A stretch of 64,000 nucleotides of DNA, from contig JAISGK010000078.1 of assembly GCA_031263155.1 (NCBI GenBank), positions 1-64,000 on the forward strand, in the 5' to 3' direction. The stretch's first letter is position 1; every line of letters begins with the position of its first letter. A model generated the notes under the pieces. That model saw only the letters and a list, made by a program, of their open reading frames with translations, did no database searches and was not told the origin of the DNA. The DNA comes from Clostridiales bacterium (GTDB lineage Bacteria > Bacillota > Clostridia > Lachnospirales > WQUN01). A program made the position numbers and the translations under genes. This document shows positions 1 to 64,000 of this stretch, piece by piece.

Positions 1-1115
1 TTATCAAACAATTGGAATCCGTGGACGTATTTAGGCGTTTGATTTGCTTTGCGAATACCGCCTTTTAGGATAGTCGCCTTATGCAGTTGCCTGTTATGGC
101 GGCGCACAGCTTTTTGTTGATAGATACAATCAAGCGGTTTCGCCATTGGACTGTCTGTTATGCACCTCGCGTCAACGGCATGTGATTTTTGCAGTCTCGC
201 TGTTTCGCGGCGGCATTTTGTGATATATCCATGAGTTTCCATGACCTCAATGCCTGGGAACAACCTGCGTACACGCCCCATTAAGGTCTTGCGCGTGATC
301 CCCATAAACGTCGCGTCTCTCATTGAGTACGGTTTACGGAGTGTTTCTGGCAGAAGCAGTTTGCCCTCGTGATATTTCGTGTGGCAGCGCCTACAGAGCG
401 TAATAAGGTTATTTGGAGCGTTGCCGCCTGTCTTGCGGCTTTCGAGATGGTGAACGTGGAATTTTACTTTTACGCCATTCTGTGTATCCCCATGTTTACT
501 GCCGCATACCCTGCATCTATATCCATCGCGGTGGAATATGTACTGTCGAGTATTGTACTCGTCGTACTGCTCGCCCAGTTGATAGTCAGCGCCTACGGGC
601 AGTGGTTTACCTTCAAGCATTGCTTTGAGACGTTGAGTGTCAAACTCCGCTGTCTCAATAATTATCTTTGTGATTGGAAGCAAATTGCATACCGTTTTGA
701 TTAACTGGATATGCGTATTGATTTTTTGTTCGATTGAGGGCGCAAGCCATCCTTTGTGTTTAGCGCGAATACGGTTATTAAATCTTGGAGCACGATATCT
801 GGTTTTACGGTTGCGGCGCGCTCTGCGGAACTCGCGGCGCGCAGACAGATTTTTTGTTACGTCCGCGCGTAGTTTACATTCTGCGGCGTAGAGTTCTTTT
901 GTTTCCGTTGTCGTTGAGACACCAACTGTTTTGCTGCCGGCGTCGATGCCGAGTGTAACAGGCTGGGTTATGTCTTCAGTGTCATAAGCCAGCTGGATTG
1001 TGAATGGTGTCCGGCGAACTACTTTAGCCTGCCCGCGTTCAAGCAGACGCCTAACGCGTCCATGCCTGGCCGTCGGCATAATGGGTATTCCTTCTTTGTT
1101 TAATACATATACCAT
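1..1115 (-). CDS. iscB: IscB RNA-guided nuclease (partial, 3' end off the window)
   Basis: OMEGA-family nickase/nuclease of IS200/IS605-type elements, the ancestor group of Cas9. I translated 371 codons from ATG 1113-1115 with GAGGT five bases upstream; the frame is still open at base 1. Domains in order: N-terminal PLMP-type segment (IPIMP at residues 10-14, then RVRRLLERGQAKVV), RuvC-I with GIDAGSK (Asp58), arginine-rich bridge helix at about 92-115, RuvC-II IIIETAEF (Glu154), HNH domain with CRVC (201-204), HVHH (220-223) and CRRC (241-244), RuvC-III HAVDA (His312, Asp315), and the start of the C-terminal target-interaction region. All catalytic residues are present, so the visible part looks functional. 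Family length is usually 400-500 residues, so only the C-terminus should be missing. No TnpA transposase is visible. Several spurious plus-strand frames overlap it. Confidence 0.93.
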   Translation of the reverse strand, partial: MVYVLNKEGIPIMPTARHGRVRRLLERGQAKVVRRTPFTIQLAYDTEDITQPVTLGIDAGSKTVGVSTTTETKELYAAECKLRADVTKNLSARREFRRARRNRKTRYRAPRFNNRIRAKHKGWLAPSIEQKINTHIQLIKTVCNLLPITKIIIETAEFDTQRLKAMLEGKPLPVGADYQLGEQYDEYNTRQYIFHRDGYRCRVCGSKHGDTQNGVKVKFHVHHLESRKTGGNAPNNLITLCRRCHTKYHEGKLLLPETLRKPYSMRDATFMGITRKTLMGRVRRLFPGIEVMETHGYITKCRRETARLQKSHAVDARCITDSPMAKPLDCIYQQKAVRRHNRQLHKATILKGGIRKANQTPKYVHGFQLFD

Positions 1116-1400
1116 TGTGTACCTCTATCTGTGGCGTGAGCCGCGTAACGCGCCGTTTCGCTCTGGAAGTTATGGCTGACGGCGTTGATTGCCCTTACCC
1201 AATGTTGCCCGAGGTTTCAAACGCAAGTAACACCGTTCCTACCCATCAGAACTTTTAATTACTTGCCGCAGCGCCGCAGACTAGGACATACATCTGCGGG
1301 TGCCTATACATTCTCAGGTAACGTAGTCCCTATGGGACTGAGGGTAGTCAGCGAGGGTTTTGTATGGAAGCTGTTGCTTCCTTTCAAGCTCCTAGCTTTA
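1116..1400 (-). ncRNA. HEARO / omega-RNA-like leader of IscB
   Basis: IscB proteins use a structured RNA encoded directly upstream of their gene (the HEARO motif), with the guide at the RNA 5' end. This 285-base stretch upstream of iscB lacks a convincing gene and is rich in hairpins. Read on the minus strand these are GGAAGC/GCTTCC (about 1367-1382), AGTCCC/GGGACT nested in a CTCAG/CTGAG stem (about 1313-1342), and CGCAGA/TCTGCG (about 1274-1298). A GGCG...CGCC stem lies close to the start codon (about 1134-1156). Position, size and structure fit. The exact 5' boundary, and therefore the guide, is uncertain: about 1390-1410. No covariance search was possible. Confidence 0.6.
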
Positions 1401-1401
1401 G

Positions 1402-3441
1402 CTATGGGGTCGTTGATATATTTCCTCCCGCTGTTATATCTTTGGTTTTTAATATTGCTATGTTTCTTGCCTCGTCTTCATAGACAATGCTGAATGTGTC
1501 GCGCATAAGCTGCACATTGGCCGCCGTAAAATTGCTCGTAGTCAGAAAATCCGAATCTATAAGGATGTAAGAAATGTTGTTTTCTTTTAACATTTTAAGC
1601 AGGGTGTCGGGGTCATCTTCGTTTATGATGTCGTTGAATATCTTTTCGCGCCCATAGGTATCATAGCCTCCTGACCACGCGTAGTAAGGCCAGCCAAAAA
1701 ACTCCATACGCCCGGCGAAGAACACGTCATGCGCGCCATGCCAATATGAGAAGAAAAGATCGTCAGGCTCAGTGTTATCTTTTATCCATGTTTGTAGATC
1801 GCTGTTTTGTGTGATAACGGCGCTTTTCATCTCGCCGTTAAGGCTGCCTATGGTAAACGTATCCACAACCCCGGTGATCGTGATAAAAAAGATGATAAAC
1901 AAGCCAGTAATAACTGACAGCGTGTCCCGTTTGCTCGTATCGCTTGGCTTTATAAGTTCGACGACACAGTAGGCGGCAAAAATATTCAGCATTGCTATGG
2001 AGATCATGAGGAACTTGTGGTTAACGGTTATATCCGTCGTTAACGATACAGTGAACGTGATGATAAATGGCATGGCGAACATCACGAAATAGACGGCAAA
2101 TTTTTTTAGGTTCATCAGCAAGCCAAACACGCAGCAGATAAGGGTGATGCCTGTAAGAGCGAGAATGTATGCCCATACGCCTTGCAATGATTTGTCTTCC
2201 GCGATAAAGCCCCACTGAAAGGATGGACGCGCAAGCTCGACGCCGGCGGCGAAGAAATTTGTCTCCACCCGCGCAAGTACATAGGCTATGGCGGCGGTAA
2301 TGGCGTATTCTAGCTTATGCAACGAGAACAAGCCCAACACGGCAAGCATCGCCATAAGAGCGATTAGCGCCGATCCATGAAAGTAGGCCAAGCCGCCGGC
2401 CAGCAGACCAAGGCCAACGGCGCGCCGCCAACTCTCAGGCAGCCATGCCTCGCGCGAAAAAAAGAGGCGGCAGCGCGGCGCGTAAAACAGCGGCAGCATG
2501 ATCAGTACGCCTATAAGCGCTATGTTTATACCCAGCGCGAGATGCCGCTGGTTGGTATATACATTTAGATTCCACAGCCCCCAGCCCTCGTTGGGGGTAT
2601 AGTCTAAAAACGCGTCGGGCTTTATTATTCTATTTATCAATTCCATAAAGGTGGTCGGCAGGGGTTCAATCAAATAGCGTATGCCGCTAAACGAGCTGCG
2701 AAACAAAAAGAACAAAACAGTAAGCATGCCCACCGCGCGCCGGTTGGTGATGATAACCGCCAATACGTACAACAACATAAGCGTGCCGATAAGCAGTAAT
2801 ATACTCACAGCGTTGAAGCCGATTACCATATCAATGCCCAAATACTCCAGGCAGCCTATGAAGAACTGATACATGAAGTGATAACGAATTGTACCGTCTG
2901 GAAAGTGCGGAAACTGCGTTGGGAAATTTTGCCCCAGCGAGAACGAGCGTATGAGCGCGGTGTGAACGGAAAAGTCGCTGAACACCGTATAGCCCATGTG
3001 ATATACGCCGCCTTTTATAAAAAACGTGTAGATCATGAGCCAGATAATGAGCGCGCATACGGGCGCAAAAAAGATATACAGCCAAATGTTATATCTAAAT
3101 GTCACGATAAAATCATTTATGAGATTTTTAAGCGTAATGAACCTTGGTTTTGTCAGCGCGTATAGGGCGATAATGGCGGCCGACACCGCCAAGCCTCCAA
3201 TACAGCCAAAGAACATGGGGTCGTCCGCGTTACGGAAAATATACGCGCCGACATACATAACCCACCCTACAACTATGATGCCTACGCAAAATGACGCAGG
3301 CACAACGACAAACCATAAAGGAAACGGGATCTTGCCGTTGGGAGAGGCCAGATAATCGAACCAAAATAGGCGGCAAAAGCAGAATTGTATAACGACGTAC
3401 CCCGCGCACACGCACAGTAGTAATAACAGAATCGCAAGCAT
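1402..3441 (-). CDS. Polytopic membrane protein, GT-C glycosyltransferase-like
   Basis: About 679 residues with a dozen or more hydrophobic segments from the N-terminus to about residue 520, then a soluble C-terminal region of about 140 residues. An acidic motif, FSDFSVHTALIRS, in the first large loop followed by FPHFPDGTIRYHF resembles the catalytic loop of GT-C glycosyltransferases that use lipid-linked sugars. The tail (DLFFSYWHGAHDVFFAGR and ISYILIDSDF) resembles the exposed domains of YfhO/dolichyl-mannosyltransferase-like proteins. Substrate unknown. I start at ATG 3439-3441 because GGGAG lies nine bases upstream; a GTG 24 bases earlier has no ribosome site. The stop codon lies at the presumed edge of the IscB element, so the last residues (GGNISTTP) may come from the insertion. 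Confidence 0.75.
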   Translation of the reverse strand: MLAILLLLLCVCAGYVVIQFCFCRLFWFDYLASPNGKIPFPLWFVVVPASFCVGIIVVGWVMYVGAYIFRNADDPMFFGCIGGLAVSAAIIALYALTKPRFITLKNLINDFIVTFRYNIWLYIFFAPVCALIIWLMIYTFFIKGGVYHMGYTVFSDFSVHTALIRSFSLGQNFPTQFPHFPDGTIRYHFMYQFFIGCLEYLGIDMVIGFNAVSILLLIGTLMLLYVLAVIITNRRAVGMLTVLFFLFRSSFSGIRYLIEPLPTTFMELINRIIKPDAFLDYTPNEGWGLWNLNVYTNQRHLALGINIALIGVLIMLPLFYAPRCRLFFSREAWLPESWRRAVGLGLLAGGLAYFHGSALIALMAMLAVLGLFSLHKLEYAITAAIAYVLARVETNFFAAGVELARPSFQWGFIAEDKSLQGVWAYILALTGITLICCVFGLLMNLKKFAVYFVMFAMPFIITFTVSLTTDITVNHKFLMISIAMLNIFAAYCVVELIKPSDTSKRDTLSVITGLFIIFFITITGVVDTFTIGSLNGEMKSAVITQNSDLQTWIKDNTEPDDLFFSYWHGAHDVFFAGRMEFFGWPYYAWSGGYDTYGREKIFNDIINEDDPDTLLKMLKENNISYILIDSDFLTTSNFTAANVQLMRDTFSIVYEDEARNIAILKTKDITAGGNISTTP

Positions 3442-3836
3442 TTGTTCGATCTCCCAAAATATCACAATTTTTCATATTATGTGAAAAATTCGCGTGAATT
3501 ATTAACTTATTTTGTGTTGTTTTGTAAATTCATCAAACGGCGCGACCGCCAATATTGGCCCCCCTACATATTTGGGGCGCAGAGGGCCAACCTTGCTAAA
3601 GGCTCGCGAATAGGCTACAGTCTAACATACATCCGCTGTTAATGAGTAGATCCATTTTGTGGAATACGGAGCGGCTCAATCACCGCCCCATTATAACATA
3701 ACACGGATGTGGCATAAATGTAATGTTTAAAAAGAGCAATTCTATGTTGCTTTTTACCATGGAAACAATTAATATAAAAAACGGGGATATCTGAACAATC
3801 GCGGGGCAATATATTTTAAGTAAGGGAGGTTATTTT
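3442..3836. other. Intergenic region with hairpins
   Basis: Divergent region between the membrane protein and the secreted protein, with no supported gene. TTGGCC 3555-3560 and GGGCCAA 3584-3590 can pair. TAAAAAGAGCAA 3728-3739 pairs with TTGCTTTTTA 3747-3756 and has a T- or A-run on either strand, so it could terminate or attenuate transcription. GGGAGG at about 3825 is the ribosome site of the next gene. I could not assign a promoter. Confidence 0.4.
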
Positions 3837-5213
3837 ATGTTCCACAAGAGTAAGTTAGCCATACTGCTGGCGGCTGTCATAGCTTTTACATCGGTGTTTT
3901 ACGTTGCCAGGCAGGACACACATGCGGCGGCTGTAACTACAGCTCAACCCGTGTTTACTATTTACGTAGCAGGCAAGTTACTTAAGCCCGATCAACCGCC
4001 GCTGCTTGTGAATGACCGCCTGTTGGTACCTGTGCGGCTCATAGCAGACGCTCTGGGCGCCACAGGCGACTGGAACGGCAGCACTCAAACCAGCACTTTG
4101 AGTTTGGGCAACACCCGGTTGGATGTCACCATAGGCAAAAATGTTATAATCAAAACTACTCGCAACGCCGATGGCACTGTCGGTACAACTACCATTAATT
4201 TAGACGCCCCCGCACAGCTTATTGGCAACCGTAACATGGTGCCACTGCGAGCTGTGTCTGAAGGTTTTAACTGCAATGTCGCCTGGACACAGGAAACACG
4301 AACGGTTGTTGTAACCCCGTTGCAGCCGACTGTCACGCCTACGCCCACAGCGACGCCCACCCCCGCCATTAACGCCGCGTTCGCGAAGACAGCCAATTTT
4401 GAAGTGACGGATTACAGCCGTATGCAAACGGAATACAACTACGGCAACTCCGCTATTGTATGGTACTTCGATTCATCAGACGCCACGGCCATAAGCCAAG
4501 TGTCCGCGATAAAGCAAGCCGCCGCGACAGTAAGCTCTACGGTAGGCTACACGGTAAAAGTATACGGTATTGATACCAGAACCTCAAGATATCCTGAGCA
4601 AAACACGTGGATATGGAAATACGTAAGCACGACCACGTCCGCTCCGACGCTTATTTTTATGTATGATCAAACAAAGATAAAGGCCGTAACCACATGGAGC
4701 GATCAAAGCCAATTAGTTACGCACATGACAGACTGGTTTAGGGGATACTACTCGACTACTACGGGCACCCCTACCCCCACGCCCAGAGCCAGCGGTACTG
4801 TGACGCCTACCCCGTTGCCGGATGCTCTCTTCGATGATGTCAGTAACATGAAGTATACAAGAAAGAGTACAATCCAAAATGCGTTTGAGGACGACAACGC
4901 GTTTATCTTTGTGTACTACGATTCCAGCCGTTCTATAGACGATGTGGCTTACAATGTTATTGCCGATGCCGCTTATAGTTTCGCCTATGAGGTATATTAC
5001 TTTGACGCTGTGAAAGAAAACACCAGCTCTTGGTTCGGCACAGGTGAGTATAACAGAGAAAGCCGCATACCAAACCCGAGTGTGTTCTTCGTTGCGGATG
5101 GAGAAGTAATAGATGCGGTTGGCTCGTTCAATAATGATAATTCCAGCACTGTGCGCGAGTTGACCAATGATATGAGTGATTTCTACAACGACTACTACAG
5201 AAGCTGGTATTAA
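3837..5213 (+). CDS. Secreted copper-amine-oxidase-N / tandem thioredoxin-like protein
   Basis: 458 residues. Signal peptide 1-31 ending in THAAA. Residues 38-160 form a copper amine oxidase N-terminal-type (stalk) domain, with the typical VNDRLLVPVRLIADALGA and NRNMVPLRAVSEGF motifs; in Bacillota these usually anchor or present secreted proteins. A Pro/Thr linker (TPTPTATPTP) follows, then two homologous domains at about 183-305 and 332-458, separated by a second Pro/Thr linker. Each has a strand, DSS, helix, strand, and then a Pro in the cis-proline position (SAPTLIF; NPSVFF), as in thioredoxin folds. The CxxC is replaced by DSS in both copies, so no redox activity is expected. Ribosome site GGGAGG is seven bases upstream. 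Function unknown; the fold assignment is my inference. Confidence 0.75.
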   Translation: MFHKSKLAILLAAVIAFTSVFYVARQDTHAAAVTTAQPVFTIYVAGKLLKPDQPPLLVNDRLLVPVRLIADALGATGDWNGSTQTSTLSLGNTRLDVTIGKNVIIKTTRNADGTVGTTTINLDAPAQLIGNRNMVPLRAVSEGFNCNVAWTQETRTVVVTPLQPTVTPTPTATPTPAINAAFAKTANFEVTDYSRMQTEYNYGNSAIVWYFDSSDATAISQVSAIKQAAATVSSTVGYTVKVYGIDTRTSRYPEQNTWIWKYVSTTTSAPTLIFMYDQTKIKAVTTWSDQSQLVTHMTDWFRGYYSTTTGTPTPTPRASGTVTPTPLPDALFDDVSNMKYTRKSTIQNAFEDDNAFIFVYYDSSRSIDDVAYNVIADAAYSFAYEVYYFDAVKENTSSWFGTGEYNRESRIPNPSVFFVADGEVIDAVGSFNNDNSSTVRELTNDMSDFYNDYYRSWY

Positions 5214-5289
5214 GTTTTATTATAGGGATATTCCTTTTTTCATCAACAATTTTTCATCGACAAGGTTTGGGTATGTCGTATCGTGACCA

Positions 5290-5330
5290 GCAAAAAAACA
5301 TGATCGCCTGATGACGATCATGTTTTTTGC
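5290..5330. terminator. Bidirectional intrinsic terminator
   Basis: Arms 5290-5306 and 5315-5330 (core ACATGATCG/CGATCATGT) are flanked by an A-run and a T-run, so the hairpin works on both strands. It separates the convergent secreted-protein gene and rny. Confidence 0.85.
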
Positions 5331-5348
5331 TTTGATTACCAATTGTTT

Positions 5349-6893
5349 TTACTTAGCGTATTCAATCGCTCGCGTTTCACGTATGAGGTTTACTTTTATT
5401 TGCCCGGGATATTCCAACTCAGCTTCTATCTTTTTTGCCATGTCGCGCGCAAGCAGGGTAAGCTCCGCGTCACTAACTACCTCGGGTATAATTATTATAC
5501 GCAACTCACGGCCGGCTTGTATGGCAAACGACTTTTCAACACCTTGAAATTCGTCGGCTATACCTTCCAGCTTCTGCAAACGCTTCACATAAGCCTCAAG
5601 GGTCTCTCGCCGCGCTCCTGGCCGACTCGCGCTTATGGCGTCGGCGGACTGAACGATAATACTAATAATGTTTGTAGGCTCAACATCGCCGTGGTGAGAT
5701 TCTACGGCGTTGATAACAAGGTCGCTTTCGCGGTATTTCTTACATAACGCGGCGCCAATGCTAACATGCGTGCCTTCGAGATCGTGATCAACCGATTTGC
5801 CAATATCGTGCAGCAATCCCGCCCTTTTTGCCAGTGCTATGTCCGCGCCCAGTTCGCCTGCCATGAGACCGCATAGGTGCGACACCTCTATCGAATGTCT
5901 AAGGCAGTTTTGCCCATAGCTTGTTCTAAACTTCATTTTGCCCAACAGACGCACCAATTCGGGGTGAATCCCATGAACCCCCGTTTCGAACGTGGCGGCC
6001 TCGCCTTCTTCGCGTATCATAACCTCTACTTCTTTTTTCGCCTTTTCGACCATTTCTTCGATACGAGCGGGATGAACGCGTCCATCCAAAATAAGTTTTT
6101 CGAGAGTGATGCGCGCTATTTCGCGCCGCATGGGGTCGAAGCCACTCAATATGACCGCCTCGGGCGTGTCGTCTATAATAAGGTCTATGCCCGTGAGAGA
6201 TTCCAGCGTTCGGATATTGCGGCCTTCCCGGCCAATAATACGCCCTTTCATTTCATCATTGGGCAGTTGAACTACAGAAACGGTTGTTTCTGTTACATGG
6301 TCAACAGCGCAACGTTGAATAGCCTGAGTCACGATGTCTCTTGCGCGTTTATCAGCTTCTTGCTTGGCTCTGTTTTCGATTTCCTTAATCATTAAAGCCG
6401 ATTCAGTTTTAACCTCGCTCTCGATAGTGGCAAGCAAATATGCTTTGGCTTGCTCGCCCGTAAGGCCGCTAATGCGCTCTAGCTCCGCTTGTTGGCGTTC
6501 TACCAGTTTGTCGGCTTCCGCTTTGCGTAAATCCACTGTTGAGAGTTTCTTTTGCAATTGTTCGTCCTTGCGTTCTATTTGATCCGTTTTTCTGTCCAAA
6601 ACCTCTTCTTTTTGGATCAGACGTTTTTCAACGCGCTGCAACTCATTTCTACGCTCTTTTGCCTCTTTGTCCGCTTCATTTTTTGCCCGTATGCTTTCCT
6701 CTTTGGCCTCAAGCAGAATTTCTTTGCGTTGAGCCTCCGCAGACTTTTTCGCATCCGTCAAAAGATTTTCGACATAGGTTTCCGCTGAGCCAATTTTTGA
6801 TTCCGCCACTTTTTTTCTATAAAAAATACCGCCAAAAAAACTAACAAAGCAGCCCAAAATGATTGCAGCGATAGCAATTGCCGGGTGTATGAT
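5349..6893 (-). CDS. rny: Ribonuclease Y
   Basis: Membrane-anchored endoribonuclease that starts decay of most mRNAs in Bacillota. Order: N-terminal membrane helix ([18 protein letters not shown], then [14 protein letters not shown]), long charged coiled coil to about residue 195, KH domain ([15 protein letters not shown], about 216-267), HD domain with LLHDIGK (His/Asp at about 362-363) and a conserved C-terminal region. The only ordinary start in frame is TTG 6855-6857, which would cut the membrane helix in half and has no ribosome site. In-frame codons ATC (6891-6893) and ATA (6888-6890) lie 6 and 9 bases after a strong GGAGGAG, and an ATC start gives 514 residues, the usual length. An upstream in-frame TAG closes the frame. 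I therefore place the start at 6893. A SigA promoter lies upstream. Confidence 0.93.
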
Positions 6894-6976
6894 ACTACAC
6901 TCCTCCTCATTTGACTATGCTGCCGACGCAAAGATAATGATTTGCTAACGCACATGTACTTTGCACCGTGCTTTGT

Positions 6977-7005
6977 ATTGTAACTTACTTTGTTTATCAT
7001 GTCAA
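6977..7005 (-). promoter_or_regulatory. SigA promoter of rny
   Basis: On the minus strand TTGACA (7005-7000), a 17-base spacer, then TACAAT (6982-6977). Predicted transcript start is near 6970, leaving a leader of about 75 bases before the GGAGGAG of rny. Confidence 0.75.
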
Positions 7006-7051
7006 CAAGTGTTCACAGCTTTTGCGGAAGAGTGAGACGCGCCGCTTATCC

Positions 7052-7663
7052 CTATGATCTAAGCAGTTTTTGCAATATGACAAAGGCGGCCGCGAGTCTG
7101 CCCGCTTTTATCATCGCTTCCGCGCCATCTGAGACGGCGGCTTGCGAGATTAATTGAGCGTTCACCATTTTTTTTAGTTTTTCCCACGCGTCCTTATTTT
7201 TCACATAATACAATGGGCAGGGCTGCCCTGTTATCTCTTCGTGCGTGAAAACCCTATCGGCTCCGAATCCATGCCTTTTGCAAATGTCTGCCAGCAATTC
7301 TGTGAGCCCGGCAATAGTATACTCAGTAAACCTCCCGCTTTCGTCATAATGGCACGCCTCTACCCCAAAATACGATCCATTGCCGGTTTTGGCGGCGTCT
7401 ATATATTTGCTGCTATAGGCCTCACCTACATGATTTGCCGCTTCATTTTCTGGCACGGTTCGAATAATTTCACCCTTTAGCCCGATAATATAATGTGTAG
7501 AAACATGATGTCCATTTGTTCCGCGCTCGTAAAAATCGCGTAGTTGCATGGCGGTTGCCCCCGGTGTTGTGCTGCCGTGTACGACTATGCCCTGGGGCAA
7601 GACGCTTCTTCCCGCACGGCCATGTCTTATGCCTTTTGTCAGCAATGCGTCTATGATTTTCAT
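7052..7663 (-). CDS. N-acetylmuramoyl-L-alanine amidase (Amidase_2 type)
   Basis: 203 residues. Resembles the T7-lysozyme/PGRP-type zinc amidases (such as CwlA and XlyA) that cut the bond between muramic acid and the stem peptide. Visible motifs: GIVVHGSTTPGA (first His ligand), STHYIIGLKGEIIRTVPENEAANHVG, and THEEITGQPCPLYYV near the end, where the second His and the Cys ligand lie; the usual CPG is CPL here. No signal peptide, as in phage-derived lytic amidases, so export would need a holin or another route. The C-terminal 35 residues (VSDGAEAMIKAGRLAAAFVI) are hydrophobic/amphipathic and might replace a wall-binding domain. Start ATG with AAAGGAGGG eight bases upstream. Stands alone, divergent from the lipoprotein gene. 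Confidence 0.8.
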   Translation of the reverse strand: MKIIDALLTKGIRHGRAGRSVLPQGIVVHGSTTPGATAMQLRDFYERGTNGHHVSTHYIIGLKGEIIRTVPENEAANHVGEAYSSKYIDAAKTGNGSYFGVEACHYDESGRFTEYTIAGLTELLADICKRHGFGADRVFTHEEITGQPCPLYYVKNKDAWEKLKKMVNAQLISQAAVSDGAEAMIKAGRLAAAFVILQKLLRS

Positions 7664-7725
7664 AGCCAGCCCTCCTTTTGTCCACTTACTATATGGTATG
7701 TGCCCTTAAAGTTGACCGTGTCTCA

Positions 7726-7754
7726 TTGACGTAAAAAGATTTTAATTATATAAT
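7726..7754 (+). promoter_or_regulatory. SigA promoter of the lipoprotein gene
   Basis: TTGACG (7726-7731), 17-base spacer, TATAAT (7749-7754), about 55 bases upstream of the ATG at 7810. Confidence 0.75.
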
Positions 7755-7809
7755 CCATGTCGAATGCATTTTACAGATTATTATTTTCATAATTTTTTGG
7801 GAGGAAGAC

Positions 7810-8640
7810 ATGAAAAAGAACATGAAAAAGATTATCTTGCCTTTGTTGTTAGTCCTTTTACTGCTATCAACAGCCTGCGGCGCGCAGAATAATATTGCGC
7901 AGATTAGCTCCGCGTCTCCAAGCGATTCATATACGCCGCAGTCAAGCCCTATTGTTGACGAAGACATACATCAAGAGCCGGTCGAGTGGCCTACTGAATC
8001 GTATAACCCCGTGTTTGGTGAGAACATTACCACCAAATTTGAGCTGACCGCGACTCAGCAACAGCTGTATGACACCTATATAAAAGATTTTAGCTTCTCC
8101 ACAACTATATTTGCTGACGCCGACCCGATAGACATTGCCGCTGTGTTTATAGAATGTGGCGTTAATGGATTATGGGAAGGGGAGTATAATCTATTTTGTT
8201 TTAATGGCGAACCCTTGACACGAGCCGACTACAAGGCGGAGAACGATGCGGACCTGGCTACGCTTGATCTGCGCTCACGCCGCGATATGGCAAGTCTTGT
8301 TTTCCCGTTTATTAACGAGGGCGCCTTTGTAGATAACAGCGACGGCACGGGATATATTGATACTCAAACGCTGGACCCCGGTGACATCGAAAGCGGCGCG
8401 CGTATTGGCATGAATATAAATATGACCAAGGTAGATGGTGTGTGGAAGGTTAATCAATCTGGCATGGTTGATTATGACTATGAGGATATCGTTCAGCCAC
8501 CCGCGCCCGATATCGATTCTTCCGAGACGGATCTCCCCGAGGCAGGGTCTGCCGATACGGAGTCTACCAGTACAGAATCCGCTGATTCAGAATCTGCCAG
8601 TGCGGAGTCTGCCGCTGCGCCGTCAGGGAGCTCAGAATAG
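7810..8640 (+). CDS. Lipoprotein of unknown function
   Basis: 276 residues. Lys-rich N-terminus, hydrophobic stretch and lipobox-like LLSTAC, so the Cys (residue 23) is probably lipidated and the protein is held on the outer face of the membrane. A Ser/Pro-rich spacer precedes a globular part of about 140 residues (around 60-220) with FSTTIFADADPIDIAAVFIECG and a conserved-looking Trp-rich end, KVDGVWKVNQSG. The last 40 residues are a low-complexity Ser/Glu/Ala tail made of short ES(A/T) repeats. I do not recognise the globular domain. Ribosome site GGGAGGA is seven bases upstream, and the gene has its own SigA promoter. Confidence 0.75.
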   Translation: MKKNMKKIILPLLLVLLLLSTACGAQNNIAQISSASPSDSYTPQSSPIVDEDIHQEPVEWPTESYNPVFGENITTKFELTATQQQLYDTYIKDFSFSTTIFADADPIDIAAVFIECGVNGLWEGEYNLFCFNGEPLTRADYKAENDADLATLDLRSRRDMASLVFPFINEGAFVDNSDGTGYIDTQTLDPGDIESGARIGMNINMTKVDGVWKVNQSGMVDYDYEDIVQPPAPDIDSSETDLPEAGSADTESTSTESADSESASAESAAAPSGSSE

Positions 8641-8687
8641 TTAACGAATAATAATTTTTTGTTAAATATAATTGGGGGGAATTTAGC

Positions 8688-8939
8688 ATGAACGGAAAAG
8701 GGGCGCTTAACCTGTTTTTACTAAGTTTGGCGGGTTTGGCGCTGGGCGGATTTATCGGCCACTACCTGGGCCAATACGGACCTTTGCAATGGCTAAACTA
8801 TGGCAGAACATTTGGGCTTAGCGAACCGTTTATTTTAGATATGGGTATCATTCGCCTCACGTTTGGCATTATGTTTGACATTAGCGTCTCAAGTTTGGTA
8901 GGCATTGGTTTAGGCATATTAGTTTATAAACGAATGTAG
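8688..8939 (+). CDS. DUF4321 family small membrane protein
   Basis: 83 residues with two membrane segments: one near the N-terminus (LFLLSLAGLALGGFIGHYLG) and one at the C-terminus (VSSLVGIGLGILVYKRM), joined by LDMGIIRLTFGIMF. This pattern matches the DUF4321 family that is common in Clostridia; function unknown. It has a strong GGGGGG ribosome site. It leads a tight cluster with the coiled-coil protein, acpS and the NAD(P)HX repair gene, so it is probably cotranscribed with them. Confidence 0.75.
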   Translation: MNGKGALNLFLLSLAGLALGGFIGHYLGQYGPLQWLNYGRTFGLSEPFILDMGIIRLTFGIMFDISVSSLVGIGLGILVYKRM

Positions 8940-8947
8940 GCGTTGCA

Positions 8948-9586
8948 ATGAGATTGTTTGGCAAACAAAAGACAATTACACACGAAAAACAAAAAATAGA
9001 CCCTGCCATGCTAGAGGGTATTAAAGCGCCTGTGCTTATCCTTGACTCGCTATGGCAAGAGCATTATAAAAACCGCAAATCTCTTCGCGTAGCTGAACTG
9101 GAAAAGAAAATAATAGAATTACTTAAAGAGCAAGGCCGGCTTAACGATAATGTGAAAAACCTTAATCTCAAGAAAAAGGATCACCTTAAAAGGATTTTAT
9201 CCCTCTCCGACACGGCGCATAATAAGCACAACCCAGACGATAGGGAGGCCTTGGCCGCGTTTGGCCAAGCTGTCACTGATATTAATGATCAAATCATTAT
9301 GTCAGAGAGGAAAGCGGATGCGGTCGCGCCCATGCTGGATATGGCCAATAGGGAACTTTTGGCCGAGACAGTGTCCGATGTATTTAACGATATGCGCGAG
9401 GCTCGCAAACTGGTACAAACTCTTGACCCACAGATTGATTCGTTAAAAACCCAGTTAAAAACGACAATAGAATTGCGCGATAAAGCCGACGCTGACGCCG
9501 TGGCATCGTATCAGCTGCTTCATAAACTTGTGGGCGGGCGCATACTCAATATGCTTCACAACGCGCTGGGTGACGACGGCGCATGA
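8948..9586 (+). CDS. Coiled-coil protein of unknown function
   Basis: 212 residues, soluble and highly charged. Two long predicted coiled-coil stretches, about 45-90 and 150-190, flank a Lys/Asp-rich linker (AHNKHNPDD). No signal peptide or membrane segment. It starts eight bases after the DUF4321 gene and its stop overlaps the acpS start (ATGA), so translation is coupled to acpS. I do not recognise a family. Confidence 0.7.
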   Translation: MRLFGKQKTITHEKQKIDPAMLEGIKAPVLILDSLWQEHYKNRKSLRVAELEKKIIELLKEQGRLNDNVKNLNLKKKDHLKRILSLSDTAHNKHNPDDREALAAFGQAVTDINDQIIMSERKADAVAPMLDMANRELLAETVSDVFNDMREARKLVQTLDPQIDSLKTQLKTTIELRDKADADAVASYQLLHKLVGGRILNMLHNALGDDGA

Positions 9587-10035
9587 GGGGAGAAATAGCC
9601 ATAATATACGGCGTGGGAACTGATATAGTAGACGTAGAGCGCATATACAAGGCAGTGCAAAACCCTAGATTTGTAGCCCGCGTATTTACCAGGCGTGAGG
9701 CGGATTATTGCAGGCTGCGTTATAGCAACGGTAATGGCGATAGCGCGCGCGGCGTGGCGCAGCCCAAAAACGACATACGGTTGGGACACGCCATTCATTT
9801 TGCGGGGTGTTGGGCCGCGAAAGAAGCGGTTGTCAAGTCTGTTGGCACTGGCTTTGTCGGGTTCTTTCCGCGCGATGTTGAAATTGCGCGCGATGAGAGC
9901 GGAAAGCCCTATGTTGTACCTTTGGGGACATTTCGCGACAAGTGCGACGCGTTACGCCTGGGGTTTCATTTATCCATAGCACATTCTGGTACGATCGCGA
10001 CGGCAACCTGTATCGCCATGGAGATGATCGCATGA
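9583..10035 (+). CDS. acpS: Holo-[acyl-carrier-protein] synthase
   Basis: Transfers 4'-phosphopantetheine from CoA to apo-ACP for fatty acid synthesis. The N-terminal YGVGTDIVDVERI carries the Mg-binding Asp, and CWAAKEAVVKSVGTG is the second signature. LSIAHSGTIATATCIAM is the usual C-terminal strand region. At 150 residues it is longer than typical AcpS (about 120-125). The extra residues sit between the Cys of EADYC and the CWAAKEA helix (YSNGNGDSARGVAQPKND), a polar insertion. It overlaps its neighbours by four bases on each side. The first ATG is used; a shorter start near the GTG of YGVGTD is possible. Confidence 0.9.
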   Translation: MRGEIAIIYGVGTDIVDVERIYKAVQNPRFVARVFTRREADYCRLRYSNGNGDSARGVAQPKNDIRLGHAIHFAGCWAAKEAVVKSVGTGFVGFFPRDVEIARDESGKPYVVPLGTFRDKCDALRLGFHLSIAHSGTIATATCIAMEMIA

Positions 10036-11609
10036 GAGTTGTTACATCCTCACAAATGAAATGGCTGGAGAAGCAATGCATCGAAGAGATAGGTTTGCCG
10101 GGCGTTATATTAATGGAAAACGCGGCCCTGGCGCTTAAAGAGCAGTGCCTAGCCTTTCTTGCAAATTGCGCAAGCAAGGACGGCTCTGATTTGAAACGCG
10201 CGCGGGTCATTATTGTCGCGGGTACGGGCGGCAATGGCGGCGACGGCCTTGCTCTCGCGCGCCACCTGCATGTGAGCAAGGTGGATACGCGTGTCTTGCT
10301 CGTAGGCGACGCGGGCGGAATGCGCGGCGACACAAAACTTAACCTGGATATAGCGCGAAGGCTTGGTATAAAAATAGATACCATGCCTATTGGCGATGGG
10401 TCGATTGACGTGCCCTACGCCCTGGAAGGGGCTGATCTGGTTGTTGACGCGCTGTTTGGCATCGGACTCGATAGGCGCGTTGAGGGAAGTTTTGAGTATG
10501 TAATAGATATGATGAATACTTATGGTAAATATATCATATCGGTGGATATCCCCTCTGGGGTTAACGCAGACACGGGTCATGTGATGGGTAAGGCTGTAAT
10601 GGCGCGCAAGACAGTCACCTTCGGGTACCCGAAGCCCGGTATGTTGCTGTATCCTGGGGCGGCGTTTGCCGGCGAGGTGATTACGGCAAATATTTGCTTG
10701 CCTTCATCGTCTGAAATAGATTCTGAAAGCCGTATCATTATATATACAGACGAGGAAATACCGTCGCTGCTGCCCAAACGCGGCGCTCGCAGCAATAAGG
10801 GCACATATGGACGCATACTTGGTTTTGCCGGCAGCGCGGGTATGCCCGGAGCCGCCGTGCTTTCCGCCGAGGCGGCGTACCGAGCGGGAGCGGGTTATGT
10901 GTGCGCGGCGGTTACTTCTCATGTAGGCGCTATAATTCAAAATAACCTTAGAGAGGCTGTTAGCCTTATCGTGCCCGATCGCAACGGCATGTTTTCTCAC
11001 AGGAGTATGGATGCGGCGCAGGATGAAATGGAACGGGCAAGTGTGATATATATTGGCCCAGGTTTGGGGCGCGCGCAGCACGTTACCGAATTTGTTGACG
11101 CCGTCATAGAGGCCGCGCATGTACCTCTGGTTATGGACGCGGACGCGCTTAACGCTGTTTCTGAAAACGTTAATATATTAAAAAAAGTACAATCCCCGTG
11201 TGTTATCACTCCCCACCCGGGTGAAATGAGCAGGCTGACAGGGCTTTCGATAAAAGATATTATGGATAACGCGGTTCAGGTAGCGCAAGAATTTGCCCGT
11301 GAGTTTGATGTTATCGTTTGTTTGAAAGATGCCCGGAGCGTTTGCGCCAACGCCGATGGTGACGTTTATATAAATGTGACGGGCGACACAACCTTAGCCA
11401 AGGCGGGAAGCGGCGATATACTTACAGGGCTTATTGCCGGGTTGCTGGCGCAAAGGTGCGAACCATTTGTCGCTGCGTCGCTGGGTATGTATTTGCACGG
11501 TAAGGCGGGTGAGTTTGCCGGACACGAGCTATCGCATCGCGGAGCGCTGGCCTCTGATGTTTTGCGCCACATTCCCGATGTGCTTAAGAGTTACGAAAGC
11601 CTGGCGTGA
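10032..11609 (+). CDS. nnr: Bifunctional NAD(P)H-hydrate epimerase / dehydratase
   Basis: Repairs hydrated NADH/NADPH. The N-terminal YjeF_N domain (about 1-215) epimerises NAD(P)HX: GTGGNGGDGLALARHL at 64-79, DALFGIGLDR, and SVDIPSGVNADTG. The C-terminal ribokinase-like domain (about 235-525) dehydrates the S form with ADP: GSAGMPGAAVLSAEAAYRAGAGYV, IGPGLGR, MDADALNA, TPHPGEMSRL and the anion-hole motif AKAGSGDILTG. I start at ATG 10032, which overlaps the acpS stop (ATGA) and begins MRVVTSSQMKWLE, the normal family start; a start 90 bases earlier inside acpS would be too long. The pairing of acpS with nnr is common in Bacillota. Confidence 0.95.
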   Translation: MRVVTSSQMKWLEKQCIEEIGLPGVILMENAALALKEQCLAFLANCASKDGSDLKRARVIIVAGTGGNGGDGLALARHLHVSKVDTRVLLVGDAGGMRGDTKLNLDIARRLGIKIDTMPIGDGSIDVPYALEGADLVVDALFGIGLDRRVEGSFEYVIDMMNTYGKYIISVDIPSGVNADTGHVMGKAVMARKTVTFGYPKPGMLLYPGAAFAGEVITANICLPSSSEIDSESRIIIYTDEEIPSLLPKRGARSNKGTYGRILGFAGSAGMPGAAVLSAEAAYRAGAGYVCAAVTSHVGAIIQNNLREAVSLIVPDRNGMFSHRSMDAAQDEMERASVIYIGPGLGRAQHVTEFVDAVIEAAHVPLVMDADALNAVSENVNILKKVQSPCVITPHPGEMSRLTGLSIKDIMDNAVQVAQEFAREFDVIVCLKDARSVCANADGDVYINVTGDTTLAKAGSGDILTGLIAGLLAQRCEPFVAASLGMYLHGKAGEFAGHELSHRGALASDVLRHIPDVLKSYESLA

Positions 11610-11659
11610 TTAGGGGCGCGCGGCCAACACGCGTCTAATTGGAAACGGTGGTGTTTAAC

Positions 11660-13090
11660 GTGAACAAAGATATCAAAGGCATATATGTATCGCCCTTAGC
11701 GGTGCGGTACGCCGACGCGGATATGCAGTATCTTTTTTCCGAAGCGTTTAAATTTAAAACCTGGCGCGCGCTTTGGATAGCCCTTGCCGAATCTCAGCAA
11801 GCGTTGGGGCTTGACATTACAAACGAGCAAATTAACGAGTTAAAAGCCCATAAAGATGACATAAACTACGCCGACGCACAGGCGCGTGAGAAGATCACGC
11901 GGCATGACGTTATGGCGCACATATACGCCTACGGATTGCAATGCCCCAAGGCAAAGCCTATAATACATTTGGGAGCTACCAGCTGCTACGTAGGCGACAA
12001 TACAGACATTATCATAATGAAAAACGCTATGGCTCTGATAAAATCGCAGCTTGTGACAGTCGTTCGCGCGTTGGTCGAGTTCGCGAAAAATTATGAATCC
12101 TTGCCGACTCTGGGCTTTACGCATCTTCAACCCGCACAGCTTACTACAGTGGGCAAACGGGCGTGCCTTTGGATACAAGACCTGATGATAGACCTAGATG
12201 ATATCTGCGCGCTCAACCTCCCCATGTTAGGGTCAAAAGGCACAACGGGCACGCAAGCCTCATTCAAGGAATTGTTTGGGGGCGATTTAGATAAGGCCAT
12301 GAGATTGGATTTTATGATAGCCGCTAAAATGGGGTTTGACACTATTGTTCCCGTTAGCGGGCAAACCTATTCGCGCAAATGGGACGCGAAGGTTGTGAAC
12401 ATCCTAAGCGGCATAGCCCAAAGCGCGGCAAAATTTTCTAACGATATACGTCTGCTTCAACATATGAAAGAGGTAGAAGAGCCATTTGAGGCGACGCAGG
12501 TGGGGTCGTCCGCCATGGCGTACAAGCGCAACCCCATGCGTTGTGAACGAATTGCGGCGCTGTGCCGTTATGTGATAGCAAACAGCGAAAACGCCGCGCT
12601 TACCGCGCAGTCACAATGGTTCGAGCGCACGCTGGACGATAGCGCGAACAAGCGAATAGCCGTGGCGGAGTCGTTTCTGGCGGTTAACGCGGTGTTAAAC
12701 ATTTATGCCAACGTAGCCGGCGGTCTTATTGTGTATCCTAAAATGATTCACCGGCACATAATGGAAGAACTGCCGTTTATGGCTACAGAAAATATTATGA
12801 TGAACGCGGTGAAGAACGGCGGAGACAGGCAGGTCTTGCACGAGCGCATACGCGAACTGTCTATACAATCGGCCAGGAGAGTAAAAGAGGAAGGTTTGTC
12901 AAACGATCTCCTTGAGCGTATAGCGAACGACCCCGCGTTTAACTTGAACGAGCGGGAGCTTGGCGGGATTCTTGACCCAAGCGACTACACAGGCTTTGCG
13001 GAGCGGCAAACGGTAATGTACCTCGACGCTGTGGACGAACGCCTGCGCGATTATACAACCGATAAACACATGGCAAATGTGACAGTATGA
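11660..13090 (+). CDS. purB: Adenylosuccinate lyase
   Basis: Purine pathway enzyme that releases fumarate from SAICAR and from adenylosuccinate. 476 residues. The fumarase/aspartase-superfamily signature SSAMAYKRNPMRCER carries the catalytic Ser loop and Lys/Asn, and HLGATSCYVGDNTD and FTHLQPAQLTTVGKR are the other two conserved regions. Start GTG 11660-11662 is preferred: GGTGGTG sits six bases upstream and the product begins VNKDIKGIYVSPL. A TTG at 11639 is in frame but has no ribosome site. Gap of 50 bases from nnr; may share its transcript. Confidence 0.93.
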   Translation: MNKDIKGIYVSPLAVRYADADMQYLFSEAFKFKTWRALWIALAESQQALGLDITNEQINELKAHKDDINYADAQAREKITRHDVMAHIYAYGLQCPKAKPIIHLGATSCYVGDNTDIIIMKNAMALIKSQLVTVVRALVEFAKNYESLPTLGFTHLQPAQLTTVGKRACLWIQDLMIDLDDICALNLPMLGSKGTTGTQASFKELFGGDLDKAMRLDFMIAAKMGFDTIVPVSGQTYSRKWDAKVVNILSGIAQSAAKFSNDIRLLQHMKEVEEPFEATQVGSSAMAYKRNPMRCERIAALCRYVIANSENAALTAQSQWFERTLDDSANKRIAVAESFLAVNAVLNIYANVAGGLIVYPKMIHRHIMEELPFMATENIMMNAVKNGGDRQVLHERIRELSIQSARRVKEEGLSNDLLERIANDPAFNLNERELGGILDPSDYTGFAERQTVMYLDAVDERLRDYTTDKHMANVTV

Positions 13091-13152
13091 TCTGAGACAA
13101 TAAACCCATGAGAAAACAATGGACAGACTTTGCATTGAGAGGATAATATGCC

Positions 13153-13623
13153 ATGGATGTTGAGCTTGTCACGTGTGTGATGATTCAGAACCCTGAAACC
13201 GGAAAATTGCTTGTTCAGAACCGAAAGCTAAAATATCCGGGGTGGTCGTTCCCAGGAGGGCATGTCGAGCGCGGCGAAAGTTTTTATGATTGCGCCGTGC
13301 GCGAGGTAAAAGAAGAAACCGGCCTTGATGTAAAGAATCTCAAATATTGCGGGGTGCTGCACTGGATGAACCGCGATAACGACGAGCGTTACCTCTGCTT
13401 TATGTATAAGACGACTGAGTTTGATGGCAAAGTAATCACCGAAACAGACGAGGGCGAGCAGTTTTGGCTTGGTATGGACGAATTGTTCTCAACGCCCAAA
13501 GAGAGATTCTCATCCGCTGAACACTACCCGTTATCTCCCCTTTTCCACGACTACGGCAAATATAGCGAGGCTTTTGTTGCATGGAGCGGGGATGAATCCA
13601 CCTGGGAATTGTATTACAAGTAA
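13153..13623 (+). CDS. Nudix hydrolase, MutT/8-oxo-dGTP diphosphatase type
   Basis: 156 residues. Nudix box GGHVERGESFYDCAVREVKEETGLD at about 33-57 has the Gly, Glu, REVxEE and Gly positions needed for Mg binding and pyrophosphohydrolysis. The N-terminal strand TCVMIQNPETGKLLVQNR and a C-terminal WELYYK are typical of the MutT/YtkD-like group that cleans oxidised nucleotides or similar substrates; the true substrate cannot be read from sequence. Ribosome site GAGAGG upstream of ATG 13153. Lies 62 bases after purB and is followed by strong hairpins. Confidence 0.88.
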   Translation: MDVELVTCVMIQNPETGKLLVQNRKLKYPGWSFPGGHVERGESFYDCAVREVKEETGLDVKNLKYCGVLHWMNRDNDERYLCFMYKTTEFDGKVITETDEGEQFWLGMDELFSTPKERFSSAEHYPLSPLFHDYGKYSEAFVAWSGDESTWELYYK

Positions 13624-13662
13624 ATGGCAAAAAATACAAGGAAGACTTAAAGATGAGCAAGA

Positions 13663-13763
13663 AACGGGATTGCCAGGCAGCTGCCCGCCTTGACCCGGCG
13701 TTGTTGCCTGCAATCCCGTTGTTGGATCGGGCAGGAGGGGCTAGTCACCCCCTCCTGCCCGAT
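13663..13763. terminator. Two stem-loops between convergent genes
   Basis: First: 13663-13679 pairs with 13705-13720 (core CGGGATTG/CAATCCCG, one base bulged). Second: 13726-13740 pairs perfectly over 15 bases with 13749-13763 (ATCGGGCAGGAGGGG and its complement), loop of eight. Only a short TTTCT follows, so termination is likely but not certain. They lie between the Nudix gene and a converging gene. Confidence 0.6.
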
Positions 13764-13792
13764 TTCTGTTGGGACTGGTGAATGGTAACAAT

Positions 13793-14500
13793 CTATTGCG
13801 CCGCAGTCCAGGCTTTGTTGATTACCCCTTGCAGCTCGTTCTCGTAGGATCGGTTGCCGTTGTGTACCTGACTGCCCTTAAAATGCAGACAAATTTGCCC
13901 GTTCATGCCGTTGGCGTCGTTGATACCTTTTGCGTGCGGCATTCCATTTATCGCGGCGGCGATTGTTTTCCCGCCAAACGTAACCCATACGGGACGCCCA
14001 TCCCAGCTCCAGCTGCCCCAAAGAGACAGCATAATTGCCGTATCCGCCTGTGTTACCGGCTCGACATCCGCGTGGTTGCCATTGCTAAAACTTCTTACAT
14101 AGTATGTAGTTTGTGACCATATGTCATAAATCTTCAAATCTTCTCCAAGGGGCACGATCGGTTTTGTCTCACTCCACGTAAGCAATTCTACAGGGTAGTC
14201 GGTGGGGGTTTTTGGTTTATCGACACATAAATACTCCATTTTAACAAATCCGGCTTCGCCGTTATAATCCACCTGCGCCCAACCACCGTTCGCGTTATTG
14301 TCTGTGGAGTTAACCTGAATCTTTGTGCCTCGCGTCAGCGATTTTATTACGCCCCACTGCTGGCCAGGCCCTTTACGAAAATTGACTTTTGTATTGGTGT
14401 ATCGTATGAGGCCAAGGGGGGAAATATTAGCGTACACATGGGTACCGCGCAAACCGAATATCGCTAAGACGATCGCAAAAATTGCAAAATAATGGCGCAT
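13793..14500 (-). CDS. Secreted SH3-domain protein with conserved C-terminal module
   Basis: 235 residues. Signal peptide 1-24. A bacterial SH3 domain at about 35-95 (TNTKVNFRKGPGQQWGVIKSL ... GWAQVDYNGEAGFVKMEYL) is expected to bind cell wall peptide. The C-terminal half (about 105-235) is a compact module with NHADVEPVTQADTAIM, WSWDGRPVWVTFGGK, AAAINGMPHAKG and ICLHFKGSQVH. I have seen this pattern beside SH3 or wall-binding domains in other Bacillota secreted proteins, but I know of no assigned activity. Its clustered His/Asp residues suggest a metal or catalytic site. Ribosome site AGGAGG lies just upstream. Single gene, convergent with the Nudix gene. Confidence 0.75.
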   Translation of the reverse strand: MRHYFAIFAIVLAIFGLRGTHVYANISPLGLIRYTNTKVNFRKGPGQQWGVIKSLTRGTKIQVNSTDNNANGGWAQVDYNGEAGFVKMEYLCVDKPKTPTDYPVELLTWSETKPIVPLGEDLKIYDIWSQTTYYVRSFSNGNHADVEPVTQADTAIMLSLWGSWSWDGRPVWVTFGGKTIAAAINGMPHAKGINDANGMNGQICLHFKGSQVHNGNRSYENELQGVINKAWTAAQ

Positions 14501-14583
14501 ATTAAAGCCTCCTGAGAGTATTTGTCGTCAGGAGTCAGCTTAACATTTTCGTAATAATTCGTCAATCACCAATAGTTGGGCAA

Positions 14584-15531
14584 TTATATATTATCTATGT
14601 TCGAAACCCAAAAATGGTATAATTCTAAATTCACGCTGGTATTATCTTCTATCGGCGCGAATACGGCGGCAAGATCTGTCTGGCTTATTGTGTAATGGCT
14701 TGCCAATGCCCAAAGCGCGTTATACATGGCCGATGTTTTGTCATTTGGTAGGCTTACGCTAACACTGTCCAGGTTGTGCTCGATCATATGGCGAGACAGC
14801 AAACGTTTAACAACCTCTGTATCGCCCGCAGCCTCCACTATCTCCCCTTTGTTATCGCCGTATGCGATGTATCCTGATTCGCCGTCCGCCTCGCCTATTA
14901 TCCACCTGTGCTTAAGGCGTTGAAACTGTTTTTTCCATGCTGTGTCGTCACGCTTTACAAAAGCCGGCAAAGTTGTGTACAACTCATTAAGCAGCGGTAT
15001 ATCATTCGGGGCGGCGATCTTGGTCCACAAGCCAGACTGATCGACCAGATTTACGTACCTGTGTTTTTGAAAATTCAGTGTCAGATTTTCCCCGCCAAAG
15101 TCAAACCCGAACCTCCCATAGCGGAATCGATCGCCGCTTAAAAATCCCATGACCGCGCCGTTAGCCTTGGCGTTATCCAGCGCGGTTGACAGCAATGAGC
15201 GCATGACGTTTCTGCCGCGCCACTGTTTTAGTGTGCATACCTGTCCAATGCCCACCGCGTTTACGGCAACCGCACCCGCGCCGTCTTTTCTCTTCATAAC
15301 GACCTCAAAAGGATACGCGCCCACCACGCCTATAACATTGCCGTTATCGTCTTTAGCTATATAATGTCTCGCAATGTCAACCTCATTGGCAAGATGCGGG
15401 TACGGCGTGCAGTTGCCCATATTTTTTTGAAACCATTCGCTGTCTATGCCGCAATCGAACGCGGCGTTCATGGTGTCAAGCGCTGCGGAGTAATCGCCGC
15501 GCGTACAAATGGTCACAACGAATTTTGACAT
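14584..15531 (-). CDS. GNAT family N-acetyltransferase
   Basis: 315 residues. The N-terminal GNAT domain has GIGQVCTLKQWRGRNVMRSLLSTALDNAKANGA, the acetyl-CoA-binding helix-turn (Q/RxxGxG/A variant WRGRNV), followed by FLSGDRFRYGRFGFDFGG. This last motif is typical of the Eis-like group (enhanced-intracellular-survival-type acetyltransferases). A second, weaker domain follows (about 190-300). Substrate unknown. Downstream of and in the same direction as the NlpC/P60 gene, gap about 30 bases, so probably one transcript. Confidence 0.8.
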   Translation of the reverse strand: MSKFVVTICTRGDYSAALDTMNAAFDCGIDSEWFQKNMGNCTPYPHLANEVDIARHYIAKDDNGNVIGVVGAYPFEVVMKRKDGAGAVAVNAVGIGQVCTLKQWRGRNVMRSLLSTALDNAKANGAVMGFLSGDRFRYGRFGFDFGGENLTLNFQKHRYVNLVDQSGLWTKIAAPNDIPLLNELYTTLPAFVKRDDTAWKKQFQRLKHRWIIGEADGESGYIAYGDNKGEIVEAAGDTEVVKRLLSRHMIEHNLDSVSVSLPNDKTSAMYNALWALASHYTISQTDLAAVFAPIEDNTSVNLELYHFWVSNIDNI

Positions 15532-15562
15532 AGGTTCGCCCTCTTTCTTTGATATCTTTAGA

Positions 15563-16393
15563 TTAAAAAATTGTTCCCGTTTTTACGACGCTGGTGAGCA
15601 GATCGCCTCTAAACACAGGGCTTGTCGGGTCGAAACTGTTGATAACCACCCCGACCGCGCTTGGATTGGCTGTCGAATGTATAAAGTCGCCGCCGCCCAG
15701 GTACATGGCCACATGATGGGCAAAGAACACCAAATCGCCAGGCTTTTTTTCTCCAAATGGAATCTCGCGCATATCAAATCCCGGGCGAATGTCCGCGTCG
15801 CGGTATATAATACTGCCGCATAGCATGTACGCCATAGATGTAAGCCCGCTGCAATCTATACCCAACGGGGTTTTGCCGCCCCAGCGATATTGAACGCCGA
15901 GGTATAGTTTTGCCGCCGCGACGATTTTTTCTCGCAAAACCCACTCATCGCCCTTATTCCATGAGGTCGCCTGAGGCAATACGCATGGCTTACGCACCCA
16001 CCCTTGAGCGCCGTCGGCCAGCCCAATCTTGATGTATCCATCATCGCCTGTCTCATCTTCCGGCAATCTTTCCAACAAACCGCCGCGAGGCACGTTAGCA
16101 ATCGTGTGCGGGTGTACAGACGGCCCTACCTTTACGTCCAGGTAGGGAGACCACACCGTCCACTTGGGAACAGACCGCCAACGCTCTATCTTGTCGCTGT
16201 CCTGAAGCAAACAAGTTTGCGGCGCCCAGCCTTCATAGCGATAGTGCGCGCGCACGCGCACAAAGCCGTCTTTGGGCGGGCTTATGATATCTACTATCAT
16301 GCCATATAAAACTTCATCGACCAGTTCGTCATCCGTCGCCTCAAGATACAGCGGGCAAATGTCAGTGATTACCAACGCCTCTTGCTTTTCCAT
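15563..16393 (-). CDS. C40 peptidase, SH3-NlpC/P60 (YkfC-like)
   Basis: 276 residues. Two SH3-like domains (about 1-70 and 75-135) precede an NlpC/P60 cysteine peptidase domain. Catalytic motifs: GIDCSGLTSMAY (Cys), HHVAMYLGGGDFIHST (His) and the polar residue downstream. The length and the two SH3 domains match YkfC-type gamma-D-glutamyl-L-diamino acid endopeptidases, which cut imported murein peptides. No signal peptide, consistent with a cytoplasmic recycling enzyme. A role with the nearby peptide importer is possible but is inference. Ribosome site GGGAGG. Confidence 0.88.
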   Translation of the reverse strand: MEKQEALVITDICPLYLEATDDELVDEVLYGMIVDIISPPKDGFVRVRAHYRYEGWAPQTCLLQDSDKIERWRSVPKWTVWSPYLDVKVGPSVHPHTIANVPRGGLLERLPEDETGDDGYIKIGLADGAQGWVRKPCVLPQATSWNKGDEWVLREKIVAAAKLYLGVQYRWGGKTPLGIDCSGLTSMAYMLCGSIIYRDADIRPGFDMREIPFGEKKPGDLVFFAHHVAMYLGGGDFIHSTANPSAVGVVINSFDPTSPVFRGDLLTSVVKTGTIF

Positions 16394-16419
16394 ATTACCC
16401 TCCCATGAAATATATTTTC

Positions 16420-16580
16420 ACAAAAGAATTCTGCTTTCGTAGGGGCGCGCACTGCGCGCCCGTGGGCTTTTCCCGGCCTCTCCGATATCGGGTAACCGAG
16501 CGAGCGAGCGAGCGGGCGGCTTTTTGACCTGGTTATCGGGCGGTTGTCGGGTGCGGGCGCGCACTGCGCGCCCCTACGAG
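16420..16580. repeat. MITE-like palindromic element, copy 1
   Basis: Terminal arms 16438-16461 and 16555-16578 are 24-base inverted repeats with one mismatch; the arm core GGGGCGCGCACTGCGCGCCC is itself nearly palindromic. The interior holds GGGCGGCTTTTT, a (GAGC)n run at 16498-16514 and GGTTATCGGGCGGTTGTCGGGTGCGG. The outer left flank CACAAAAGAATTCTGCTTTCG reappears inverted at the end of copy 2 (20519-20608). No coding capacity. Lies in the gap between the NlpC/P60 gene and degV. Confidence 0.75.
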
Positions 16581-16615
16581 ATCATACCACCCATACCAAA
16601 ATAATAATCCCCAAC

Positions 16616-17500
16616 CTACGCCACTTTGGGCACATAGCCTATCCCTACTACCGTGGGGCCTATGTGAGTTCCTATCGTCGTGCCTATAGTCACGCGTGAA
16701 TAATCTACCTCGCAGCCCATCCGTGCAATCAACTCCGTCTCTATCAACGCGCATTCATCGACACAGTCAGAATGTACGGTCATCATAAGATGCGAATCTA
16801 TATCGCCTCCTATATCTTTCTCTATCATATTGACAATCTCATTGAGAGCTTTCCGTCGCCCTCGTACTTTGGCGATGGGGTTAAGCTCGCCGCCAAACAT
16901 GCATATTATTGGCTTAATGTTAAGCAAAATACCCGCAAAAGCGGTAACTTTACCTATTCGCCCCCCGCGTTGAAGATATTCCAGCGAATCTACCGTAAAT
17001 ATAATGCGTGATCTTTTTATCACTTTGTCCAATACATCGCATGTCTCGTCCATACTGTACCCCATGTCGCGCAGTCTTGCCGCCTGCACCACGATCGCGC
17101 CCTGCCCGACAGTACACATGCGGCTATCGAATACGCGTATCTTGCGATCCGGGTATTCATCGGCCAGCAAATTAAAAGCGTTATTGGCGCTGTTTATGGA
17201 TCCGCTAAATTTTGAGGTGAGGCATATGCATAAAATGTCCTGCCCGTTGTCCAATGCGGGGCGAAACACATCTAGATAATCTTGTATGGGCGGCAGTGAG
17301 GTTTTGGGCATGATGTGATTGGCACGCATAAGACCATATAACTCTGCGGGCTGAATGTCCTCGTATTCACGCATATAATGCAGACCGCCGTCTATTGTTA
17401 CGTAGTAGCGCACTAAATCAATATTGTGCTTGCTAAGAGTAACGCTGGGCAAATCGCAAGAACTGTCAGAAATAATCTTGAAATTGTAGCTTGAAGTCAT
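16616..17500 (-). CDS. DegV family fatty-acid-binding protein
   Basis: 294 residues. DegV/FakB proteins bind a fatty acid and present it to FakA kinase for phosphorylation. Motifs: ISDSSCDLP at the N-terminus, MPKTSLPP, LCICLTSKFSGSINSA, VFDSRMCTVGQGAIV, SLEYLQRGGRIG and a C-terminal GTTIGTHIGPTVVGIGYV. All are typical. ATG 17498-17500 is the likely start because AAAGGTGG lies eight bases upstream; a GTG 12 bases earlier overlaps that site. No fakA in view. Single gene with the MITE-like repeat downstream. Confidence 0.92.
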   Translation of the reverse strand: MTSSYNFKIISDSSCDLPSVTLSKHNIDLVRYYVTIDGGLHYMREYEDIQPAELYGLMRANHIMPKTSLPPIQDYLDVFRPALDNGQDILCICLTSKFSGSINSANNAFNLLADEYPDRKIRVFDSRMCTVGQGAIVVQAARLRDMGYSMDETCDVLDKVIKRSRIIFTVDSLEYLQRGGRIGKVTAFAGILLNIKPIICMFGGELNPIAKVRGRRKALNEIVNMIEKDIGGDIDSHLMMTVHSDCVDECALIETELIARMGCEVDYSRVTIGTTIGTHIGPTVVGIGYVPKVA

Positions 17501-17600
17501 GGCAGTCACCACCTTTATCCTTTACAAACAAAAGATATTTTAAGTGTTATTAACTTCCATGTCAATCGCCCATTTGTCAACTATACATTGCTGCACATTG

Positions 17601-17630
17601 TTGTTAAGATATATAAAAATGTGTTATACT
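17601..17630 (+). promoter_or_regulatory. Probable SigA promoter of the PBP gene
   Basis: TTGTTA (17601-17606), 18-base AT-rich spacer, TATACT (17625-17630), 44 bases before the ATG of the class A PBP gene. Confidence 0.6.
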
Positions 17631-17673
17631 TATAGAAAAACAGATGTGTCTTTAACAAAAATTGGAGGAAAGT

Positions 17674-20508
17674 ATGGATTATTCCAAAAAAGCCAATATT
17701 GCCGCGAGGCGCGAAGCCTCTTCCACGCGTAAAAAGGTTTCGCATAAAATAGGTGTTATTGTATTTCGCGTGGCGCTGTCAATGGTATTGATTGCCGGGT
17801 TTGCGGCCGCCGGCGCTGGCGTTGGGCTTTATATGGGCGTCATTCAAAACGCTCCCGCTGTTAATGTGTCCGTGTTACCCGATATTTACACAAGCATTAT
17901 TTATAGCGCCAAGACGGGGGAAGAGGTTGACCGCTTGCGCGGTGAGGAAAATCGCGTTTATATAAAGTCGCAGTATATGCCCGACCATGTGAAAGCCGCC
18001 TTTGTAGCGATAGAGGACGAACGGTTTTATCAGCATGACGGCATAGACTTTGAGGGATTGGGACGCGCTGTGTTTACGGCCATTAAATCGCGCTTTGGAC
18101 GCACAGAAGGCGCTAGCACCATAACCCAGCAAGTGATAAAAAACAACATTATGCACCTGATGCGCAACACTGTTTTCTCAAAGCTGCAAGAACAGTACAT
18201 GGCCGTCAATTTCGAAAAGATGCTGACCGAACAATTTAACGGCGACAAACGCGCCGCCAAAGACTACATATTGGAAGTGTACATCAACACGATCAATCTG
18301 GGGTCAGGTAACTACGGTATTCAAACAGCGGCCAAAAATTATTTCGGCAAAGAAGTAAAGGATCTCACGATCTCTGAGGCGGCGGCCATCGCGGGTATTA
18401 CTAAAAACCCCTCCAAGTACGCGCCCGACAGAAGACCGGAAGACAACGCCACTCGCCGGGGTTATGTGCTGGATAAAATGCTGGAGCTTGAATTTATCTC
18501 GCAGGAGCAATTCGATGAGGCGCAGGCGGACGCCCTGTACGAGCGTGTCGCGGCCACAAAAATGGAGATTGAAGAGGCCTCCAGCGCGCACGACTATTTT
18601 GTGGACGCCGTCATCGAACGCCTGGCGGAGGATTTGGTGGAGATAAAACAGTGCACCGAAGCCGAAGCGTATGATCTTATCTATAACGGTGGGCTGCAAA
18701 TCTACATTACCCAAGACGAATCCATGCAGAATATTATGGACAGCTACATTCAGGATCCATCCAACTATCCGTCTAACCTGTTTGAAATAGATGTGGAATA
18801 CCTTTTAAGCACACGTAACACAGTCACGGGTGAAACGCATAATTACAGAATGCTTGAGACAGTAAAAGACGAGGCGGATGTGCAGCCGGCGGTCGATGCT
18901 TACAAGGCTGAACATATAGGAAACAACGACGAGTATACCGAGCGCCTGTTCGCCATTCCACAGCCACAGGCCGCCATGGTTATTTTGGATTATCACAACG
19001 GCTATGTTAAAGCCATTAATGGCGGGCGCGGCGACAAGACAGACAACCGTACCCTTAACAGGGCGGTAGACAGCAAACGTCAGCCCGGTTCTGTGTTTAA
19101 GGTGCTTGCCAGCTACGCGCCAGCCCTGGACATGGGCCGCATAACATCGTCTACCGTGATAGTGGATGAAAGGTTTGTGTACAATGGCTACGAGCCGAAA
19201 AACTGGTGGGGCGAGTATTATATAGGGCCGCAGACCGTTCGCAAGGGTATCGAGAGATCAATGAACATACTCGCAGTGCGCAACCTGGTCGAAAACGTTG
19301 GCATCGACACCGCGTTTGATTATCTGCTTAGCTTTGGCTTTACCACTCTGGTTGACAGCCGTGTGTCTGATGACGGGCGCGTGTTTACTGATAAAGTGCC
19401 CGCGATGGCCCTGGGCGGTCTCACTGACGGCGTTACGGCGCTTGAAACGGCGGCGGCCTATGGCACAATCGCCAACGAGGGTATGTACATTAAGCCTGTA
19501 TTTTACTCCAAGGTACTGGACCACGATGGCAATGTCATTATAGATAACGAAACTGTCCAACCACGTCAGGTGCTGAAAAAATCGACCGCCTACCTCCTGA
19601 CCGACATGATGTTGGATGTCATATACGGTTCTCAAGGCACGGGCCGCAACATGGCGTTTAGGGACACAAACATACCCATAGCCGGCAAAACGGGCACTAC
19701 CTCGCGTTCCATAGACTTAACGTTCGCTGGCTACACCCCCTATTATTCCGGATATATCTGGTCTGGCTACGACACGCCGTGGGATAAAAATGGCAAGCCT
19801 AAGACCATGGAAGGCACCGAAAGCTATCACAAAAATTTGTGGTCTAACATTATGAACGATATTCACAAAGAGTTGGAATATCGCGAATTCACAAAGCCGA
19901 CCGGCGTGGATGAGATACAGGTTTGCATAGACAGTGGTCTGCTGGCGAACAGCTTCTGTCCGCTTGATATGCGCGGCAGCCGGGTAGTGAACGAGTTCTT
20001 TTCTACGGGCGCTCAACCAACCGAAACCTGTAACCTGCATACGGTTGTGGAGATAGATACCAGCACAGGCATGAAGGCGAGCCAATGGTGCCCCGCCGAG
20101 GTGCGTAAAACGATTTATGGCATTGTGGTGAGCGATGCGAGCTACGATGGCAGCGATTATCAAATCAAGTCGTCTGTTTACAATGGTGAGGAATGTATCT
20201 ATCATGGACCTCTTTCGGGCCTTGGCATCAATCCATTTTGGCCGGGCGCGGAGGCGGAACCAAGCGATAATAACAATAATGGTTACGGCGACAACAATTT
20301 TTCAGGTTGGCTGGGCGATATTCTCGACGGCGGGCGCAACACCTCTACGACACAGGCCACTCCGAGCGCTGATCCACAAGACACAGGCCCAACCGGCGAT
20401 TTTGAGGAACCACAGGCAAGCGCCAACGCTATACCCGAGCCATTGCCATCAGACGCAAACGCGCCAATTATCGATGATCCGCAATCACTTGACGATTTTG
20501 AAAATTGA
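17674..20508 (+). CDS. Class A penicillin-binding protein (PBP1A type)
   Basis: 944 residues. Cytoplasmic tail, one membrane helix (about 30-55), glycosyltransferase-51 domain with EDERFYQHDGID (catalytic Glu about 115) and GASTITQQVIKN. Transpeptidase domain: SVFK at about 473-476 (catalytic Ser), SMN at about 529-531, KTGT at about 672-675. It polymerises glycan strands and cross-links them outside the membrane. A long C-terminal extension after about 850 is rich in Asn, Gly, Pro and Asp, a disordered tail common in clostridial PBPs. Start ATG 17674 fits TTGGAGGAAAG six bases upstream; a TTG 12 bases earlier is part of that site. Confidence 0.95.
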   Translation: MDYSKKANIAARREASSTRKKVSHKIGVIVFRVALSMVLIAGFAAAGAGVGLYMGVIQNAPAVNVSVLPDIYTSIIYSAKTGEEVDRLRGEENRVYIKSQYMPDHVKAAFVAIEDERFYQHDGIDFEGLGRAVFTAIKSRFGRTEGASTITQQVIKNNIMHLMRNTVFSKLQEQYMAVNFEKMLTEQFNGDKRAAKDYILEVYINTINLGSGNYGIQTAAKNYFGKEVKDLTISEAAAIAGITKNPSKYAPDRRPEDNATRRGYVLDKMLELEFISQEQFDEAQADALYERVAATKMEIEEASSAHDYFVDAVIERLAEDLVEIKQCTEAEAYDLIYNGGLQIYITQDESMQNIMDSYIQDPSNYPSNLFEIDVEYLLSTRNTVTGETHNYRMLETVKDEADVQPAVDAYKAEHIGNNDEYTERLFAIPQPQAAMVILDYHNGYVKAINGGRGDKTDNRTLNRAVDSKRQPGSVFKVLASYAPALDMGRITSSTVIVDERFVYNGYEPKNWWGEYYIGPQTVRKGIERSMNILAVRNLVENVGIDTAFDYLLSFGFTTLVDSRVSDDGRVFTDKVPAMALGGLTDGVTALETAAAYGTIANEGMYIKPVFYSKVLDHDGNVIIDNETVQPRQVLKKSTAYLLTDMMLDVIYGSQGTGRNMAFRDTNIPIAGKTGTTSRSIDLTFAGYTPYYSGYIWSGYDTPWDKNGKPKTMEGTESYHKNLWSNIMNDIHKELEYREFTKPTGVDEIQVCIDSGLLANSFCPLDMRGSRVVNEFFSTGAQPTETCNLHTVVEIDTSTGMKASQWCPAEVRKTIYGIVVSDASYDGSDYQIKSSVYNGEECIYHGPLSGLGINPFWPGAEAEPSDNNNNGYGDNNFSGWLGDILDGGRNTSTTQATPSADPQDTGPTGDFEEPQASANAIPEPLPSDANAPIIDDPQSLDDFEN

Positions 20509-20518
20509 AGTGAGGTCG

Positions 20519-20608
20519 CCGGGCGGCTCTTTTTGGCATGGTTATCGGTCGGTTGTCGGGTGCGGGCGCGCATTGCGCGCCCGCACGAAAGCAAAATTCT
20601 TTTGTGAG
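20519..20608. repeat. MITE-like palindromic element, copy 2
   Basis: GGGCGGCTCTTTTTGGC, then GGTTATCGGTCGGTTGTCGG and GTGCGGGCGCGCATTGCGCGCCC match the right half of the element at 16420-16580. They are followed by GCACGAAAGCAAAATTCTTTTGTGAG, the inverted form of the outer left flank of copy 1. The left half is absent. The rest of the gap between the PBP gene and the peptide-binding protein gene (20509-20874) holds only a promoter. Confidence 0.7.
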
Positions 20609-20729
20609 CAAGACGACTTGCGCAGCCGGATATTCCTTCGAATGTGATTATTCTACATGCGACTAGTAAATATTCCACCGTATTACCAATTATCGCACTC
20701 TGAAATATTAATATATACTATTTTGAGGA

Positions 20730-20758
20730 TTGACTTCCCAATGTTTATATGCCATAAT
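20730..20758 (+). promoter_or_regulatory. SigA promoter of the peptide ABC operon
   Basis: TTGACT (20730-20735), 17-base spacer, CATAAT (20753-20758). Leaves a leader of about 110 bases before ATG 20875, in which I recognise no riboswitch. Confidence 0.6.
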
Positions 20759-20874
20759 GTTGTTGTCGCGGCGCAACGTACTGCAACCATAGAATAAATT
20801 GTTCCAATATGATAATGGGCTATACAGCGCGGCGCGGCTGTCAACATTAAAATTATTTTGATAGGAGGCACAGG

Positions 20875-22908
20875 ATGCAAAAAAAGAGAGCTTCATCTCT
20901 GCTGGCTATTGTTGTGGCGTTCGCGCTCATAACCACAGGACTTGCCGGGTGCGGCAACAATAGCGAAACCAGCACAAGTGGAACCGCGACCCCATCTGCG
21001 AGTTCGGGTACAGACTCAAATTCTAACTCTACCTCAGAAGCAGAAGCGACCGCAAATTCAAACGCAAGCTCTGGTCAAACAACCGAGGTTGGCACTCCAC
21101 GTTCCGAGACCCTCATTGTTGAGGTTCAGTCACCGACCGATACTCCCGGACAGTTTAACACCTATATGTCTGGCACGACAGCGGGCTTTGGCATTCATCA
21201 ACTCATGTCAGCCATGATGTGGGAAATGGATACCATTAAAGGCGAGCAATTCGGCGAGGTAGCTGAAGGCATGCCCGAGCAAAATGCTGATTTCACTGAA
21301 CACACTGTAAAAATTCGCCAAGGAATCAAATGGTCAGACGGTGAAGATCTAAACGCCGACGACGTCGTGTTTACGTTCAACATGATTTTGCAAAATTCGG
21401 CCATAAACGCAAGCGCATACTACAACCAAATCTTCAAGAGTGTCGAGAAGGTAGACGACTATACCGTAAAAGTCGTTACCAACGAGCCATTCCCCCGCCT
21501 TACCGAGAAATTCGGCGTCACTATATGGGGCAACGATTTACGCATAATCCCCGAGCACGTCTACTCCCAGCAAACCGACGTAACACAGTTTAAAGATTCC
21601 GAGCCTGTTGTCGCGGGTCCCTACACTGTTAAAGCCTACGACGATTTGGGCAAATGGGTGCTCTATGAGCGCCGCGAAGACTGGCAGCAGTCCACAGTAG
21701 GAGTCGTGACCGGCGAAATGCCGCAAGCCAAGTACATATGGTTCCGTGTGCTGGGCGACGATACTACCCGTCAAATGATGATGATTAACAATGAAGTTGA
21801 CGTTATGGTAGAGGTTACGCCTGAAATTCTTGAGACGATGGTAGAGTCGAACCCGAATATATCCGCGTGGTACAAAGACTTCCCATACGCTACATCTGAC
21901 GACCCGTGCTCGAAGGGCCTGTTGTTTTCGATGGGCAAGGGAGCGCCTTATGACAATCCCGATTTCCGTTGGGGCATTGCCTTGGCTATGAACTTTGACG
22001 AGATTTCGCTGAACATTTTTGATGGCGCCGGACGAGCGTCACCGTTCCCGGTGCTCACCAACACCACCGCTTTCCAGAATGTCTACCTGCTTGACGAGTC
22101 TACCGGGCTACTTAAATGGCTGGAAGATTTCACCCTTGACCTTGGCGATGGCACAACCGCGAAAGTTTGGGATGGCGAGTACGCCACACGCATGGCCGAA
22201 ACCCTTCGCGCCGCCGGTCGCGACATCCCGACAGACGAAGCCACTATCATTGATATGTTTGGCGTCGGGGCTTGGAGATATGATCCCGAAGCCGCGACAA
22301 AACTGCTTACCAAAGCCGGTCTTGAAAAGAGAGACGACGGTTGGTATTTTAACGGCCAGCCCTTCACATTTACCATGACATACATAGCTGACACCGAAGC
22401 TCAAGCGGGGCGCGGCGTGCAGGCGGCGTATGATCAGCTGACCAAGTTTGGTTTTAATATTAACATAGGCAGCGAATCATCAGCTACTTGGGATACCAAC
22501 GGCTCTACCGGAAACTTCGACATTGCCGGCTATTGGCCTACAGGTTTCATTACGAAAGACATCTATTCACAGATTAACGGTTGGGATAACACACTTATCA
22601 CACCTATCGGCGAGCGCGCGGGATCCGGTCAGTCTGGTCGCTGGGACAGCCAAGAAGCCACCGATATCATTCATGAGATGGCCAAGATTTCCCCTGAGAA
22701 CCCTGAAAGCTTTAGATTGTCTCAGGAGTTCTTCAAAGTCGCCGTCACGGAATTGCCGTTTATCGGTTTCCACTCTGGCGTGAAGTTCGTTCCGACAAAC
22801 ACTTCCATCTGGACCAATTATCCAAACGCTGATAACGCGTACAATGGTCCTTGGTGGTGGTGGAGCTGCTTCAAATATATCACAACTAAAATTACGCCTG
22901 CCGCTTAA
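20875..22908 (+). CDS. Oligopeptide ABC transporter substrate-binding lipoprotein
   Basis: 677 residues, SBP_bac_5 (OppA/DppA) family. Lipobox LAGC at about 24-27, then a Ser/Thr/Asn-rich tether of about 50 residues and the bilobed binding domain: VKIRQGIKWSDGEDLNADDVVFTFN is the family signature. It captures peptides (or another class-C ligand) outside the membrane and delivers them to the permeases encoded next. Two in-frame insertions relative to small OppA proteins and an aromatic C-terminus (GPWWWWSCFKY) are seen. Ribosome site ATAGGAGG. First gene of a five-gene operon; a GC-rich hairpin follows it. Confidence 0.92.
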   Translation: MQKKRASSLLAIVVAFALITTGLAGCGNNSETSTSGTATPSASSGTDSNSNSTSEAEATANSNASSGQTTEVGTPRSETLIVEVQSPTDTPGQFNTYMSGTTAGFGIHQLMSAMMWEMDTIKGEQFGEVAEGMPEQNADFTEHTVKIRQGIKWSDGEDLNADDVVFTFNMILQNSAINASAYYNQIFKSVEKVDDYTVKVVTNEPFPRLTEKFGVTIWGNDLRIIPEHVYSQQTDVTQFKDSEPVVAGPYTVKAYDDLGKWVLYERREDWQQSTVGVVTGEMPQAKYIWFRVLGDDTTRQMMMINNEVDVMVEVTPEILETMVESNPNISAWYKDFPYATSDDPCSKGLLFSMGKGAPYDNPDFRWGIALAMNFDEISLNIFDGAGRASPFPVLTNTTAFQNVYLLDESTGLLKWLEDFTLDLGDGTTAKVWDGEYATRMAETLRAAGRDIPTDEATIIDMFGVGAWRYDPEAATKLLTKAGLEKRDDGWYFNGQPFTFTMTYIADTEAQAGRGVQAAYDQLTKFGFNINIGSESSATWDTNGSTGNFDIAGYWPTGFITKDIYSQINGWDNTLITPIGERAGSGQSGRWDSQEATDIIHEMAKISPENPESFRLSQEFFKVAVTELPFIGFHSGVKFVPTNTSIWTNYPNADNAYNGPWWWWSCFKYITTKITPAA

Positions 22909-22949
22909 GGTTGCTACCATAGCCAGCCCATCGTCGGCACGCAAATAAA

Positions 22950-22989
22950 CAGGGCGCGCACAGCTTTTAATATCGGCGTGCGCGCCCTG
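22950..22989 (+). promoter_or_regulatory. Intercistronic stem-loop
   Basis: CAGGGCGCGCAC (22950-22961) pairs with GTGCGCGCCCTG (22978-22989), 12 perfect pairs, no T-run. Sits between the binding-protein gene and the first permease gene. It probably protects the upstream mRNA or lowers expression of the downstream genes, as in mal-type operons (inference). Confidence 0.55.
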
Positions 22990-23089
22990 TCGCATACCAA
23001 AAAGTCTATATTTTATAAAGTATTTAAAAGGGATTGGCGGGGATTCCCTCAAAAACACCCTCGCTATATGCAGTGAAGAGGTGAAATCC

Positions 23090-24088
23090 GTGAAGTTCCG
23101 TAAATATTTCGGGCTCAGGTTACTTACATATGTGTTTACCATCTGGATTGGCGTCACATTTATCTTCTTCATACCCCGCATGTTTCCGTCTGACCCCGTC
23201 GAAAGCATGATAGGGCAAATAAGGGCGCGCTCCGGGCAGATGGATCCTGTCGAGATGGATGCCCTGCGCCGTTCGTTGCGCGTACAATTCGGTTTGGATG
23301 GTTCGCTGATGGAACAGTATGGCTCGTTTCTATGGAAGGGGCTGTTGCATTTCGACTTTGGACCATCGCTTTCCAGTTATCCCGAACCTGCCGGAAACAT
23401 AATCGGGATGTATTTGCCATACACCCTCTCGCTCTCCCTTACGACCACAGCGCTGGCGTGGATTGTTGGCAACGTTATAGGTTTGCTGGCGGGGTTTCGC
23501 AAGAATAAGCGCTCGTCCAGAATTTTGGAGGGCATTGCCATTTGCATTTACCCAATACCCTATTTTATTATCGCGCTGGTTTTGCAGATAGTGTTCGCTT
23601 TTATTCTGGGGTGGTTCCCACTTCAGGCGACGATTAACACCCAAGGGAATTTTGCGCAGTGGGCGGCGTCACTCTTTCAAGCGTCTGTTTTACCGGCGTT
23701 CGCAATGCTGATGGTAGGCACTGGGTGGTGGATTATCTCTATGAAGTCACTCTCCGGCACCACGGCTGAGGAAGACTTTGTACTTTTCGCGCGCTACAGA
23801 GGCCTTTCTGAAGCAACAATCGGTACCAGCTATGTTTTCCGCAACTCGATACTCTCGCAGATAACCGCTCTGGCGATGAGCTTAGGCGGGGTGTTCGGCG
23901 GTTCGATTATGACAGAGATCATATTCGGCTATCCGGGTGTCGGTTTGGTTGTGCAAAAAGCTATACTCATGTCAGATTACAATCTTATTTTGGGTTGCAT
24001 AACGATCTCCATAGTGGCAATCTCCACGGCAACGCTCATTGTGGATCTGATTTATCCGTTTATAGATCCGAGAATCCGCTATAACTAA
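23090..24088 (+). CDS. Oligopeptide ABC transporter permease, OppB/DppB type
   Basis: 332 residues, six predicted membrane helices. The N-terminal RYFGLRLLTYVFTIWIGVTFIFF helix with MFPSDPVE is the OppB hallmark. The BPD_transp_1 coupling motif is present as ARYRGLSEATIGTSYVFRNS. Forms the channel with the following permease. GTG 23090 is the best start: AGAGGTG lies six bases before it. A GTG nine bases upstream overlaps that site. Ends in FIDPRIRYN, a typical OppB tail. Confidence 0.93.
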   Translation: MKFRKYFGLRLLTYVFTIWIGVTFIFFIPRMFPSDPVESMIGQIRARSGQMDPVEMDALRRSLRVQFGLDGSLMEQYGSFLWKGLLHFDFGPSLSSYPEPAGNIIGMYLPYTLSLSLTTTALAWIVGNVIGLLAGFRKNKRSSRILEGIAICIYPIPYFIIALVLQIVFAFILGWFPLQATINTQGNFAQWAASLFQASVLPAFAMLMVGTGWWIISMKSLSGTTAEEDFVLFARYRGLSEATIGTSYVFRNSILSQITALAMSLGGVFGGSIMTEIIFGYPGVGLVVQKAILMSDYNLILGCITISIVAISTATLIVDLIYPFIDPRIRYN

Positions 24089-24102
24089 AAGGGTGAGCGA
24101 CA

Positions 24103-24939
24103 ATGAAGAAATTTTGGAAAAACGCAAACGGGCGTCTCAAGCTAGGTATGGTTATAACGGCATTTTTTATGGTAATTGGCTTTGTCGTTTACTATTTCCC
24201 GCATACAAACCCGTTCACGTTTAACTCGTATCCAAACAAGCTCTTGCCAAGCGGCGAACATTGGCTGGGTACTACAAGCATGGGGCAAGATATTGTGTGG
24301 CTGTTGATCGAATCCATTCATAATTCTCTGCTCATTGGGTTGCTTGTCGCGACTGTCGCTACGATAACAGGCGTGTTTGTAGGACTAATCGCGGGCTTTT
24401 CCGGCGGAGCGGTTGATCGCGTCTTAACGGTCATCACCGACACGTTTATCGTCATACCGTCACTGCCCATTATGATACTTATGACATCGCTTATGAAAGG
24501 CTCTTCCACCGTGTTTCTGATGGCTATGGTTCTGGCGATTTTCGCGTGGGCGTGGCCAAGCAGGCAAATACGCTCAATGGCGCTTTCAATGCGCGAGCGC
24601 GACTTCATACATACCGCGTGGTTCTCAGGCGAGGGCACTGTGCAAGTCGTCGTTACCGAGATATTGCCTTACGCACTTACATGGTCGCTCTCCAACTTTA
24701 TGAACGCGACATTGGCGGCAATCGCGTCCGAATCGAGCCTCGCGGTGCTGGGTCTTTCTCCGGGAAACCTCATTTCTTTGGGTAACATGATACAGTGGGC
24801 ACGGGATAGAAACGCGATCTTCGCGCGGCAATGGTTTTGGGTAGGTTCGCCTATTGTCGCGACTGTGTTGCTGTTTATAGGGCTGTTTTTGCTCATAACA
24901 GGCTATAACGACTATATGTCTATGAAAAGAGGTAGATAG
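24103..24939 (+). CDS. Oligopeptide ABC transporter permease, OppC/DppC type
   Basis: 278 residues. An N-terminal helix, then the OppC-typical periplasmic-loop motif HWLGTTSMGQDIVW, and a five-helix BPD_transp_1 domain with the coupling loop EGTVQVVVTEILPYA. ASESSLAVLGLSPG precedes the last helices. Second half of the membrane channel. 14 bases after OppB, and one base before the next ATPase gene. Confidence 0.93.
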   Translation: MKKFWKNANGRLKLGMVITAFFMVIGFVVYYFPHTNPFTFNSYPNKLLPSGEHWLGTTSMGQDIVWLLIESIHNSLLIGLLVATVATITGVFVGLIAGFSGGAVDRVLTVITDTFIVIPSLPIMILMTSLMKGSSTVFLMAMVLAIFAWAWPSRQIRSMALSMRERDFIHTAWFSGEGTVQVVVTEILPYALTWSLSNFMNATLAAIASESSLAVLGLSPGNLISLGNMIQWARDRNAIFARQWFWVGSPIVATVLLFIGLFLLITGYNDYMSMKRGR

Positions 24940-24940
24940 G

Positions 24941-25912
24941 ATGCTAAAAGTTGATAACCTTTCGACCTCATACTCCACAATTGATGGCCCCGTGCACGTC
25001 ATTAACAATGTCGATTTCGAGATATACGAAAACGAGATTTTCGGCATTGCGGGCGAGTCTGGCTGCGGTAAAACAACCTTGCTTAAGGCGCTGTATGACA
25101 TCGTCGAGTTTCCGCTTGTCATTGATTCTGGCAAACTAATACTCAGCGGTGAGAAAAACGGCAAGTTTTTCTCATACGAAACCGGTGAAATACGCAAGAC
25201 GTGGTGGAACAACATCTCTTATGTACCGCAAGCGGCGCAGAGTGTGCTCAATCCGATCGCTCCCCTGCGCCATCAATTCCTCGACTCTATCCCTCGGGAA
25301 GACAGGAAAAATGAGCCTGAGGAAAAAACCTTAAAGCGCGTCGCCAAATATTTGGAAGAACTCAGCCTATCGCCTGATTTGCTGGGGGCGTACCCATTTC
25401 AGCTATCTGGTGGTATGCGCCAGCGTGTGATCATCGCGCTCGCCACGTTTATGTCACCAAATGTCGTGTTGGCCGATGAACCCACCACAGCCCTTGATGT
25501 AGTGGTTCAGCGCGGCATACTAATGATGTTGATGGGCCTGCAAAAACGCCTTAAGAACACCATGGTCATAGTTAGTCATGATATGGGCGTGCATTATCAG
25601 ATAACCGATCGCATGGGCATTATGTACTCTGGCTCGATCATTGAGCTAGGCGAGACTGAAGATATTTTTGAGCGGCCGGTTCACCCATACACTCAAATGC
25701 TTGTCGGTTCACTGCCAAAAGTTGGTGATAAGAGCCAAAAGGTTGGCATACCGGGGCGTCCGCCGGCTCTGACAAATCCGCCGCCTGGTTGCCGTTTTGC
25801 TCCCAGGTGCCCTTACGCGAAAGACGTATGCCTCAAACACGCGCCTCAATTTAAAAAAGTATTGCCTGGGCGCTTCGCCGCCTGCCATATGCTGAAAAGG
25901 GAGGCAAATTGA
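24941..25912 (+). CDS. Oligopeptide ABC transporter ATPase, OppD/DppD type
   Basis: 323 residues. Walker A GESGCGKTT (about 41-49), Q-loop VPQAAQS, signature LSGGMRQR, Walker B VVLADEPTTALD and the H-loop SHD. The C-terminal oligopeptide-transport domain has GRPPALTNPPPGCRFAPRCPYAKDVC with the clustered Cys residues that bind an Fe-S cluster in some OppD/DppD proteins. Provides energy together with the next ATPase. Ribosome site is AGGTAGATAGG inside the end of OppC. Confidence 0.95.
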   Translation: MLKVDNLSTSYSTIDGPVHVINNVDFEIYENEIFGIAGESGCGKTTLLKALYDIVEFPLVIDSGKLILSGEKNGKFFSYETGEIRKTWWNNISYVPQAAQSVLNPIAPLRHQFLDSIPREDRKNEPEEKTLKRVAKYLEELSLSPDLLGAYPFQLSGGMRQRVIIALATFMSPNVVLADEPTTALDVVVQRGILMMLMGLQKRLKNTMVIVSHDMGVHYQITDRMGIMYSGSIIELGETEDIFERPVHPYTQMLVGSLPKVGDKSQKVGIPGRPPALTNPPPGCRFAPRCPYAKDVCLKHAPQFKKVLPGRFAACHMLKREAN

Positions 25913-25913
25913 C

Positions 25914-26897
25914 ATGGCGGAAAAATTGCTTGAAATCAAAAATGTGAGCAAGGTATTCCAAATCGGCGGTATTCTCAGCAAGAAAAAGCTCACCGCCGTG
26001 GATCAGGTTTCGATTGACATTGAGGCCGGCAAACCCGCCATACTCTCTATAGTCGGCGAATCTGGATGTGGCAAGACGACTCTGTGTAAGATGATTCTGC
26101 GCTTGCATGACCCGGACGCGGGCGAGATCATCCTTTCTGGAAACTCCTACGCCGACAAGAAAAACTACGACCCGCTGCGCTTTAGACTGGACGTTCAACC
26201 GATATTTCAAAATCCATATGAGTCGTTCTCTATGAGAAAAACTGTGGATACATACCTGTTCAATACGGCGCTCAGGTTAAAAATCGCTAAGACCCACGTC
26301 AAGGCCAAAGAACTTATCGACGAAACACTCAAAAGCGTTGGCATGTCACTTAGTGTGGTAGAAGGCAAATATCCGACGCAGTTTTCCGGAGGCGAGCTGC
26401 AACGCGTCTCGATTGCCCGCGCGCTGATCACAAGGCCAAAGCTCATCATCGCCGATGAGCCTGTCGCGGCAATTGACGCCTCGATGAAAATGAACATTGT
26501 AAACCTTTTTAAAGAGCTAAAGGATAAGTACAGTGTATCGTTCATCTACATCACGCACGACCTCTCGACGGCGTATTATGTATCAGACTACATTGCCACC
26601 CTCTATCGCGGCTGCCTGATTGAGTATGGCCACGCGAAAGAGATAATGGACGATCCCGCGCACCCGTACACCGAATTGCTGATGAACGCTGTGCCGCGCG
26701 TGGGAGAGAAGTGGAACCAATCGGCGGTAATGCCAGAGACCGAAGACAAAGAATATGCCATCACTTACTGCAAATTTGCCCCGCGTTGTGCCTATGCCAC
26801 AGATGAATGCCGGCAACATCGCCCAGAGATGTCAGACTTGAGCGCAAGCCGTAAAGTTTTGTGCTTCCACCCGCTTACAGCCCTACAAGCGCAATAA
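25914..26897 (+). CDS. Oligopeptide ABC transporter ATPase, OppF/DppF type
   Basis: 327 residues. Walker A GESGCGKTTL, Q-loop PIFQNPYESF, signature FSGGELQRVSIARAL, Walker B LIIADEPVAAID, H-loop THD. Walker B ends in AAID rather than the usual SALD. A CKFAPRCAYATDEC Cys cluster lies near the end, as in its partner. Last gene of the operon, one base after OppD, followed by a strong terminator. Confidence 0.95.
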   Translation: MAEKLLEIKNVSKVFQIGGILSKKKLTAVDQVSIDIEAGKPAILSIVGESGCGKTTLCKMILRLHDPDAGEIILSGNSYADKKNYDPLRFRLDVQPIFQNPYESFSMRKTVDTYLFNTALRLKIAKTHVKAKELIDETLKSVGMSLSVVEGKYPTQFSGGELQRVSIARALITRPKLIIADEPVAAIDASMKMNIVNLFKELKDKYSVSFIYITHDLSTAYYVSDYIATLYRGCLIEYGHAKEIMDDPAHPYTELLMNAVPRVGEKWNQSAVMPETEDKEYAITYCKFAPRCAYATDECRQHRPEMSDLSASRKVLCFHPLTALQAQ

Positions 26898-26940
26898 AAC
26901 GCAACACGGGTAGCCGCTTGGTCGCCCGTGTTGCGTTTTT
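26896..26940. terminator. Intrinsic terminator of the peptide ABC operon
   Basis: Stem AACGCAACACGGG/CCCGTGTTGCGTT (arms 26898-26910 and 26925-26937) followed by TTTTT. The A-run on the left side lets it serve the converging htrA gene as well. Confidence 0.85.
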
Positions 26941-26963
26941 GTCAGAAATTCGCCACAAATTCG

Positions 26964-28382
26964 CTAAAAATTCGCGTCTACATTGAGGTCGCCTATTGTG
27001 ATATCAATGTTCATCATAATATTACCACGATACAAATACAATGTCACAGTGTCGCCCACATTTGTATCAGCAATGGCTTGCTGTAGATTGGACATTGATT
27101 CTACATCCAACCCGTTATAACCGACTATTATGTCGCGCGGCCTAATCCCTGCGGCCTCCGCTCCGCTGCCCTCTGTTATGCTGACCACATACACACCCAT
27201 GTCGGGGAAGTTGTACATGTCCATAATCTGCTTTGTTATGTCTTGCCCCTCTATACCAAGGTATGGCTTTTTTACCGACCCATTTTCTTTAAGGCTGTAT
27301 AATATCGTCCCCGCCACATTAGATGGAATACTATAGCCCATTCCCTCTACCTGGCTTGATGAGAGCTTTGCGGTATTTATGCCAATAACCTCGCCGTTGG
27401 CGTTGGCGAGCGCTCCGCCGCTATTGCCGGGGTTGATGGCCGCATCGGTTTGTATGACATCCAAAGTTTTACCGTCTATCTCTATTTGCTTGTTTAACGC
27501 GCTCACGATACCGCTAGTCGCTGTTTTGCCCTCGCCCATAGCGTTACCAATGGCAACGACCTCGTCTCCAACTTCCAACTGTTCGCTGTCGCCAAACTTC
27601 GCCGCCTTGTACTTCACCCCCGCGTCGTCCAATTCTTTGCGTGACACGGAAATGACCGCAAGATCCGACAAAGGATCCGCCCCGACAAACGACGCCTTAA
27701 ACTCCAGCGAATCATCCAGAGATATGGTAACGCGATCGGCTTCGGTGATTACGTGGTTATTTGTGGCAATATATACTTTTTCGTCATCCATATCAAAAAT
27801 AATGCCCGAACCCGATCCACTTTGCTCAGCCGCCTGGTTAAAAAATTGCTGCACTTCCATGGTCAAGTTGATGCTTACTACCGCGTCAGAAACTTCTTTA
27901 ACTATGCCAGTGACATTATTGGACCTAATAGAAATTCCCTCAGTGCTATGTTCTATATTTGGCTGACTGTGAACAGCTAAATCTGTGGTTGTTTTTGTCT
28001 CTAAAATCTCTTGGTCTGATTGAGAAAATACCGCGCCTCCCAATGAAATGCCCAACCCTAATGACATAGATCCAAGAGTCGCGCAAAGCGCCGCCACCAA
28101 TATTTTTTTACCCACACCAAACTTTTTAGGCGGCGAGCCGACATTTTGTGTTTGCGCCGATACAGGCGCCTGTGTACGCGTTGGCTCCTGTATTGATGAA
28201 ACATCTATGGGTCGAGACGAAAGAATATCGTGAGAGCCGTTAACCGCAGCCACTTTTTGCTGGGGCATATCGACGCGTTGTTCGGCATTAAAATCGCTTG
28301 ATTCAAATATAGAATCGAACACAACTTTATCTTCCATTGGCAGACCATCCCCTTTAGGTTTATTGTCATCAAAACCAGTCAT
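26964..28382 (-). CDS. htrA: HtrA/DegP-type serine protease
   Basis: 472 residues. A cytoplasmic Asp/Gln-rich N-terminus (1-90), one membrane helix at about 92-118, then a trypsin-like domain with catalytic His210 (ATNNHVI), Asp240 (DPLSDLAV) and Ser321 (NPGNSGGAL). One PDZ domain follows at about 375-460 (GIRPRDIIVGYNG). Surface protein quality control, degrading or refolding misfolded exported proteins. Type-II orientation, as in B. subtilis HtrA/HtrB. Single gene; its end faces the peptide ABC operon across a shared terminator. No CssR-type box was recognised. Confidence 0.95.
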   Translation of the reverse strand: MTGFDDNKPKGDGLPMEDKVVFDSIFESSDFNAEQRVDMPQQKVAAVNGSHDILSSRPIDVSSIQEPTRTQAPVSAQTQNVGSPPKKFGVGKKILVAALCATLGSMSLGLGISLGGAVFSQSDQEILETKTTTDLAVHSQPNIEHSTEGISIRSNNVTGIVKEVSDAVVSINLTMEVQQFFNQAAEQSGSGSGIIFDMDDEKVYIATNNHVITEADRVTISLDDSLEFKASFVGADPLSDLAVISVSRKELDDAGVKYKAAKFGDSEQLEVGDEVVAIGNAMGEGKTATSGIVSALNKQIEIDGKTLDVIQTDAAINPGNSGGALANANGEVIGINTAKLSSSQVEGMGYSIPSNVAGTILYSLKENGSVKKPYLGIEGQDITKQIMDMYNFPDMGVYVVSITEGSGAEAAGIRPRDIIVGYNGLDVESMSNLQQAIADTNVGDTVTLYLYRGNIMMNIDITIGDLNVDANF

Positions 28383-28509
28383 TTTATAACCCCCCTACTT
28401 TTAATGTTTGAGAAGATTATAACCCCCTGGTTTGAATAAAGTATGGCTATTGTGTAAACAATCACTATTGTTTTGTTAACGCAAGCAAACTGGCTTGCCT
28501 TCTAATCCA

Positions 28510-28550
28510 AAAAGACCAAAACAAGCCGGGAATAGAAATCCCGACCTGTT
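28510..28550 (-). terminator. Terminator of the HIT gene
   Basis: On the minus strand AACAGGTCGGGA (28550-28539) pairs with TCCCGGCTTGTT (28531-28520), with two G-U pairs, and is followed by TTGGTCTTTTT. Located about 50 bases after the HIT stop codon. Confidence 0.65.
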
Positions 28551-28599
28551 AAAAGCGCATACTAAACATCAAGTTTGCAATTGATTTACAAACTATTAT

Positions 28600-29004
28600 T
28601 CATTCCAGTTTCAATATATCGCATATTTTTACGAATTCCTCATCCGCCTGCTTAATTGTCGAGCCACCGATTTTCATATCGTCGCCATTGTATCGTGGAA
28701 TCACATGAAGATGAAAATGATTAATCATCTGCCCAGCGGCCCTGCCATTGTTTTGCAGCAAGTTGACACCCTCGGCGCCCAACTTGCCTTTTAGCGTTGC
28801 GGCAACCTTTTGCCCCACGCTAAACGCCGCGCCGACCAGCTGTGGAGGCATATTGAATACATTATCGTAATGTTGCTTGGTTATCACTAAACTTTCACCG
28901 CGATTGTGCGGAAATTTATCCAATATCACAAAAAAGTCATCATCTTCATACAGTTTATAAGCGGGCATTTCGCCTTTTTCAATAGCGCAAAAGATGCAGT
29001 CCAT
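28600..29004 (-). CDS. HIT family nucleotide hydrolase
   Basis: 134 residues. Histidine-triad motif HFHLHVIPR at about 100-108, preceded by NNGRAAGQMI, and an N-terminal CIFCAI pair of Cys residues as in Hint/Fhit-like proteins. These enzymes hydrolyse purine nucleoside phosphoramidates or adenylylated molecules. The start is ATG 29002-29004, with GGAGG five bases upstream and the family-typical MDCIFCAIEKGE. A longer frame reaching 29058 would include the promoter. Monocistronic. Confidence 0.93.
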   Translation of the reverse strand: MDCIFCAIEKGEMPAYKLYEDDDFFVILDKFPHNRGESLVITKQHYDNVFNMPPQLVGAAFSVGQKVAATLKGKLGAEGVNLLQNNGRAAGQMINHFHLHVIPRYNGDDMKIGGSTIKQADEEFVKICDILKLE

Positions 29005-29029
29005 CCCAGCCTCCACAGTTATTTTAACC

Positions 29030-29058
29030 ATTGTAGCACTAAAAAATAGTATTGACAA
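29030..29058 (-). promoter_or_regulatory. SigA promoter of the HIT gene
   Basis: Minus strand TTGTCA (29058-29053), 17-base spacer, TACAAT (29035-29030). Its -35 box overlaps the -35 box of the divergent tRNA promoter. Confidence 0.75.
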
Positions 29059-29080
29059 TCGCTATTTCAAATAATATAAT
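29052..29080 (+). promoter_or_regulatory. Consensus SigA promoter of the tRNA-Gly/tRNA-Gln unit
   Basis: TTGACA (29052-29057), 17-base spacer, TATAAT (29075-29080): a perfect consensus, expected for a stable-RNA gene. tRNA-Gly begins 28 bases after the -10 box. Confidence 0.85.
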
Positions 29081-29107
29081 AAGCGGACGTTGGGGCTTAT
29101 TATGTTT

Positions 29108-29179
29108 GCGCGAGTGGCTCAGTGGTAGAGCATCGCCTTGCCATGGCGAGGATCGCGGGTTCGAATCCCGTCTCGCGCT
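29108..29179 (+). tRNA. tRNA-Gly (GCC)
   Basis: Acceptor GCGCGAG/CTCGCGC, D arm GCTCAGTGGTAGAGC, anticodon stem TCGCC/GGCGA with loop TTGCCAT (anticodon GCC), T arm GCGGG TTCGAAT CCCGT. Discriminator T; CCA not encoded. Confidence 0.95.
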
Positions 29180-29281
29180 TTAGCCATTTGTTTCTTGTTT
29201 AAGAAGCATGGTTAAAGCGTTAAAATTGGGCAACAAGTGAGCGAGAGCGTCTTTAAAGTAGTGATTATAATTTAGCGTTAT

Positions 29282-29353
29282 TGGGCCGTCGCCAAGCGGT
29301 AAGGCACAGGACTTTGACTCCTGCATGCGATGGTTCGAATCCATCCGGCCCAG
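29282..29353 (+). tRNA. tRNA-Gln (TTG)
   Basis: Acceptor TGGGCCG/CGGCCCA, D arm GCCAAGCGGTAAGGC, anticodon stem CAGGA/TCCTG with anticodon TTG, T arm GATGG TTCGAAT CCATC. Discriminator G; CCA not encoded. About 100 bases after tRNA-Gly, with no promoter recognised between them. Confidence 0.95.
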
Positions 29354-29528
29354 GTAGATATTTTGACCATCCTATTCTTTAGCCTGTGGCAAGTCTCCAA
29401 TATAAAGAGTTTTGCCCAAATGGGGGCAGTGCTTTTAATTTGCTTTGACCCAGCGACGGTTTGCGGATTAATATTAATCATGGGTTACACCTCCAGAATG
29501 CAAAAAACAGTCAGTTTATTGAACGGCA

Positions 29529-31427
29529 TCACGGTTCCATGGGCCGCACGGTCCATGTGACATTAACCGTATACTCTTCCCCGAGATGGATCGGCGCGTT
29601 CAGATGCATCAATATCCCCATGTCATCGTCCCACACTACAGAGGTATCTTCCACGCCGGGGCCGCCTATATAAACAGGTATTGTGGCGCCCACACTGAGC
29701 GGTATCATTGCCGCAAAAGCGCCGTGTTCGGGTACAAAAACCACCGCGTTTGCCAGTTCGTGTCCGGACGCTGCCCGCATAGGTCCATCGATAGTGGCAA
29801 GGAGCTCCCATTCGGTGCGCTGGGCGCGCGCATCCTTCACGAGTATGTGTTCGTTAACCTCGCGTCCGAGAATCCGGGGCGTTTGGGAGATGAGTGGCGG
29901 TGTGAACCGTATAAGCGCGGGCGCTTCCTCAATGGAAAGCCTTCCCACCTCCTGCGTGCTAATTTCCCGCCATGTGATCAGAAACGGCACGTTGCTCGAC
30001 ACCCTGGCCTTCGTACCTAATGGTATCGGCTCCGGCGTCGGAATGGAAAAATATCCGTCCGAATCCGCTGTGCCCGTAAATATATGGGCGCCGCTCTCGT
30101 CAATATACTCAACCTTCACATTTGCGCCGGGATCAGTTCTGCCGTTAATAGAGCTGTCGATGTTTAGCATCGGATCGACTGTAAGCGGAAGATCCCCGAC
30201 AGACAGCACCCGGGCGTTATGAAGCTGCAAATTCGGTAGATCTGGTAGAAATGGAGTGGCAAGCGTGGATGTCAGATCTGATGTCAAACTGGATGTGGCG
30301 GCTCCTCTAATCTCGAAAAGATTCCAATTTGGACTATGCCACTGGTATAGGGGCGGATCGTCAAATGTTCCGGCGGTCGGGAAGAGCCTTGCGTCCAGCC
30401 AGTAATTGACCTGTCCGCAAAAAAAAGTAAACGGCGTTTTAACCGTTGAGGATGAAAAATTAATCGCCTTGCCTTGCCCCTGATTGTACAGCACAAAGCT
30501 CTTAGGACTATTGAGATAAAGCCCCCTTCCTGAAGAGTTCGTAAATTGAATCAGCCGCCTGCTGTCGCTGGTACTTGCATAATCAGCCTGCATATAAACC
30601 CTCGCGCCCACATTTACCGTAAACGCACCGTCGATATAAAGGGACGCGTTCTCTCCAGCATTAGATTCCTGAATATACCTGAAAGAGGCGTCCTCGTCCA
30701 CAAGAAAGGATGATACGGTGTTACTGGCGCTGCGCGAAATACCGCGCCGCGTTGTGAGGGTGAAACTTGCGCGCGGCTCTATAATAAACCGCGGAGGAGA
30801 CGACTCTTCAAAAAAATCGTTATAAGTTGATATTTCTACCTCAGCGTCCTCAAGTATGGTTAAGGAGGCGTTTGTATCGAGAAAATTAAATACGGAATAA
30901 GACGCACTGCCGTTGTTGTGCCGTATAACGGTTTTACCGCCAATCTCCACCCAGCGGGCCTCCGCCACTTCGTTCATGTTTGAATATCCGGTGTCCAAGA
31001 TCGTGATATCGCAGTCTATATATCGCGTTGTTCCCGACCAGTGCCAGGTTATCTGCGGTCCGGTATAGGTTACGTTACGGTAAGTGACCGACACATTCTC
31101 ATTTCCTTTGTCGATTCGTGGCATACCGTAGTAATTGCGGCCGGCTATGGTAACATTCTGAAAGGTAATGTCCAAGGGAGATACATTGTTTTTATAGATC
31201 ATACCCAGGTTGCCACTGGCATCCGTAAGGGTCTGAATGGTGCCGCTGCCTTGCGGATATTCCCCGTCGATTACAAGCAGAGTCCTGTCGTTATGAAGGC
31301 GTATACCAGAGGTCATATTTATATCAACACCAAGGTATACATAGGTGTATTGGTTATTCGCGGTGAGAATCGACGACAGGTCGCCGAAATTCTCCGCCAC
31401 AACAGTGTGGTCGTCGATAGGAATCAT
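29529..31427 (-). CDS. Beta-helix / Ig-like surface protein, probable spore-surface component
   Basis: 632 residues, no signal peptide. Residues about 1-350 show repeated short strands (LTFQNVTIAG, VSVTYRNVTYTG, TRYIDCDITI, SLTILEDAEVEI, ASLYIDGAFTVN), typical of a right-handed beta-helix of the pectate-lyase-like adhesive type. An Ig-like Big module (DPGANVKVEYIDESG ... GTADSDGYFSIP) follows at about 425-480, then a beta-rich C-terminus ending VTWTVRP. No catalytic residues recognised, so adhesive or structural. ATG 31425-31427 is chosen because GGAGGT lies seven bases before it; an ATG 15 bases earlier overlaps that site. A SigK-like promoter lies upstream. The lack of a signal peptide together with such a promoter suggests assembly on the forespore from the mother cell (inference). 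Confidence 0.7.
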   Translation of the reverse strand: MIPIDDHTVVAENFGDLSSILTANNQYTYVYLGVDINMTSGIRLHNDRTLLVIDGEYPQGSGTIQTLTDASGNLGMIYKNNVSPLDITFQNVTIAGRNYYGMPRIDKGNENVSVTYRNVTYTGPQITWHWSGTTRYIDCDITILDTGYSNMNEVAEARWVEIGGKTVIRHNNGSASYSVFNFLDTNASLTILEDAEVEISTYNDFFEESSPPRFIIEPRASFTLTTRRGISRSASNTVSSFLVDEDASFRYIQESNAGENASLYIDGAFTVNVGARVYMQADYASTSDSRRLIQFTNSSGRGLYLNSPKSFVLYNQGQGKAINFSSSTVKTPFTFFCGQVNYWLDARLFPTAGTFDDPPLYQWHSPNWNLFEIRGAATSSLTSDLTSTLATPFLPDLPNLQLHNARVLSVGDLPLTVDPMLNIDSSINGRTDPGANVKVEYIDESGAHIFTGTADSDGYFSIPTPEPIPLGTKARVSSNVPFLITWREISTQEVGRLSIEEAPALIRFTPPLISQTPRILGREVNEHILVKDARAQRTEWELLATIDGPMRAASGHELANAVVFVPEHGAFAAMIPLSVGATIPVYIGGPGVEDTSVVWDDDMGILMHLNAPIHLGEEYTVNVTWTVRPMEP

Positions 31428-31462
31428 AGGATAAACCTCCATAATATCTTCTACATCATTTA

Positions 31463-31490
31463 TATATTATGCTCATATGCGGCGCCCTGT
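31463..31490 (-). promoter_or_regulatory. SigK-like promoter (leftward)
   Basis: Minus strand AC (31490-31489), 17-base spacer, CATAATATA (31471-31463), matching the SigK pattern AC-N17-CATAnnnTA. About 36 bases upstream of the beta-helix protein start. The consensus is short, so chance matches occur. Confidence 0.45.
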
Positions 31491-31496
31491 GCGATC

Positions 31497-31524
31497 ACAT
31501 CAAGCGCCCGCTGCGCATAAAATG
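31497..31524 (+). promoter_or_regulatory. SigK-like promoter (rightward)
   Basis: AC (31497-31498), 17-base spacer, CATAAAATG (31516-31524): one mismatch to CATAnnnTA. 46 bases before ATG 31571. Mirrors the leftward site seven bases away. Confidence 0.35.
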
Positions 31525-31570
31525 TACTGTCATGAGATTACTACACTACGCATGACGAGGAGGTGAGATT

Positions 31571-31999
31571 ATGGCAGATAAAATCCTGAACAATGTTGCG
31601 ATGATAGACGGCAGCTATAATAATATAGCATTTCTGAATACAGCGTCTACCGAGGTCGCGGTAAGGTTAGCTAATATACTGTTTAAATTGACTGCGGATC
31701 AGTCGATATGGTTCGGTGGGGAACTAACTTTTACGAATACCATCGACAACAGTTCAACCGAAAACGAAGGCTCCATAACCAATCTAGTCTTCAAGGATCA
31801 GTTTGATACAACGATGTTTGTGTATGTAAACGACAGCGTGACTGTTACAATCAACGATGGCACCACTACCACTCCCGTTGCCGATACAGACTTCACCGTT
31901 ACTAATGTCGCCGGGTTGCTTACGATAACCTTTAACGCGACAGTAACGATACCCGTCGGTTCTATAATGGCCATTTCCTTTCGCGGGACGAAAGCGTAA
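31571..31999 (+). CDS. DUF11-like beta-sandwich protein
   Basis: 142 residues, no signal peptide. The pattern WFGGELTFTNTIDNSS ... ITNLVFKDQFDTTMFVYVNDSVTVTING-type strands ... LLTITFNATVTIPVGSIMAISF resembles one DUF11/CNA-B-like repeat found in bacterial surface proteins. Excellent ribosome site GAGGAGGTGAG six bases upstream. Divergent from the beta-helix protein and 19 bases before the Cys-rich gene, so the two rightward genes probably form one unit ending at the terminator at 32510. A spore-surface role is inferred from context only. Confidence 0.65.
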   Translation: MADKILNNVAMIDGSYNNIAFLNTASTEVAVRLANILFKLTADQSIWFGGELTFTNTIDNSSTENEGSITNLVFKDQFDTTMFVYVNDSVTVTINDGTTTTPVADTDFTVTNVAGLLTITFNATVTIPVGSIMAISFRGTKA

Positions 32000-32018
32000 T
32001 TGCCATAATTGGCTATAT

Positions 32019-32462
32019 ATGTATAGCAGCGCTACCCTACAGTTCGGCATTCATTCGATAAAGAGCAATGTAGTTACCGTTAAAAACGGAAAGCCATGCC
32101 GCCATTGCTGCTGCCCGTGCTGTGGCCACGAAGTCTGCTGCCCTCCGGGCTGCTGGTGTTGCTGTCCGTGTTGTTGCCATCCGGTTTGGTGTTCTTCTTG
32201 TAACTGCCAATGCTGGTGTTGTTGCCCGTGTTGTTACCATCCGGTTTGGTGCTCTTGTAACTGCCAATGCTGGTGTTGTTGTCCGTGTTGTTGTCATCCG
32301 GTTTGGTGCTCTTGTAACTGCCAATGCTGGTACCGCTGTCCGTGCTGTGGCTGTCAATTCTATTTTTCGAGTATAGGCGCCAGGCGTCGATGCCCACGGT
32401 GTTACCATCGGGAGTGTTATCCTGATTGCTGGCAGAATATTAAAAATTGGGACAATGAATAA
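32019..32462 (+). CDS. Cysteine-rich tandem-repeat protein
   Basis: 147 residues, 46 of them Cys by my count. N-terminal 26 residues without Cys, then CCC-P-CC clusters and three to four copies of a 19-residue unit, HPVWCSCNCQCWCCCPCC, at about 54-110. The tail (RRRCPRCYHRECYPDCW) has spaced Cys pairs. Density and layout recall cysteine-rich exosporium/coat proteins such as C. difficile CdeC, which cross-link by disulfides; no homology is proven. The ribosome site is weak, so expression may depend on coupling to the gene 19 bases upstream. The opposite strand also has open frames across the repeat (Ser/Thr/Asn-rich), but they lack ATG starts with ribosome sites. The terminator just downstream is on the plus strand, favouring this reading. 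Confidence 0.6.
   Translation: MYSSATLQFGIHSIKSNVVTVKNGKPCRHCCCPCCGHEVCCPPGCWCCCPCCCHPVWCSSCNCQCWCCCPCCYHPVWCSCNCQCWCCCPCCCHPVWCSCNCQCWYRCPCCGCQFYFSSIGARRRCPRCYHRECYPDCWQNIKNWDNE
32172..32345 (+). repeat. 57-base coding tandem repeat
   Basis: Unit begins CCGGTTTGGTGCTCTTGTAA and encodes 19 residues; about three copies, the first with an extra codon. Because 57 is a multiple of three, copy-number change keeps the frame. Confidence 0.8.
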
Positions 32463-32509
32463 GCATTCAATAAAAACACCGTCTAGCTTAATTGAGCAGA
32501 GCATAATAG

Positions 32510-32542
32510 GGAGTACAGGCCGGAATAGCCTGTACTCCTTTT
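32510..32542 (+). terminator. Intrinsic terminator
   Basis: GGAGTACAGGC (32510-32520) pairs perfectly with GCCTGTACTCC (32528-32538), followed by TTTT. Ends the DUF11-like/Cys-rich unit. Confidence 0.85.
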
Positions 32543-32676
32543 AGATTTGAATGTTATTTGATGATAGGGTTTTCGTATGCTGAACAAAGAGAAAAAATTG
32601 ACAATCTTAATATCCAGTCATATTTTAATTGAACAAACGTCAAGAAGTTATGACGAAAGATAATATTAGGGAGTGC

Positions 32677-33273
32677 TTAAATCTGCTGTACCGCTTTAAT
32701 CCCCGCAAATAAAATCCTCAAACCGTATTCAAATTGCACATCATAATCTCGTTGACTGATGAACATCACGCGCTCGTCCGGGGCAAGCATATCCTTAAAA
32801 TTTTTCAGCATTTCCGGCGGCGCATTTTTTATACGCGCCTCGTCCGCCGTGAAAGACAGCACATAGTTGTTGAGCATATTTGAAACGGTCATCAGGTTTT
32901 CGCGGGATACGCCAAATTCCATCAGCTTATTGCTTATGCCCCGGATAATCTCCACGCGCTTTGGCGTGACCGGCAGGGAATTTTCAGCGACCACCACAGA
33001 ATCCCGCACTGTCAAAAGGATTTGGCGGTATGCTTTGTGCGCCGCCATTAAATAGTCAAGCGGCGGTAAATCTTCCTCTGGCAACTCAATACCCATGCAC
33101 AAACGCTCCATAATTATGGCGAACAGCTCCTGCTTGCCACTGATGTGGTTATAGAGCGCCGCCGCCTTTACGCCTAGCGCCTTTGCAATCGTCCGCATGG
33201 ACAAATTTTCAATGCCGTCACGATTCAGTATATCAATAGATACCTCAATAATCGCCTGCTTTGTTACCGCCAT
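32677..33273 (-). CDS. TetR family transcriptional repressor
   Basis: 198 residues. N-terminal helix-turn-helix domain: IIEVSIDILNRDGIENLSMRTIAKALGVKAAALYNHISGKQEL, with ALYNHISGK the recognition region. The C-terminal ligand domain resembles TetR_C (PPLDYLMAAHKAYRQILL). Start ATG 33271-33273 has GAGGTGA six bases upstream. Divergent from the ABC exporter genes; a 14-base perfect inverted repeat in the shared promoter is the likely operator, so it should repress the exporter and perhaps itself until a drug or other ligand binds. Confidence 0.92.
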   Translation of the reverse strand: MAVTKQAIIEVSIDILNRDGIENLSMRTIAKALGVKAAALYNHISGKQELFAIIMERLCMGIELPEEDLPPLDYLMAAHKAYRQILLTVRDSVVVAENSLPVTPKRVEIIRGISNKLMEFGVSRENLMTVSNMLNNYVLSFTADEARIKNAPPEMLKNFKDMLAPDERVMFISQRDYDVQFEYGLRILFAGIKAVQQI

Positions 33274-33304
33274 AGGCTCACCTCGGAAATTTCTAAAATC
33301 CCTC

Positions 33305-33348
33305 TTGACATTAACACCGTTAACCACTATTATATTAACGGTGTTAAT
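33305..33348 (+). promoter_or_regulatory. SigA promoter with TetR operator
   Basis: TTGACA (33305-33310), 17-base spacer, TATTAT (33328-33333) directed to the exporter genes. The inverted repeat ATTAACACCGTTAA (33310-33323) and TTAACGGTGTTAAT (33335-33348), 11-base centre, covers the spacer and flanks the -10 box, so a bound repressor would block polymerase. Confidence 0.85.
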
Positions 33349-33406
33349 TTTATTGTAGCATGGCCTTTGAGAAAAGGCAATCTCTTTTTTAGAAAGGAAT
33401 CAGCCT

Positions 33407-34381
33407 ATGAGCGCAATAATTGAAGCCCGGGAGCTTGAAAAGAGCTTTCGGGTAAAAGGCAAAAGCAAAACCGTGGAGGCGGTGCGCGGTGTCACCCTAT
33501 CTGTGAGCGAGGGAGAAATTTATGCTTTTCTCGGCCCGAACGGAGCGGGGAAAACCACCTTCCAGCGTATGCTTACCACCCTACTGCCCATTGACGGTGG
33601 CACGGCTATAATAGCGGGCTTTGACATGAAAAGGAAACCCGGTGAAGTCCGTAAGCATATTGGCTATGTCAGTCAGATCGGCGGCGCGGATTTGCCCGCT
33701 ACCGGCCGGGAAAATCTCCTACTGGCAGGGCAGCTTTACGGTATGAAACGGCGGGATGTGGAACAGAAAATCCATGAGCTTACAGGGCTATTGGAAATTG
33801 ACGAACTTTTGGACAGAATCGTCCGCACTTATTCCGGCGGTCAAAAACGGCGGCTTGAAATTGCGTTAGGTATTTTGCATGAGCCGGAAATTTTGTTCAT
33901 GGATGAGCCGACAACCGGGCTTGACCCGCAGAACCGTGCCAACCTATGGGCGCATATCAAAGCCCTCAAAGAGCGCGGCATGACCGTTTTCCTCACAACG
34001 CATTATCTTGATGAAGCGGACGAATTGGCTGACCGCCTTGCCATTATAGATTATGGACAGATTGTAACGGAAGGCGCACCCAAAGAGCTTAAAAAGCAAA
34101 TTTCCGGTGATGTGATACAATTGCGCTTAAAAAACGGGGGTGCTTTGCCGCAGGAGCTTCTCAGCGGCTTGGATTTCGTGAACGAAACACGCACAGACGG
34201 CGAAACAGTCATTTTATATGTCGGAGATGGCGCAAAGGCGTTACCCATTATTTTTGATTTGTTGAAAAAACGCAGCTTGGAGGCGGAGGCGGTTTCTCTT
34301 TTACAGCCCAGTCTTGATGATGTTTTCTTAAAGCAAACAGGACGTTCGCTCCGCGATACCGGAAAGGGGGAATCGAAATGA
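33407..34381 (+). CDS. ABC exporter ATPase, DrrA type
   Basis: 324 residues. Walker A GPNGAGKTT, Q-loop YVSQIGG, signature YSGGQKRRLEIA, Walker B ILFMDEPTTGLD, H-loop THYLDEAD, and the C-terminal domain (SLDDVFLKQTGRSLRD) that marks DrrA/CcmA-type drug or lipid exporters. Energises the permease encoded next, with which it overlaps by four bases (ATGA). Ribosome site AGAAAGGA. Controlled by the TetR operator. Confidence 0.93.
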   Translation: MSAIIEARELEKSFRVKGKSKTVEAVRGVTLSVSEGEIYAFLGPNGAGKTTFQRMLTTLLPIDGGTAIIAGFDMKRKPGEVRKHIGYVSQIGGADLPATGRENLLLAGQLYGMKRRDVEQKIHELTGLLEIDELLDRIVRTYSGGQKRRLEIALGILHEPEILFMDEPTTGLDPQNRANLWAHIKALKERGMTVFLTTHYLDEADELADRLAIIDYGQIVTEGAPKELKKQISGDVIQLRLKNGGALPQELLSGLDFVNETRTDGETVILYVGDGAKALPIIFDLLKKRSLEAEAVSLLQPSLDDVFLKQTGRSLRDTGKGESK

Positions 34382-35136
34382 GCGTTTTCAAAGAAACCAT
34401 GCTCTTTTTCAAACGCAAAGTGATGGAAACCGTAAGACAGCCGATGTGGTTATTTATGGGCTTGTCAACGCCGCTGATTTATATTGTGCTGTTTGCGCCA
34501 CTCTTAAAGAACATGGGCTACCCGCCGCGCACAACCGTCGAGGTGCTGGACAGCTTTGTGCCGGGACTTTTAACATTATTGGCGTTTGGCTCCGGCATGG
34601 GCGCAGGGTGGACGATGATTTGGGAGTTGCAAAGCGGTGTCATCGAGCGTTTGCGCGTTACCCCGGCAAGCCGCTTTTCCATGCTGATGGGTGGTGTTCT
34701 TCGCGATGTGCTGATGTTTATTATCCCATCTGTCTTGGTGATTGCGATTTGCTCCTTCCTTGGTTTTCATGTGCATTTCGCGGGATTGCTTGTTCTTTTG
34801 CTCCTGCTCTGTTTGCTGACCGCCATCATTTCGGCATGGTCGGCAAGTCTTGGCTTGATTTTCAAGGAGGTTGGCGGGTTAGCCGCCGTGGTAACAGGCT
34901 TGCAATTACCGCTTACCCTGCTCTCCGGCGTACTGCTGCCGCTTTCCCTTGGCCCGGATTGGCTACGTGCCATCGCTCATGCCAACCCGCTGTATTACAC
35001 GGTAGAGGCCTCTCGCGTCTTGGCTGACGGCATAATAAGCAGCGCGGAAACGATTAACGCCTTTGCCGTTATGATTCCGCTGACAATTCTTGTACTGGCT
35101 TGGGCAACAAGGGTTTACCGCAAGGCAGTTGCATGA
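34378..35136 (+). CDS. ABC-2 type exporter permease, DrrB type
   Basis: 252 residues, six predicted membrane helices. Starts with FKRKVMETVRQPMWLFMGLSTPLIY and ends with a helix and basic tail (LAWATRVYRKA), as in the ABC-2 membrane family; the SGVLLPLSLGPDWLRAIAHANPLYY loop is characteristic of DrrB. Pairs with the ATPase to export a drug-like or lipid-like compound; substrate unknown. Confidence 0.92.
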   Translation: MSVFKETMLFFKRKVMETVRQPMWLFMGLSTPLIYIVLFAPLLKNMGYPPRTTVEVLDSFVPGLLTLLAFGSGMGAGWTMIWELQSGVIERLRVTPASRFSMLMGGVLRDVLMFIIPSVLVIAICSFLGFHVHFAGLLVLLLLLCLLTAIISAWSASLGLIFKEVGGLAAVVTGLQLPLTLLSGVLLPLSLGPDWLRAIAHANPLYYTVEASRVLADGIISSAETINAFAVMIPLTILVLAWATRVYRKAVA

Positions 35137-35159
35137 CAAATGGGTCTTGTAAGTGTAAA

Positions 35160-35310
35160 ATTATAACGGGAAACTGAATGCCAGTTTCCCGTGAGACCTT
35201 CTTTATGTGGCGCGGACGGAAATTGCTGATGCCAATGGCACGGATGCGCCCGGCTTTTTGCAGCTCCTTTCTACTCCGCGCGCCAACTTGTAGCAATCGG
35301 TCAATGCATT
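35160..35310 (-). pseudogene. Aldo/keto reductase fragment
   Basis: About 50 residues on the minus strand (ELQKAGRIRAIGISNFRPRHI and neighbours) match the central aldo/keto reductase segment that precedes the NADPH-binding region. The TIM-barrel start and end are missing and the frame continues into unrelated residues. The hairpin 35166-35176/35182-35192 (ACGGGAAACTG and its complement) falls in the same stretch and may end the exporter mRNA. The rest of 35137-35615 holds nothing I can support. Confidence 0.6.
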
Positions 35311-35615
35311 CATGATATACTGCCCCCGGATATACTGCCTCCTTCAATTTTTCTTGACACGCTCTTAGCGTGTGCTGTACTATAATCATAAACCTTAACG
35401 TTGACTTTACGCGGCTCACGCCCGCGAGGATGCTGTTGTTGCGGCGCGTTGAGCGAATAGAACGTTTTGGTCATACAGGAATTGCTTTCTCTCTCGCCAC
35501 CACTGTTTTTAAGCAGTCGATGGACATAATGAGTTCTTTAGCGTATAATAACCATTATTTTGGAACGCAATTAGATGGCGTGCATACGCCGTTATAAATA
35601 TACAAGGGGGCTTAT

Positions 35616-36350
35616 ATGAATCCTGATGGGATGCAAAAAGGCGGCAAAATATTAGGTAAGTGGGATTATATGCTACTGCTGGGAGAGTCCGGCTCGGGCA
35701 AAGGAACACTGGTTAAAAATATCAAAAAATTTTGGTTGCCAGATTTGGATTCGGCCTCAATGGGCGATATTTTTCGCGAACGCGCGAAATCCGACCCAGA
35801 AATAAAACGCCTTACCAATCAAGGCGTTCTGATAGATGACGAAACAGCGTGTCGCGCGTTCGCCAGTTTCGCGGAAGATCATAAGCCGGGGCTAATGGAT
35901 GGCTTTCCCCGTAATCGCGAGCAGGCCATTAAACTAATAAAATTTGCGCGCGAAAAACGTTGGCGCATTTTGGTCATAGACATTTCATGCAATGTGGAAG
36001 TCATTTTGGAGCGCTTGCTGGCCCGCCGCCGCGCCGATGATGAGTTGCACATCGTTTACAAACGTAACCTGGATCACAAAACGCTGCATCCGGCGGTAAT
36101 GGACGAAATAAAGCATCGCGCCGACCTTTTCGACGTCATAACGCTGGATGGCAACTTTGACGCTGAAATCGTGCTCTCCAGCTTCTTGCTCGCCTTGCTT
36201 CGCAATGTTGACATGCTATATTTTTATGACCTGCGCGTAATAGAAACAAAGTTTGACGTATTCGAAAACGAAAGCACCATCAACCCCGCCATCAATCGCT
36301 GGATAAGCGACTTTTTGCGTAGCTTGCAAGATCGCATCAATGCGGACTGA
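35616..36350 (+). CDS. Adenylate-kinase-like P-loop nucleotide kinase
   Basis: 244 residues. P-loop GESGSGKGT at 23-31 and DGFPRN at 95-100 are adenylate kinase hallmarks (NMP-binding and CORE regions), with VIDISCNVEVILERLLARRRADDE matching the segment before the LID. The LID itself is short and lacks the Zn-binding Cys residues. An additional about 60-residue C-terminal tail (LYFYDLRVIETKFDVFENES...) is not part of Adk. The true phosphoryl acceptor is therefore open: AMP or another nucleoside monophosphate. Ribosome site GGGGG. Monogenic; its terminator overlaps the converging gene. Confidence 0.75.
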   Translation: MNPDGMQKGGKILGKWDYMLLLGESGSGKGTLVKNIKKFWLPDLDSASMGDIFRERAKSDPEIKRLTNQGVLIDDETACRAFASFAEDHKPGLMDGFPRNREQAIKLIKFAREKRWRILVIDISCNVEVILERLLARRRADDELHIVYKRNLDHKTLHPAVMDEIKHRADLFDVITLDGNFDAEIVLSSFLLALLRNVDMLYFYDLRVIETKFDVFENESTINPAINRWISDFLRSLQDRINAD

Positions 36351-36516
36351 GCCAGCTCGCTAGAATATGTCCTCACATATCGTAGAGCCGATAGCGATCC
36401 GCCGCGCTGTGATCAATAACAAAATAATTTACGTGAGCTGTATGTATAATATTTATAATTATGGCAATTATTATAGTGTATCCTTAATTTTGTTAAGGAA
36501 CATTTAATATCCCCCC

Positions 36517-37224
36517 TCAAGCCTGGTCCCATCCCCCCATGTGACCAGGTTCTTTTTTTGCCTCTTTTCTTGTAGATTGAATTATGGCATCCAGCTTACC
36601 GCTTCGGCGCGCATACTCGTAATTAAGCCGCACCTTCTCGTTTAGCAAATTCATTTTAAGGAACATGCCAACGCAAAATAAACTTATATTAAACGGGAAA
36701 AGGATGAGTTGCAAAATCCCCAGCGCCAGCAGTAAAGAGGCAATCATCCCTGTAATGTGGCACATGAGTTTGTTTACTTTGGGTTCATCAATGTATCGCC
36801 TTAAGAGTATGTGCCCTAGCCTCGCGCCGTCCAAAGGGAACGCCGGAAGTAGGTTAAACGCCCCCAGCGCGATATTAATAAGCGCGAACGTCGGCGCGAT
36901 ATCACGCAAACACCAACCCAGCAATATATTGAAAAAAGGGCCGGCCGCGTACACCAGCGGGGTCCATTTTTCCATGCTGTCAGGCATGTACAACGCGGCG
37001 CTCTCGCCAATGGGCGTAAGTTCAATTTTTTTTAGCTTTGCCCCGCAGATATGGCCTGTGAAGACATGCGCTAACTCGTGCAGGGTCACAGCGGCAAAAT
37101 ACATAAGAAATTCTCTGATAAAACCAAAGCAAATCGCGGCCGCCAGAGTAATCACCAAAGTAGGGTGTACACTCACAGTCGCCGCGCGCTGGGCGTTATT
37201 GTCGCTCTGACGCGGCCTCATCAT
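36517..37224 (-). CDS. M50 intramembrane metalloprotease, SpoIVFB-like
   Basis: 235 residues. HELAH (in VTLHELAHVF, about 47-51) is the zinc site; NLLPAFPLDGARL (about 121-133) supplies the third ligand. VHPTLVITLAAAI at the start, the LTPIGESAAL loop and the C-terminal LNEKVRLNYEYARR stretch align with B. subtilis SpoIVFB, but the C-terminal CBS domain is absent. SpoIVFB cleaves pro-SigK in the mother cell during sporulation. It overlaps the preceding membrane-protein gene by four bases, the same order as spoIVFA-spoIVFB. A general site-2 protease role cannot be excluded. Confidence 0.82.
   Translation of the reverse strand: MMRPRQSDNNAQRAATVSVHPTLVITLAAAICFGFIREFLMYFAAVTLHELAHVFTGHICGAKLKKIELTPIGESAALYMPDSMEKWTPLVYAAGPFFNILLGWCLRDIAPTFALINIALGAFNLLPAFPLDGARLGHILLRRYIDEPKVNKLMCHITGMIASLLLALGILQLILFPFNISLFCVGMFLKMNLLNEKVRLNYEYARRSGKLDAIIQSTRKEAKKEPGHMGGWDQA
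36522..36559 (+). terminator. Intrinsic terminator inside the end of the M50 gene
   Basis: CCTGGTCCCAT (36522-36532) pairs with ATGTGACCAGG (36539-36549), one mismatch, followed by TTCTTTTTTT. Serves the adenylate-kinase-like gene, yet codes for the last residues (GHMGGWDQ) of the converging M50 protein. Confidence 0.75.
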
Positions 37225-37679
37225 TGCGACGCGCCCGCTTCCAACGTTTGCTCCTTCACGGTTTCATTTTGAATTGTCCGCAATATATCCTCGTCTATCC
37301 GAAAATCATCCCGAGACAAATCGTAAAGCGCGTCGGCGTTGTCGTCGCCCTTTTCAAGACCTTGAACAATGTCATAAGAATTTAACGTTTGCTCCGAGGG
37401 CCTTAACATACTTACAAAGGAGTCGACCGTGCCGGATATATCATTCCACACGCCTTTCACGTCTTCCGCAGTGGGTTGAGCAACAATGGCGTTTCGTATC
37501 GCGTCGCTTAATTTGTTCGAATTGTCCACCAGGTTTATGATCAATATAACCGCCATGATCATGCCGCAAATCGTAAGCTGCGTCAACAGTCTTTCGGAGA
37601 ATGACTTTTTCGGCGACACTTCAAAGTTTACGGGTTTTGGTTTGCCATTAACAACGCGCCTGTAATGCGGTCTTTCCAT
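37221..37679 (-). CDS. Single-pass membrane protein in the SpoIVFA position
   Basis: 152 residues: Lys/Arg-rich cytoplasmic N-terminus (1-40), one membrane helix (LLTQLTICGMIMAVILIINLV), then an acidic outer domain of about 90 residues. SpoIVFA has the same topology and the same place before spoIVFB, but is longer and carries an M23-like (LytM) domain, which is missing here. I therefore call it a SpoIVFA-like partner by context only. Start ATG 37677-37679 follows GGGGGG by seven bases. A CATACATT box (37781-37788, minus strand) resembles a SigE -10 element, with no clear -35. Confidence 0.65.
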   Translation of the reverse strand: MERPHYRRVVNGKPKPVNFEVSPKKSFSERLLTQLTICGMIMAVILIINLVDNSNKLSDAIRNAIVAQPTAEDVKGVWNDISGTVDSFVSMLRPSEQTLNSYDIVQGLEKGDDNADALYDLSRDDFRIDEDILRTIQNETVKEQTLEAGASQ

Positions 37680-37788
37680 AAAAAATCCCCCCGCGATAAT
37701 TATATGTGGAGGGCACAAATTTAGAACGAATTGTTAATTAACATCGATAAGCGGATATTGGACCGCATACTTTTCCTAAATGTATGCG

Positions 37789-38970
37789 TCAAGAAAACCT
37801 CATGAACTTCTTCACAAAAAACCTCGCGGGTTTATATAAAACCCCTTCAAGCTCCTTTTGCACAAGTTCCAGCTTTTCTCTTATGGGGATGCCTTGTGGG
37901 CAGTGCTTTTCACACTTGCCGCATTTTACGCAGCGTGACGCCTCGCTCGACTCCTTTGTCGCGGCGGTATACATTAGGTATTTTGTAAACGCTCTTCTCT
38001 TACCCTCTATAGCTATGTCGTTAAGGCTGGTGAAACATGTGGGTATATCCACGCCTTTGGGGCATGGCATACAGTATCCACAGCCTGTGCAGGGCGCAAG
38101 CATAGCGTCCTCTATTAACTGGCGTATCTTTGCGAACAGCTCAAAATCACGCTCGGTAAAATCTTCCGGTTCCGCGTCGCTGGCGATGCGCAAATTTTCT
38201 TTGAGCATCGCCATGCTGTTCATACCGCTCAGAACAGTCGTTACCTGCGGGTGATTCCATACCCAGCGCAACGCCCACTCTACCGGCGAGCGCTTCACAT
38301 GCGCGCCGTCAAATATTTCATACACCGATTTTGGCATACCATTAACCAATTTGCCGCCGCGCAAAGGCTCCATTATCATTACAGGCAAGCCGCGCGCCGA
38401 CGCGGCCAGCAGCCCCGCCTTGCCCGCCTGATTGTTCTCGTCATAATAGTTGTACTGTATCATACAAAAATCCCAGTCGTGCGCGTCCAATAATTTCAAA
38501 AACTCGTCCTTGCCGCCGTGGTAAGAGAAACCCAGGTTGATGATTTGCCCTGATTCTCTTTTTTGATGCAGCCACTCCAAAAATCCCAAACTCTTAAACC
38601 GCTCCCATACGGCCACATCAGTCAACATATGTATGAGATAATAATCAACATGATCGGTGCGCAGGCGCTCCAATTCGATGTTAAACAGCTTGTCAAAATC
38701 TTCTCGCTTGCCAACCAGATAGGGCGGCATCTTGGTGGCAATCTTTACGCAGTCACGCAGCGTGCCTTGCGAATCTTTCTCTGATAAAATTCTGCCCAAC
38801 AGCGCCTCGTTGCCGGCGTACATATACGCCGTATCAATGTAGTTTACGCCGTTTTCTATGGCGTACCCCAATAGCTCGCCCGCTAATTTTTCATCCTTTG
38901 GCAAACGCATCGCGCCATAGCCCAATGTACTGAGGTTGTCGCCGTTTTTCGGATTAACTCTGTACTTCAC
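37789..38970 (-). CDS. Aldo/keto reductase with C-terminal ferredoxin domain
   Basis: 393 residues. N-terminal aldo/keto reductase barrel: LGYGAMRLP, NYIDTAYMYAGNE (catalytic Asp/Tyr), DYYLIHM, and the NADPH site TTVLSGMNS. At about 285-300 and 345-365 lie two 4Fe-4S cysteine sets, CTGCGYCMPCPKG and CVKCGKCEKHCPQG. This is the common clostridial Fe-S aldo/keto reductase; the physiological substrate is unknown. Starts with GTG and has a weak ribosome site. A palindrome CGATACCAA/TTGGTATCG (38980-38988, 39015-39023) lies in its leader. Confidence 0.93.
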   Translation of the reverse strand: MKYRVNPKNGDNLSTLGYGAMRLPKDEKLAGELLGYAIENGVNYIDTAYMYAGNEALLGRILSEKDSQGTLRDCVKIATKMPPYLVGKREDFDKLFNIELERLRTDHVDYYLIHMLTDVAVWERFKSLGFLEWLHQKRESGQIINLGFSYHGGKDEFLKLLDAHDWDFCMIQYNYYDENNQAGKAGLLAASARGLPVMIMEPLRGGKLVNGMPKSVYEIFDGAHVKRSPVEWALRWVWNHPQVTTVLSGMNSMAMLKENLRIASDAEPEDFTERDFELFAKIRQLIEDAMLAPCTGCGYCMPCPKGVDIPTCFTSLNDIAIEGKRRAFTKYLMYTAATKESSEASRCVKCGKCEKHCPQGIPIREKLELVQKELEGVLYKPARFFVKKFMRFS

Positions 38971-39098
38971 TCAATTAGCCGATACCAATTCTCTCTTTAT
39001 TGATTGGGGATTTTTTGGTATCGTCCTCCCTTCTTTGCTTACTGCCGTGTGCCACAATAAATTTGTCCGCATCAATAATAAACTCTCGCCCCTCCAAG

Positions 39099-40028
39099 TC
39101 ACATCCATCGTTTTTTCTTCAACACCAGATATACAATAAACGTGACCACCGCCATTAATACGATAACATAAGGGTAACCCAGTGTCCAGTGCAGCTCGGG
39201 CATAAAGTCAAAGTTCATGCCATAGATACCTGTTATAACTGTAAGGGGGCCAAAAAACAGGGTTATCATGGTGAGTTTGTTCATAGACTCATTAAGCCTC
39301 GCGTTAGATTTGCTGTCATAGGTATGCAGCAGTTCTGTAGAAAGCTCATACAAGTTGTCCGCAAAGTCATATAACTTCATAAGCCGTGTATCCACGTTTC
39401 TAAAATAGCGTTGATGCGCTTTCTTGCGCAGACGATTTTCATCCATTAATATCTGGCCGCCTATGTGCGTAAGCGCGCGCAGAATTTTTTTAAGCGTGTA
39501 CGCCGCCTTGCGCAACTGTCCTATCTGCGTAAGCTGACGGGGGTCGGAGGCGGTCATAATGGCCTCTGTCATGGCCTCCATGTCATCTTCCAGCGCCTCT
39601 AGCGTTTCTGAAAAGTCTACTGTTAAGTTATGAAATATTGAATGATACAATAACATGAGCGAACAGGCGGCCGGACTTTCCACTGCGTCAAGCAGTTTTT
39701 TCGCGAGCCTCTCCAAACGCTCTCCGGCGTTTTCTGGCAAAACAAGCACAAGATAATGGCGTGAAATAACAACGTTTACCTCTCGCTGTATAATCTCCCC
39801 GCCCAAATTGCTGGCATGAATAAGGCTTATGAAGTCATAGCCCTCATAGCTGTCATAACGCACATTTTCATCCAGTATGGCGGCTTGCTGCGCAATGCTT
39901 TCATCCCAGCCAAAATGAGACACGAGCTGCGGCACTTTGTCAGCGCGGCAAACGATTACGAGTTGGGCTTCGGGGTTGTCGGATATCTTATCCAGCTTTT
40001 TATGTGTTGTAATGTCGTATATATTCAC
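39099..40028 (-). CDS. corA: CorA family divalent cation transporter
   Basis: 309 residues. A large cytoplasmic alpha/beta domain with a long helix, then two C-terminal membrane helices; the first ends in the selectivity motif YGMNFDFMPEL (GMN), and the protein ends VYLVLKKKRWM with a basic tail. Forms a pentameric Mg2+ (or Co2+/Ni2+) channel. GTG 40026-40028 is preferred: GGAAGGG lies eight bases before it, and the product starts VNIYDITTHKK. An ATG 36 bases upstream has no ribosome site. Confidence 0.93.
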   Translation of the reverse strand: MNIYDITTHKKLDKISDNPEAQLVIVCRADKVPQLVSHFGWDESIAQQAAILDENVRYDSYEGYDFISLIHASNLGGEIIQREVNVVISRHYLVLVLPENAGERLERLAKKLLDAVESPAACSLMLLYHSIFHNLTVDFSETLEALEDDMEAMTEAIMTASDPRQLTQIGQLRKAAYTLKKILRALTHIGGQILMDENRLRKKAHQRYFRNVDTRLMKLYDFADNLYELSTELLHTYDSKSNARLNESMNKLTMITLFFGPLTVITGIYGMNFDFMPELHWTLGYPYVIVLMAVVTFIVYLVLKKKRWM

Positions 40029-40110
40029 AAAGCGCGCCCTTCCTTTAAAACTCCGCCAAACCATTGTGCATATCTTATCCGCGCCTGGGCCGCGCGGTCA
40101 GTTTTTTTAT

Positions 40111-41961
40111 TTATATATCTCTTTCAAAAAACCGTTCATACCATATCAAAAACATATACACTGTCCATATTTTTCTGCTGTTGTCGCATTTGCCGCGCTT
40201 ATGTTCATCCAACAATTTTAGCAGCTTATTTGTTTTAAAATACTTGCCCGCGCTTTTTCCCGCAAAATATCGCTTAACCAGCTCATAGTATTTATCTTCC
40301 CGCAACCAGATACGAATGGGAACGGGGAAGCCAAGCTTCTTTTTTTCCGCTACGGATTTGGGCAATTTTTGCCTTGCGACCTCGCGAAAGGTAAGTTTGG
40401 TTCCCTGTTTGGTACAACGCAAATGTGTTGGAAGCACGCTAGCCACTTTAAAGACTTCCTTATCTAAATAGGGCACGCGCACCTCAAGCGAATGAGCCAT
40501 GCTCATTTTGTCCGCTTTTAGCAATATATCGCCAACCATCCACATATGAACATCCAGGGTCTGCATCTTTGTAATGTCGTCTTGTTCGCGCCCATTCGCC
40601 GCCTTGTTGCAGATATCATATATGCGACCGGTAATATCCTTTGGTTCGTAGCGCACGCGCGGATGGCGCAAAATCTCATCGCGCTCGCGCTTGCTAAATA
40701 TCTTCGCGTTGCCTATAAAGCGTTCTTCAATCGACTGCCCAGCGCGAATAAGCAGGTTTTTGCCCTTCACATTAAATGGAATTACGCTTGCTATTTTGCC
40801 CATAAGCCTTCGCAGGGGCATCGGCAGATTCGTTAACGGCCTTATATCCAGAGGTTCGCGATAGATATTGTAACCGCCGAAAAACTCGTCGGCCCCCTCG
40901 CCGCTCAACGCGACCTTAACATACTTGGAGGCCGTTTGAGAAACAAAATACAAGGCCACGGCAGAGGGATCGGCCAGCGGTTCATCCATGTGATACTGTA
41001 TGTCGGGCAAAACATCCCAATATTCCTCTGTGGTGATTGTTTTATCGTAATTCGTTATGCCAAGCGAATCAGACAATTCTTTCGCGTAACTTATCTCGTT
41101 GTAATTGTCATAATCAAACCCGACTGTAAACGTCTTGCCGCCGCCAAATGAAGAGGCCACATAGCTGGAGTCTACCCCCGACGATAAAAATGACCCAACC
41201 TCCACATCGGCCACTATCTTGTGGCGCTCTACCGATTCGTTTATTACGCTGGACAGCATATTAACAGCGTCTCTAAATCCTATAGCTTGTGGCCTGAACA
41301 CCGCCTCAAAATATTTGCGCACGGTCAACCCTTCGTCGCTATAAATAAAACAGTGACCGGGCGGCAATTTGTACACGCCTTTAAAAAATGTCTCGGTAAG
41401 CGCGGAATATTGAAATGTGAGATAGTTTTCCATCGCCTCGGTATTAAGCTCTTTTTTAAAATCTGGATGCGCCAAAAAAGCCTTTATCTCGCTGCCAAAA
41501 ATTAAGTTTTTACCCACATAGCCATAATACAATGGCTTTATACCAAAAAAGTCGCGCGCGCAAAAAAGGCGTCTTTCTTTAATATCATACAGCGCGAAAG
41601 CGAACATGCCACGCAGCTTGTCAACCATATCGACACCGTATTCTTCGTACAAATGAAGCAAGGTTTCGGTGTCGCTGTGCGTATGAAACGAGTGCCCCGA
41701 AGCTACGAGTTCGTCCTTAAGCTCTCTATAATTATATATCTCGCCGTTAAAAACCACAACCAAAGAATTATCCTCATTGTACATAGGTTGAGCGCCGTCG
41801 TCCAAACCTATTATCGAAAGACGGCGAAATCCCAGGGTTATATCGTCGCCCAGGTATACTCCCTCGCTGTCCGGCCCGCGATGGGCGATGAGATTAGCCA
41901 TGCTCAACACAATTCTTTTCGCGTTTTTTACTCGCCCCGTAAAGCCTACAAAGCCGCACAT
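40111..41961 (-). CDS. asnB: Asparagine synthetase (glutamine-hydrolysing)
   Basis: 616 residues. Class II glutamine amidotransferase domain with Cys2 as nucleophile (MCGFVGF), AHRGPDSEG and FNGEIYNYRELK. The synthetase domain has the PP-loop SSGVDSS and SGEGADEFFGGY. It makes asparagine from aspartate, ATP and glutamine-derived ammonia; close homologues instead amidate cell-wall or other substrates, but the full length and motifs fit AsnB. Ribosome site GGGAG nine bases upstream. Divergent from cheW across a 228-base gap (41962-42189) in which I see no clear element. Confidence 0.95.
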   Translation of the reverse strand: MCGFVGFTGRVKNAKRIVLSMANLIAHRGPDSEGVYLGDDITLGFRRLSIIGLDDGAQPMYNEDNSLVVVFNGEIYNYRELKDELVASGHSFHTHSDTETLLHLYEEYGVDMVDKLRGMFAFALYDIKERRLFCARDFFGIKPLYYGYVGKNLIFGSEIKAFLAHPDFKKELNTEAMENYLTFQYSALTETFFKGVYKLPPGHCFIYSDEGLTVRKYFEAVFRPQAIGFRDAVNMLSSVINESVERHKIVADVEVGSFLSSGVDSSYVASSFGGGKTFTVGFDYDNYNEISYAKELSDSLGITNYDKTITTEEYWDVLPDIQYHMDEPLADPSAVALYFVSQTASKYVKVALSGEGADEFFGGYNIYREPLDIRPLTNLPMPLRRLMGKIASVIPFNVKGKNLLIRAGQSIEERFIGNAKIFSKRERDEILRHPRVRYEPKDITGRIYDICNKAANGREQDDITKMQTLDVHMWMVGDILLKADKMSMAHSLEVRVPYLDKEVFKVASVLPTHLRCTKQGTKLTFREVARQKLPKSVAEKKKLGFPVPIRIWLREDKYYELVKRYFAGKSAGKYFKTNKLLKLLDEHKRGKCDNSRKIWTVYMFLIWYERFFERDI

Positions 41962-42189
41962 ACAACCATCTCCCGCTATTTTCTTAATATTGCCAATATT
42001 AGCTAAGTTATGTACCGGAATGTGTGACTAATTATTCAGCCGTATTTAACCATATATCGGCAGGAATCTTTATTTTTATTAGGCAATAATATTTGTATAG
42101 GCATAATCCAATCCAATATGCCATAATACACGATTTTATATCAATATTCAACTGAATCCGTTTTGAGACTGATTTGCTGGGAGTGAGAG

Positions 42190-42657
42190 ATGGAACTGCT
42201 AAAAAAGGAAAATCTATCAACAAGTGACAATGCCGAGCTAGAATTGATAGAATTTACCTTGGGAGATCAATATTTTGGCATAGACGTGGCAAGGGTGGAA
42301 GAGATTATGCGCAATGTATACGAGGTAACACCCATGCCCCACGCCAATCAATACGTAGAGGGCGTGTTTAAGCAGCGCGGCACAATTATCACAATAATAG
42401 ACCTGGCAAAGTATCTGGGCTTGCCGCCTTCAACGAGCATTGAAAACGACATACTTATCGTCACCAATTTCGACAAAATCAAATCCGCCTTTCACGTGCA
42501 CACGGTAAAGGATATTCATCGCATAAGTTTGGCCGACATAGAAAAACCAGACACGGCCATATACGGCGGCGAATCCGGCGTGGCGAATGGTATTGCTCAT
42601 TTTGAAGACAGACTCATAACAATTTTAGACTTCGAAAAGATATTAAGGGACATATGA
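42190..42657 (+). CDS. cheW: CheW-like chemotaxis coupling protein
   Basis: 155 residues, a single CheW domain: LIEFTLGDQYFGIDVARVEEIM, VEGVFKQRGTIITIIDLAKYLGL and a C-terminal RLITILDFEKIL. Links chemoreceptors to CheA. Alone here, with no other chemotaxis gene in the window and no CheY-type receiver as in CheV. It may serve a distant chemotaxis operon or another sensory array. Ribosome site GGGAGTGAG; strong terminator right after the stop. Confidence 0.9.
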   Translation: MELLKKENLSTSDNAELELIEFTLGDQYFGIDVARVEEIMRNVYEVTPMPHANQYVEGVFKQRGTIITIIDLAKYLGLPPSTSIENDILIVTNFDKIKSAFHVHTVKDIHRISLADIEKPDTAIYGGESGVANGIAHFEDRLITILDFEKILRDI

Positions 42658-42661
42658 TCAT

Positions 42662-42714
42662 AAAAAAGCCTCAAACGTTGCGCCCATTATCGCGCAGATG
42701 GTTTGAGGCTTTTT
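42662..42714 (+). terminator. Intrinsic terminator of cheW
   Basis: AAAAAGCCTCAAAC (ending 42676) pairs with GTTTGAGGCTTTTT (42701-42714). Long stem plus T-run. Confidence 0.85.
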
Positions 42715-42841
42715 AAGAAAATCCCCGCTATATGAATTGTTTCCGAAGCGCAAGCGTAGAATTAAAACCCTATTGAAGCCCTTCAGGAGAAAGCTGCGTA
42801 AATACACCTTCTTTCTCCGCGCAGCGCTCGGATTTTTCTAC

Positions 42842-42870
42842 TTGAGGGTTGCCGGGCAAACGACTATAAT
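42842..42870 (+). promoter_or_regulatory. Probable SigA promoter of the tandem-kinase operon
   Basis: TTGAGG (42842-42847), 17-base spacer, TATAAT (42865-42870); about 90 bases before ATG 42962. The remaining 42715-42841 shows nothing else. Confidence 0.6.
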
Positions 42871-42961
42871 ATATGTTGAATGATGCTTTTGCGTACACAT
42901 TAAAACAGAGCGAGGTAACATAATTATTGCTACTGGAAGTGGAAACAGCGGAGGGGAATGT

Positions 42962-44656
42962 ATGACTGGCATTCTCGGCGGAGACCGTTTTATAAGCGCC
43001 GAGCCAATCAACAAGGGTTGGTCGGAGGATAAAAAATATTGCGTCACCGATACTGACGGAGTTAAATATTTGCTCCGCATTACACCGATTGAGCGATATG
43101 AAGTAAGAAAGTCGTTATTCGATATGCTTGAGCAAGTGGCAGCGCTTGGTGTTCCCATGTGTTTGCCCATAGAATTCGGCAGCGCGCACGGCGTTTATTC
43201 GCTTCAAAGCTGGATTTACGGAGAGGATTTAGAAGCGGTATTACCGTTGCTCTCCGAAACAGAGCAGTACGTATTGGGCCTGAAATCCGGCGAGATAATC
43301 AAGAAGATGCACGAGATTCCCGCGCCGGACACGCAAGAGGAATGGGCGGTACGGTTTAATCGCAAGACGAATCATAAAATCAAGACATACCGCGAATGCG
43401 GGATACGCTTCGACGGTGACGACTATATGCTGGAGTACATAGAAAATAACCGGCGCTTGCTTGAAAACCGTCCGCAATGCTTTCAACACGGCGATTATCA
43501 TGTAGGCAACATGATGATGGAGCGCGGCGAGCTAAAAATCATCGACTTCGACCGTTACGATTTTGGCGACCCGTGGGAAGAATTTAACCGTATTGTATGG
43601 AGCGCGGTAGCCAGTCCACCTTTTGCTACGGGGCAGTTGCGCGGATATTTCGGCGGTGAGCCGCCGCTTGAGTTTTTCAAACTGCTTGCTTTCTACATTG
43701 CCAGCAATACTTTATCGTCAATATATTGGGCGATACCGTTCGGGCAGTCCGACCTCGATACCATGATGAAACAGTCGCAGGATGTGCTGCGTTGGTACGA
43801 CAATATGCAAAACCCCGTGCCGTCGTGGTATCTCAAAGATTTCTACATTCAATACACCGACGGCGTACCATACAAGCTAAAAGCCCCGTTCGATTTTTCT
43901 TTTTTCGGCAAGTACGGCAAGGTGTTCAAGGTTTTTGACGACCAAGACTCCGGCAATATTTGCTTCGGCATCGCTGACGGTAACACGCGGTATTTCATTA
44001 AGTTTGCGGGAGCGCCTACCGAGCGCGGCACTGTTACCGCAGAAGAAGCAATAATAAACTTGAAACAGGCAACTCCGATTTACAGGGATTTGGCTCATGC
44101 AAATCTCATAAAATTGATAAACGCGAAGGACATCGGCGCCGGATATGCCGTGGTGTTTGAATGGGTTGACGCAATCTGCGCTCAAAAAATGTACCCTGCG
44201 GATTACAAGGCTTTTAGAGCGTTGCCGCTTGAAATAAAACATCAAATATTTACCGATATTATGGAGTTCCACGCATACATCACCGCAAAAGGCTATGTCG
44301 CCATTGATTTCTACGACGGGAGCATTATGTGGGATGACCAAAATCAACGGACGATTATTTGCGATATTGACTTTTATCAAAAGTCGCCGTATATAGGGCG
44401 AATGGGCTTGTGGGGTTCGTCGCGCTTTGTTTCACCCGAGGAACGCACAGACGGCGCAATTATCGACGAGGTAACAACAGTGTACACTATGGGCGCAACG
44501 GCATTTTGCTTGCTTGCTAACTCCGACCGCTCTGCCGAAGCATGGCCGCTTTCGCCGGATTTGTACGCAGTCGCCCAAAAAGCGGTCAGTGATGAACGCG
44601 ATAAACGACAGCAGTCGATACGCCAGTTGATAGATGAATGGGAGGTGGCGAGATGA
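42962..44656 (+). CDS. Fusion of APH-type phosphotransferase and protein-kinase-like domain
   Basis: 564 residues. Residues about 1-290: aminoglycoside-phosphotransferase fold with HGDYHVGN (176-183, catalytic Asp) and IIDFDRYD (193-200, Mg-binding Asp). Residues about 305-560: a second kinase-like fold. Here AIDFYDGSIMWD occupies the catalytic loop place (HRD region) and CDIDF the DFG place, then SRFVSPEERTDGAIIDEVTTVYTMGATAF resembles the APE/subdomain IX region of Ser/Thr kinases. Both halves could bind ATP. Substrate unknown: antibiotic resistance or protein/small-molecule phosphorylation are both possible. Ribosome site GGAGGGG. First gene of a coupled three-gene unit. Confidence 0.8.
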   Translation: MTGILGGDRFISAEPINKGWSEDKKYCVTDTDGVKYLLRITPIERYEVRKSLFDMLEQVAALGVPMCLPIEFGSAHGVYSLQSWIYGEDLEAVLPLLSETEQYVLGLKSGEIIKKMHEIPAPDTQEEWAVRFNRKTNHKIKTYRECGIRFDGDDYMLEYIENNRRLLENRPQCFQHGDYHVGNMMMERGELKIIDFDRYDFGDPWEEFNRIVWSAVASPPFATGQLRGYFGGEPPLEFFKLLAFYIASNTLSSIYWAIPFGQSDLDTMMKQSQDVLRWYDNMQNPVPSWYLKDFYIQYTDGVPYKLKAPFDFSFFGKYGKVFKVFDDQDSGNICFGIADGNTRYFIKFAGAPTERGTVTAEEAIINLKQATPIYRDLAHANLIKLINAKDIGAGYAVVFEWVDAICAQKMYPADYKAFRALPLEIKHQIFTDIMEFHAYITAKGYVAIDFYDGSIMWDDQNQRTIICDIDFYQKSPYIGRMGLWGSSRFVSPEERTDGAIIDEVTTVYTMGATAFCLLANSDRSAEAWPLSPDLYAVAQKAVSDERDKRQQSIRQLIDEWEVAR

Positions 44657-44767
44657 ATGAACATAACCCCGCAAAGAGGACAGAATAAGGGTATTGTTCC
44701 GAAATGTGAGCATCTGCATATACGCGACTGGATGGAAATGATAGATGTGCTGGAGGACTTGAAATGA
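44657..44767 (+). CDS. 36-residue microprotein coupled to kinase and GNAT genes
   Basis: Starts at ATG 44657, directly after the TGA of the kinase gene, preceded by GGGAGGTGG about 10 bases upstream. Its TGA overlaps the ATG of the GNAT gene (ATGA at 44764). The product begins MNITPQRGQNK and ends IDVLEDLK, with KCEHLHIRDWMEM in the centre, a compact acidic, possibly helical peptide. I recognise no family; the perfect coupling on both sides and the ribosome site are the evidence that it is translated. Confidence 0.5.
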   Translation: MNITPQRGQNKGIVPKCEHLHIRDWMEMIDVLEDLK

Positions 44768-45354
44768 CACACAAAGGTACTGTCACACTCGAAACTGAGC
44801 GGCTTATTCTGCGGCGGTTTACTGTGGATGATGCCGAGTCGATGTTTGCAAATTGGTGTACCGACCCTGATGTTACAAAGTATCTTATGTGGCCGCCGCA
44901 TAGTTCGATTGAGGTAACGCGCCAAAGTCTCTATGACATTTGGTTAAGCAGATATAATGAACTTGATTTTTACCAATGGGCAATTGAAGTCAAAGACATA
45001 CACGAACCTATCGGCAGTATCGGCGTTATGAAGCAGGACGATAAAACGCGAATGGTGCATTGCGGGTATTGCATTGGCAAGGCTTGGTGGCGCAAAGGTT
45101 ATACATCAGAAGCGTTGACTCGCCTTGTGCGGTTTTTCTTTGAAGAAATCGACGTGAACCGAATCGAATCCCGCCATGACCCGCGCAACCCAAACAGCGG
45201 AAAGGTTATGCAAAAAGCGGGATTGCGATATGAAGGCACATTCCACGAATCCGACTGGAACAATCAAGGCGTTTGTGACGCGGCGTATTATGCCATACTC
45301 GCCAAGGATTATTTTCGACAAAGTAAAGAAAAAAATGTCCGCCTCTACTCATAA
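44764..45354 (+). CDS. GNAT acetyltransferase, RimJ/RimL type
   Basis: 196 residues. LETERLILRRFTVDDAESMF is the classic N-terminus of the RimJ/RimL group. IGKAWWRKGYTSEALTRLVRFFF is the acetyl-CoA-binding motif A, and NPNSGKVMQKAGLRYEGT is the conserved C-terminal part. Acetylates an N-terminal amino group or a small molecule. GGAGG lies seven bases before ATG 44764, inside the microprotein gene. Its end overlaps a truncated second GNAT start (45335). Confidence 0.9.
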   Translation: MTHKGTVTLETERLILRRFTVDDAESMFANWCTDPDVTKYLMWPPHSSIEVTRQSLYDIWLSRYNELDFYQWAIEVKDIHEPIGSIGVMKQDDKTRMVHCGYCIGKAWWRKGYTSEALTRLVRFFFEEIDVNRIESRHDPRNPNSGKVMQKAGLRYEGTFHESDWNNQGVCDAAYYAILAKDYFRQSKEKNVRLYS

Positions 45355-45429
45355 GTACAAAGCCCGTGTCGCCGTTCCTGCCGATGTGCCAGAGTTGCTA
45401 AAACTCAACGACTTATTCAACGGTGAGGA
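45335..45429 (+). pseudogene. N-terminal fragment of a second GNAT
   Basis: ATG 45335 opens a frame with KARVAVPADVPELLKLNDLFNGED, the normal beginning of a GNAT domain. After about 31 codons the homology stops and Rpn-derived sequence begins at 45430. It overlaps the end of the intact GNAT gene by 20 bases, so an acetyltransferase pair existed before truncation. Confidence 0.65.
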
Positions 45430-45663
45430 TGTCCGTAATGAAGGAAGCTGTAGTCGCCTACAAGAGTGTATCCGTATTCATCAGAGTTCCGCGAGCTTGA
45501 GCGTTTACGCGAACGCACTCGGCACAATGAGGCATCCGCACTTGGGAACGCCTTGCATAAAGGTAAGGCCGAGGGCGCGGCAGCGGAATGTGAAAAATGG
45601 CAGGGCGTAGTTGTGGATAAGGATGCCGAGATTGCCTGCCTCCGTGCTATGCTCGGTCAATAG
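45430..45663 (+). pseudogene. Rpn-type nuclease C-terminal fragment, copy 1
   Basis: Encodes, across a frameshift near 45477, MKEAVVAYKSVS ... EFRELERLRERTRHNEASALGNALHKGKAEGA ... KWQGVV ... LRAMLGQ. This charged tail is typical of the Rpn/PD-(D/E)XK family of transposase-like nucleases (Transposase_31). The catalytic part is absent. A second copy lies at 47179-47413, about 90% identical by eye, with a different frameshift. Confidence 0.65.
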
Positions 45664-45792
45664 AATTGCTTGATTGCTTCTTTTTTTGGGAATATCAAGC
45701 AATTCCGTCTGTGTCCTGTATTTGACGGCAGGGTTGCTATTGTCTAAAAGCCATTGAATTACGACGCTATCCATAGCAATAAAATCACTCAT
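45664..45792 (-). pseudogene. Truncated gene start coupled to the VOC gene
   Basis: ATG 45790-45792 overlaps the stop of the VOC gene (ATGAGTGA). 43 codons with VVIQWLLDNSNPAVKYRTQTELLD, which looks like the start of a prenyltransferase/squalene-cyclase-repeat-like protein (WLL...NPAVRYRTLTELL). The frame then enters the antisense of the Rpn fragment, so the gene was cut there. Confidence 0.55.
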
Positions 45793-46243
45793 CAAATTCT
45801 CCATTCTGCGGTGTATAGCTGCCGGTCACTTCAATCATATTCCCGTCAGGATCGGTTAATTGGAAATAGTAATATGGGGCGACGTAGTAGACATACTTTA
45901 TTTTTGTCAGGTTTTCGGTGATATTTAAGCCTTTTACCCTTTCGTATTCCGCCCGTAAATCCTCAATCCAAAAGTTGAAAGCGAATTTATGCGTGTTAGG
46001 CGCAGCGGCGATGACACGCAAAGTTTCGCCCGAAACCTCAGCGTCCTCACCCTTGCGCACCACTTTGTCGGGATTCTTGGCGTCAAAGCGAGCGTTAAAA
46101 AGTGAAATCCGATGTCCTTCAAAGGCGAACGACACGAATCTGCCGTTATTTCCGCTTTCCAACGGAATTTCCAATAGTTTTTCGTAAAAAGCTATTGACT
46201 TGCCAAAGTCGTTTACGATCAGATAAATTGAGCCTAAATGCAT
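45785..46243 (-). CDS. VOC (glyoxalase/bleomycin-resistance) family protein
   Basis: 152 residues. MHLGSIYLIVNDFGKSIAFYEKLLEIPLE is the VOC beta-alpha-beta start, and YYYFQLTDPDGNMIEVTGSY the metal-binding C-terminal strand (Glu). One metal-binding fold module of the vicinal-oxygen-chelate superfamily; substrate unknown, fosfomycin- or bleomycin-type resistance and general isomerases are options. ATG 46241-46243 is preferred, with GAAAGGA nine bases upstream, over a start 36 bases earlier. Confidence 0.85.
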   Translation of the reverse strand: MHLGSIYLIVNDFGKSIAFYEKLLEIPLESGNNGRFVSFAFEGHRISLFNARFDAKNPDKVVRKGEDAEVSGETLRVIAAAPNTHKFAFNFWIEDLRAEYERVKGLNITENLTKIKYVYYVAPYYYFQLTDPDGNMIEVTGSYTPQNGEFDE

Positions 46244-46327
46244 GGGGATATTTCCTTTCTGTGCCAAAGCAGATCTCATTTTTTGAATATCCTATCAAAA
46301 TCAAAAAAAACGATTGCAATTTCAGAC

Positions 46328-46407
46328 AAAAACTGACTGCACAATGGGACTGCGCGGAATGTTCAAGGATTGCCCTGAAATGTCTGTTGACAAATTCTTG
46401 GAGCGCA
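46328..46407 (+). pseudogene. Antitoxin gene fragment (duplicate of 47695-47774)
   Basis: About 80 bases, nearly identical to the 3' part of the antitoxin gene at 47576: CTGCGCGGAATGTTCAAGGA, then GAAATGTCTGTTGACAAATT. It encodes GLRGMFKDCPEMSVDKFLER. No start and no toxin partner follow. The rest of 46280-46509 is unassigned. Confidence 0.7.
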
Positions 46408-46509
46408 GGAACAGAAAATATGACGCTGCAATAAGCGGGACAGAAAGTATGAACACGCTAAAACTCTCGGCAGTACGTTTGGATGTGCAGTAAGCGTTGT
46501 CGGTCGCCT

Positions 46510-46830
46510 CTATTCATAAATCGAAACTCGCTCCTTCATCACATTTTCCATGAACCACGGCGTCCGTTCCCGTGTGCTGTCCTGTTCCAGCGCCTGCGTC
46601 GTCACTAGGTCAATTTCCTTGCCGATGCTGTCGCGCAGGTCGTTGTACAGCTCACCCATGTCAAAAGCGGTACGCACAATGGAGCCGGCGCGGTCAACCA
46701 GTACGTCTACGTCACTGTCCTCGGTCGCCTCGTTCCGGGCGTAAGAGCCAAAGAGGTACACGGCGCGCAGGTTGTATTTTTTCACCACTGGCGCAATCCG
46801 TTTGCTCAATTCGTCTATAGAATAAATCAT
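46510..46830 (-). CDS. MNT-type nucleotidyltransferase
   Basis: 106 residues. GSYARNEATEDSDVDVLVD (about 28-46) is the GSx(10)DxD motif of minimal nucleotidyltransferases, with KEIDLVTT as the third carboxylate. In HEPN/MNT pairs this protein AMPylates and silences the HEPN RNase toxin. No HEPN gene is adjacent on either side, so it is an orphan or its partner was lost in this decayed zone. Ribosome site GTGAGG. Confidence 0.85.
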   Translation of the reverse strand: MIYSIDELSKRIAPVVKKYNLRAVYLFGSYARNEATEDSDVDVLVDRAGSIVRTAFDMGELYNDLRDSIGKEIDLVTTQALEQDSTRERTPWFMENVMKERVSIYE

Positions 46831-47156
46831 GCGCGTCGCCTCACTTTCATGAATATTATGCGCTTTTCTCTATTTCCTGCTCTTATTCACGTCTGTTCAT
46901 AATGGACTTATTTGGAGCGATCGGCACATTCGCGGTAGCTTTATTTTACCACAGGGCGGCTGGTTTCTCAATGCCCGTATTTTTAATAGAACACTTGAGT
47001 TTTCAAATATCCTATCAATATCAGCCATTTGTGAAATATAAATTCGTTTATTGGCACGGGGAAATTTTTGGTGTAGAATAAGACGATCGCAACTTCTCCA
47101 CATTACAGGAGCTTAAAAGCATTTTTGAAAAATATAGTAGCAAGTGTATTTGTGTA
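46831..47156. other. Non-coding decayed stretch
   Basis: 326 bases with no supported gene, RNA or terminator. A short sequence, AAATATCCTATCAATATCA (from 46998), resembles GAATATCCTATCAAAATCA at about 46284, suggesting further small duplications in this zone. Confidence 0.4.
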
Positions 47157-47178
47157 GTGGGTATTATAGAAATGAGAG

Positions 47179-47413
47179 TGTCCGTAATGAAAGAAGCTGT
47201 AGCCGCCTACAAGAGTGTAACCGTATCATCAGAGTTCCGCGAGCTTGAGCGTTTACGCGAACGCACTCGGCACAATGAGGCGTCCGCGCTTGGGAACGCG
47301 CCTTGCATAAAGGTAAGGCCAAGGGCGCGGCAGAGGAACGTGAAAAATGGCAGGGCGTAATTGCGGATAAGGATGCCGAGATTGCCCGCCACCGCGCTAT
47401 GCTAGGTCTATAG
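47179..47413 (+). pseudogene. Rpn-type nuclease C-terminal fragment, copy 2
   Basis: Second copy of the fragment at 45430. Here the first part is in frame (MKEAVAAYKSVTVSSEFRELERLRERTRHNEASALGNA) and the frame breaks near 47300 at GAACGCGCC. Remnant of an Rpn/PD-(D/E)XK transposase-like nuclease. Confidence 0.65.
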
Positions 47414-47575
47414 TGATGGGGTTCGTAATCCACCCGCCTCCCCGATTATAAGTACCACGCCACGCCAGACAACAGCGCGTCATACTATAAATTATAAATA
47501 CTTTTTAGCTGTTCCATAAACTATTATATCATATGGAGAGTAAGGAAGTCATACCGATTGGAGGTTTTCAACATA

Positions 47576-47803
47576 ATGACCGAACGAATAATGAATACAG
47601 ACACTTTACAAGCGTATTTCGTGACGACGTTCCGAACCAAGCAAGTGCGGGTGCGCGAAGATAACAGCGTTGTGACGATTGAGCCGGTTGAAGAAAAAAC
47701 AGACTGCGCAATCGGGCTGCGCGGAATGTTCAAGGATTGCCCTGAAATGTCTGTTGACAAATTCTTGGAGCGCAAATACGCCGACAAGGAGCTTGATTTA
47801 TGA
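47576..47803 (+). CDS. Antitoxin of a PIN-toxin pair (VapB-like)
   Basis: 75 residues: MTERIMNTDTLQAYFVTTF then VRVREDNSVVTIEPVEE, a pattern seen in small antitoxins paired with PIN toxins, and DCAIGLRGMFKDCPEMSVDKFLERKYADKELDL, a typical toxin-wrapping tail. Stop TGA overlaps the toxin start ATG 47800 (ATGA). GGAGG is 11 bases upstream of ATG 47576; a second in-frame ATG at 47591 is possible. The partner toxin is truncated, so this is probably an orphan now. Confidence 0.7.
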   Translation: MTERIMNTDTLQAYFVTTFRTKQVRVREDNSVVTIEPVEEKTDCAIGLRGMFKDCPEMSVDKFLERKYADKELDL

Positions 47804-47952
47804 CTGAATATGTCCTTGACGCTTGCGCATTGCTTGCGTTGCTGTGCGATGAACCGGGGGCTGATGTTGTTGCGAACATCATCAATGACGCAAATAGCGG
47901 CGAGTTTTCAATATGGACATACAAAAACCGTTCATCAGATTTTTGCGACTGA
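47800..47952 (+). pseudogene. Truncated PIN-domain toxin (VapC-like)
   Basis: 50 codons. The first 35 or so (YVLDACALLALLCDEPGADVV, with the first catalytic Asp) are a normal PIN start. After NSGEF the sequence becomes unrelated and runs into a hairpin (47925-47938 with 47949-47962, CCGTTCATCAG/CTGATGAACGG), then stops. A PIN toxin needs about 120-140 residues with three or four acidic residues, so this one should be inactive. Confidence 0.75.
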
Positions 47953-47962
47953 TGAACGGTTT
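47925..47962. terminator. Hairpin between the toxin remnant and the permease gene
   Basis: AAACCGTTCATCAG (47925-47938) pairs perfectly with CTGATGAACGGTTT (47949-47962). Lies 60 bases downstream of the minus-strand permease stop; the A- and T-ends allow termination in both directions. Confidence 0.6.
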
Positions 47963-48021
47963 CTATTAGATTTAAAATACCCGAAATACCCTTGGCAAAG
48001 CCAATCTAACGCTTGATCAGC

Positions 48022-49383
48022 TTATCCCAAAATGAGTTTGAGTAAGAAGAGCGCCGCGATCACTATAATCACAGGGTTAAGCTGCTTCGCTTTACCCGTT
48101 ACAAATTTGATGATCACATAGCTTAGTATGGAAAACACCAAACCCCATGAAATGCTGTAGGTAAGCGGCATAATAACTATAGCCAAAAACGCCGGAGCAG
48201 CCTCGGTAAAATCCGTAAAATCTATATTAAGCACGTTAGTTATCATAAACACGCCAACGATAATGAGCGCCGGCGCGGTCGCAAACGACGGTATAACAGA
48301 GAGTATGGGGAAAAACAAGAGAGAAACAATGAATAAACCGGCAGTCACCAATGCGGTAAGGCCCGTGCGACCGCCTTCGGCAACCCCGGCCGCGCTTTCA
48401 ACATACGTTGTAACAGTGGATGTGCCAAGTATAGCGCCCACTGTGGTACCGAGCGCGTCGGCAAACAGGGCTTGCTTTATGCGGGGGAGTTTGCCGTCCT
48501 TGTCTAGCATGTTGGCCTTGGTAGAAACACCAATCAATGTTCCTATGGTGTCAAATATATCAACAAAAAGGAAAGCGAACACAATGACGCTAAAATCAAG
48601 AATGTTAAAATTCTCGAACGCACCCGAACCAATCGCGGCGAAAATGTTAAACCCGGCGATAGAGGGCGGCAAAGAAACTATACCAGAGGGGTACAGGCTG
48701 TAAACGCCGTTGGCGGCGTTTGGCACATACAAACCTATAGCTTCGCAAATAACCCCCAACACATATGTACCCAAAATCCCCCACAGCAACGCGCCCTTAA
48801 CCTTGCGCACAACAAGCACAGCCGTACCGATAAAGCCTATAAGCGTAAGCACTATAGAAATATTGGAAAGCGGCTTGGCGGCCAGGTTAACAAGGGTGGA
48901 GTCGTCATTAACTACGATACCCGCGTTTTGCAATCCCACAAAGCAGATAAATATACCGATACCTACACTGACCGCGTACTTAATGTTTTGAGGTATGGAG
49001 TCAAAAATCATTTCGCGCACACTGAGGAAAGAAATCAAAATGAAGATGACGCCTTCCACTAAAACAGCAAGCAGCGCGGTTTGCCAACCGTACACCAGAC
49101 CGACCGAAAAAGCAAAAAAGGCGTTAAGCCCCATGCCCGGCGCAAGCGCAAACGGATAGTTCGCGTACAATGCCATTGTTGCCGTCGCTATTGCCGATGA
49201 CAGCGCCGTGGCGGTAAATACCGCTCCGGGATCCATCCCCGCATTGCTGAGGATACTCGGGTTAACAATAAGGATATAGGCCATCGTCATAAACGTTGTT
49301 ATGCCGGCCATCACCTCCGTTGAAACATTGGTCTTGTTCTCCTTCAACTTGAAGAATTTCTCCAACGTGCTAAACCTCCCCAA
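48022..49383 (-). CDS. pbuG: Purine (guanine/hypoxanthine) permease, AzgA/PbuG type
   Basis: 453 residues, about 12-14 membrane segments. NCS2-family AzgA-like branch: FKLKENKTNVSTEVMAGITTFMTMAYILIVNP at the start, NYPFALAPGMGLNAFFAF, and LFVDIFDTIGTLIGVSTKANMLD in the binding region. Imports hypoxanthine or guanine with protons. It has its own SigA promoter. The leader of about 20 bases between promoter and gene is too short for the purine riboswitch often found before pbuG, and I see none. Confidence 0.92.
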   Translation of the reverse strand: MGRFSTLEKFFKLKENKTNVSTEVMAGITTFMTMAYILIVNPSILSNAGMDPGAVFTATALSSAIATATMALYANYPFALAPGMGLNAFFAFSVGLVYGWQTALLAVLVEGVIFILISFLSVREMIFDSIPQNIKYAVSVGIGIFICFVGLQNAGIVVNDDSTLVNLAAKPLSNISIVLTLIGFIGTAVLVVRKVKGALLWGILGTYVLGVICEAIGLYVPNAANGVYSLYPSGIVSLPPSIAGFNIFAAIGSGAFENFNILDFSVIVFAFLFVDIFDTIGTLIGVSTKANMLDKDGKLPRIKQALFADALGTTVGAILGTSTVTTYVESAAGVAEGGRTGLTALVTAGLFIVSLLFFPILSVIPSFATAPALIIVGVFMITNVLNIDFTDFTEAAPAFLAIVIMPLTYSISWGLVFSILSYVIIKFVTGKAKQLNPVIIVIAALFLLKLILG

Positions 49384-49405
49384 TTCGTGTAATATTTACA
49401 CAAAA

Positions 49406-49434
49406 ATAATAGCAAGCAACGGCGAAAAAGTCAA
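49406..49434 (-). promoter_or_regulatory. SigA promoter of the purine permease gene
   Basis: Minus strand TTGACT (49434-49429), 17-base spacer, TATTAT (49411-49406); the gene starts at 49383 with GGGGAGG before it. Confidence 0.75.
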
Positions 49435-49445
49435 CAAAAAAGCTC

Positions 49446-49474
49446 GGCCATCAAATATTATGTAAATGATGGCC
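49446..49474 (-). terminator. Terminator of the hom-to-pncB operon
   Basis: Minus strand GGCCATCA (49474-49467) pairs with TGATGGCC (49453-49446) and is followed by GAGCTTTTTTG. Confidence 0.75.
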
Positions 49475-49513
49475 GCAATATGGGATAAACGCGGATTTTT
49501 TTACTATTTTCTC

Positions 49514-50959
49514 CTACCGCCGCAGATCTTTAATCATTTGCTGTTTTAAATCATACAGCTCCTGCGAAAGATCTACGTAGCATGTCTGCGGATTAACCAG
49601 GCGCTTGTGTTCATCCCAAAGCGTAGCCAGTTCTCGGCGGCAGTTATCGCGTATCTCCATCACCGATGGCGATTGGTATACAACCTCTCCGCTCACAACC
49701 ATAGGTATTAACAGCTCACGCGCGGTGTACTGGCCGCCCGCGAGCGTACTCCTCTTCCATGTGGCCATAGGGTCAAATATAGTTAAATCACGCGAAAAAT
49801 CGATCGTTTCGCGCTCAAGGGCTACCAAATCCGCCTTGAACATGCCTGTGTCGGCGTCGTAAAGCCTGTATACCTTTTTGTCACCGGGGTTCGTAACCTT
49901 TTCAGGGTTTTCAGACAGCTTTAGCTTTGGTACGGCTTTGCCGCTTGCGTCGTACTCGCACGCCAATTTGTACACCCCGCCAAACGCGGGACAATCCAGC
50001 GAAGTTATAAGCCTTGTGCCCACCCCCCACACATCTATCTTCGCCTCTTGTATTTTAAGGGATGATATGAGGTTTTCATCCAAATCGCTTGAAGCGGAAA
50101 TAACCGCGTCAGAAAATCCCGCCGCGTCCAGCATCTTTCTTGCCTGCTTGGAAAGGTAAGCGAGATCGCCGCTATCCAGGCGAATACCATAATTTTTAAG
50201 CTTAACACCTTTGTCGCGCATTTCCTTAAAAACGGTGATAGCGTTGGGGACGCCCTGCCGCAAAGTGTCATAGGTGTCAACCAGCAGAGTGCATGCATCG
50301 GGAAAGCTGGAGGCGTAGGCGCGAAAGGCGGAAAGCTCGTCGTCAAAGCTCATGACCCAACTATGGGCGTGGGTGCCCCGCACGGGTACGCCAAACATTT
50401 GCCCCGCCAGAACATCACTCGTGGCGGCACAACCGCCTATTATAGCCGCGCGAGCCCCGTACAAACCCGCATCCGGACCCTGCGCGCGGCGCAATCCAAA
50501 CTCCAGCACGGGCGAACCTTGAGCGGCCTGACTTACCCGTGCGGCTTTGGTGGCTATGAGACTTTGGTGGTTTATGATATTAAGCAGCGCCGTTTCAAGC
50601 AATTGAGCCTCCAGCACGGGGCCTTTTACCTTAACCAACGGCTCGTTGGGAAAAACGACCGTGCCTTCCGGCACAGCGAAAATGTCGCCACTAAACTTGA
50701 AGTTGCGCAGCGCGTCTATAAACCGATCGTCAAAGATGCCCAGCGATTGCAGGTAAATAAGTTCGTCTTCACCGAAGCGCGCATTTTTTATATAATCCAA
50801 AGCCTGTTCCATTCCGGCGGCGATCGCATAGCCGTTATCGCACGGATTCGTCCGATAAAACAAATCGAACACGACAATCCTGTCACTCATGCCTTCATTC
50901 AGGTAGCCGTTCATCATGGTAAGCTCATACAGATCGGTCAATAAAGCGAGGTTGTTCAT
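49514..50959 (-). CDS. pncB: Nicotinate phosphoribosyltransferase
   Basis: 481 residues. First step of NAD salvage: nicotinate plus PRPP to nicotinate mononucleotide. LLTDLYELTMMNGYLNEG at the start, FGLRRAQGPDAGLYGARAA, GTHAHSWVMSFDDE (His that is phosphorylated in this family), RLDSGDLAYLS and DVWGVGTRLITS are present. Its ATG shares one base with the stop of asd (TAATG), so the two are cotranscribed. Its grouping with the aspartate-family genes is unusual, but both pathways meet at aspartate. Confidence 0.95.
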   Translation of the reverse strand: MNNLALLTDLYELTMMNGYLNEGMSDRIVVFDLFYRTNPCDNGYAIAAGMEQALDYIKNARFGEDELIYLQSLGIFDDRFIDALRNFKFSGDIFAVPEGTVVFPNEPLVKVKGPVLEAQLLETALLNIINHQSLIATKAARVSQAAQGSPVLEFGLRRAQGPDAGLYGARAAIIGGCAATSDVLAGQMFGVPVRGTHAHSWVMSFDDELSAFRAYASSFPDACTLLVDTYDTLRQGVPNAITVFKEMRDKGVKLKNYGIRLDSGDLAYLSKQARKMLDAAGFSDAVISASSDLDENLISSLKIQEAKIDVWGVGTRLITSLDCPAFGGVYKLACEYDASGKAVPKLKLSENPEKVTNPGDKKVYRLYDADTGMFKADLVALERETIDFSRDLTIFDPMATWKRSTLAGGQYTARELLIPMVVSGEVVYQSPSVMEIRDNCRRELATLWDEHKRLVNPQTCYVDLSQELYDLKQQMIKDLRR

Positions 50960-51930
50960 TAGAGTAATTCCGCTATTTGCACCGCGTTGGATGCCGCGCC
51001 CTTGCGCGTATTATCCGCCACGACCCAAATGTTAAGCCCATTTTGTATACTAAAATCCCTGCGAATACGACCAACATATGTGGTGTCAGTACCGGCGGCC
51101 TCTATCGGCATGGGGTATTGATTGCGGGCAGGATCATCAATAACCGCGAGTCCCGGCGCGTCACTTAACAGCGCGTAAACATCTGGCAGGTCAAACTGTC
51201 TCTCAAATTCAATGTTTATACTTTCGCTATGCCCCACCATAACGGGCACGCGAACGCATGTGGAGGTAATTTTCAATTCTGGCGCGTGCATAATCTTGCG
51301 CGTTTCCTGTATCATTTTCTCTTCTTCTTTGGTGTATCCGTCAGGCAAAAATACGTCTATATGGGGAATCACATTGTATGCGATGCGATGGGGAAATTTT
51401 TTGGGCGGAAAACCTTTTATGCCGTCGGCAAGATCGTTAACGCCGCTTTGACCCGCGCCGCCGGCAGCCTGAAACGTGGTGTACACCACACGCTTTATGC
51501 CATATGCCCTATGCAAGGGGGCCAGGGCGACTACAGCCTGAATGGTGGAACAATTGGGGTTGGCAATAATGCCTTTGTGCAGCTTTACATCATCGGGATT
51601 AACCTCAGGAACAACCAGGGGTACATTGTCATCCATGCGCCACGCGGACGAATTGTCAATTACAACGCAGCCTTGCGCCGCCGCAAATGGCGCAAAAGTT
51701 CTGCTCACCTCGCCCCCGGCGGAAAAGAAGGCAATATCTACCCCTTTATCAAATGAATGTTCGTTTAATTCTTCTACCGTGTAGCCCTTACCCCTAAAAT
51801 TGACAACGCTGTTAGCGGAACGCGCTGACGCGAACAAAAAAAGCTCATGAATGGGAAAATTTTTTTCGTTTAAAATCTCTAAAAACCTGCGCCCTATAAG
51901 GCCCGTAGCCCCAACTATCGCTATTTTCAT
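50959..51930 (-). CDS. asd: Aspartate-semialdehyde dehydrogenase
   Basis: 323 residues. NADPH-dependent reduction of aspartyl phosphate, the branch point to lysine, methionine and threonine. GATGLIGRRFLEIL is the nucleotide-binding loop, NPNCSTIQ has the catalytic Cys, and GGAGQSGVNDL and ATCVRVPVMVGHSESI (acid-base His) follow. ATG 51928-51930 is preferred: AAAAGGAG lies eight bases upstream and the product starts MKIAIVGATG. Lies 56 bases after lysC. Confidence 0.95.
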   Translation of the reverse strand: MKIAIVGATGLIGRRFLEILNEKNFPIHELFLFASARSANSVVNFRGKGYTVEELNEHSFDKGVDIAFFSAGGEVSRTFAPFAAAQGCVVIDNSSAWRMDDNVPLVVPEVNPDDVKLHKGIIANPNCSTIQAVVALAPLHRAYGIKRVVYTTFQAAGGAGQSGVNDLADGIKGFPPKKFPHRIAYNVIPHIDVFLPDGYTKEEEKMIQETRKIMHAPELKITSTCVRVPVMVGHSESINIEFERQFDLPDVYALLSDAPGLAVIDDPARNQYPMPIEAAGTDTTYVGRIRRDFSIQNGLNIWVVADNTRKGAASNAVQIAELL

Positions 51931-51986
51931 AATTAAGCTCCTTTTGTGTTTGTTTATAACAAGCATTGCGTGAGCGAAAAAGAGAA

Positions 51987-53201
51987 CTATCTGGCGGGCA
52001 GCGAAAAAAACTTTTCGTGCACATAATTAGCGGCGGCGTCGGTATCTTTATTATCTATAAGCACGGAGATTTTGATTTCAGAGGTGGAGATCATCATGAT
52101 GTTGATACGCGCGGAAAAGAGAGCCTCAAACAACATGCTGGCCACGCCTGAATGGGTCGCCATTCCGGCGCCCACGACAGATATTTTAGCGATGTTATCA
52201 TCGTAACTCACTCGCTCAAAGCCCAGCGACTGCCGATTGCTTTGCAGCAAATCCATAGCTTTATGCAAGTCGCCCAAATTCACGGTAAAGGATATGTCTT
52301 TTGTCTCGCCGCGCCCTATAGATTGAAGGATTATATCTACAACAATCTTTTCTTTCGCCAGCGCGGAGAATATTTTATATGCCATGCCCGGTTCGTTCTT
52401 TATGCCTATGACAGATATGCTCGCAACATCTTTATCTATCGCCAGCCCACTTACGTATGTGCTTTCCACCTTGGCTTCCTCCTTCACTAACGTACCTTCG
52501 GCGCGAGACATGCTAGAACGCACAACAAGGTTAACACGATATTTTTTCGCCATTTCGACGGAACGGGTAGCAAGCACTTTCGCTCCCAAAGAGGCCAGAT
52601 CCAACATTTCGTCGTAGCTTATAACATCTATCTTTTTAGAGTTTTTGACAATGTGAGGGTCGGCGGTATATACACCCTCCACATCAGTATATATTTCGCA
52701 CAAATCGGCATTAAGCGCCGCCGCCAAGGCAACCGCCGTAGTATCGGACCCCCCTCGGCCCAGGGTCGTAATGTCGCCGTAGCGATCCATACCCTGAAAT
52801 CCCGCTACGATAACTATATTACTGCGCTCCAATTCGTAATTGATACGCTCGGTATCGATACTGCGTATACGTGCCATACCATGACTGCTTGATGTGTGTA
52901 TGCCCACCTGCTGACCCGTTAATGATACGCTGGGCAAGCCTATTGCCGCTAACGCCATAGACATAAGAGCTATGCTCTGCTGCTCGCCTGTTGCCAATAG
53001 CATGTCAAGTTCGCGCTTGCTGGGGTTGGAGTTTATTTCTCTTGCTTTTTTTAATAGATCATCTGTCGTGTCACCTTGCGCGGATAGCACGGCAACCACT
53101 TTATGCCCGGCGCTAACGGTCTGGGCAACGCGGTTAGCCACATTCAACACGCGTTCCTTATCCGCTACGGATGATCCTCCAAATTTTTGCACATACAGCA
53201 T
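51987..53201 (-). CDS. lysC: Aspartate kinase
   Basis: 404 residues. Phosphorylates aspartate, first step of the family pathway. VQKFGGSSVAD start, GFQGMDRYGDITTLGRGGSDTTAVALAA in the middle and EIYTDVEGVYTADP as the third conserved part. Two C-terminal ACT domains (about 265-330 and 345-404) suggest feedback inhibition, by lysine and/or threonine. The ATG at 53199-53201 has GGGGG nine bases upstream; an ATG six bases earlier is too close to that site. Since thrB and hom lie upstream in the same operon, threonine control is likely, but the leader shows no lysine riboswitch or T-box that I recognise. Confidence 0.95.
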   Translation of the reverse strand: MLYVQKFGGSSVADKERVLNVANRVAQTVSAGHKVVAVLSAQGDTTDDLLKKAREINSNPSKRELDMLLATGEQQSIALMSMALAAIGLPSVSLTGQQVGIHTSSSHGMARIRSIDTERINYELERSNIVIVAGFQGMDRYGDITTLGRGGSDTTAVALAAALNADLCEIYTDVEGVYTADPHIVKNSKKIDVISYDEMLDLASLGAKVLATRSVEMAKKYRVNLVVRSSMSRAEGTLVKEEAKVESTYVSGLAIDKDVASISVIGIKNEPGMAYKIFSALAKEKIVVDIILQSIGRGETKDISFTVNLGDLHKAMDLLQSNRQSLGFERVSYDDNIAKISVVGAGMATHSGVASMLFEALFSARINIMMISTSEIKISVLIDNKDTDAAANYVHEKFFSLPAR

Positions 53202-53243
53202 ATTCATCAACCCCCTCGAAGTTTTAGCAAAACTGAGCAAAAC

Positions 53244-54113
53244 TTAGCAAAACTCAACCCTTGCCCCTCGCATATCCGGCTTTAAATAAACCTGCGTCCA
53301 GCCTGTGGGCAAGCTAAAGCGTGTCTCGCTTAGCGTAACGGCCACCAATGTAGGCCCCGCGCCGGAAAGAAACACGCCTAACGCCCCATGAGACAAGGCT
53401 TCTTTAAATATGCTTTCCATACATGGTATGAGTTTACCGCGATAAGGTTGATGGATTTTATCGTCAAACGCCGCTTTCATCAGGTCAAAATCACCGTTTG
53501 TAAGGGCGGCTGTCAGCAGAGCTGCTCGGGATATATTAAAAATAGCGTCGACACGGGTATATTTTTCAGGCAGCACCTGCCGCGCTCGCTCTGTGGCAAG
53601 GGTAAAGGCGGGCACCATCACGCAAAACTTTAACTCGCAAAGCCTTGCGACGTTAAGTTTTGCAAAGTACAGTTTTTCGTTCTGCATGGCGCCAACGGCT
53701 ATGCCGCCCAAAAACGCGGGCACGGCATTATCTGGATGCCCCTCTATCTCCGCCGCGATTTGCAGCAGTTCATCGCGGGTCATCTCCGCGCCCGAAAGGG
53801 CGTTGGCCGCCAGCAGCCCCGAAACAATACACGCGGCGCTGCTTCCCAAGCCTCGAATCATCGGGATATGATCATCCTGCACAAAATGCAGCCCGGGTAG
53901 TTTTTTACCTATTCGCTCGTAAAAATTTTTTATGGTAACGTATATGAGGTTGCTCTCGTCTTGAGGGATAGTTTGATCGCCCCAATTGTCTATTTTAACC
54001 CCCTGCGCAATTTCTTCAACCTGTAGTGTATTATAAAGGCAAAACGCCATACCCATACAATCAAAGCCAGGTCCAAGGTTGGCGGATGTCGCCGGTGTTG
54101 TTACCTTAATCAT
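53244..54113 (-). CDS. thrB: Homoserine kinase
   Basis: 289 residues, GHMP kinase family. TTPATSANLGPGFDCMGMA is the N-terminal signature, IRGLGSSAACIVSGL the ATP-binding motif 2, and GVFLSGAGPTLVAV motif 3. Phosphorylates homoserine toward threonine. Overlaps hom by four bases (ATGA), so translation is coupled. No threonine synthase gene is in view. Confidence 0.95.
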   Translation of the reverse strand: MIKVTTPATSANLGPGFDCMGMAFCLYNTLQVEEIAQGVKIDNWGDQTIPQDESNLIYVTIKNFYERIGKKLPGLHFVQDDHIPMIRGLGSSAACIVSGLLAANALSGAEMTRDELLQIAAEIEGHPDNAVPAFLGGIAVGAMQNEKLYFAKLNVARLCELKFCVMVPAFTLATERARQVLPEKYTRVDAIFNISRAALLTAALTNGDFDLMKAAFDDKIHQPYRGKLIPCMESIFKEALSHGALGVFLSGAGPTLVAVTLSETRFSLPTGWTQVYLKPDMRGARVEFC

Positions 54114-55339
54114 CTATCAGCGAAAACACGTTGCGTGCTTTCGATCTTCACCCCTTTGTCTGACTGAATGGTGTTTACCAGATATAAAAATTCGCGTTCT
54201 TTAATAGGTGGTAAAATATAGACGCTTTGTCCCTTAGTGGGTGAGTGAATCACACTTGGCTGCGAGCCGCAAATATTTTCCAATGTTGATATGGTTTTAT
54301 CGGTAACATGACCTGATAGGCGCAACACGCGAGACGATACGATATCCATGGGATCAGCCATAATCGCTTCGTCGGGCGACCATTTCAGGTCATCTTCGTG
54401 ACCAGAGAGTATCTCTGCTATATCTCCCGCTATTGCCCCGGCAGTGGGCATTTTACCCGCTCCCCTGCCATAAAACATGTGATTATCCGTCGCGGTGGAT
54501 GTAATCATTATCGCGTTATAAACATCCTTAACCCCCGCAAACATGGACGTGCCTTCTTGAACCAGCATAGGAGCGACAATAGCTTCCACAACGCCGTCTT
54601 TTATCTCCGCTTTGGCGATAAGCCTAATTACGCTATCGTATGATCTCGCGACCGCGAAATCGTCAGCTGAAAGTCTTGATATGCCCTCTGTAGGAATTTT
54701 GGAATAGTTAACATACTTGCCGCATGATAAAGACAGGAGTATAGAGAGCTTGCGCGCGGCGTCAAAACCTTCTATGTCGGCGCTAGGTTCGCGCTCCGCA
54801 AAACCCTTTTCCTGGGCTTGCTTTAATATTTCCGCAAAGGGCAAATCAAGAGAATTCATTTCGCTGAGTATATAGTTAGTCGTTCCGTTAAGGATACCAG
54901 CAATTTGATACACATCTTCGCAAAGCAGGGTATGGCGCAACGCGCGAATAACGGGAACGCCCCCGCCCACGCTCGCCTCAAACAGATAGCGCACGCCATT
55001 GGCGCGGGCTATATTTAACAGTTCCGAACCGTGAACGCTTACCAGCTCCTTATTGGATGTAACGACGCTTTTACCCCGTTGCAAGGCCCGTTTGGTATAT
55101 GCGTAAGCGGGATTAAGGCCGCCCATAACCTCTACGACAATAGATATTGTATCGTCATTGAGAATATCATCCGGGCTGTGTGTAAGGCATGTCTCTACTT
55201 TATCGCCCGAAAAGGCGCGTAAGTCTAAGACGCGTTTTACTTTAACCTGCCGAGAAAGCTTTGTTTGCGTATTGCTTTCCAAAAGTTCAAATACTCCCGA
55301 TCCGACAACCCCATAGCCCATTATAGCCGCAAAGATCAA
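54110..55339 (-). CDS. hom: Homoserine dehydrogenase
   Basis: 409 residues. NAD(P)-dependent reduction of aspartate semialdehyde to homoserine. AIMGYGVVGSGVFELL is the nucleotide-binding motif, and GGGVPVIRALR, LNGTTNYILSEM and EPSADIEGFDAARKLSIL the substrate region. A C-terminal ACT domain (about 335-409) suggests feedback inhibition by threonine. Starts with TTG 55337-55339 preceded by AAGGAGG seven bases before, a strong ribosome site. First gene of the hom-thrB-lysC-asd-pncB operon. Confidence 0.95.
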   Translation of the reverse strand: MIFAAIMGYGVVGSGVFELLESNTQTKLSRQVKVKRVLDLRAFSGDKVETCLTHSPDDILNDDTISIVVEVMGGLNPAYAYTKRALQRGKSVVTSNKELVSVHGSELLNIARANGVRYLFEASVGGGVPVIRALRHTLLCEDVYQIAGILNGTTNYILSEMNSLDLPFAEILKQAQEKGFAEREPSADIEGFDAARKLSILLSLSCGKYVNYSKIPTEGISRLSADDFAVARSYDSVIRLIAKAEIKDGVVEAIVAPMLVQEGTSMFAGVKDVYNAIMITSTATDNHMFYGRGAGKMPTAGAIAGDIAEILSGHEDDLKWSPDEAIMADPMDIVSSRVLRLSGHVTDKTISTLENICGSQPSVIHSPTKGQSVYILPPIKEREFLYLVNTIQSDKGVKIESTQRVFADR

Positions 55340-55373
55340 CTTTCTTCCTCCTTGCCAATGCTTTTAGGATATG

Positions 55374-55402
55374 AATATACCACCTTTCATACCCGTTGTC
55401 AA
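55374..55402 (-). promoter_or_regulatory. SigA promoter of the hom operon
   Basis: Minus strand TTGACA (55402-55397), 17-base spacer, TATATT (55379-55374). The leader is under 35 bases, leaving no space for a riboswitch or attenuator. Located just downstream of tRNA-Arg, which is on the same strand. Confidence 0.8.
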
Positions 55403-55425
55403 AAAAGGGCGCTGCAAATAGTCAC

Positions 55426-55498
55426 TGCACCCGGCGGGGATCGAACCCACGGCCTGCCGCTTAGGAGGCGGCCGCTCTATCCACTGAGCTACGAGCGC
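55426..55498 (-). tRNA. tRNA-Arg (CCT)
   Basis: Minus strand acceptor GCGCTCG/CGGGTGC (three wobble pairs), D arm GCTCAGTGGATAGAGC, anticodon stem GCCGC/GCGGC, loop CTCCTAA (anticodon CCT), T arm GTGGG TTCGATC CCCGC, discriminator A. CCA not encoded. Confidence 0.93.
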
Positions 55499-55529
55499 AT
55501 CATATTTTTTCCCAATTAAGGGCACGAAA

Positions 55530-55557
55530 ATTATAGCATAAACTGCAAACATTACAA
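55530..55557 (-). promoter_or_regulatory. Probable SigA promoter of tRNA-Arg
   Basis: Minus strand TTGTAA (55557-55552), 16-base spacer, TATAAT (55535-55530), 31 bases before the tRNA. Confidence 0.6.
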
Positions 55558-55606
55558 GCCTCAATTGTAAAATTTGTGTAGCAGGTTATAAATAACTTTA
55601 GGTATG

Positions 55607-55635
55607 TTGTCAGTGGCGGTTAAGTGATGTAAAAT
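55607..55635 (+). promoter_or_regulatory. Probable SigA promoter of trxB
   Basis: TTGTCA (55607-55612), 17-base spacer, TAAAAT (55630-55635); about 145 bases upstream of the trxB start. Confidence 0.5.
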
Positions 55636-55781
55636 TAGTATTGGTGGCGCCACATGTTTGCGCGAGGCGTATTTTGCGCAGACTATAACTAAGAAAGAAC
55701 GTTCGATTGAGGCTGCGTTAACTATTTGCGTAAATATCGCCCCCTCTAATCGGCTTCAACATGTTACAACGCGGAGGATAT

Positions 55782-56741
55782 ATGCATGACATTATTATTT
55801 TGGGCGGGGGACCGGCAGGACTCACAGCCGCGCTATATGGCGGACGTTACGGGCTTGAGGTTATGCTCGTCGAAGAGGCCTTGCTTGGCGGCCAGACTAT
55901 TAACACCAACAACATAGAAAATTACCCTGGCTTCCCCGAACCCATCAGCGGTGACGAACTTTCAGAACTCTTTGAAAAACAGGTCGCCGCATACCACCCC
56001 CAGATCGTTAATGAAGAAGTAAAATCTCTTGACTTGGTCTCACCTGTCAAAAAGGTAATTACAAACAAAGGCACACACAAGTCTAAAACGATCATCATCG
56101 CTCTTGGAAGCAGGCCCCGTAAATTAGGCGTCGAAAACGAAGACGCTTTTTTGGGCAGGGGTGTGTCTTATTGCGCTACTTGCGACGGTAATTTCTTTAA
56201 AAAGATGGATGTCGCGGTAGTAGGCGGAGGCGACACCGCAATCACAGAAGCGATGTTTTTATCGCATATCTGCAACAAGGTATACCTTATACACCGCCGA
56301 ACCACGTTTCGCGCCGCTGATGCGCTGGTCAAAAATCTGGCGTATTTGCCCAATGTGGAGCTTGCGCTAAACAGTAAGGTTAAGTGGCTAAAAGGAGAAG
56401 GCAAGCTGGCCGGGGCTAACGTTACCAGCATAACTAACGACTTGGGTAAGCTCGCGGGGGTCGTCATCACGGACAGCAGCGACAATGAGCGAACGTTGGA
56501 CGTGAAGGCTCTGTTTGTCGCTGTGGGCGCGGAGCCCAACGCCACAATATTCAAAGACATTATAGCGGCGGACAAATACGGATATATAAAGACAGATGAA
56601 GAAATGCGCACCAGTATAACCGGTGTGTACGCAGCCGGTGACATACGCAAAAAATCCTTGCGGCAAATCGTTACTGCAGCGGCGGATGGCGCGATAGCCG
56701 CCCACAGCGCGATGCTATTTTTGCAGCAAGAAAATGCTTAG
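55782..56741 (+). CDS. trxB: Thioredoxin reductase-like flavoprotein
   Basis: 319 residues. FAD-binding ILGGGPAGLTAALYGGR at the N-terminus, redox-active CATC in SYCATCDGNFF, NADPH-binding VVGGGDTAITEA and a second FAD motif, GVYAAGDIRKK. It reduces thioredoxin or a related disulfide carrier with NADPH or ferredoxin. ATG 55782 is preferred (GGAGGATAT before it; product starts MHDIIILGG) over a start 21 bases upstream. No thioredoxin gene adjoins; the next gene, for RibU, supplies riboflavin, the precursor of its FAD (functional link is inference). Confidence 0.93.
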   Translation: MHDIIILGGGPAGLTAALYGGRYGLEVMLVEEALLGGQTINTNNIENYPGFPEPISGDELSELFEKQVAAYHPQIVNEEVKSLDLVSPVKKVITNKGTHKSKTIIIALGSRPRKLGVENEDAFLGRGVSYCATCDGNFFKKMDVAVVGGGDTAITEAMFLSHICNKVYLIHRRTTFRAADALVKNLAYLPNVELALNSKVKWLKGEGKLAGANVTSITNDLGKLAGVVITDSSDNERTLDVKALFVAVGAEPNATIFKDIIAADKYGYIKTDEEMRTSITGVYAAGDIRKKSLRQIVTAAADGAIAAHSAMLFLQQENA

Positions 56742-56783
56742 AGTCTCGTTATTGCGTATACAAAACAAAAACAGGGGGGTCCT

Positions 56784-57428
56784 ATGAAAATTTCTACAGG
56801 AACTATCGTAAGGGTCGGCATACTCGCGGCGTTGAGTGTACCGATTATGCTGTTTAATTTTCCGTTGCCCATATTTCCAAACTTTTTGAAGCTGGATTTT
56901 TCCGATGTGCCCTGCATGATCGCGGCGCTGACGGCGGGGCCGACGGCTGGCTTTTTCACTGTACTTATCAAAATCATTGTAGAAAATTTTGTCGAGCCAT
57001 CATCTACAGGCGGCATCGGCGAAATAGCCAACTTGTTTATCAGCAGCGCTTACGTCATTCCTTTAGGCATGGTATATCACAGCGCTCGCCAAAATGGTGA
57101 GCGGCAGAGTGACGTTTATCAAAATGAAAATGGCGTCAATGACGCGCGCCTCCTCGTCGCCGCAATGGTTGCGACTGTGTGTTCCGTAATCGCGGCGGGC
57201 GCGCTCAATTACATAATGCTAATTCCATGGTACGGTTATTTTTACGGCATAGGCGAGGAAGGTGTTATCGGTATGAGTTCCGCCGTTATTCCCGCTATAA
57301 AAGACAAAATCACGCTGACGCTATACGCGGTTGTTCCTTTTAACCTGCTTAAGGGGGTCATTATGTCTATAGTGGGGGTTAGCGTGTTCCGCTTGCTGGG
57401 AAGGTTTTTGATAACAAAACAAGCGTAG
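56784..57428 (+). CDS. ECF transporter S component, RibU-like
   Basis: 214 residues, about six membrane helices. FPNFLKLDFSDVPCMIAALTAGPTAGFFTVLIKI is the conserved part of riboflavin-specific S components, with the later LNYIMLIPWYGYF loop. A cytoplasmic loop at about 105-125 (GERQSDVYQNENGVND) is longer than usual. It needs the EcfA/A'/T module, not in this window. Only 42 bases separate it from trxB, so no FMN riboswitch precedes it; it is probably cotranscribed. Ribosome site GGGGGG. Confidence 0.88.
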   Translation: MKISTGTIVRVGILAALSVPIMLFNFPLPIFPNFLKLDFSDVPCMIAALTAGPTAGFFTVLIKIIVENFVEPSSTGGIGEIANLFISSAYVIPLGMVYHSARQNGERQSDVYQNENGVNDARLLVAAMVATVCSVIAAGALNYIMLIPWYGYFYGIGEEGVIGMSSAVIPAIKDKITLTLYAVVPFNLLKGVIMSIVGVSVFRLLGRFLITKQA

Positions 57429-57455
57429 GCAATCAATGTAGGAATATAAAAACTT

Positions 57456-57485
57456 AGGGCGCGGATTTAAAAATCTCCGCGCCCT
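57456..57485. terminator. Bidirectional terminator
   Basis: AGGGCGCGGA (57456-57465) pairs with TCCGCGCCCT (57476-57485) around a short AT-rich centre; TGTTTGATTT follows. Lies between the convergent RibU and CwlD genes. Confidence 0.7.
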
Positions 57486-57504
57486 GTTTGATTTGAAGCC
57501 TTTG

Positions 57505-58203
57505 CTATTCCTGCTCTTGCATTTTAAAGTAATCCACTACGCCCATGTATATTGCCCACGCTATCCTGTCCTGATAGTCTTCATCAAGCAGCTTCCACTT
57601 CTCCCCTGGGCTTGAGAGAAAACCGCACTCCACAATGACCGCCGGCATAGTTGTCTGTTTTAGCACGTAGTAGTTAGAATTTTCTTTCGCTTCAAATTTG
57701 TTGTAATAGTCTACAAACGACTTTATCTGCTTTTGGATACATTCCGCCAATTTCTTGCTATTATCTGATCTATTAAAATAGAATACCTGTGCCCCATGCA
57801 CATTTGAACTGGGATAAGAGTTTTGGTGTATACTCACAAATATGTCAGCCTGACTAGCATTGGCGGTCAGCTTGCGGGCATACATGTCAGATCTTTTGCT
57901 TTGCGCGAGATCATCGTCATCTACACGAGTCATAAGCACCGTCGCGTCGGCCGTCTCTAAATAGCCCTGCAAAAGCAGGGCGATTTTTAAATTAATGTCC
58001 TTTTCTTCGGTTTTTCCTGTAACCTTGCCGGGGTCCGCTCCACCGTGACCAGGGTCTATGAGTACTACCTTTTTGGAAAGAGGCATCGAAAACGACGCGG
58101 TTAATACTGACTCGTTGCGCAGGGTCGATGCCAAGCCTATTATAATTACCAATATATAAAGGGCGATGAGGATTTTCTCCTTGGTCACGCTGATTATTTT
58201 CAT
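57505..58203 (-). CDS. cwlD: N-acetylmuramoyl-L-alanine amidase, CwlD-like
   Basis: 232 residues. One N-terminal hydrophobic segment (ILIALYILVIIIGLA) as signal/anchor, then an Amidase_3 domain. Zinc and catalytic motifs: VLIDPGHGGADPG (His), KTEEKDINLKIALLL (Glu), FVSIHQNSYP (His), AVIVECGFLSSPGE (catalytic Glu). Size and the GHGGADPGK...EKDINL pattern match CwlD, which trims glycan strands so that muramic-delta-lactam forms in the spore cortex and germination can proceed. ATG 58201-58203 has GAGGGGG seven bases upstream; a start 81 bases earlier is not supported. Confidence 0.88.
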   Translation of the reverse strand: MKIISVTKEKILIALYILVIIIGLASTLRNESVLTASFSMPLSKKVVLIDPGHGGADPGKVTGKTEEKDINLKIALLLQGYLETADATVLMTRVDDDDLAQSKRSDMYARKLTANASQADIFVSIHQNSYPSSNVHGAQVFYFNRSDNSKKLAECIQKQIKSFVDYYNKFEAKENSNYYVLKQTTMPAVIVECGFLSSPGEKWKLLDEDYQDRIAWAIYMGVVDYFKMQEQE

Positions 58204-58424
58204 AAAGGCCCCCTCAATTATGTTATATTCGCCAACAAGCGCGAGGTTATGCCAAGCGGGTTTGCCACAACGAATAGCTGGCATTTAACCGGAGCGCCTC
58301 ATTAGCGAGTATATTTCATCTTATTCGCGTCATCGCGGGTTTATTAAAAAAATCTTCGCGTGACAGGAGGTTGCGCGGAGCCTAAGTTTTTGGGAGCGTG
58401 CTTTGGAGGAAAGAGCCCTACGTT

Positions 58425-59357
58425 TTACAAGCAGCTATCATCCTCATACTCTATTACAGTCGTCATGCGATCTTTTCCGATTTTGGAGTTGCGAAATATC
58501 GCGCGCGCATTATCTATATACGCCTCCGGCGCTGGCATGGCGGGCGAAAAGTGCGTTAGCCACAGTTCTTTTACCCCGCCGTCCCTCGCAATCTTCGCGG
58601 CCTCCTGAAAGGTCATGTGCTTGTGCTTGGCGGCGGTTCGCTGCTTGTCCGGCTCGCCATACAGACCCTCGCATATAAACAAATCAGAATTCTTCACAAA
58701 TCCCGCAAGACCTTTTACCGGGCGCGTGTCAGTGCAATAGCTCATCTTTATCGGCGCGCGCGCTGGGCCCAGCACCATATCGGGCGTGAACGTCCTGCCA
58801 TCTTGCGTTATGGTCTCGCCTTTTTGCAGCCTGTTCCACATCTTAAGTGGAATGTCTGCCACCTTGGCGCGTTCGGCGTCGAAGCGTCCCACGCGCGGGA
58901 AAAGAAACGAGTACGCAAAACACGGCACGCGATGATCCAGCGGATACGCCGATATGTTGTAATCGCCCAGCGTAACGGTCTCGGGCGCGAAGTGGGTCTC
59001 ATACGGCAGCTCAATGACATCTATGTCGAACGGCAAATCCTGCGCTATAACGCACAGGCAACGCGCTACCTGCGATAAACCTTGCGGACCTACAAGGGTC
59101 AGCGTCTCTTCCCGCCCCGAATTGCCCACAGTAAGCAGCAGACCCGGCAAACCCGCGATGTGATCGGCGTGAAAGTGGGTGAAACATATCACATCCAGGT
59201 TTTTGTACGCCCATCCCAATAGCTTAAGTGTAACCTGCGTACCCTCGCCGCAATCTACCATCAGCAGCCTCCCGTTGCGGCGCAGCAGCAACGAGGTTAA
59301 AAAGCGTCTGGGCAAAGGCATCATCCCCCCTGTGCCCAGCAACGATACATCAAGCAT
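58425..59357 (-). CDS. rnz: Ribonuclease Z
   Basis: 310 residues. tRNA 3'-processing metallo-beta-lactamase. LLGTGGMMPLPRR at the start, the metal site FTHFHADHIAGLPGLL (HxHxDH), PLDHRVPCFAY, and the C-terminal KHKHMTFQEAAKIARD and LTHFSPAM. It matters here because none of the three tRNA genes encodes CCA, the situation in which RNase Z is the main 3' maturase (known of the family). ATG 59355-59357 has AAGGAAGGG six bases before it; a start 27 bases earlier is in frame. A trace of the MITE-like flank (GCAAAATCCTTTTGTGA, 59412-59428) lies just upstream. Confidence 0.93.
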   Translation of the reverse strand: MLDVSLLGTGGMMPLPRRFLTSLLLRRNGRLLMVDCGEGTQVTLKLLGWAYKNLDVICFTHFHADHIAGLPGLLLTVGNSGREETLTLVGPQGLSQVARCLCVIAQDLPFDIDVIELPYETHFAPETVTLGDYNISAYPLDHRVPCFAYSFLFPRVGRFDAERAKVADIPLKMWNRLQKGETITQDGRTFTPDMVLGPARAPIKMSYCTDTRPVKGLAGFVKNSDLFICEGLYGEPDKQRTAAKHKHMTFQEAAKIARDGGVKELWLTHFSPAMPAPEAYIDNARAIFRNSKIGKDRMTTVIEYEDDSCL

Positions 59358-59460
59358 ATGTCCCTTCCTTCTACCAATCACCACGGACGCGCAGTATGCT
59401 CTCCTATGAATGCAAAATCCTTTTGTGAAAACGCGCGTTTAGAGCTGTTGCTCAATGCCA

Positions 59461-61305
59461 TTATTGATTAAATACTCTATAATACTCCCAACTTCTATAT
59501 AGGTCGATATCCGCCTCGTCGGTCACATCTGCATACTCTCCGTTTGCGTCAAGATACCTGCCCTCTGTTATAACGGGGTATTTTTCACGCAATTCGTTAA
59601 CATAGTCCACAAAAGGATCCATACCTTCCAGGCCCAGCAATTGCATGATGTACGCGCCAAAAAAGTTGCTGCTCATAACCTCCTCTTGCGGGACGCTTGG
59701 GTTTAATAGTAATCGCGAGGCATCGTTGCGCCATATCACATATGGGCAGTTGTTAAGCCTCGTTTCGGCGGCAAAGTCATTGTCGGGCTTTTCGATTAGC
59801 GCGTCGTATATGTCGTTGGCAAAACTAGGCAGGTGGTCTCCAAAAATGATCATCACAATCGGTTCCGCCCGCCCCGAAAAAAAGTCCACAAGGTTTTGCA
59901 ATTCGCGATCCACATCTAACATACCATCTACATAGTTGTAGAGGGCATCCATGCTATCGTCCGATAGTTCCAGGGTAGTGTTAAAATTCTTTGTGGCGTT
60001 ATACTTGCCCAGGTATGGACCGTGATTTTGTATGGTTACGCAAAATTCAAAAAAAGGGCTGTCGTTGGTATCGACGTGGCGTGTGTATTCGCTTATGATG
60101 CGCTCTATCGTTTGCCTCTCTGTGATGTACATGCCTCGCGTGTCGGATTTGTCGTACTGTTCTTGTGTGATAAAATCGCTGAATCCCATGTATTTGTAAA
60201 CATTTTGCCGATTATAGAACCAGCCAAATCCTGGGTGCAGCGAGATATTTTCGTAACCCGCCCGTGCAAGCCATAGCGGCAGAGCGTCTATCTGCTTTGC
60301 TATCAAATTGTAAGCGTAAGCGACACCCCGAAAATGCCGCGAGTTAATACCGGTAAAAATATCAAACTCTGTGTCAGCCGTGCCTCCGCCCACGTTGGGA
60401 ACAATCAAACTCCCTGTCAACGATTCCGCCGCCAAACGATTGTAATTTTTCATGGGGTCGGTGTAGCCGGTGTAGTCCAGGGCTGGATTGTTAAGGATGT
60501 CTGAAAAAGCCTCGCTCAATATCAATACTACGTTGGGGAGAGTATCGGCGCGCGGTTCTACAGGCGCGAACGAGGAAATGCGCGATTCTATTTCAAGTTT
60601 ATTATTCGCGTAGCCTGCGGGTCTTTCTATACTGCTCGTATTGAATGTGTAGATAAAACTATAAATAAACCCCTTGGATTGATAATTGTCAGTCATATTA
60701 TACACATTACCTGATGTTCGGAGAAGAGCATACAGTTTTTTGCTTGACAAAGCTGTGCCATTTACAACGATCAGCAGCGTGGCGGTGGCCAAAGTCCCAA
60801 ATATACGCGTATAAACTCCCATTTGCTTATTGCGGATAAAATATAGGCACACGGCTAGCAGCAAAACAAAACCCGCAATGCCTGCGGTAAGCGCTATAAA
60901 CAGGCTTTTGTCCATGCTGCGGGATATACCCGCGAATTCCGCGCCAAGCATAATATCGTAAGGCTTGAATGGATCTTGCCGCATGTTGATCATCGTACGA
61001 TTCGCATATGACAGGATAAGCGTGGCAAAACCTGTGAGGCCGCACGACAGCACAATATTGTTGGTTATGAAATACAAAATAAGGACAACTAAAATAATTG
61101 GCAGGTAATTAAGAAAAAAGGTAACAAACCTGTTTTGCCATAAAATATCCCAATATTCGATGATAGAACCTGGCTGCAACACAAAAACCAACACAGTCAA
61201 TACAAATGCCGCAGCGGCGGCCAGACACAAACTGGCCAATAATCCGACTGTAACAAAACGCTTTCTTGGTGCTCCTAGTTTTCCAAGCCTTTTTGATTTT
61301 GTCAA
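59461..61305 (-). CDS. LtaS-type membrane sulfatase/phosphoglycerol transferase
   Basis: 614 residues. Five predicted membrane helices up to about residue 185, then a large extracellular sulfatase-fold domain. Key parts: ILSEAFSD (Glu266, metal ligand), GGGTADTEFDIFTG with Thr309 as the expected nucleophile, SLHPGFGWFYNR, and FGDHLPS (Asp/His metal ligands). Close in layout to lipoteichoic acid synthase, which polymerises glycerol phosphate from phosphatidylglycerol. A related phosphoglycerol or phosphoethanolamine transfer to another envelope polymer is possible. Starts with TTG, GGGGAG seven bases before. Single gene. Confidence 0.9.
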   Translation of the reverse strand: MTKSKRLGKLGAPRKRFVTVGLLASLCLAAAAAFVLTVLVFVLQPGSIIEYWDILWQNRFVTFFLNYLPIILVVLILYFITNNIVLSCGLTGFATLILSYANRTMINMRQDPFKPYDIMLGAEFAGISRSMDKSLFIALTAGIAGFVLLLAVCLYFIRNKQMGVYTRIFGTLATATLLIVVNGTALSSKKLYALLRTSGNVYNMTDNYQSKGFIYSFIYTFNTSSIERPAGYANNKLEIESRISSFAPVEPRADTLPNVVLILSEAFSDILNNPALDYTGYTDPMKNYNRLAAESLTGSLIVPNVGGGTADTEFDIFTGINSRHFRGVAYAYNLIAKQIDALPLWLARAGYENISLHPGFGWFYNRQNVYKYMGFSDFITQEQYDKSDTRGMYITERQTIERIISEYTRHVDTNDSPFFEFCVTIQNHGPYLGKYNATKNFNTTLELSDDSMDALYNYVDGMLDVDRELQNLVDFFSGRAEPIVMIIFGDHLPSFANDIYDALIEKPDNDFAAETRLNNCPYVIWRNDASRLLLNPSVPQEEVMSSNFFGAYIMQLLGLEGMDPFVDYVNELREKYPVITEGRYLDANGEYADVTDEADIDLYRSWEYYRVFNQ

Positions 61306-61446
61306 ATGAAGCTCCCCAGTCCTAAATATTTTGTCTATTTTAACTTAAGGACGAAGAAGTATCAACACAAATTATGTCGTGATTATCGTGGCTTTCCATT
61401 TCAAGATCATCATTCGACAGGATTATCTCGCGCCTCCAGTACCTTT

Positions 61447-64000
61447 TTAGGCCATTTCTATTTCATACGCATCATCCATAGCAAAAAAATATAACATTGA
61501 AGTTATCTGTTTCGGTGTGTGGCGCATGTGATTTATCGCTTTTTTATATACGCTTAATTGCAGTTGATGCCTTACACAAGCCTCTTGCACCGTATCGGCT
61601 GTCACGTGATCAGACTTATAATCGACCAGCACAATGCGGTCTTGCTCTTCAAAATAGCAATCTATGATGCCATGTACAAGTATCATTTCATCTTCAAGCG
61701 ATGTATCGGCATCCGCGCCGAATATCGTTTGACCGTCGGCAGTCTGAGCCTGGGTCAATGTATTACTCGTTGGCAGACCAACCTCTCGCGCGGGCAAGCC
61801 CATTACAAAAGGGGTCTCGCGATATATTTTGCCACTGGCGCGCATCCTGTCCGCAAGCGGCGATACCAAAAATCGCTCAATTTTGCCAACAGGAATAATG
61901 CTCGCCATTTCTTGCGGTAAAATGCCGCGCTCCATAAGGCTTTTGACAAGAGCGGACACATCTTGAGCAGCATCAAATATGTTCAAATGCTCCATAACAA
62001 TGTGAATGGCCGTGCCTCGCTGTGTGTTGGTGGCGGGTTTTGCCTTCCTCAAAAATTCCGGAGGCGCAAATGTAACCGAAAAATCTCGCAAAGCTACGGT
62101 GTCTGGATGTTCTTGGGCGTAGAACAAGCGTTTCATCTCGCTTATGGACACTTTTGACGGTAGGCTTACCGCTTCGGCATGGGGATACCGCCACCACATT
62201 GTCCGCTTTATCTCCTGTTCGCAACCGCTATAATTGTGCCCGGCGCGAATAGCTTGCAATTCTTCCAACCTGTCTTTCGTCTGTCTCACTCGTTCTTTCG
62301 CGCGCGCTTCGACCATAATTTGGCGCAAGTCAAACAATTGCGGTTTTACGTACACGCACGGCATAATAAGATCGATGAATGACCGCGCGGAGGCCCTATA
62401 ATATGCCGGCAATGTCCCAATCGCGAGAGGTTCATCTGTCGCGATGCTCGCCCCGTCTGGTTCAAACCCGTCATTGTTCAGCTCCGCCGCGAATCGCCAT
62501 TTATCCGCGTGCTTTTCCAGCCCGTCCACACAAGCGGTTATGATCAGTTTTTCTCTGGCGCGCGTTAAAGCGACGTAGAGCACTCGCAATTCTTCCGAGA
62601 GTCTTTCTATAGACAGTTTGCGCGACAATGCCATTCTGGGCAGGGTATCCGTCCGCGTGCGCCTGTTTATATCCACATAAACGGGGCCGATACCAAGCTC
62701 TGAATGAAGAATCACCTGATCACGCTCATCCCGCTTGTTAAAATTTCTGCCCATAAGAGACAAGAATACGACGGGGAATTCCAGACCCTTGCTTTTGTGT
62801 ATGGTCATAACGCGCACCTGCGCGGCTGCCGTCACACCCGGAGAAATAACATCGGCGTCTGTCTTTTCTATGCGTTCCACATATCTTATAAAGTGGAAAA
62901 GCCCTTTAAAAGTAGTAGCCTCGTAAGCGGTAGCGCGTTCCAGCAACGCGCGAAGGTTGGCCTGCTTTAGCTCGCCGCCGGGCATCACTCCCGCTATGCG
63001 CAAAAGGCCCGTATCTTGCATAATGATGGATATCAACTCTGACACGGTAGTTTTGGCTACCATGTCGCGCCATTGATTGAGATCAGTTAAAACCCGCCTT
63101 ATCTTTGCCTCAATGGCTTTGCGCGCGCTTGAGGCTCCGCCGCCCTCTGCGTCGCTTAACACTATGGATTGCCGCATATGCTCTCCGGCGGTCGCATAAT
63201 TTTCAATACATTCGTAATATGATCCGCCACTCATCACAAGCCCGTTTTTAACATGATCCCCTTGTGGGATCATATCCCCTTGCGGAATCCCGTTGGGATC
63301 TTCCTGGGGGCTCACATCGTGGTTGCCTTGTGAGGCCGCGTGCTTTATCTCTATCAATTCATCGGGCGTAAAGGCGTACACAGGCGAGCACAGCGCTGTC
63401 GCAAGCGGGATGTCTTGCAATGGGTTATCCGTTATGCGCAAAAACGCCAGCATGGTTTGTATTTCCCATGTGTCAAAAAAACCGCTGTCCGCTTGCGCGA
63501 ACGCGTCGATGCCGTTCCGCTTTAGCTCGTCGCATATCACTTGAGCCACGCCTTTTTCCGACCTCAACAGGATAACAATGTCACTTGGCGTAACAGGCTT
63601 TAACTCGCCATCCTTCGTCACCAACAGGGGTTCTTTGGGGTTTAGCAACTGTTTGATTCTGTGCGCGATATACTCCGCCTCGGCCTGAATTTTGGATATC
63701 TCTTCCGCTTCATCGATGTCTTCTTTGTCAGGTTTTGTGTACTCTACCAGGTTTACCTCTGTTATGCATTGAGGGTTCGGCAAATATTGCGCGCCGGGGT
63801 ACAGCGCCGCGTGATCGTCATAATCGATCTCTCCTATCTCCTTGGTCATCAACATGGTGAAGAAGAGATTTACAGAATTGATAACCTCCGCGCGGCTGCG
63901 GAAGTTGCGCAAAAGATCTATGCGCTGTCCCGCCCCTGGGTCGCCGCCAAAACGTTCGTACTTCTCTATAAACAATCCAGGGTTGGCCCGGCGAAATTTG
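61447..64000 (-). CDS. addA: ATP-dependent helicase/nuclease subunit A (partial, 5' end off the window)
   Basis: 851 codons visible; the frame is open through base 64000, continuing KFRRANPGLFIEKYERFG, the UvrD-helicase motif that in AddA lies in the middle of the protein. Here are helicase motifs V and VI (VMTIHKSKGLEFPVVFL, LRVLYVALTRAREKLII) and the C-terminal RecB-type nuclease, with MILVHGIIDCYFEE and VLVDYKSD (Asp...DYK catalytic residues). With AddB it repairs double-strand breaks and prepares ends for RecA. A Glu/Asp-rich insert with short PQGD/PQED repeats (about 63240-63300) is not typical. Full AddA is about 1200-1300 residues, so roughly a third is missing. Confidence 0.93.
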   Translation of the reverse strand, partial: KFRRANPGLFIEKYERFGGDPGAGQRIDLLRNFRSRAEVINSVNLFFTMLMTKEIGEIDYDDHAALYPGAQYLPNPQCITEVNLVEYTKPDKEDIDEAEEISKIQAEAEYIAHRIKQLLNPKEPLLVTKDGELKPVTPSDIVILLRSEKGVAQVICDELKRNGIDAFAQADSGFFDTWEIQTMLAFLRITDNPLQDIPLATALCSPVYAFTPDELIEIKHAASQGNHDVSPQEDPNGIPQGDMIPQGDHVKNGLVMSGGSYYECIENYATAGEHMRQSIVLSDAEGGGASSARKAIEAKIRRVLTDLNQWRDMVAKTTVSELISIIMQDTGLLRIAGVMPGGELKQANLRALLERATAYEATTFKGLFHFIRYVERIEKTDADVISPGVTAAAQVRVMTIHKSKGLEFPVVFLSLMGRNFNKRDERDQVILHSELGIGPVYVDINRRTRTDTLPRMALSRKLSIERLSEELRVLYVALTRAREKLIITACVDGLEKHADKWRFAAELNNDGFEPDGASIATDEPLAIGTLPAYYRASARSFIDLIMPCVYVKPQLFDLRQIMVEARAKERVRQTKDRLEELQAIRAGHNYSGCEQEIKRTMWWRYPHAEAVSLPSKVSISEMKRLFYAQEHPDTVALRDFSVTFAPPEFLRKAKPATNTQRGTAIHIVMEHLNIFDAAQDVSALVKSLMERGILPQEMASIIPVGKIERFLVSPLADRMRASGKIYRETPFVMGLPAREVGLPTSNTLTQAQTADGQTIFGADADTSLEDEMILVHGIIDCYFEEQDRIVLVDYKSDHVTADTVQEACVRHQLQLSVYKKAINHMRHTPKQITSMLYFFAMDDAYEIEMA

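Follow-up and report, generated by a model that had tools for sequence, protein, structure and literature searches.

At the end of the DNA stretch analyzed here, a window of 64,000 nucleotides from a Clostridiales bacterium, lies the 5' part of an IscB/HEARO mobile element that appears to have parted two genes of a host operon. The window belongs to a contig (C53) of a 2.75-Mb assembly with 110 contigs, and its base 1 is the contig end. All features of the locus are encoded on the minus strand:

1..1417 (-), IscB/HEARO element, 5' part, delimited by the common 5' boundary of nine copies
3..1115 (-), iscB, first 371 of 439 codons, from profile matches, with the remaining ORF taken from the copies on contigs C103 and C45
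1184..1417 (-), HEARO/omega RNA scaffold (RF02033, 116.3 bits, E 2.5e-23)
1402..1404 (-), TAG in the element, now ending the upstream host ORF, from frame analysis
1402..3465 (-), upstream host gene for a membrane protein (687 aa when the reading extends into the element)
1418..1433 (-), putative guide segment of about 16 nt, sized by analogy with known IscB omega RNAs
1424..1429 (-), GGGAGG, ribosome-binding site for the host gene downstream, now parted from its ATG

Base 1, where contig C53 ends, is a break of the assembly inside a repeat family; as seen in other copies, about 217 nt more of the element follow beyond this base. The minus-strand frame 3..1115 is open over 371 codons without a stop up to base 1. 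Its product scores 315.2 bits with the guided_IscB profile NF040563 (cut-off 175), for which the full-length copy on C103 reaches 309.1 bits, shows the Pfam domains RRXRR and HNH (PF01844, 36.9 bits versus a cut-off of 21.4) and has solved IscB chains as best PDB matches (E 2e-41). The RuvC residues D58, E154, H312 and D315 are invariant among IscB relatives, and the HNH residues C201/C204, H222/H223 and C241/C244 are all present, corroborating the intact-looking IscB of the preliminary description. Completion of the protein beyond base 1 succeeded by two routes, with neither stop nor frameshift: the C103 copy from the same genome holds a single uninterrupted IscB ORF of 439 aa, and contigs C53 and C45 share an exact 119-bp overlap resulting in a joined ORF of likewise 439 aa. 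An unusual target-interaction domain, as had been suspected for the window protein, is not supported, as its C-terminus is merely absent through the contig end and the corresponding part of the full-length copy aligns with ordinary IscB relatives at 50–60% overall identity. Between the window copy and C103, the one pair of copies used for this calculation, 37 synonymous and 16 non-synonymous changes correspond to a dN/dS of 0.117, which points to purifying selection on the IscB protein. An AlphaFold model built from a 7-sequence alignment (mean pLDDT 46.7) was left out of the reasoning. The nickase of this class is IsrB, which is without HNH. Since RuvC and HNH are both complete in the window IscB, a double-strand nuclease is expected; hence, of the earlier assignment as a functional OMEGA-class nickase, the OMEGA/IscB class is retained on the strength of NF040563 and RF02033, whereas the nickase has to be given up. 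The window protein is an ordinary, new IscB/HEARO nuclease.

Directly upstream of iscB and on the same strand, the covariance search proposed earlier for the omega-RNA-like leader identified a HEARO RNA well above the RF02033 gathering score of 83, with a match spanning the whole model (1–211). The first base of the element, 1417, coincides with position 1 of RF02033. It is A in the window copy and G in every other copy examined, with G in 28 of 28 copies of a relative from the same family (Clostridiales Nc350_bin65, a 7.7-Mb MAG, hereafter G015). While the 5' end is constant, reading (G/A)TCAAC/T..., the preceding flanks are unrelated between copies. Treating the G before TCAAC as a target base was dropped, as giving this base to the element restores the upstream stops. 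The segment 1418..1433, placed by established IscB biology, is presumably the flank-derived guide; a guide at the 5' end of the omega RNA, as initially assumed, fits this biology as well as the differing flanks. Within this putative guide lies the Shine-Dalgarno (SD) sequence of the split gene, GGGAGG, with an anti-SD pairing of -10.3 kcal/mol. On the other side of the boundary, the ORF of the upstream host protein, which matched no Pfam or NCBIfam family, reads four extra codons (STTP) into the element before the TAG. A 5'-end stop within 5–7 codons, in the frame of the ATGA-overlapping upstream gene, was found in 6 of 7 lineages. In scans for promoters and terminators, signals stayed at chance level.

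The source genome harbors the element in multiple copies, with at least nine 5' ends and ten 3' ends, mostly 91–100% identical and mostly located at contig ends. The iscB of the C60 copy is broken and read in two frames, and the C101 copy bears a small deletion near its end. Besides, contigs C29 (L058, about 197 bp) and C40 (L059, about 115 bp) carry MITE-like deletion derivatives keeping both ends, the latter located at a start codon. In G015, 110 HEARO RNAs were detected, about 63 of them above the gathering score, but few intact IscB ORFs, and most copies are therefore RNA-only or broken off at contig ends; a number of them (among L102–L131 and L191–L228) are minimal versions of about 112–130 nt. 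We infer that one IscB could act in trans on many guides in this genome. Across the phylum, 28 of 399 sampled genomes encode an IscB above the NF040563 cut-off.

In the source genome, the 3' end of the element (...TG) is followed by ATGA in nine of ten cases and by ATGG in the remaining one, and ATGA also follows nearly all of about 42 element 3' ends in G015. Therefore, ATGA (TCAT on the other strand) is presumed to represent the target-adjacent motif (TAM), as read from the insertion junctions. HEARO elements reportedly integrate next to ATGA or GTGA, according to the original HEARO paper. Target-site duplications were not seen, and joining the flanks gives clean sites. Eight of the ten source-genome 3' ends abut the native start codon of a gene, encoding a response regulator, a U32 peptidase, an amine-oxidase-like flavoprotein, a diacylglycerol kinase, DNA polymerase III delta, an AMP-binding enzyme, a HisRS-like (HisZ) protein and a periplasmic binding protein. 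Compared with a background of about 3.6%, the share of ATGA words in the window that a simple ORF/SD call marks as gene starts, this corresponds to a binomial P of about 1e-10. Placement at start codons was also found in other genomes, at yhbY, a RapZ-like gene, a D12 methylase gene, the gene for ribosome recycling factor, a solute-binding lipoprotein gene of Caldicoprobacter oshimai and an ABC permease gene of Athalassotoga saccharophila. In G015, about 6 of 42 ends, counted by eye, lie at gene starts (P 0.004) and most insertions elsewhere, and copies L261, L264, L266 and L276 are likewise away from gene starts. Consequently, start codons are not the recognized target as such, and a universal start-codon target was rejected in view of the G015 insertions.

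The native arrangement at the window copy is suggested by five relatives, where no element is present and the ortholog of the upstream gene has as its next gene the ortholog of the flavoprotein gene adjoining the C60 copy; this gene starts at the same ATG, with an SD-like sequence 5–10 nt ahead of it. Of five testable cases, four regain the upstream stop within ATGA when the flanks are joined: the window 5' flank with the C60 ATGA, as TGA and provided that base 1417 belongs to the element, and likewise C40, L271 and L267, whereas L262 gives a stop at +8. In A. saccharophila, joining yields TTTTTAGGAGGGAAGA(G)ATGAAG, which is a textbook ribosome-binding site. For relatives of G015, DNA-level empty sites are too diverged for a base-exact junction, while the yicC start was confirmed. 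Regarding the 3' partner of the window copy, gene order and the restored stop indicate C60, whereas the assembly overlap indicates C45. As native neighbor, the U32 peptidase gene of C45 was rejected, being absent beside the ortholog in relatives, five of which have the C60 gene there. The 119-bp overlap plausibly reflects an edge of the assembly graph, since record names of G015 contain k119, and the conflict could stem from a chimeric assembly or from recombination between copies.

The last 75 nt or so of the element consist of an SD-like GAAAGGAGG, an outer stem, an internal loop (TTCCT / T(A/T)TCC) and an inner stem, after which ATGA or GTGA follows at a distance of about 6–12 nt. This SD-hairpin-ATGA 3' end is found in viral contigs as well as in Clostridia and Thermotogae, and the stem sequences vary across lineages yet still pair, as judged from single folds, the MAFFT alignment of 3' ends being too poorly registered for pair counting. 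IscB elements with the same 3' end were noticed on IMG/VR viral contigs (L311–L322), some of them by eye at gene starts (e.g., L314, L317, and L320). When placed automatically, the SD-like sequence of 9 of 16 sampled elements pairs with the anti-SD at -7 to -12.6 kcal/mol; in G015 and L172, GAAAGGAG is present but was folded into the outer stem by this procedure, whereas L165, L167 and L173 are without SD and L190 has a weak one. Two Bacteroidetes copies, whose ends are unmapped, have no SD nearby. Coding alone does not explain the SD-like word, as it occurs in varying frames of IscB or beyond its ORF. In copies from Oribacterium sp. NK2B42 (L274 and L276), an SD-like sequence is located after the terminal hairpin, next to ATGA.

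In agreement with the preliminary description, a Y1 TnpA is not encoded on the window contig. Moreover, no TnpA-bearing copy of the element was found, nor a TnpA with ends matching the IscB element in the source genome or G015. The TnpAs of both genomes belong to other IS605-like elements, which were dismissed as drivers, their ends being unrelated except for a short shared hairpin. In another genome (L239 on G382:C22), a more distant IscB of 439–444 aa overlaps a Y1 TnpA gene that directly follows it, making this locus a candidate autonomous IscB-TnpA element.

The protein, the RNA, the copies and their ends, the ATGA target, the start-codon enrichment and the SD-hairpin-ATG architecture are probably best explained by an IscB mobile element of the HEARO/OMEGA class with ends apparently fitted to insertion between SD and ATG, such that the downstream gene could still be translated. 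The steps from its expression through guide use and cleavage to translational rescue, and its mobilization in trans, might then be as follows. The omega RNA would be read from host transcription starting in host sequence, so that its first 16 nt or so would be flank sequence serving as the guide. IscB and this RNA would cut the empty site, i.e., a guide match followed by the TAM ATGA, favoring keeping or re-copying of the element, which might be mobilized in trans by some TnpA. As ATGA is often a start codon, commonly within a 4-nt stop-start overlap, the element lands between SD and ATG. There, the in-frame stop within 5–7 codons at the 5' end would close the upstream gene, while at the 3' end the SD directly before the hairpin would, on folding, be brought to roughly 8–12 nt from the host ATG, which would make the downstream gene translatable. 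We infer that the element ends keep the split operon translated. A wider generalization, namely that HEARO/IscB elements are adapted to operon stop-start junctions and silence neither gene, so that they could sit even in essential operons, is put forward tentatively, with the case for it falling slightly short of even; accordingly read, the target ATGA would be overlapping stop and start, for which the 5' end supplies a stop and the 3' end a hairpin-positioned SD.

Less probable, albeit deserving serious consideration, is an ordinary IscB element having ATGA as its only specificity, with start-codon placement as the outcome of purifying selection, which removes in-gene insertions, and the SD-like sequence as a by-product of an end structure recognized by TnpA. 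The many G015 insertions at ATGA everywhere, mostly outside start codons, would be as expected, and so would the absence or weakness of the SD in 4 of 16 ends; moreover, the TTCCTCCC strand of the hairpin could serve as another pairing partner for GGAGG. However, this strand is kept where the SD is absent, the SD-like word is maintained in different frames and outside the ORF, the Oribacterium copies have the SD elsewhere, after the hairpin, and the hairpin-folded spacing is close to ideal in most elements, all of which argues against this reading.

Two further explanations concern the present role of the window copy. That it is a decayed or domesticated remnant, no longer mobile and with an IscB kept by drift or for another role, appears unlikely: although a TnpA with matching ends is missing from the genome and several sister copies are frameshifted or reduced, the ORF is intact with all catalytic residues and a low dN/dS, and the high identity among copies (93–100%) implies recent spread. 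Very improbable is a regulatory function in which omega RNAs with SD-derived guides take IscB to other translation starts, thereby affecting expression. Guides are indeed drawn from SD regions and many copies in G015 are RNA-only, but with the nuclease residues intact matching sites would be cut, and genomes differ in their insertion sites, without any conserved locus being seen.

If the proposed fit to SD-ATG insertion holds true, it would explain the build-up of IscB inside essential operons as well as the ribosome-binding sites in guides. IscB nucleases are the class from which Cas9 descends, and there is still debate on how their elements are maintained in genomes; a further outcome is the prediction of a 439-aa nuclease having ATGA as its target motif. 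A literature search on the SD/start-codon aspect of HEARO found no description, which is weak evidence of novelty, most subscription papers lying outside its coverage.

Compared with OgeuIscB and other solved IscBs (PDB 7utn, 7xht, 9liq, and 11hr), the window family shares the PLMP N-terminus, the HNH-split RuvC, RRXRR, the C-terminal target-interaction region and the upstream HEARO/omega RNA with flank-derived guide. It differs in size (439 aa versus about 495 aa in OgeuIscB), in not encoding TnpA alongside and in its TAM ATGA being presumed from insertion junctions. The names IscB and HEARO nuclease have been united, TnpA neighbors being rare (PMC9755519), and the full-length RF02033 covariance match upstream of the ORF and the TnpA-poor surroundings are in common with HEARO nucleases (PMC9755519). 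With IS200/IS605 elements (TnpA Y1 and TnpB), the window element shares subterminal hairpins, the lack of target duplication and a fixed 4-nt motif at one end, but it is without tnpA, and its ends differ from those of the TnpA elements in its genome. Finally, PLMP, RuvC and omega RNA are common to the IsrB nickase and the window IscB, whereas HNH is missing from the former and complete in the latter.
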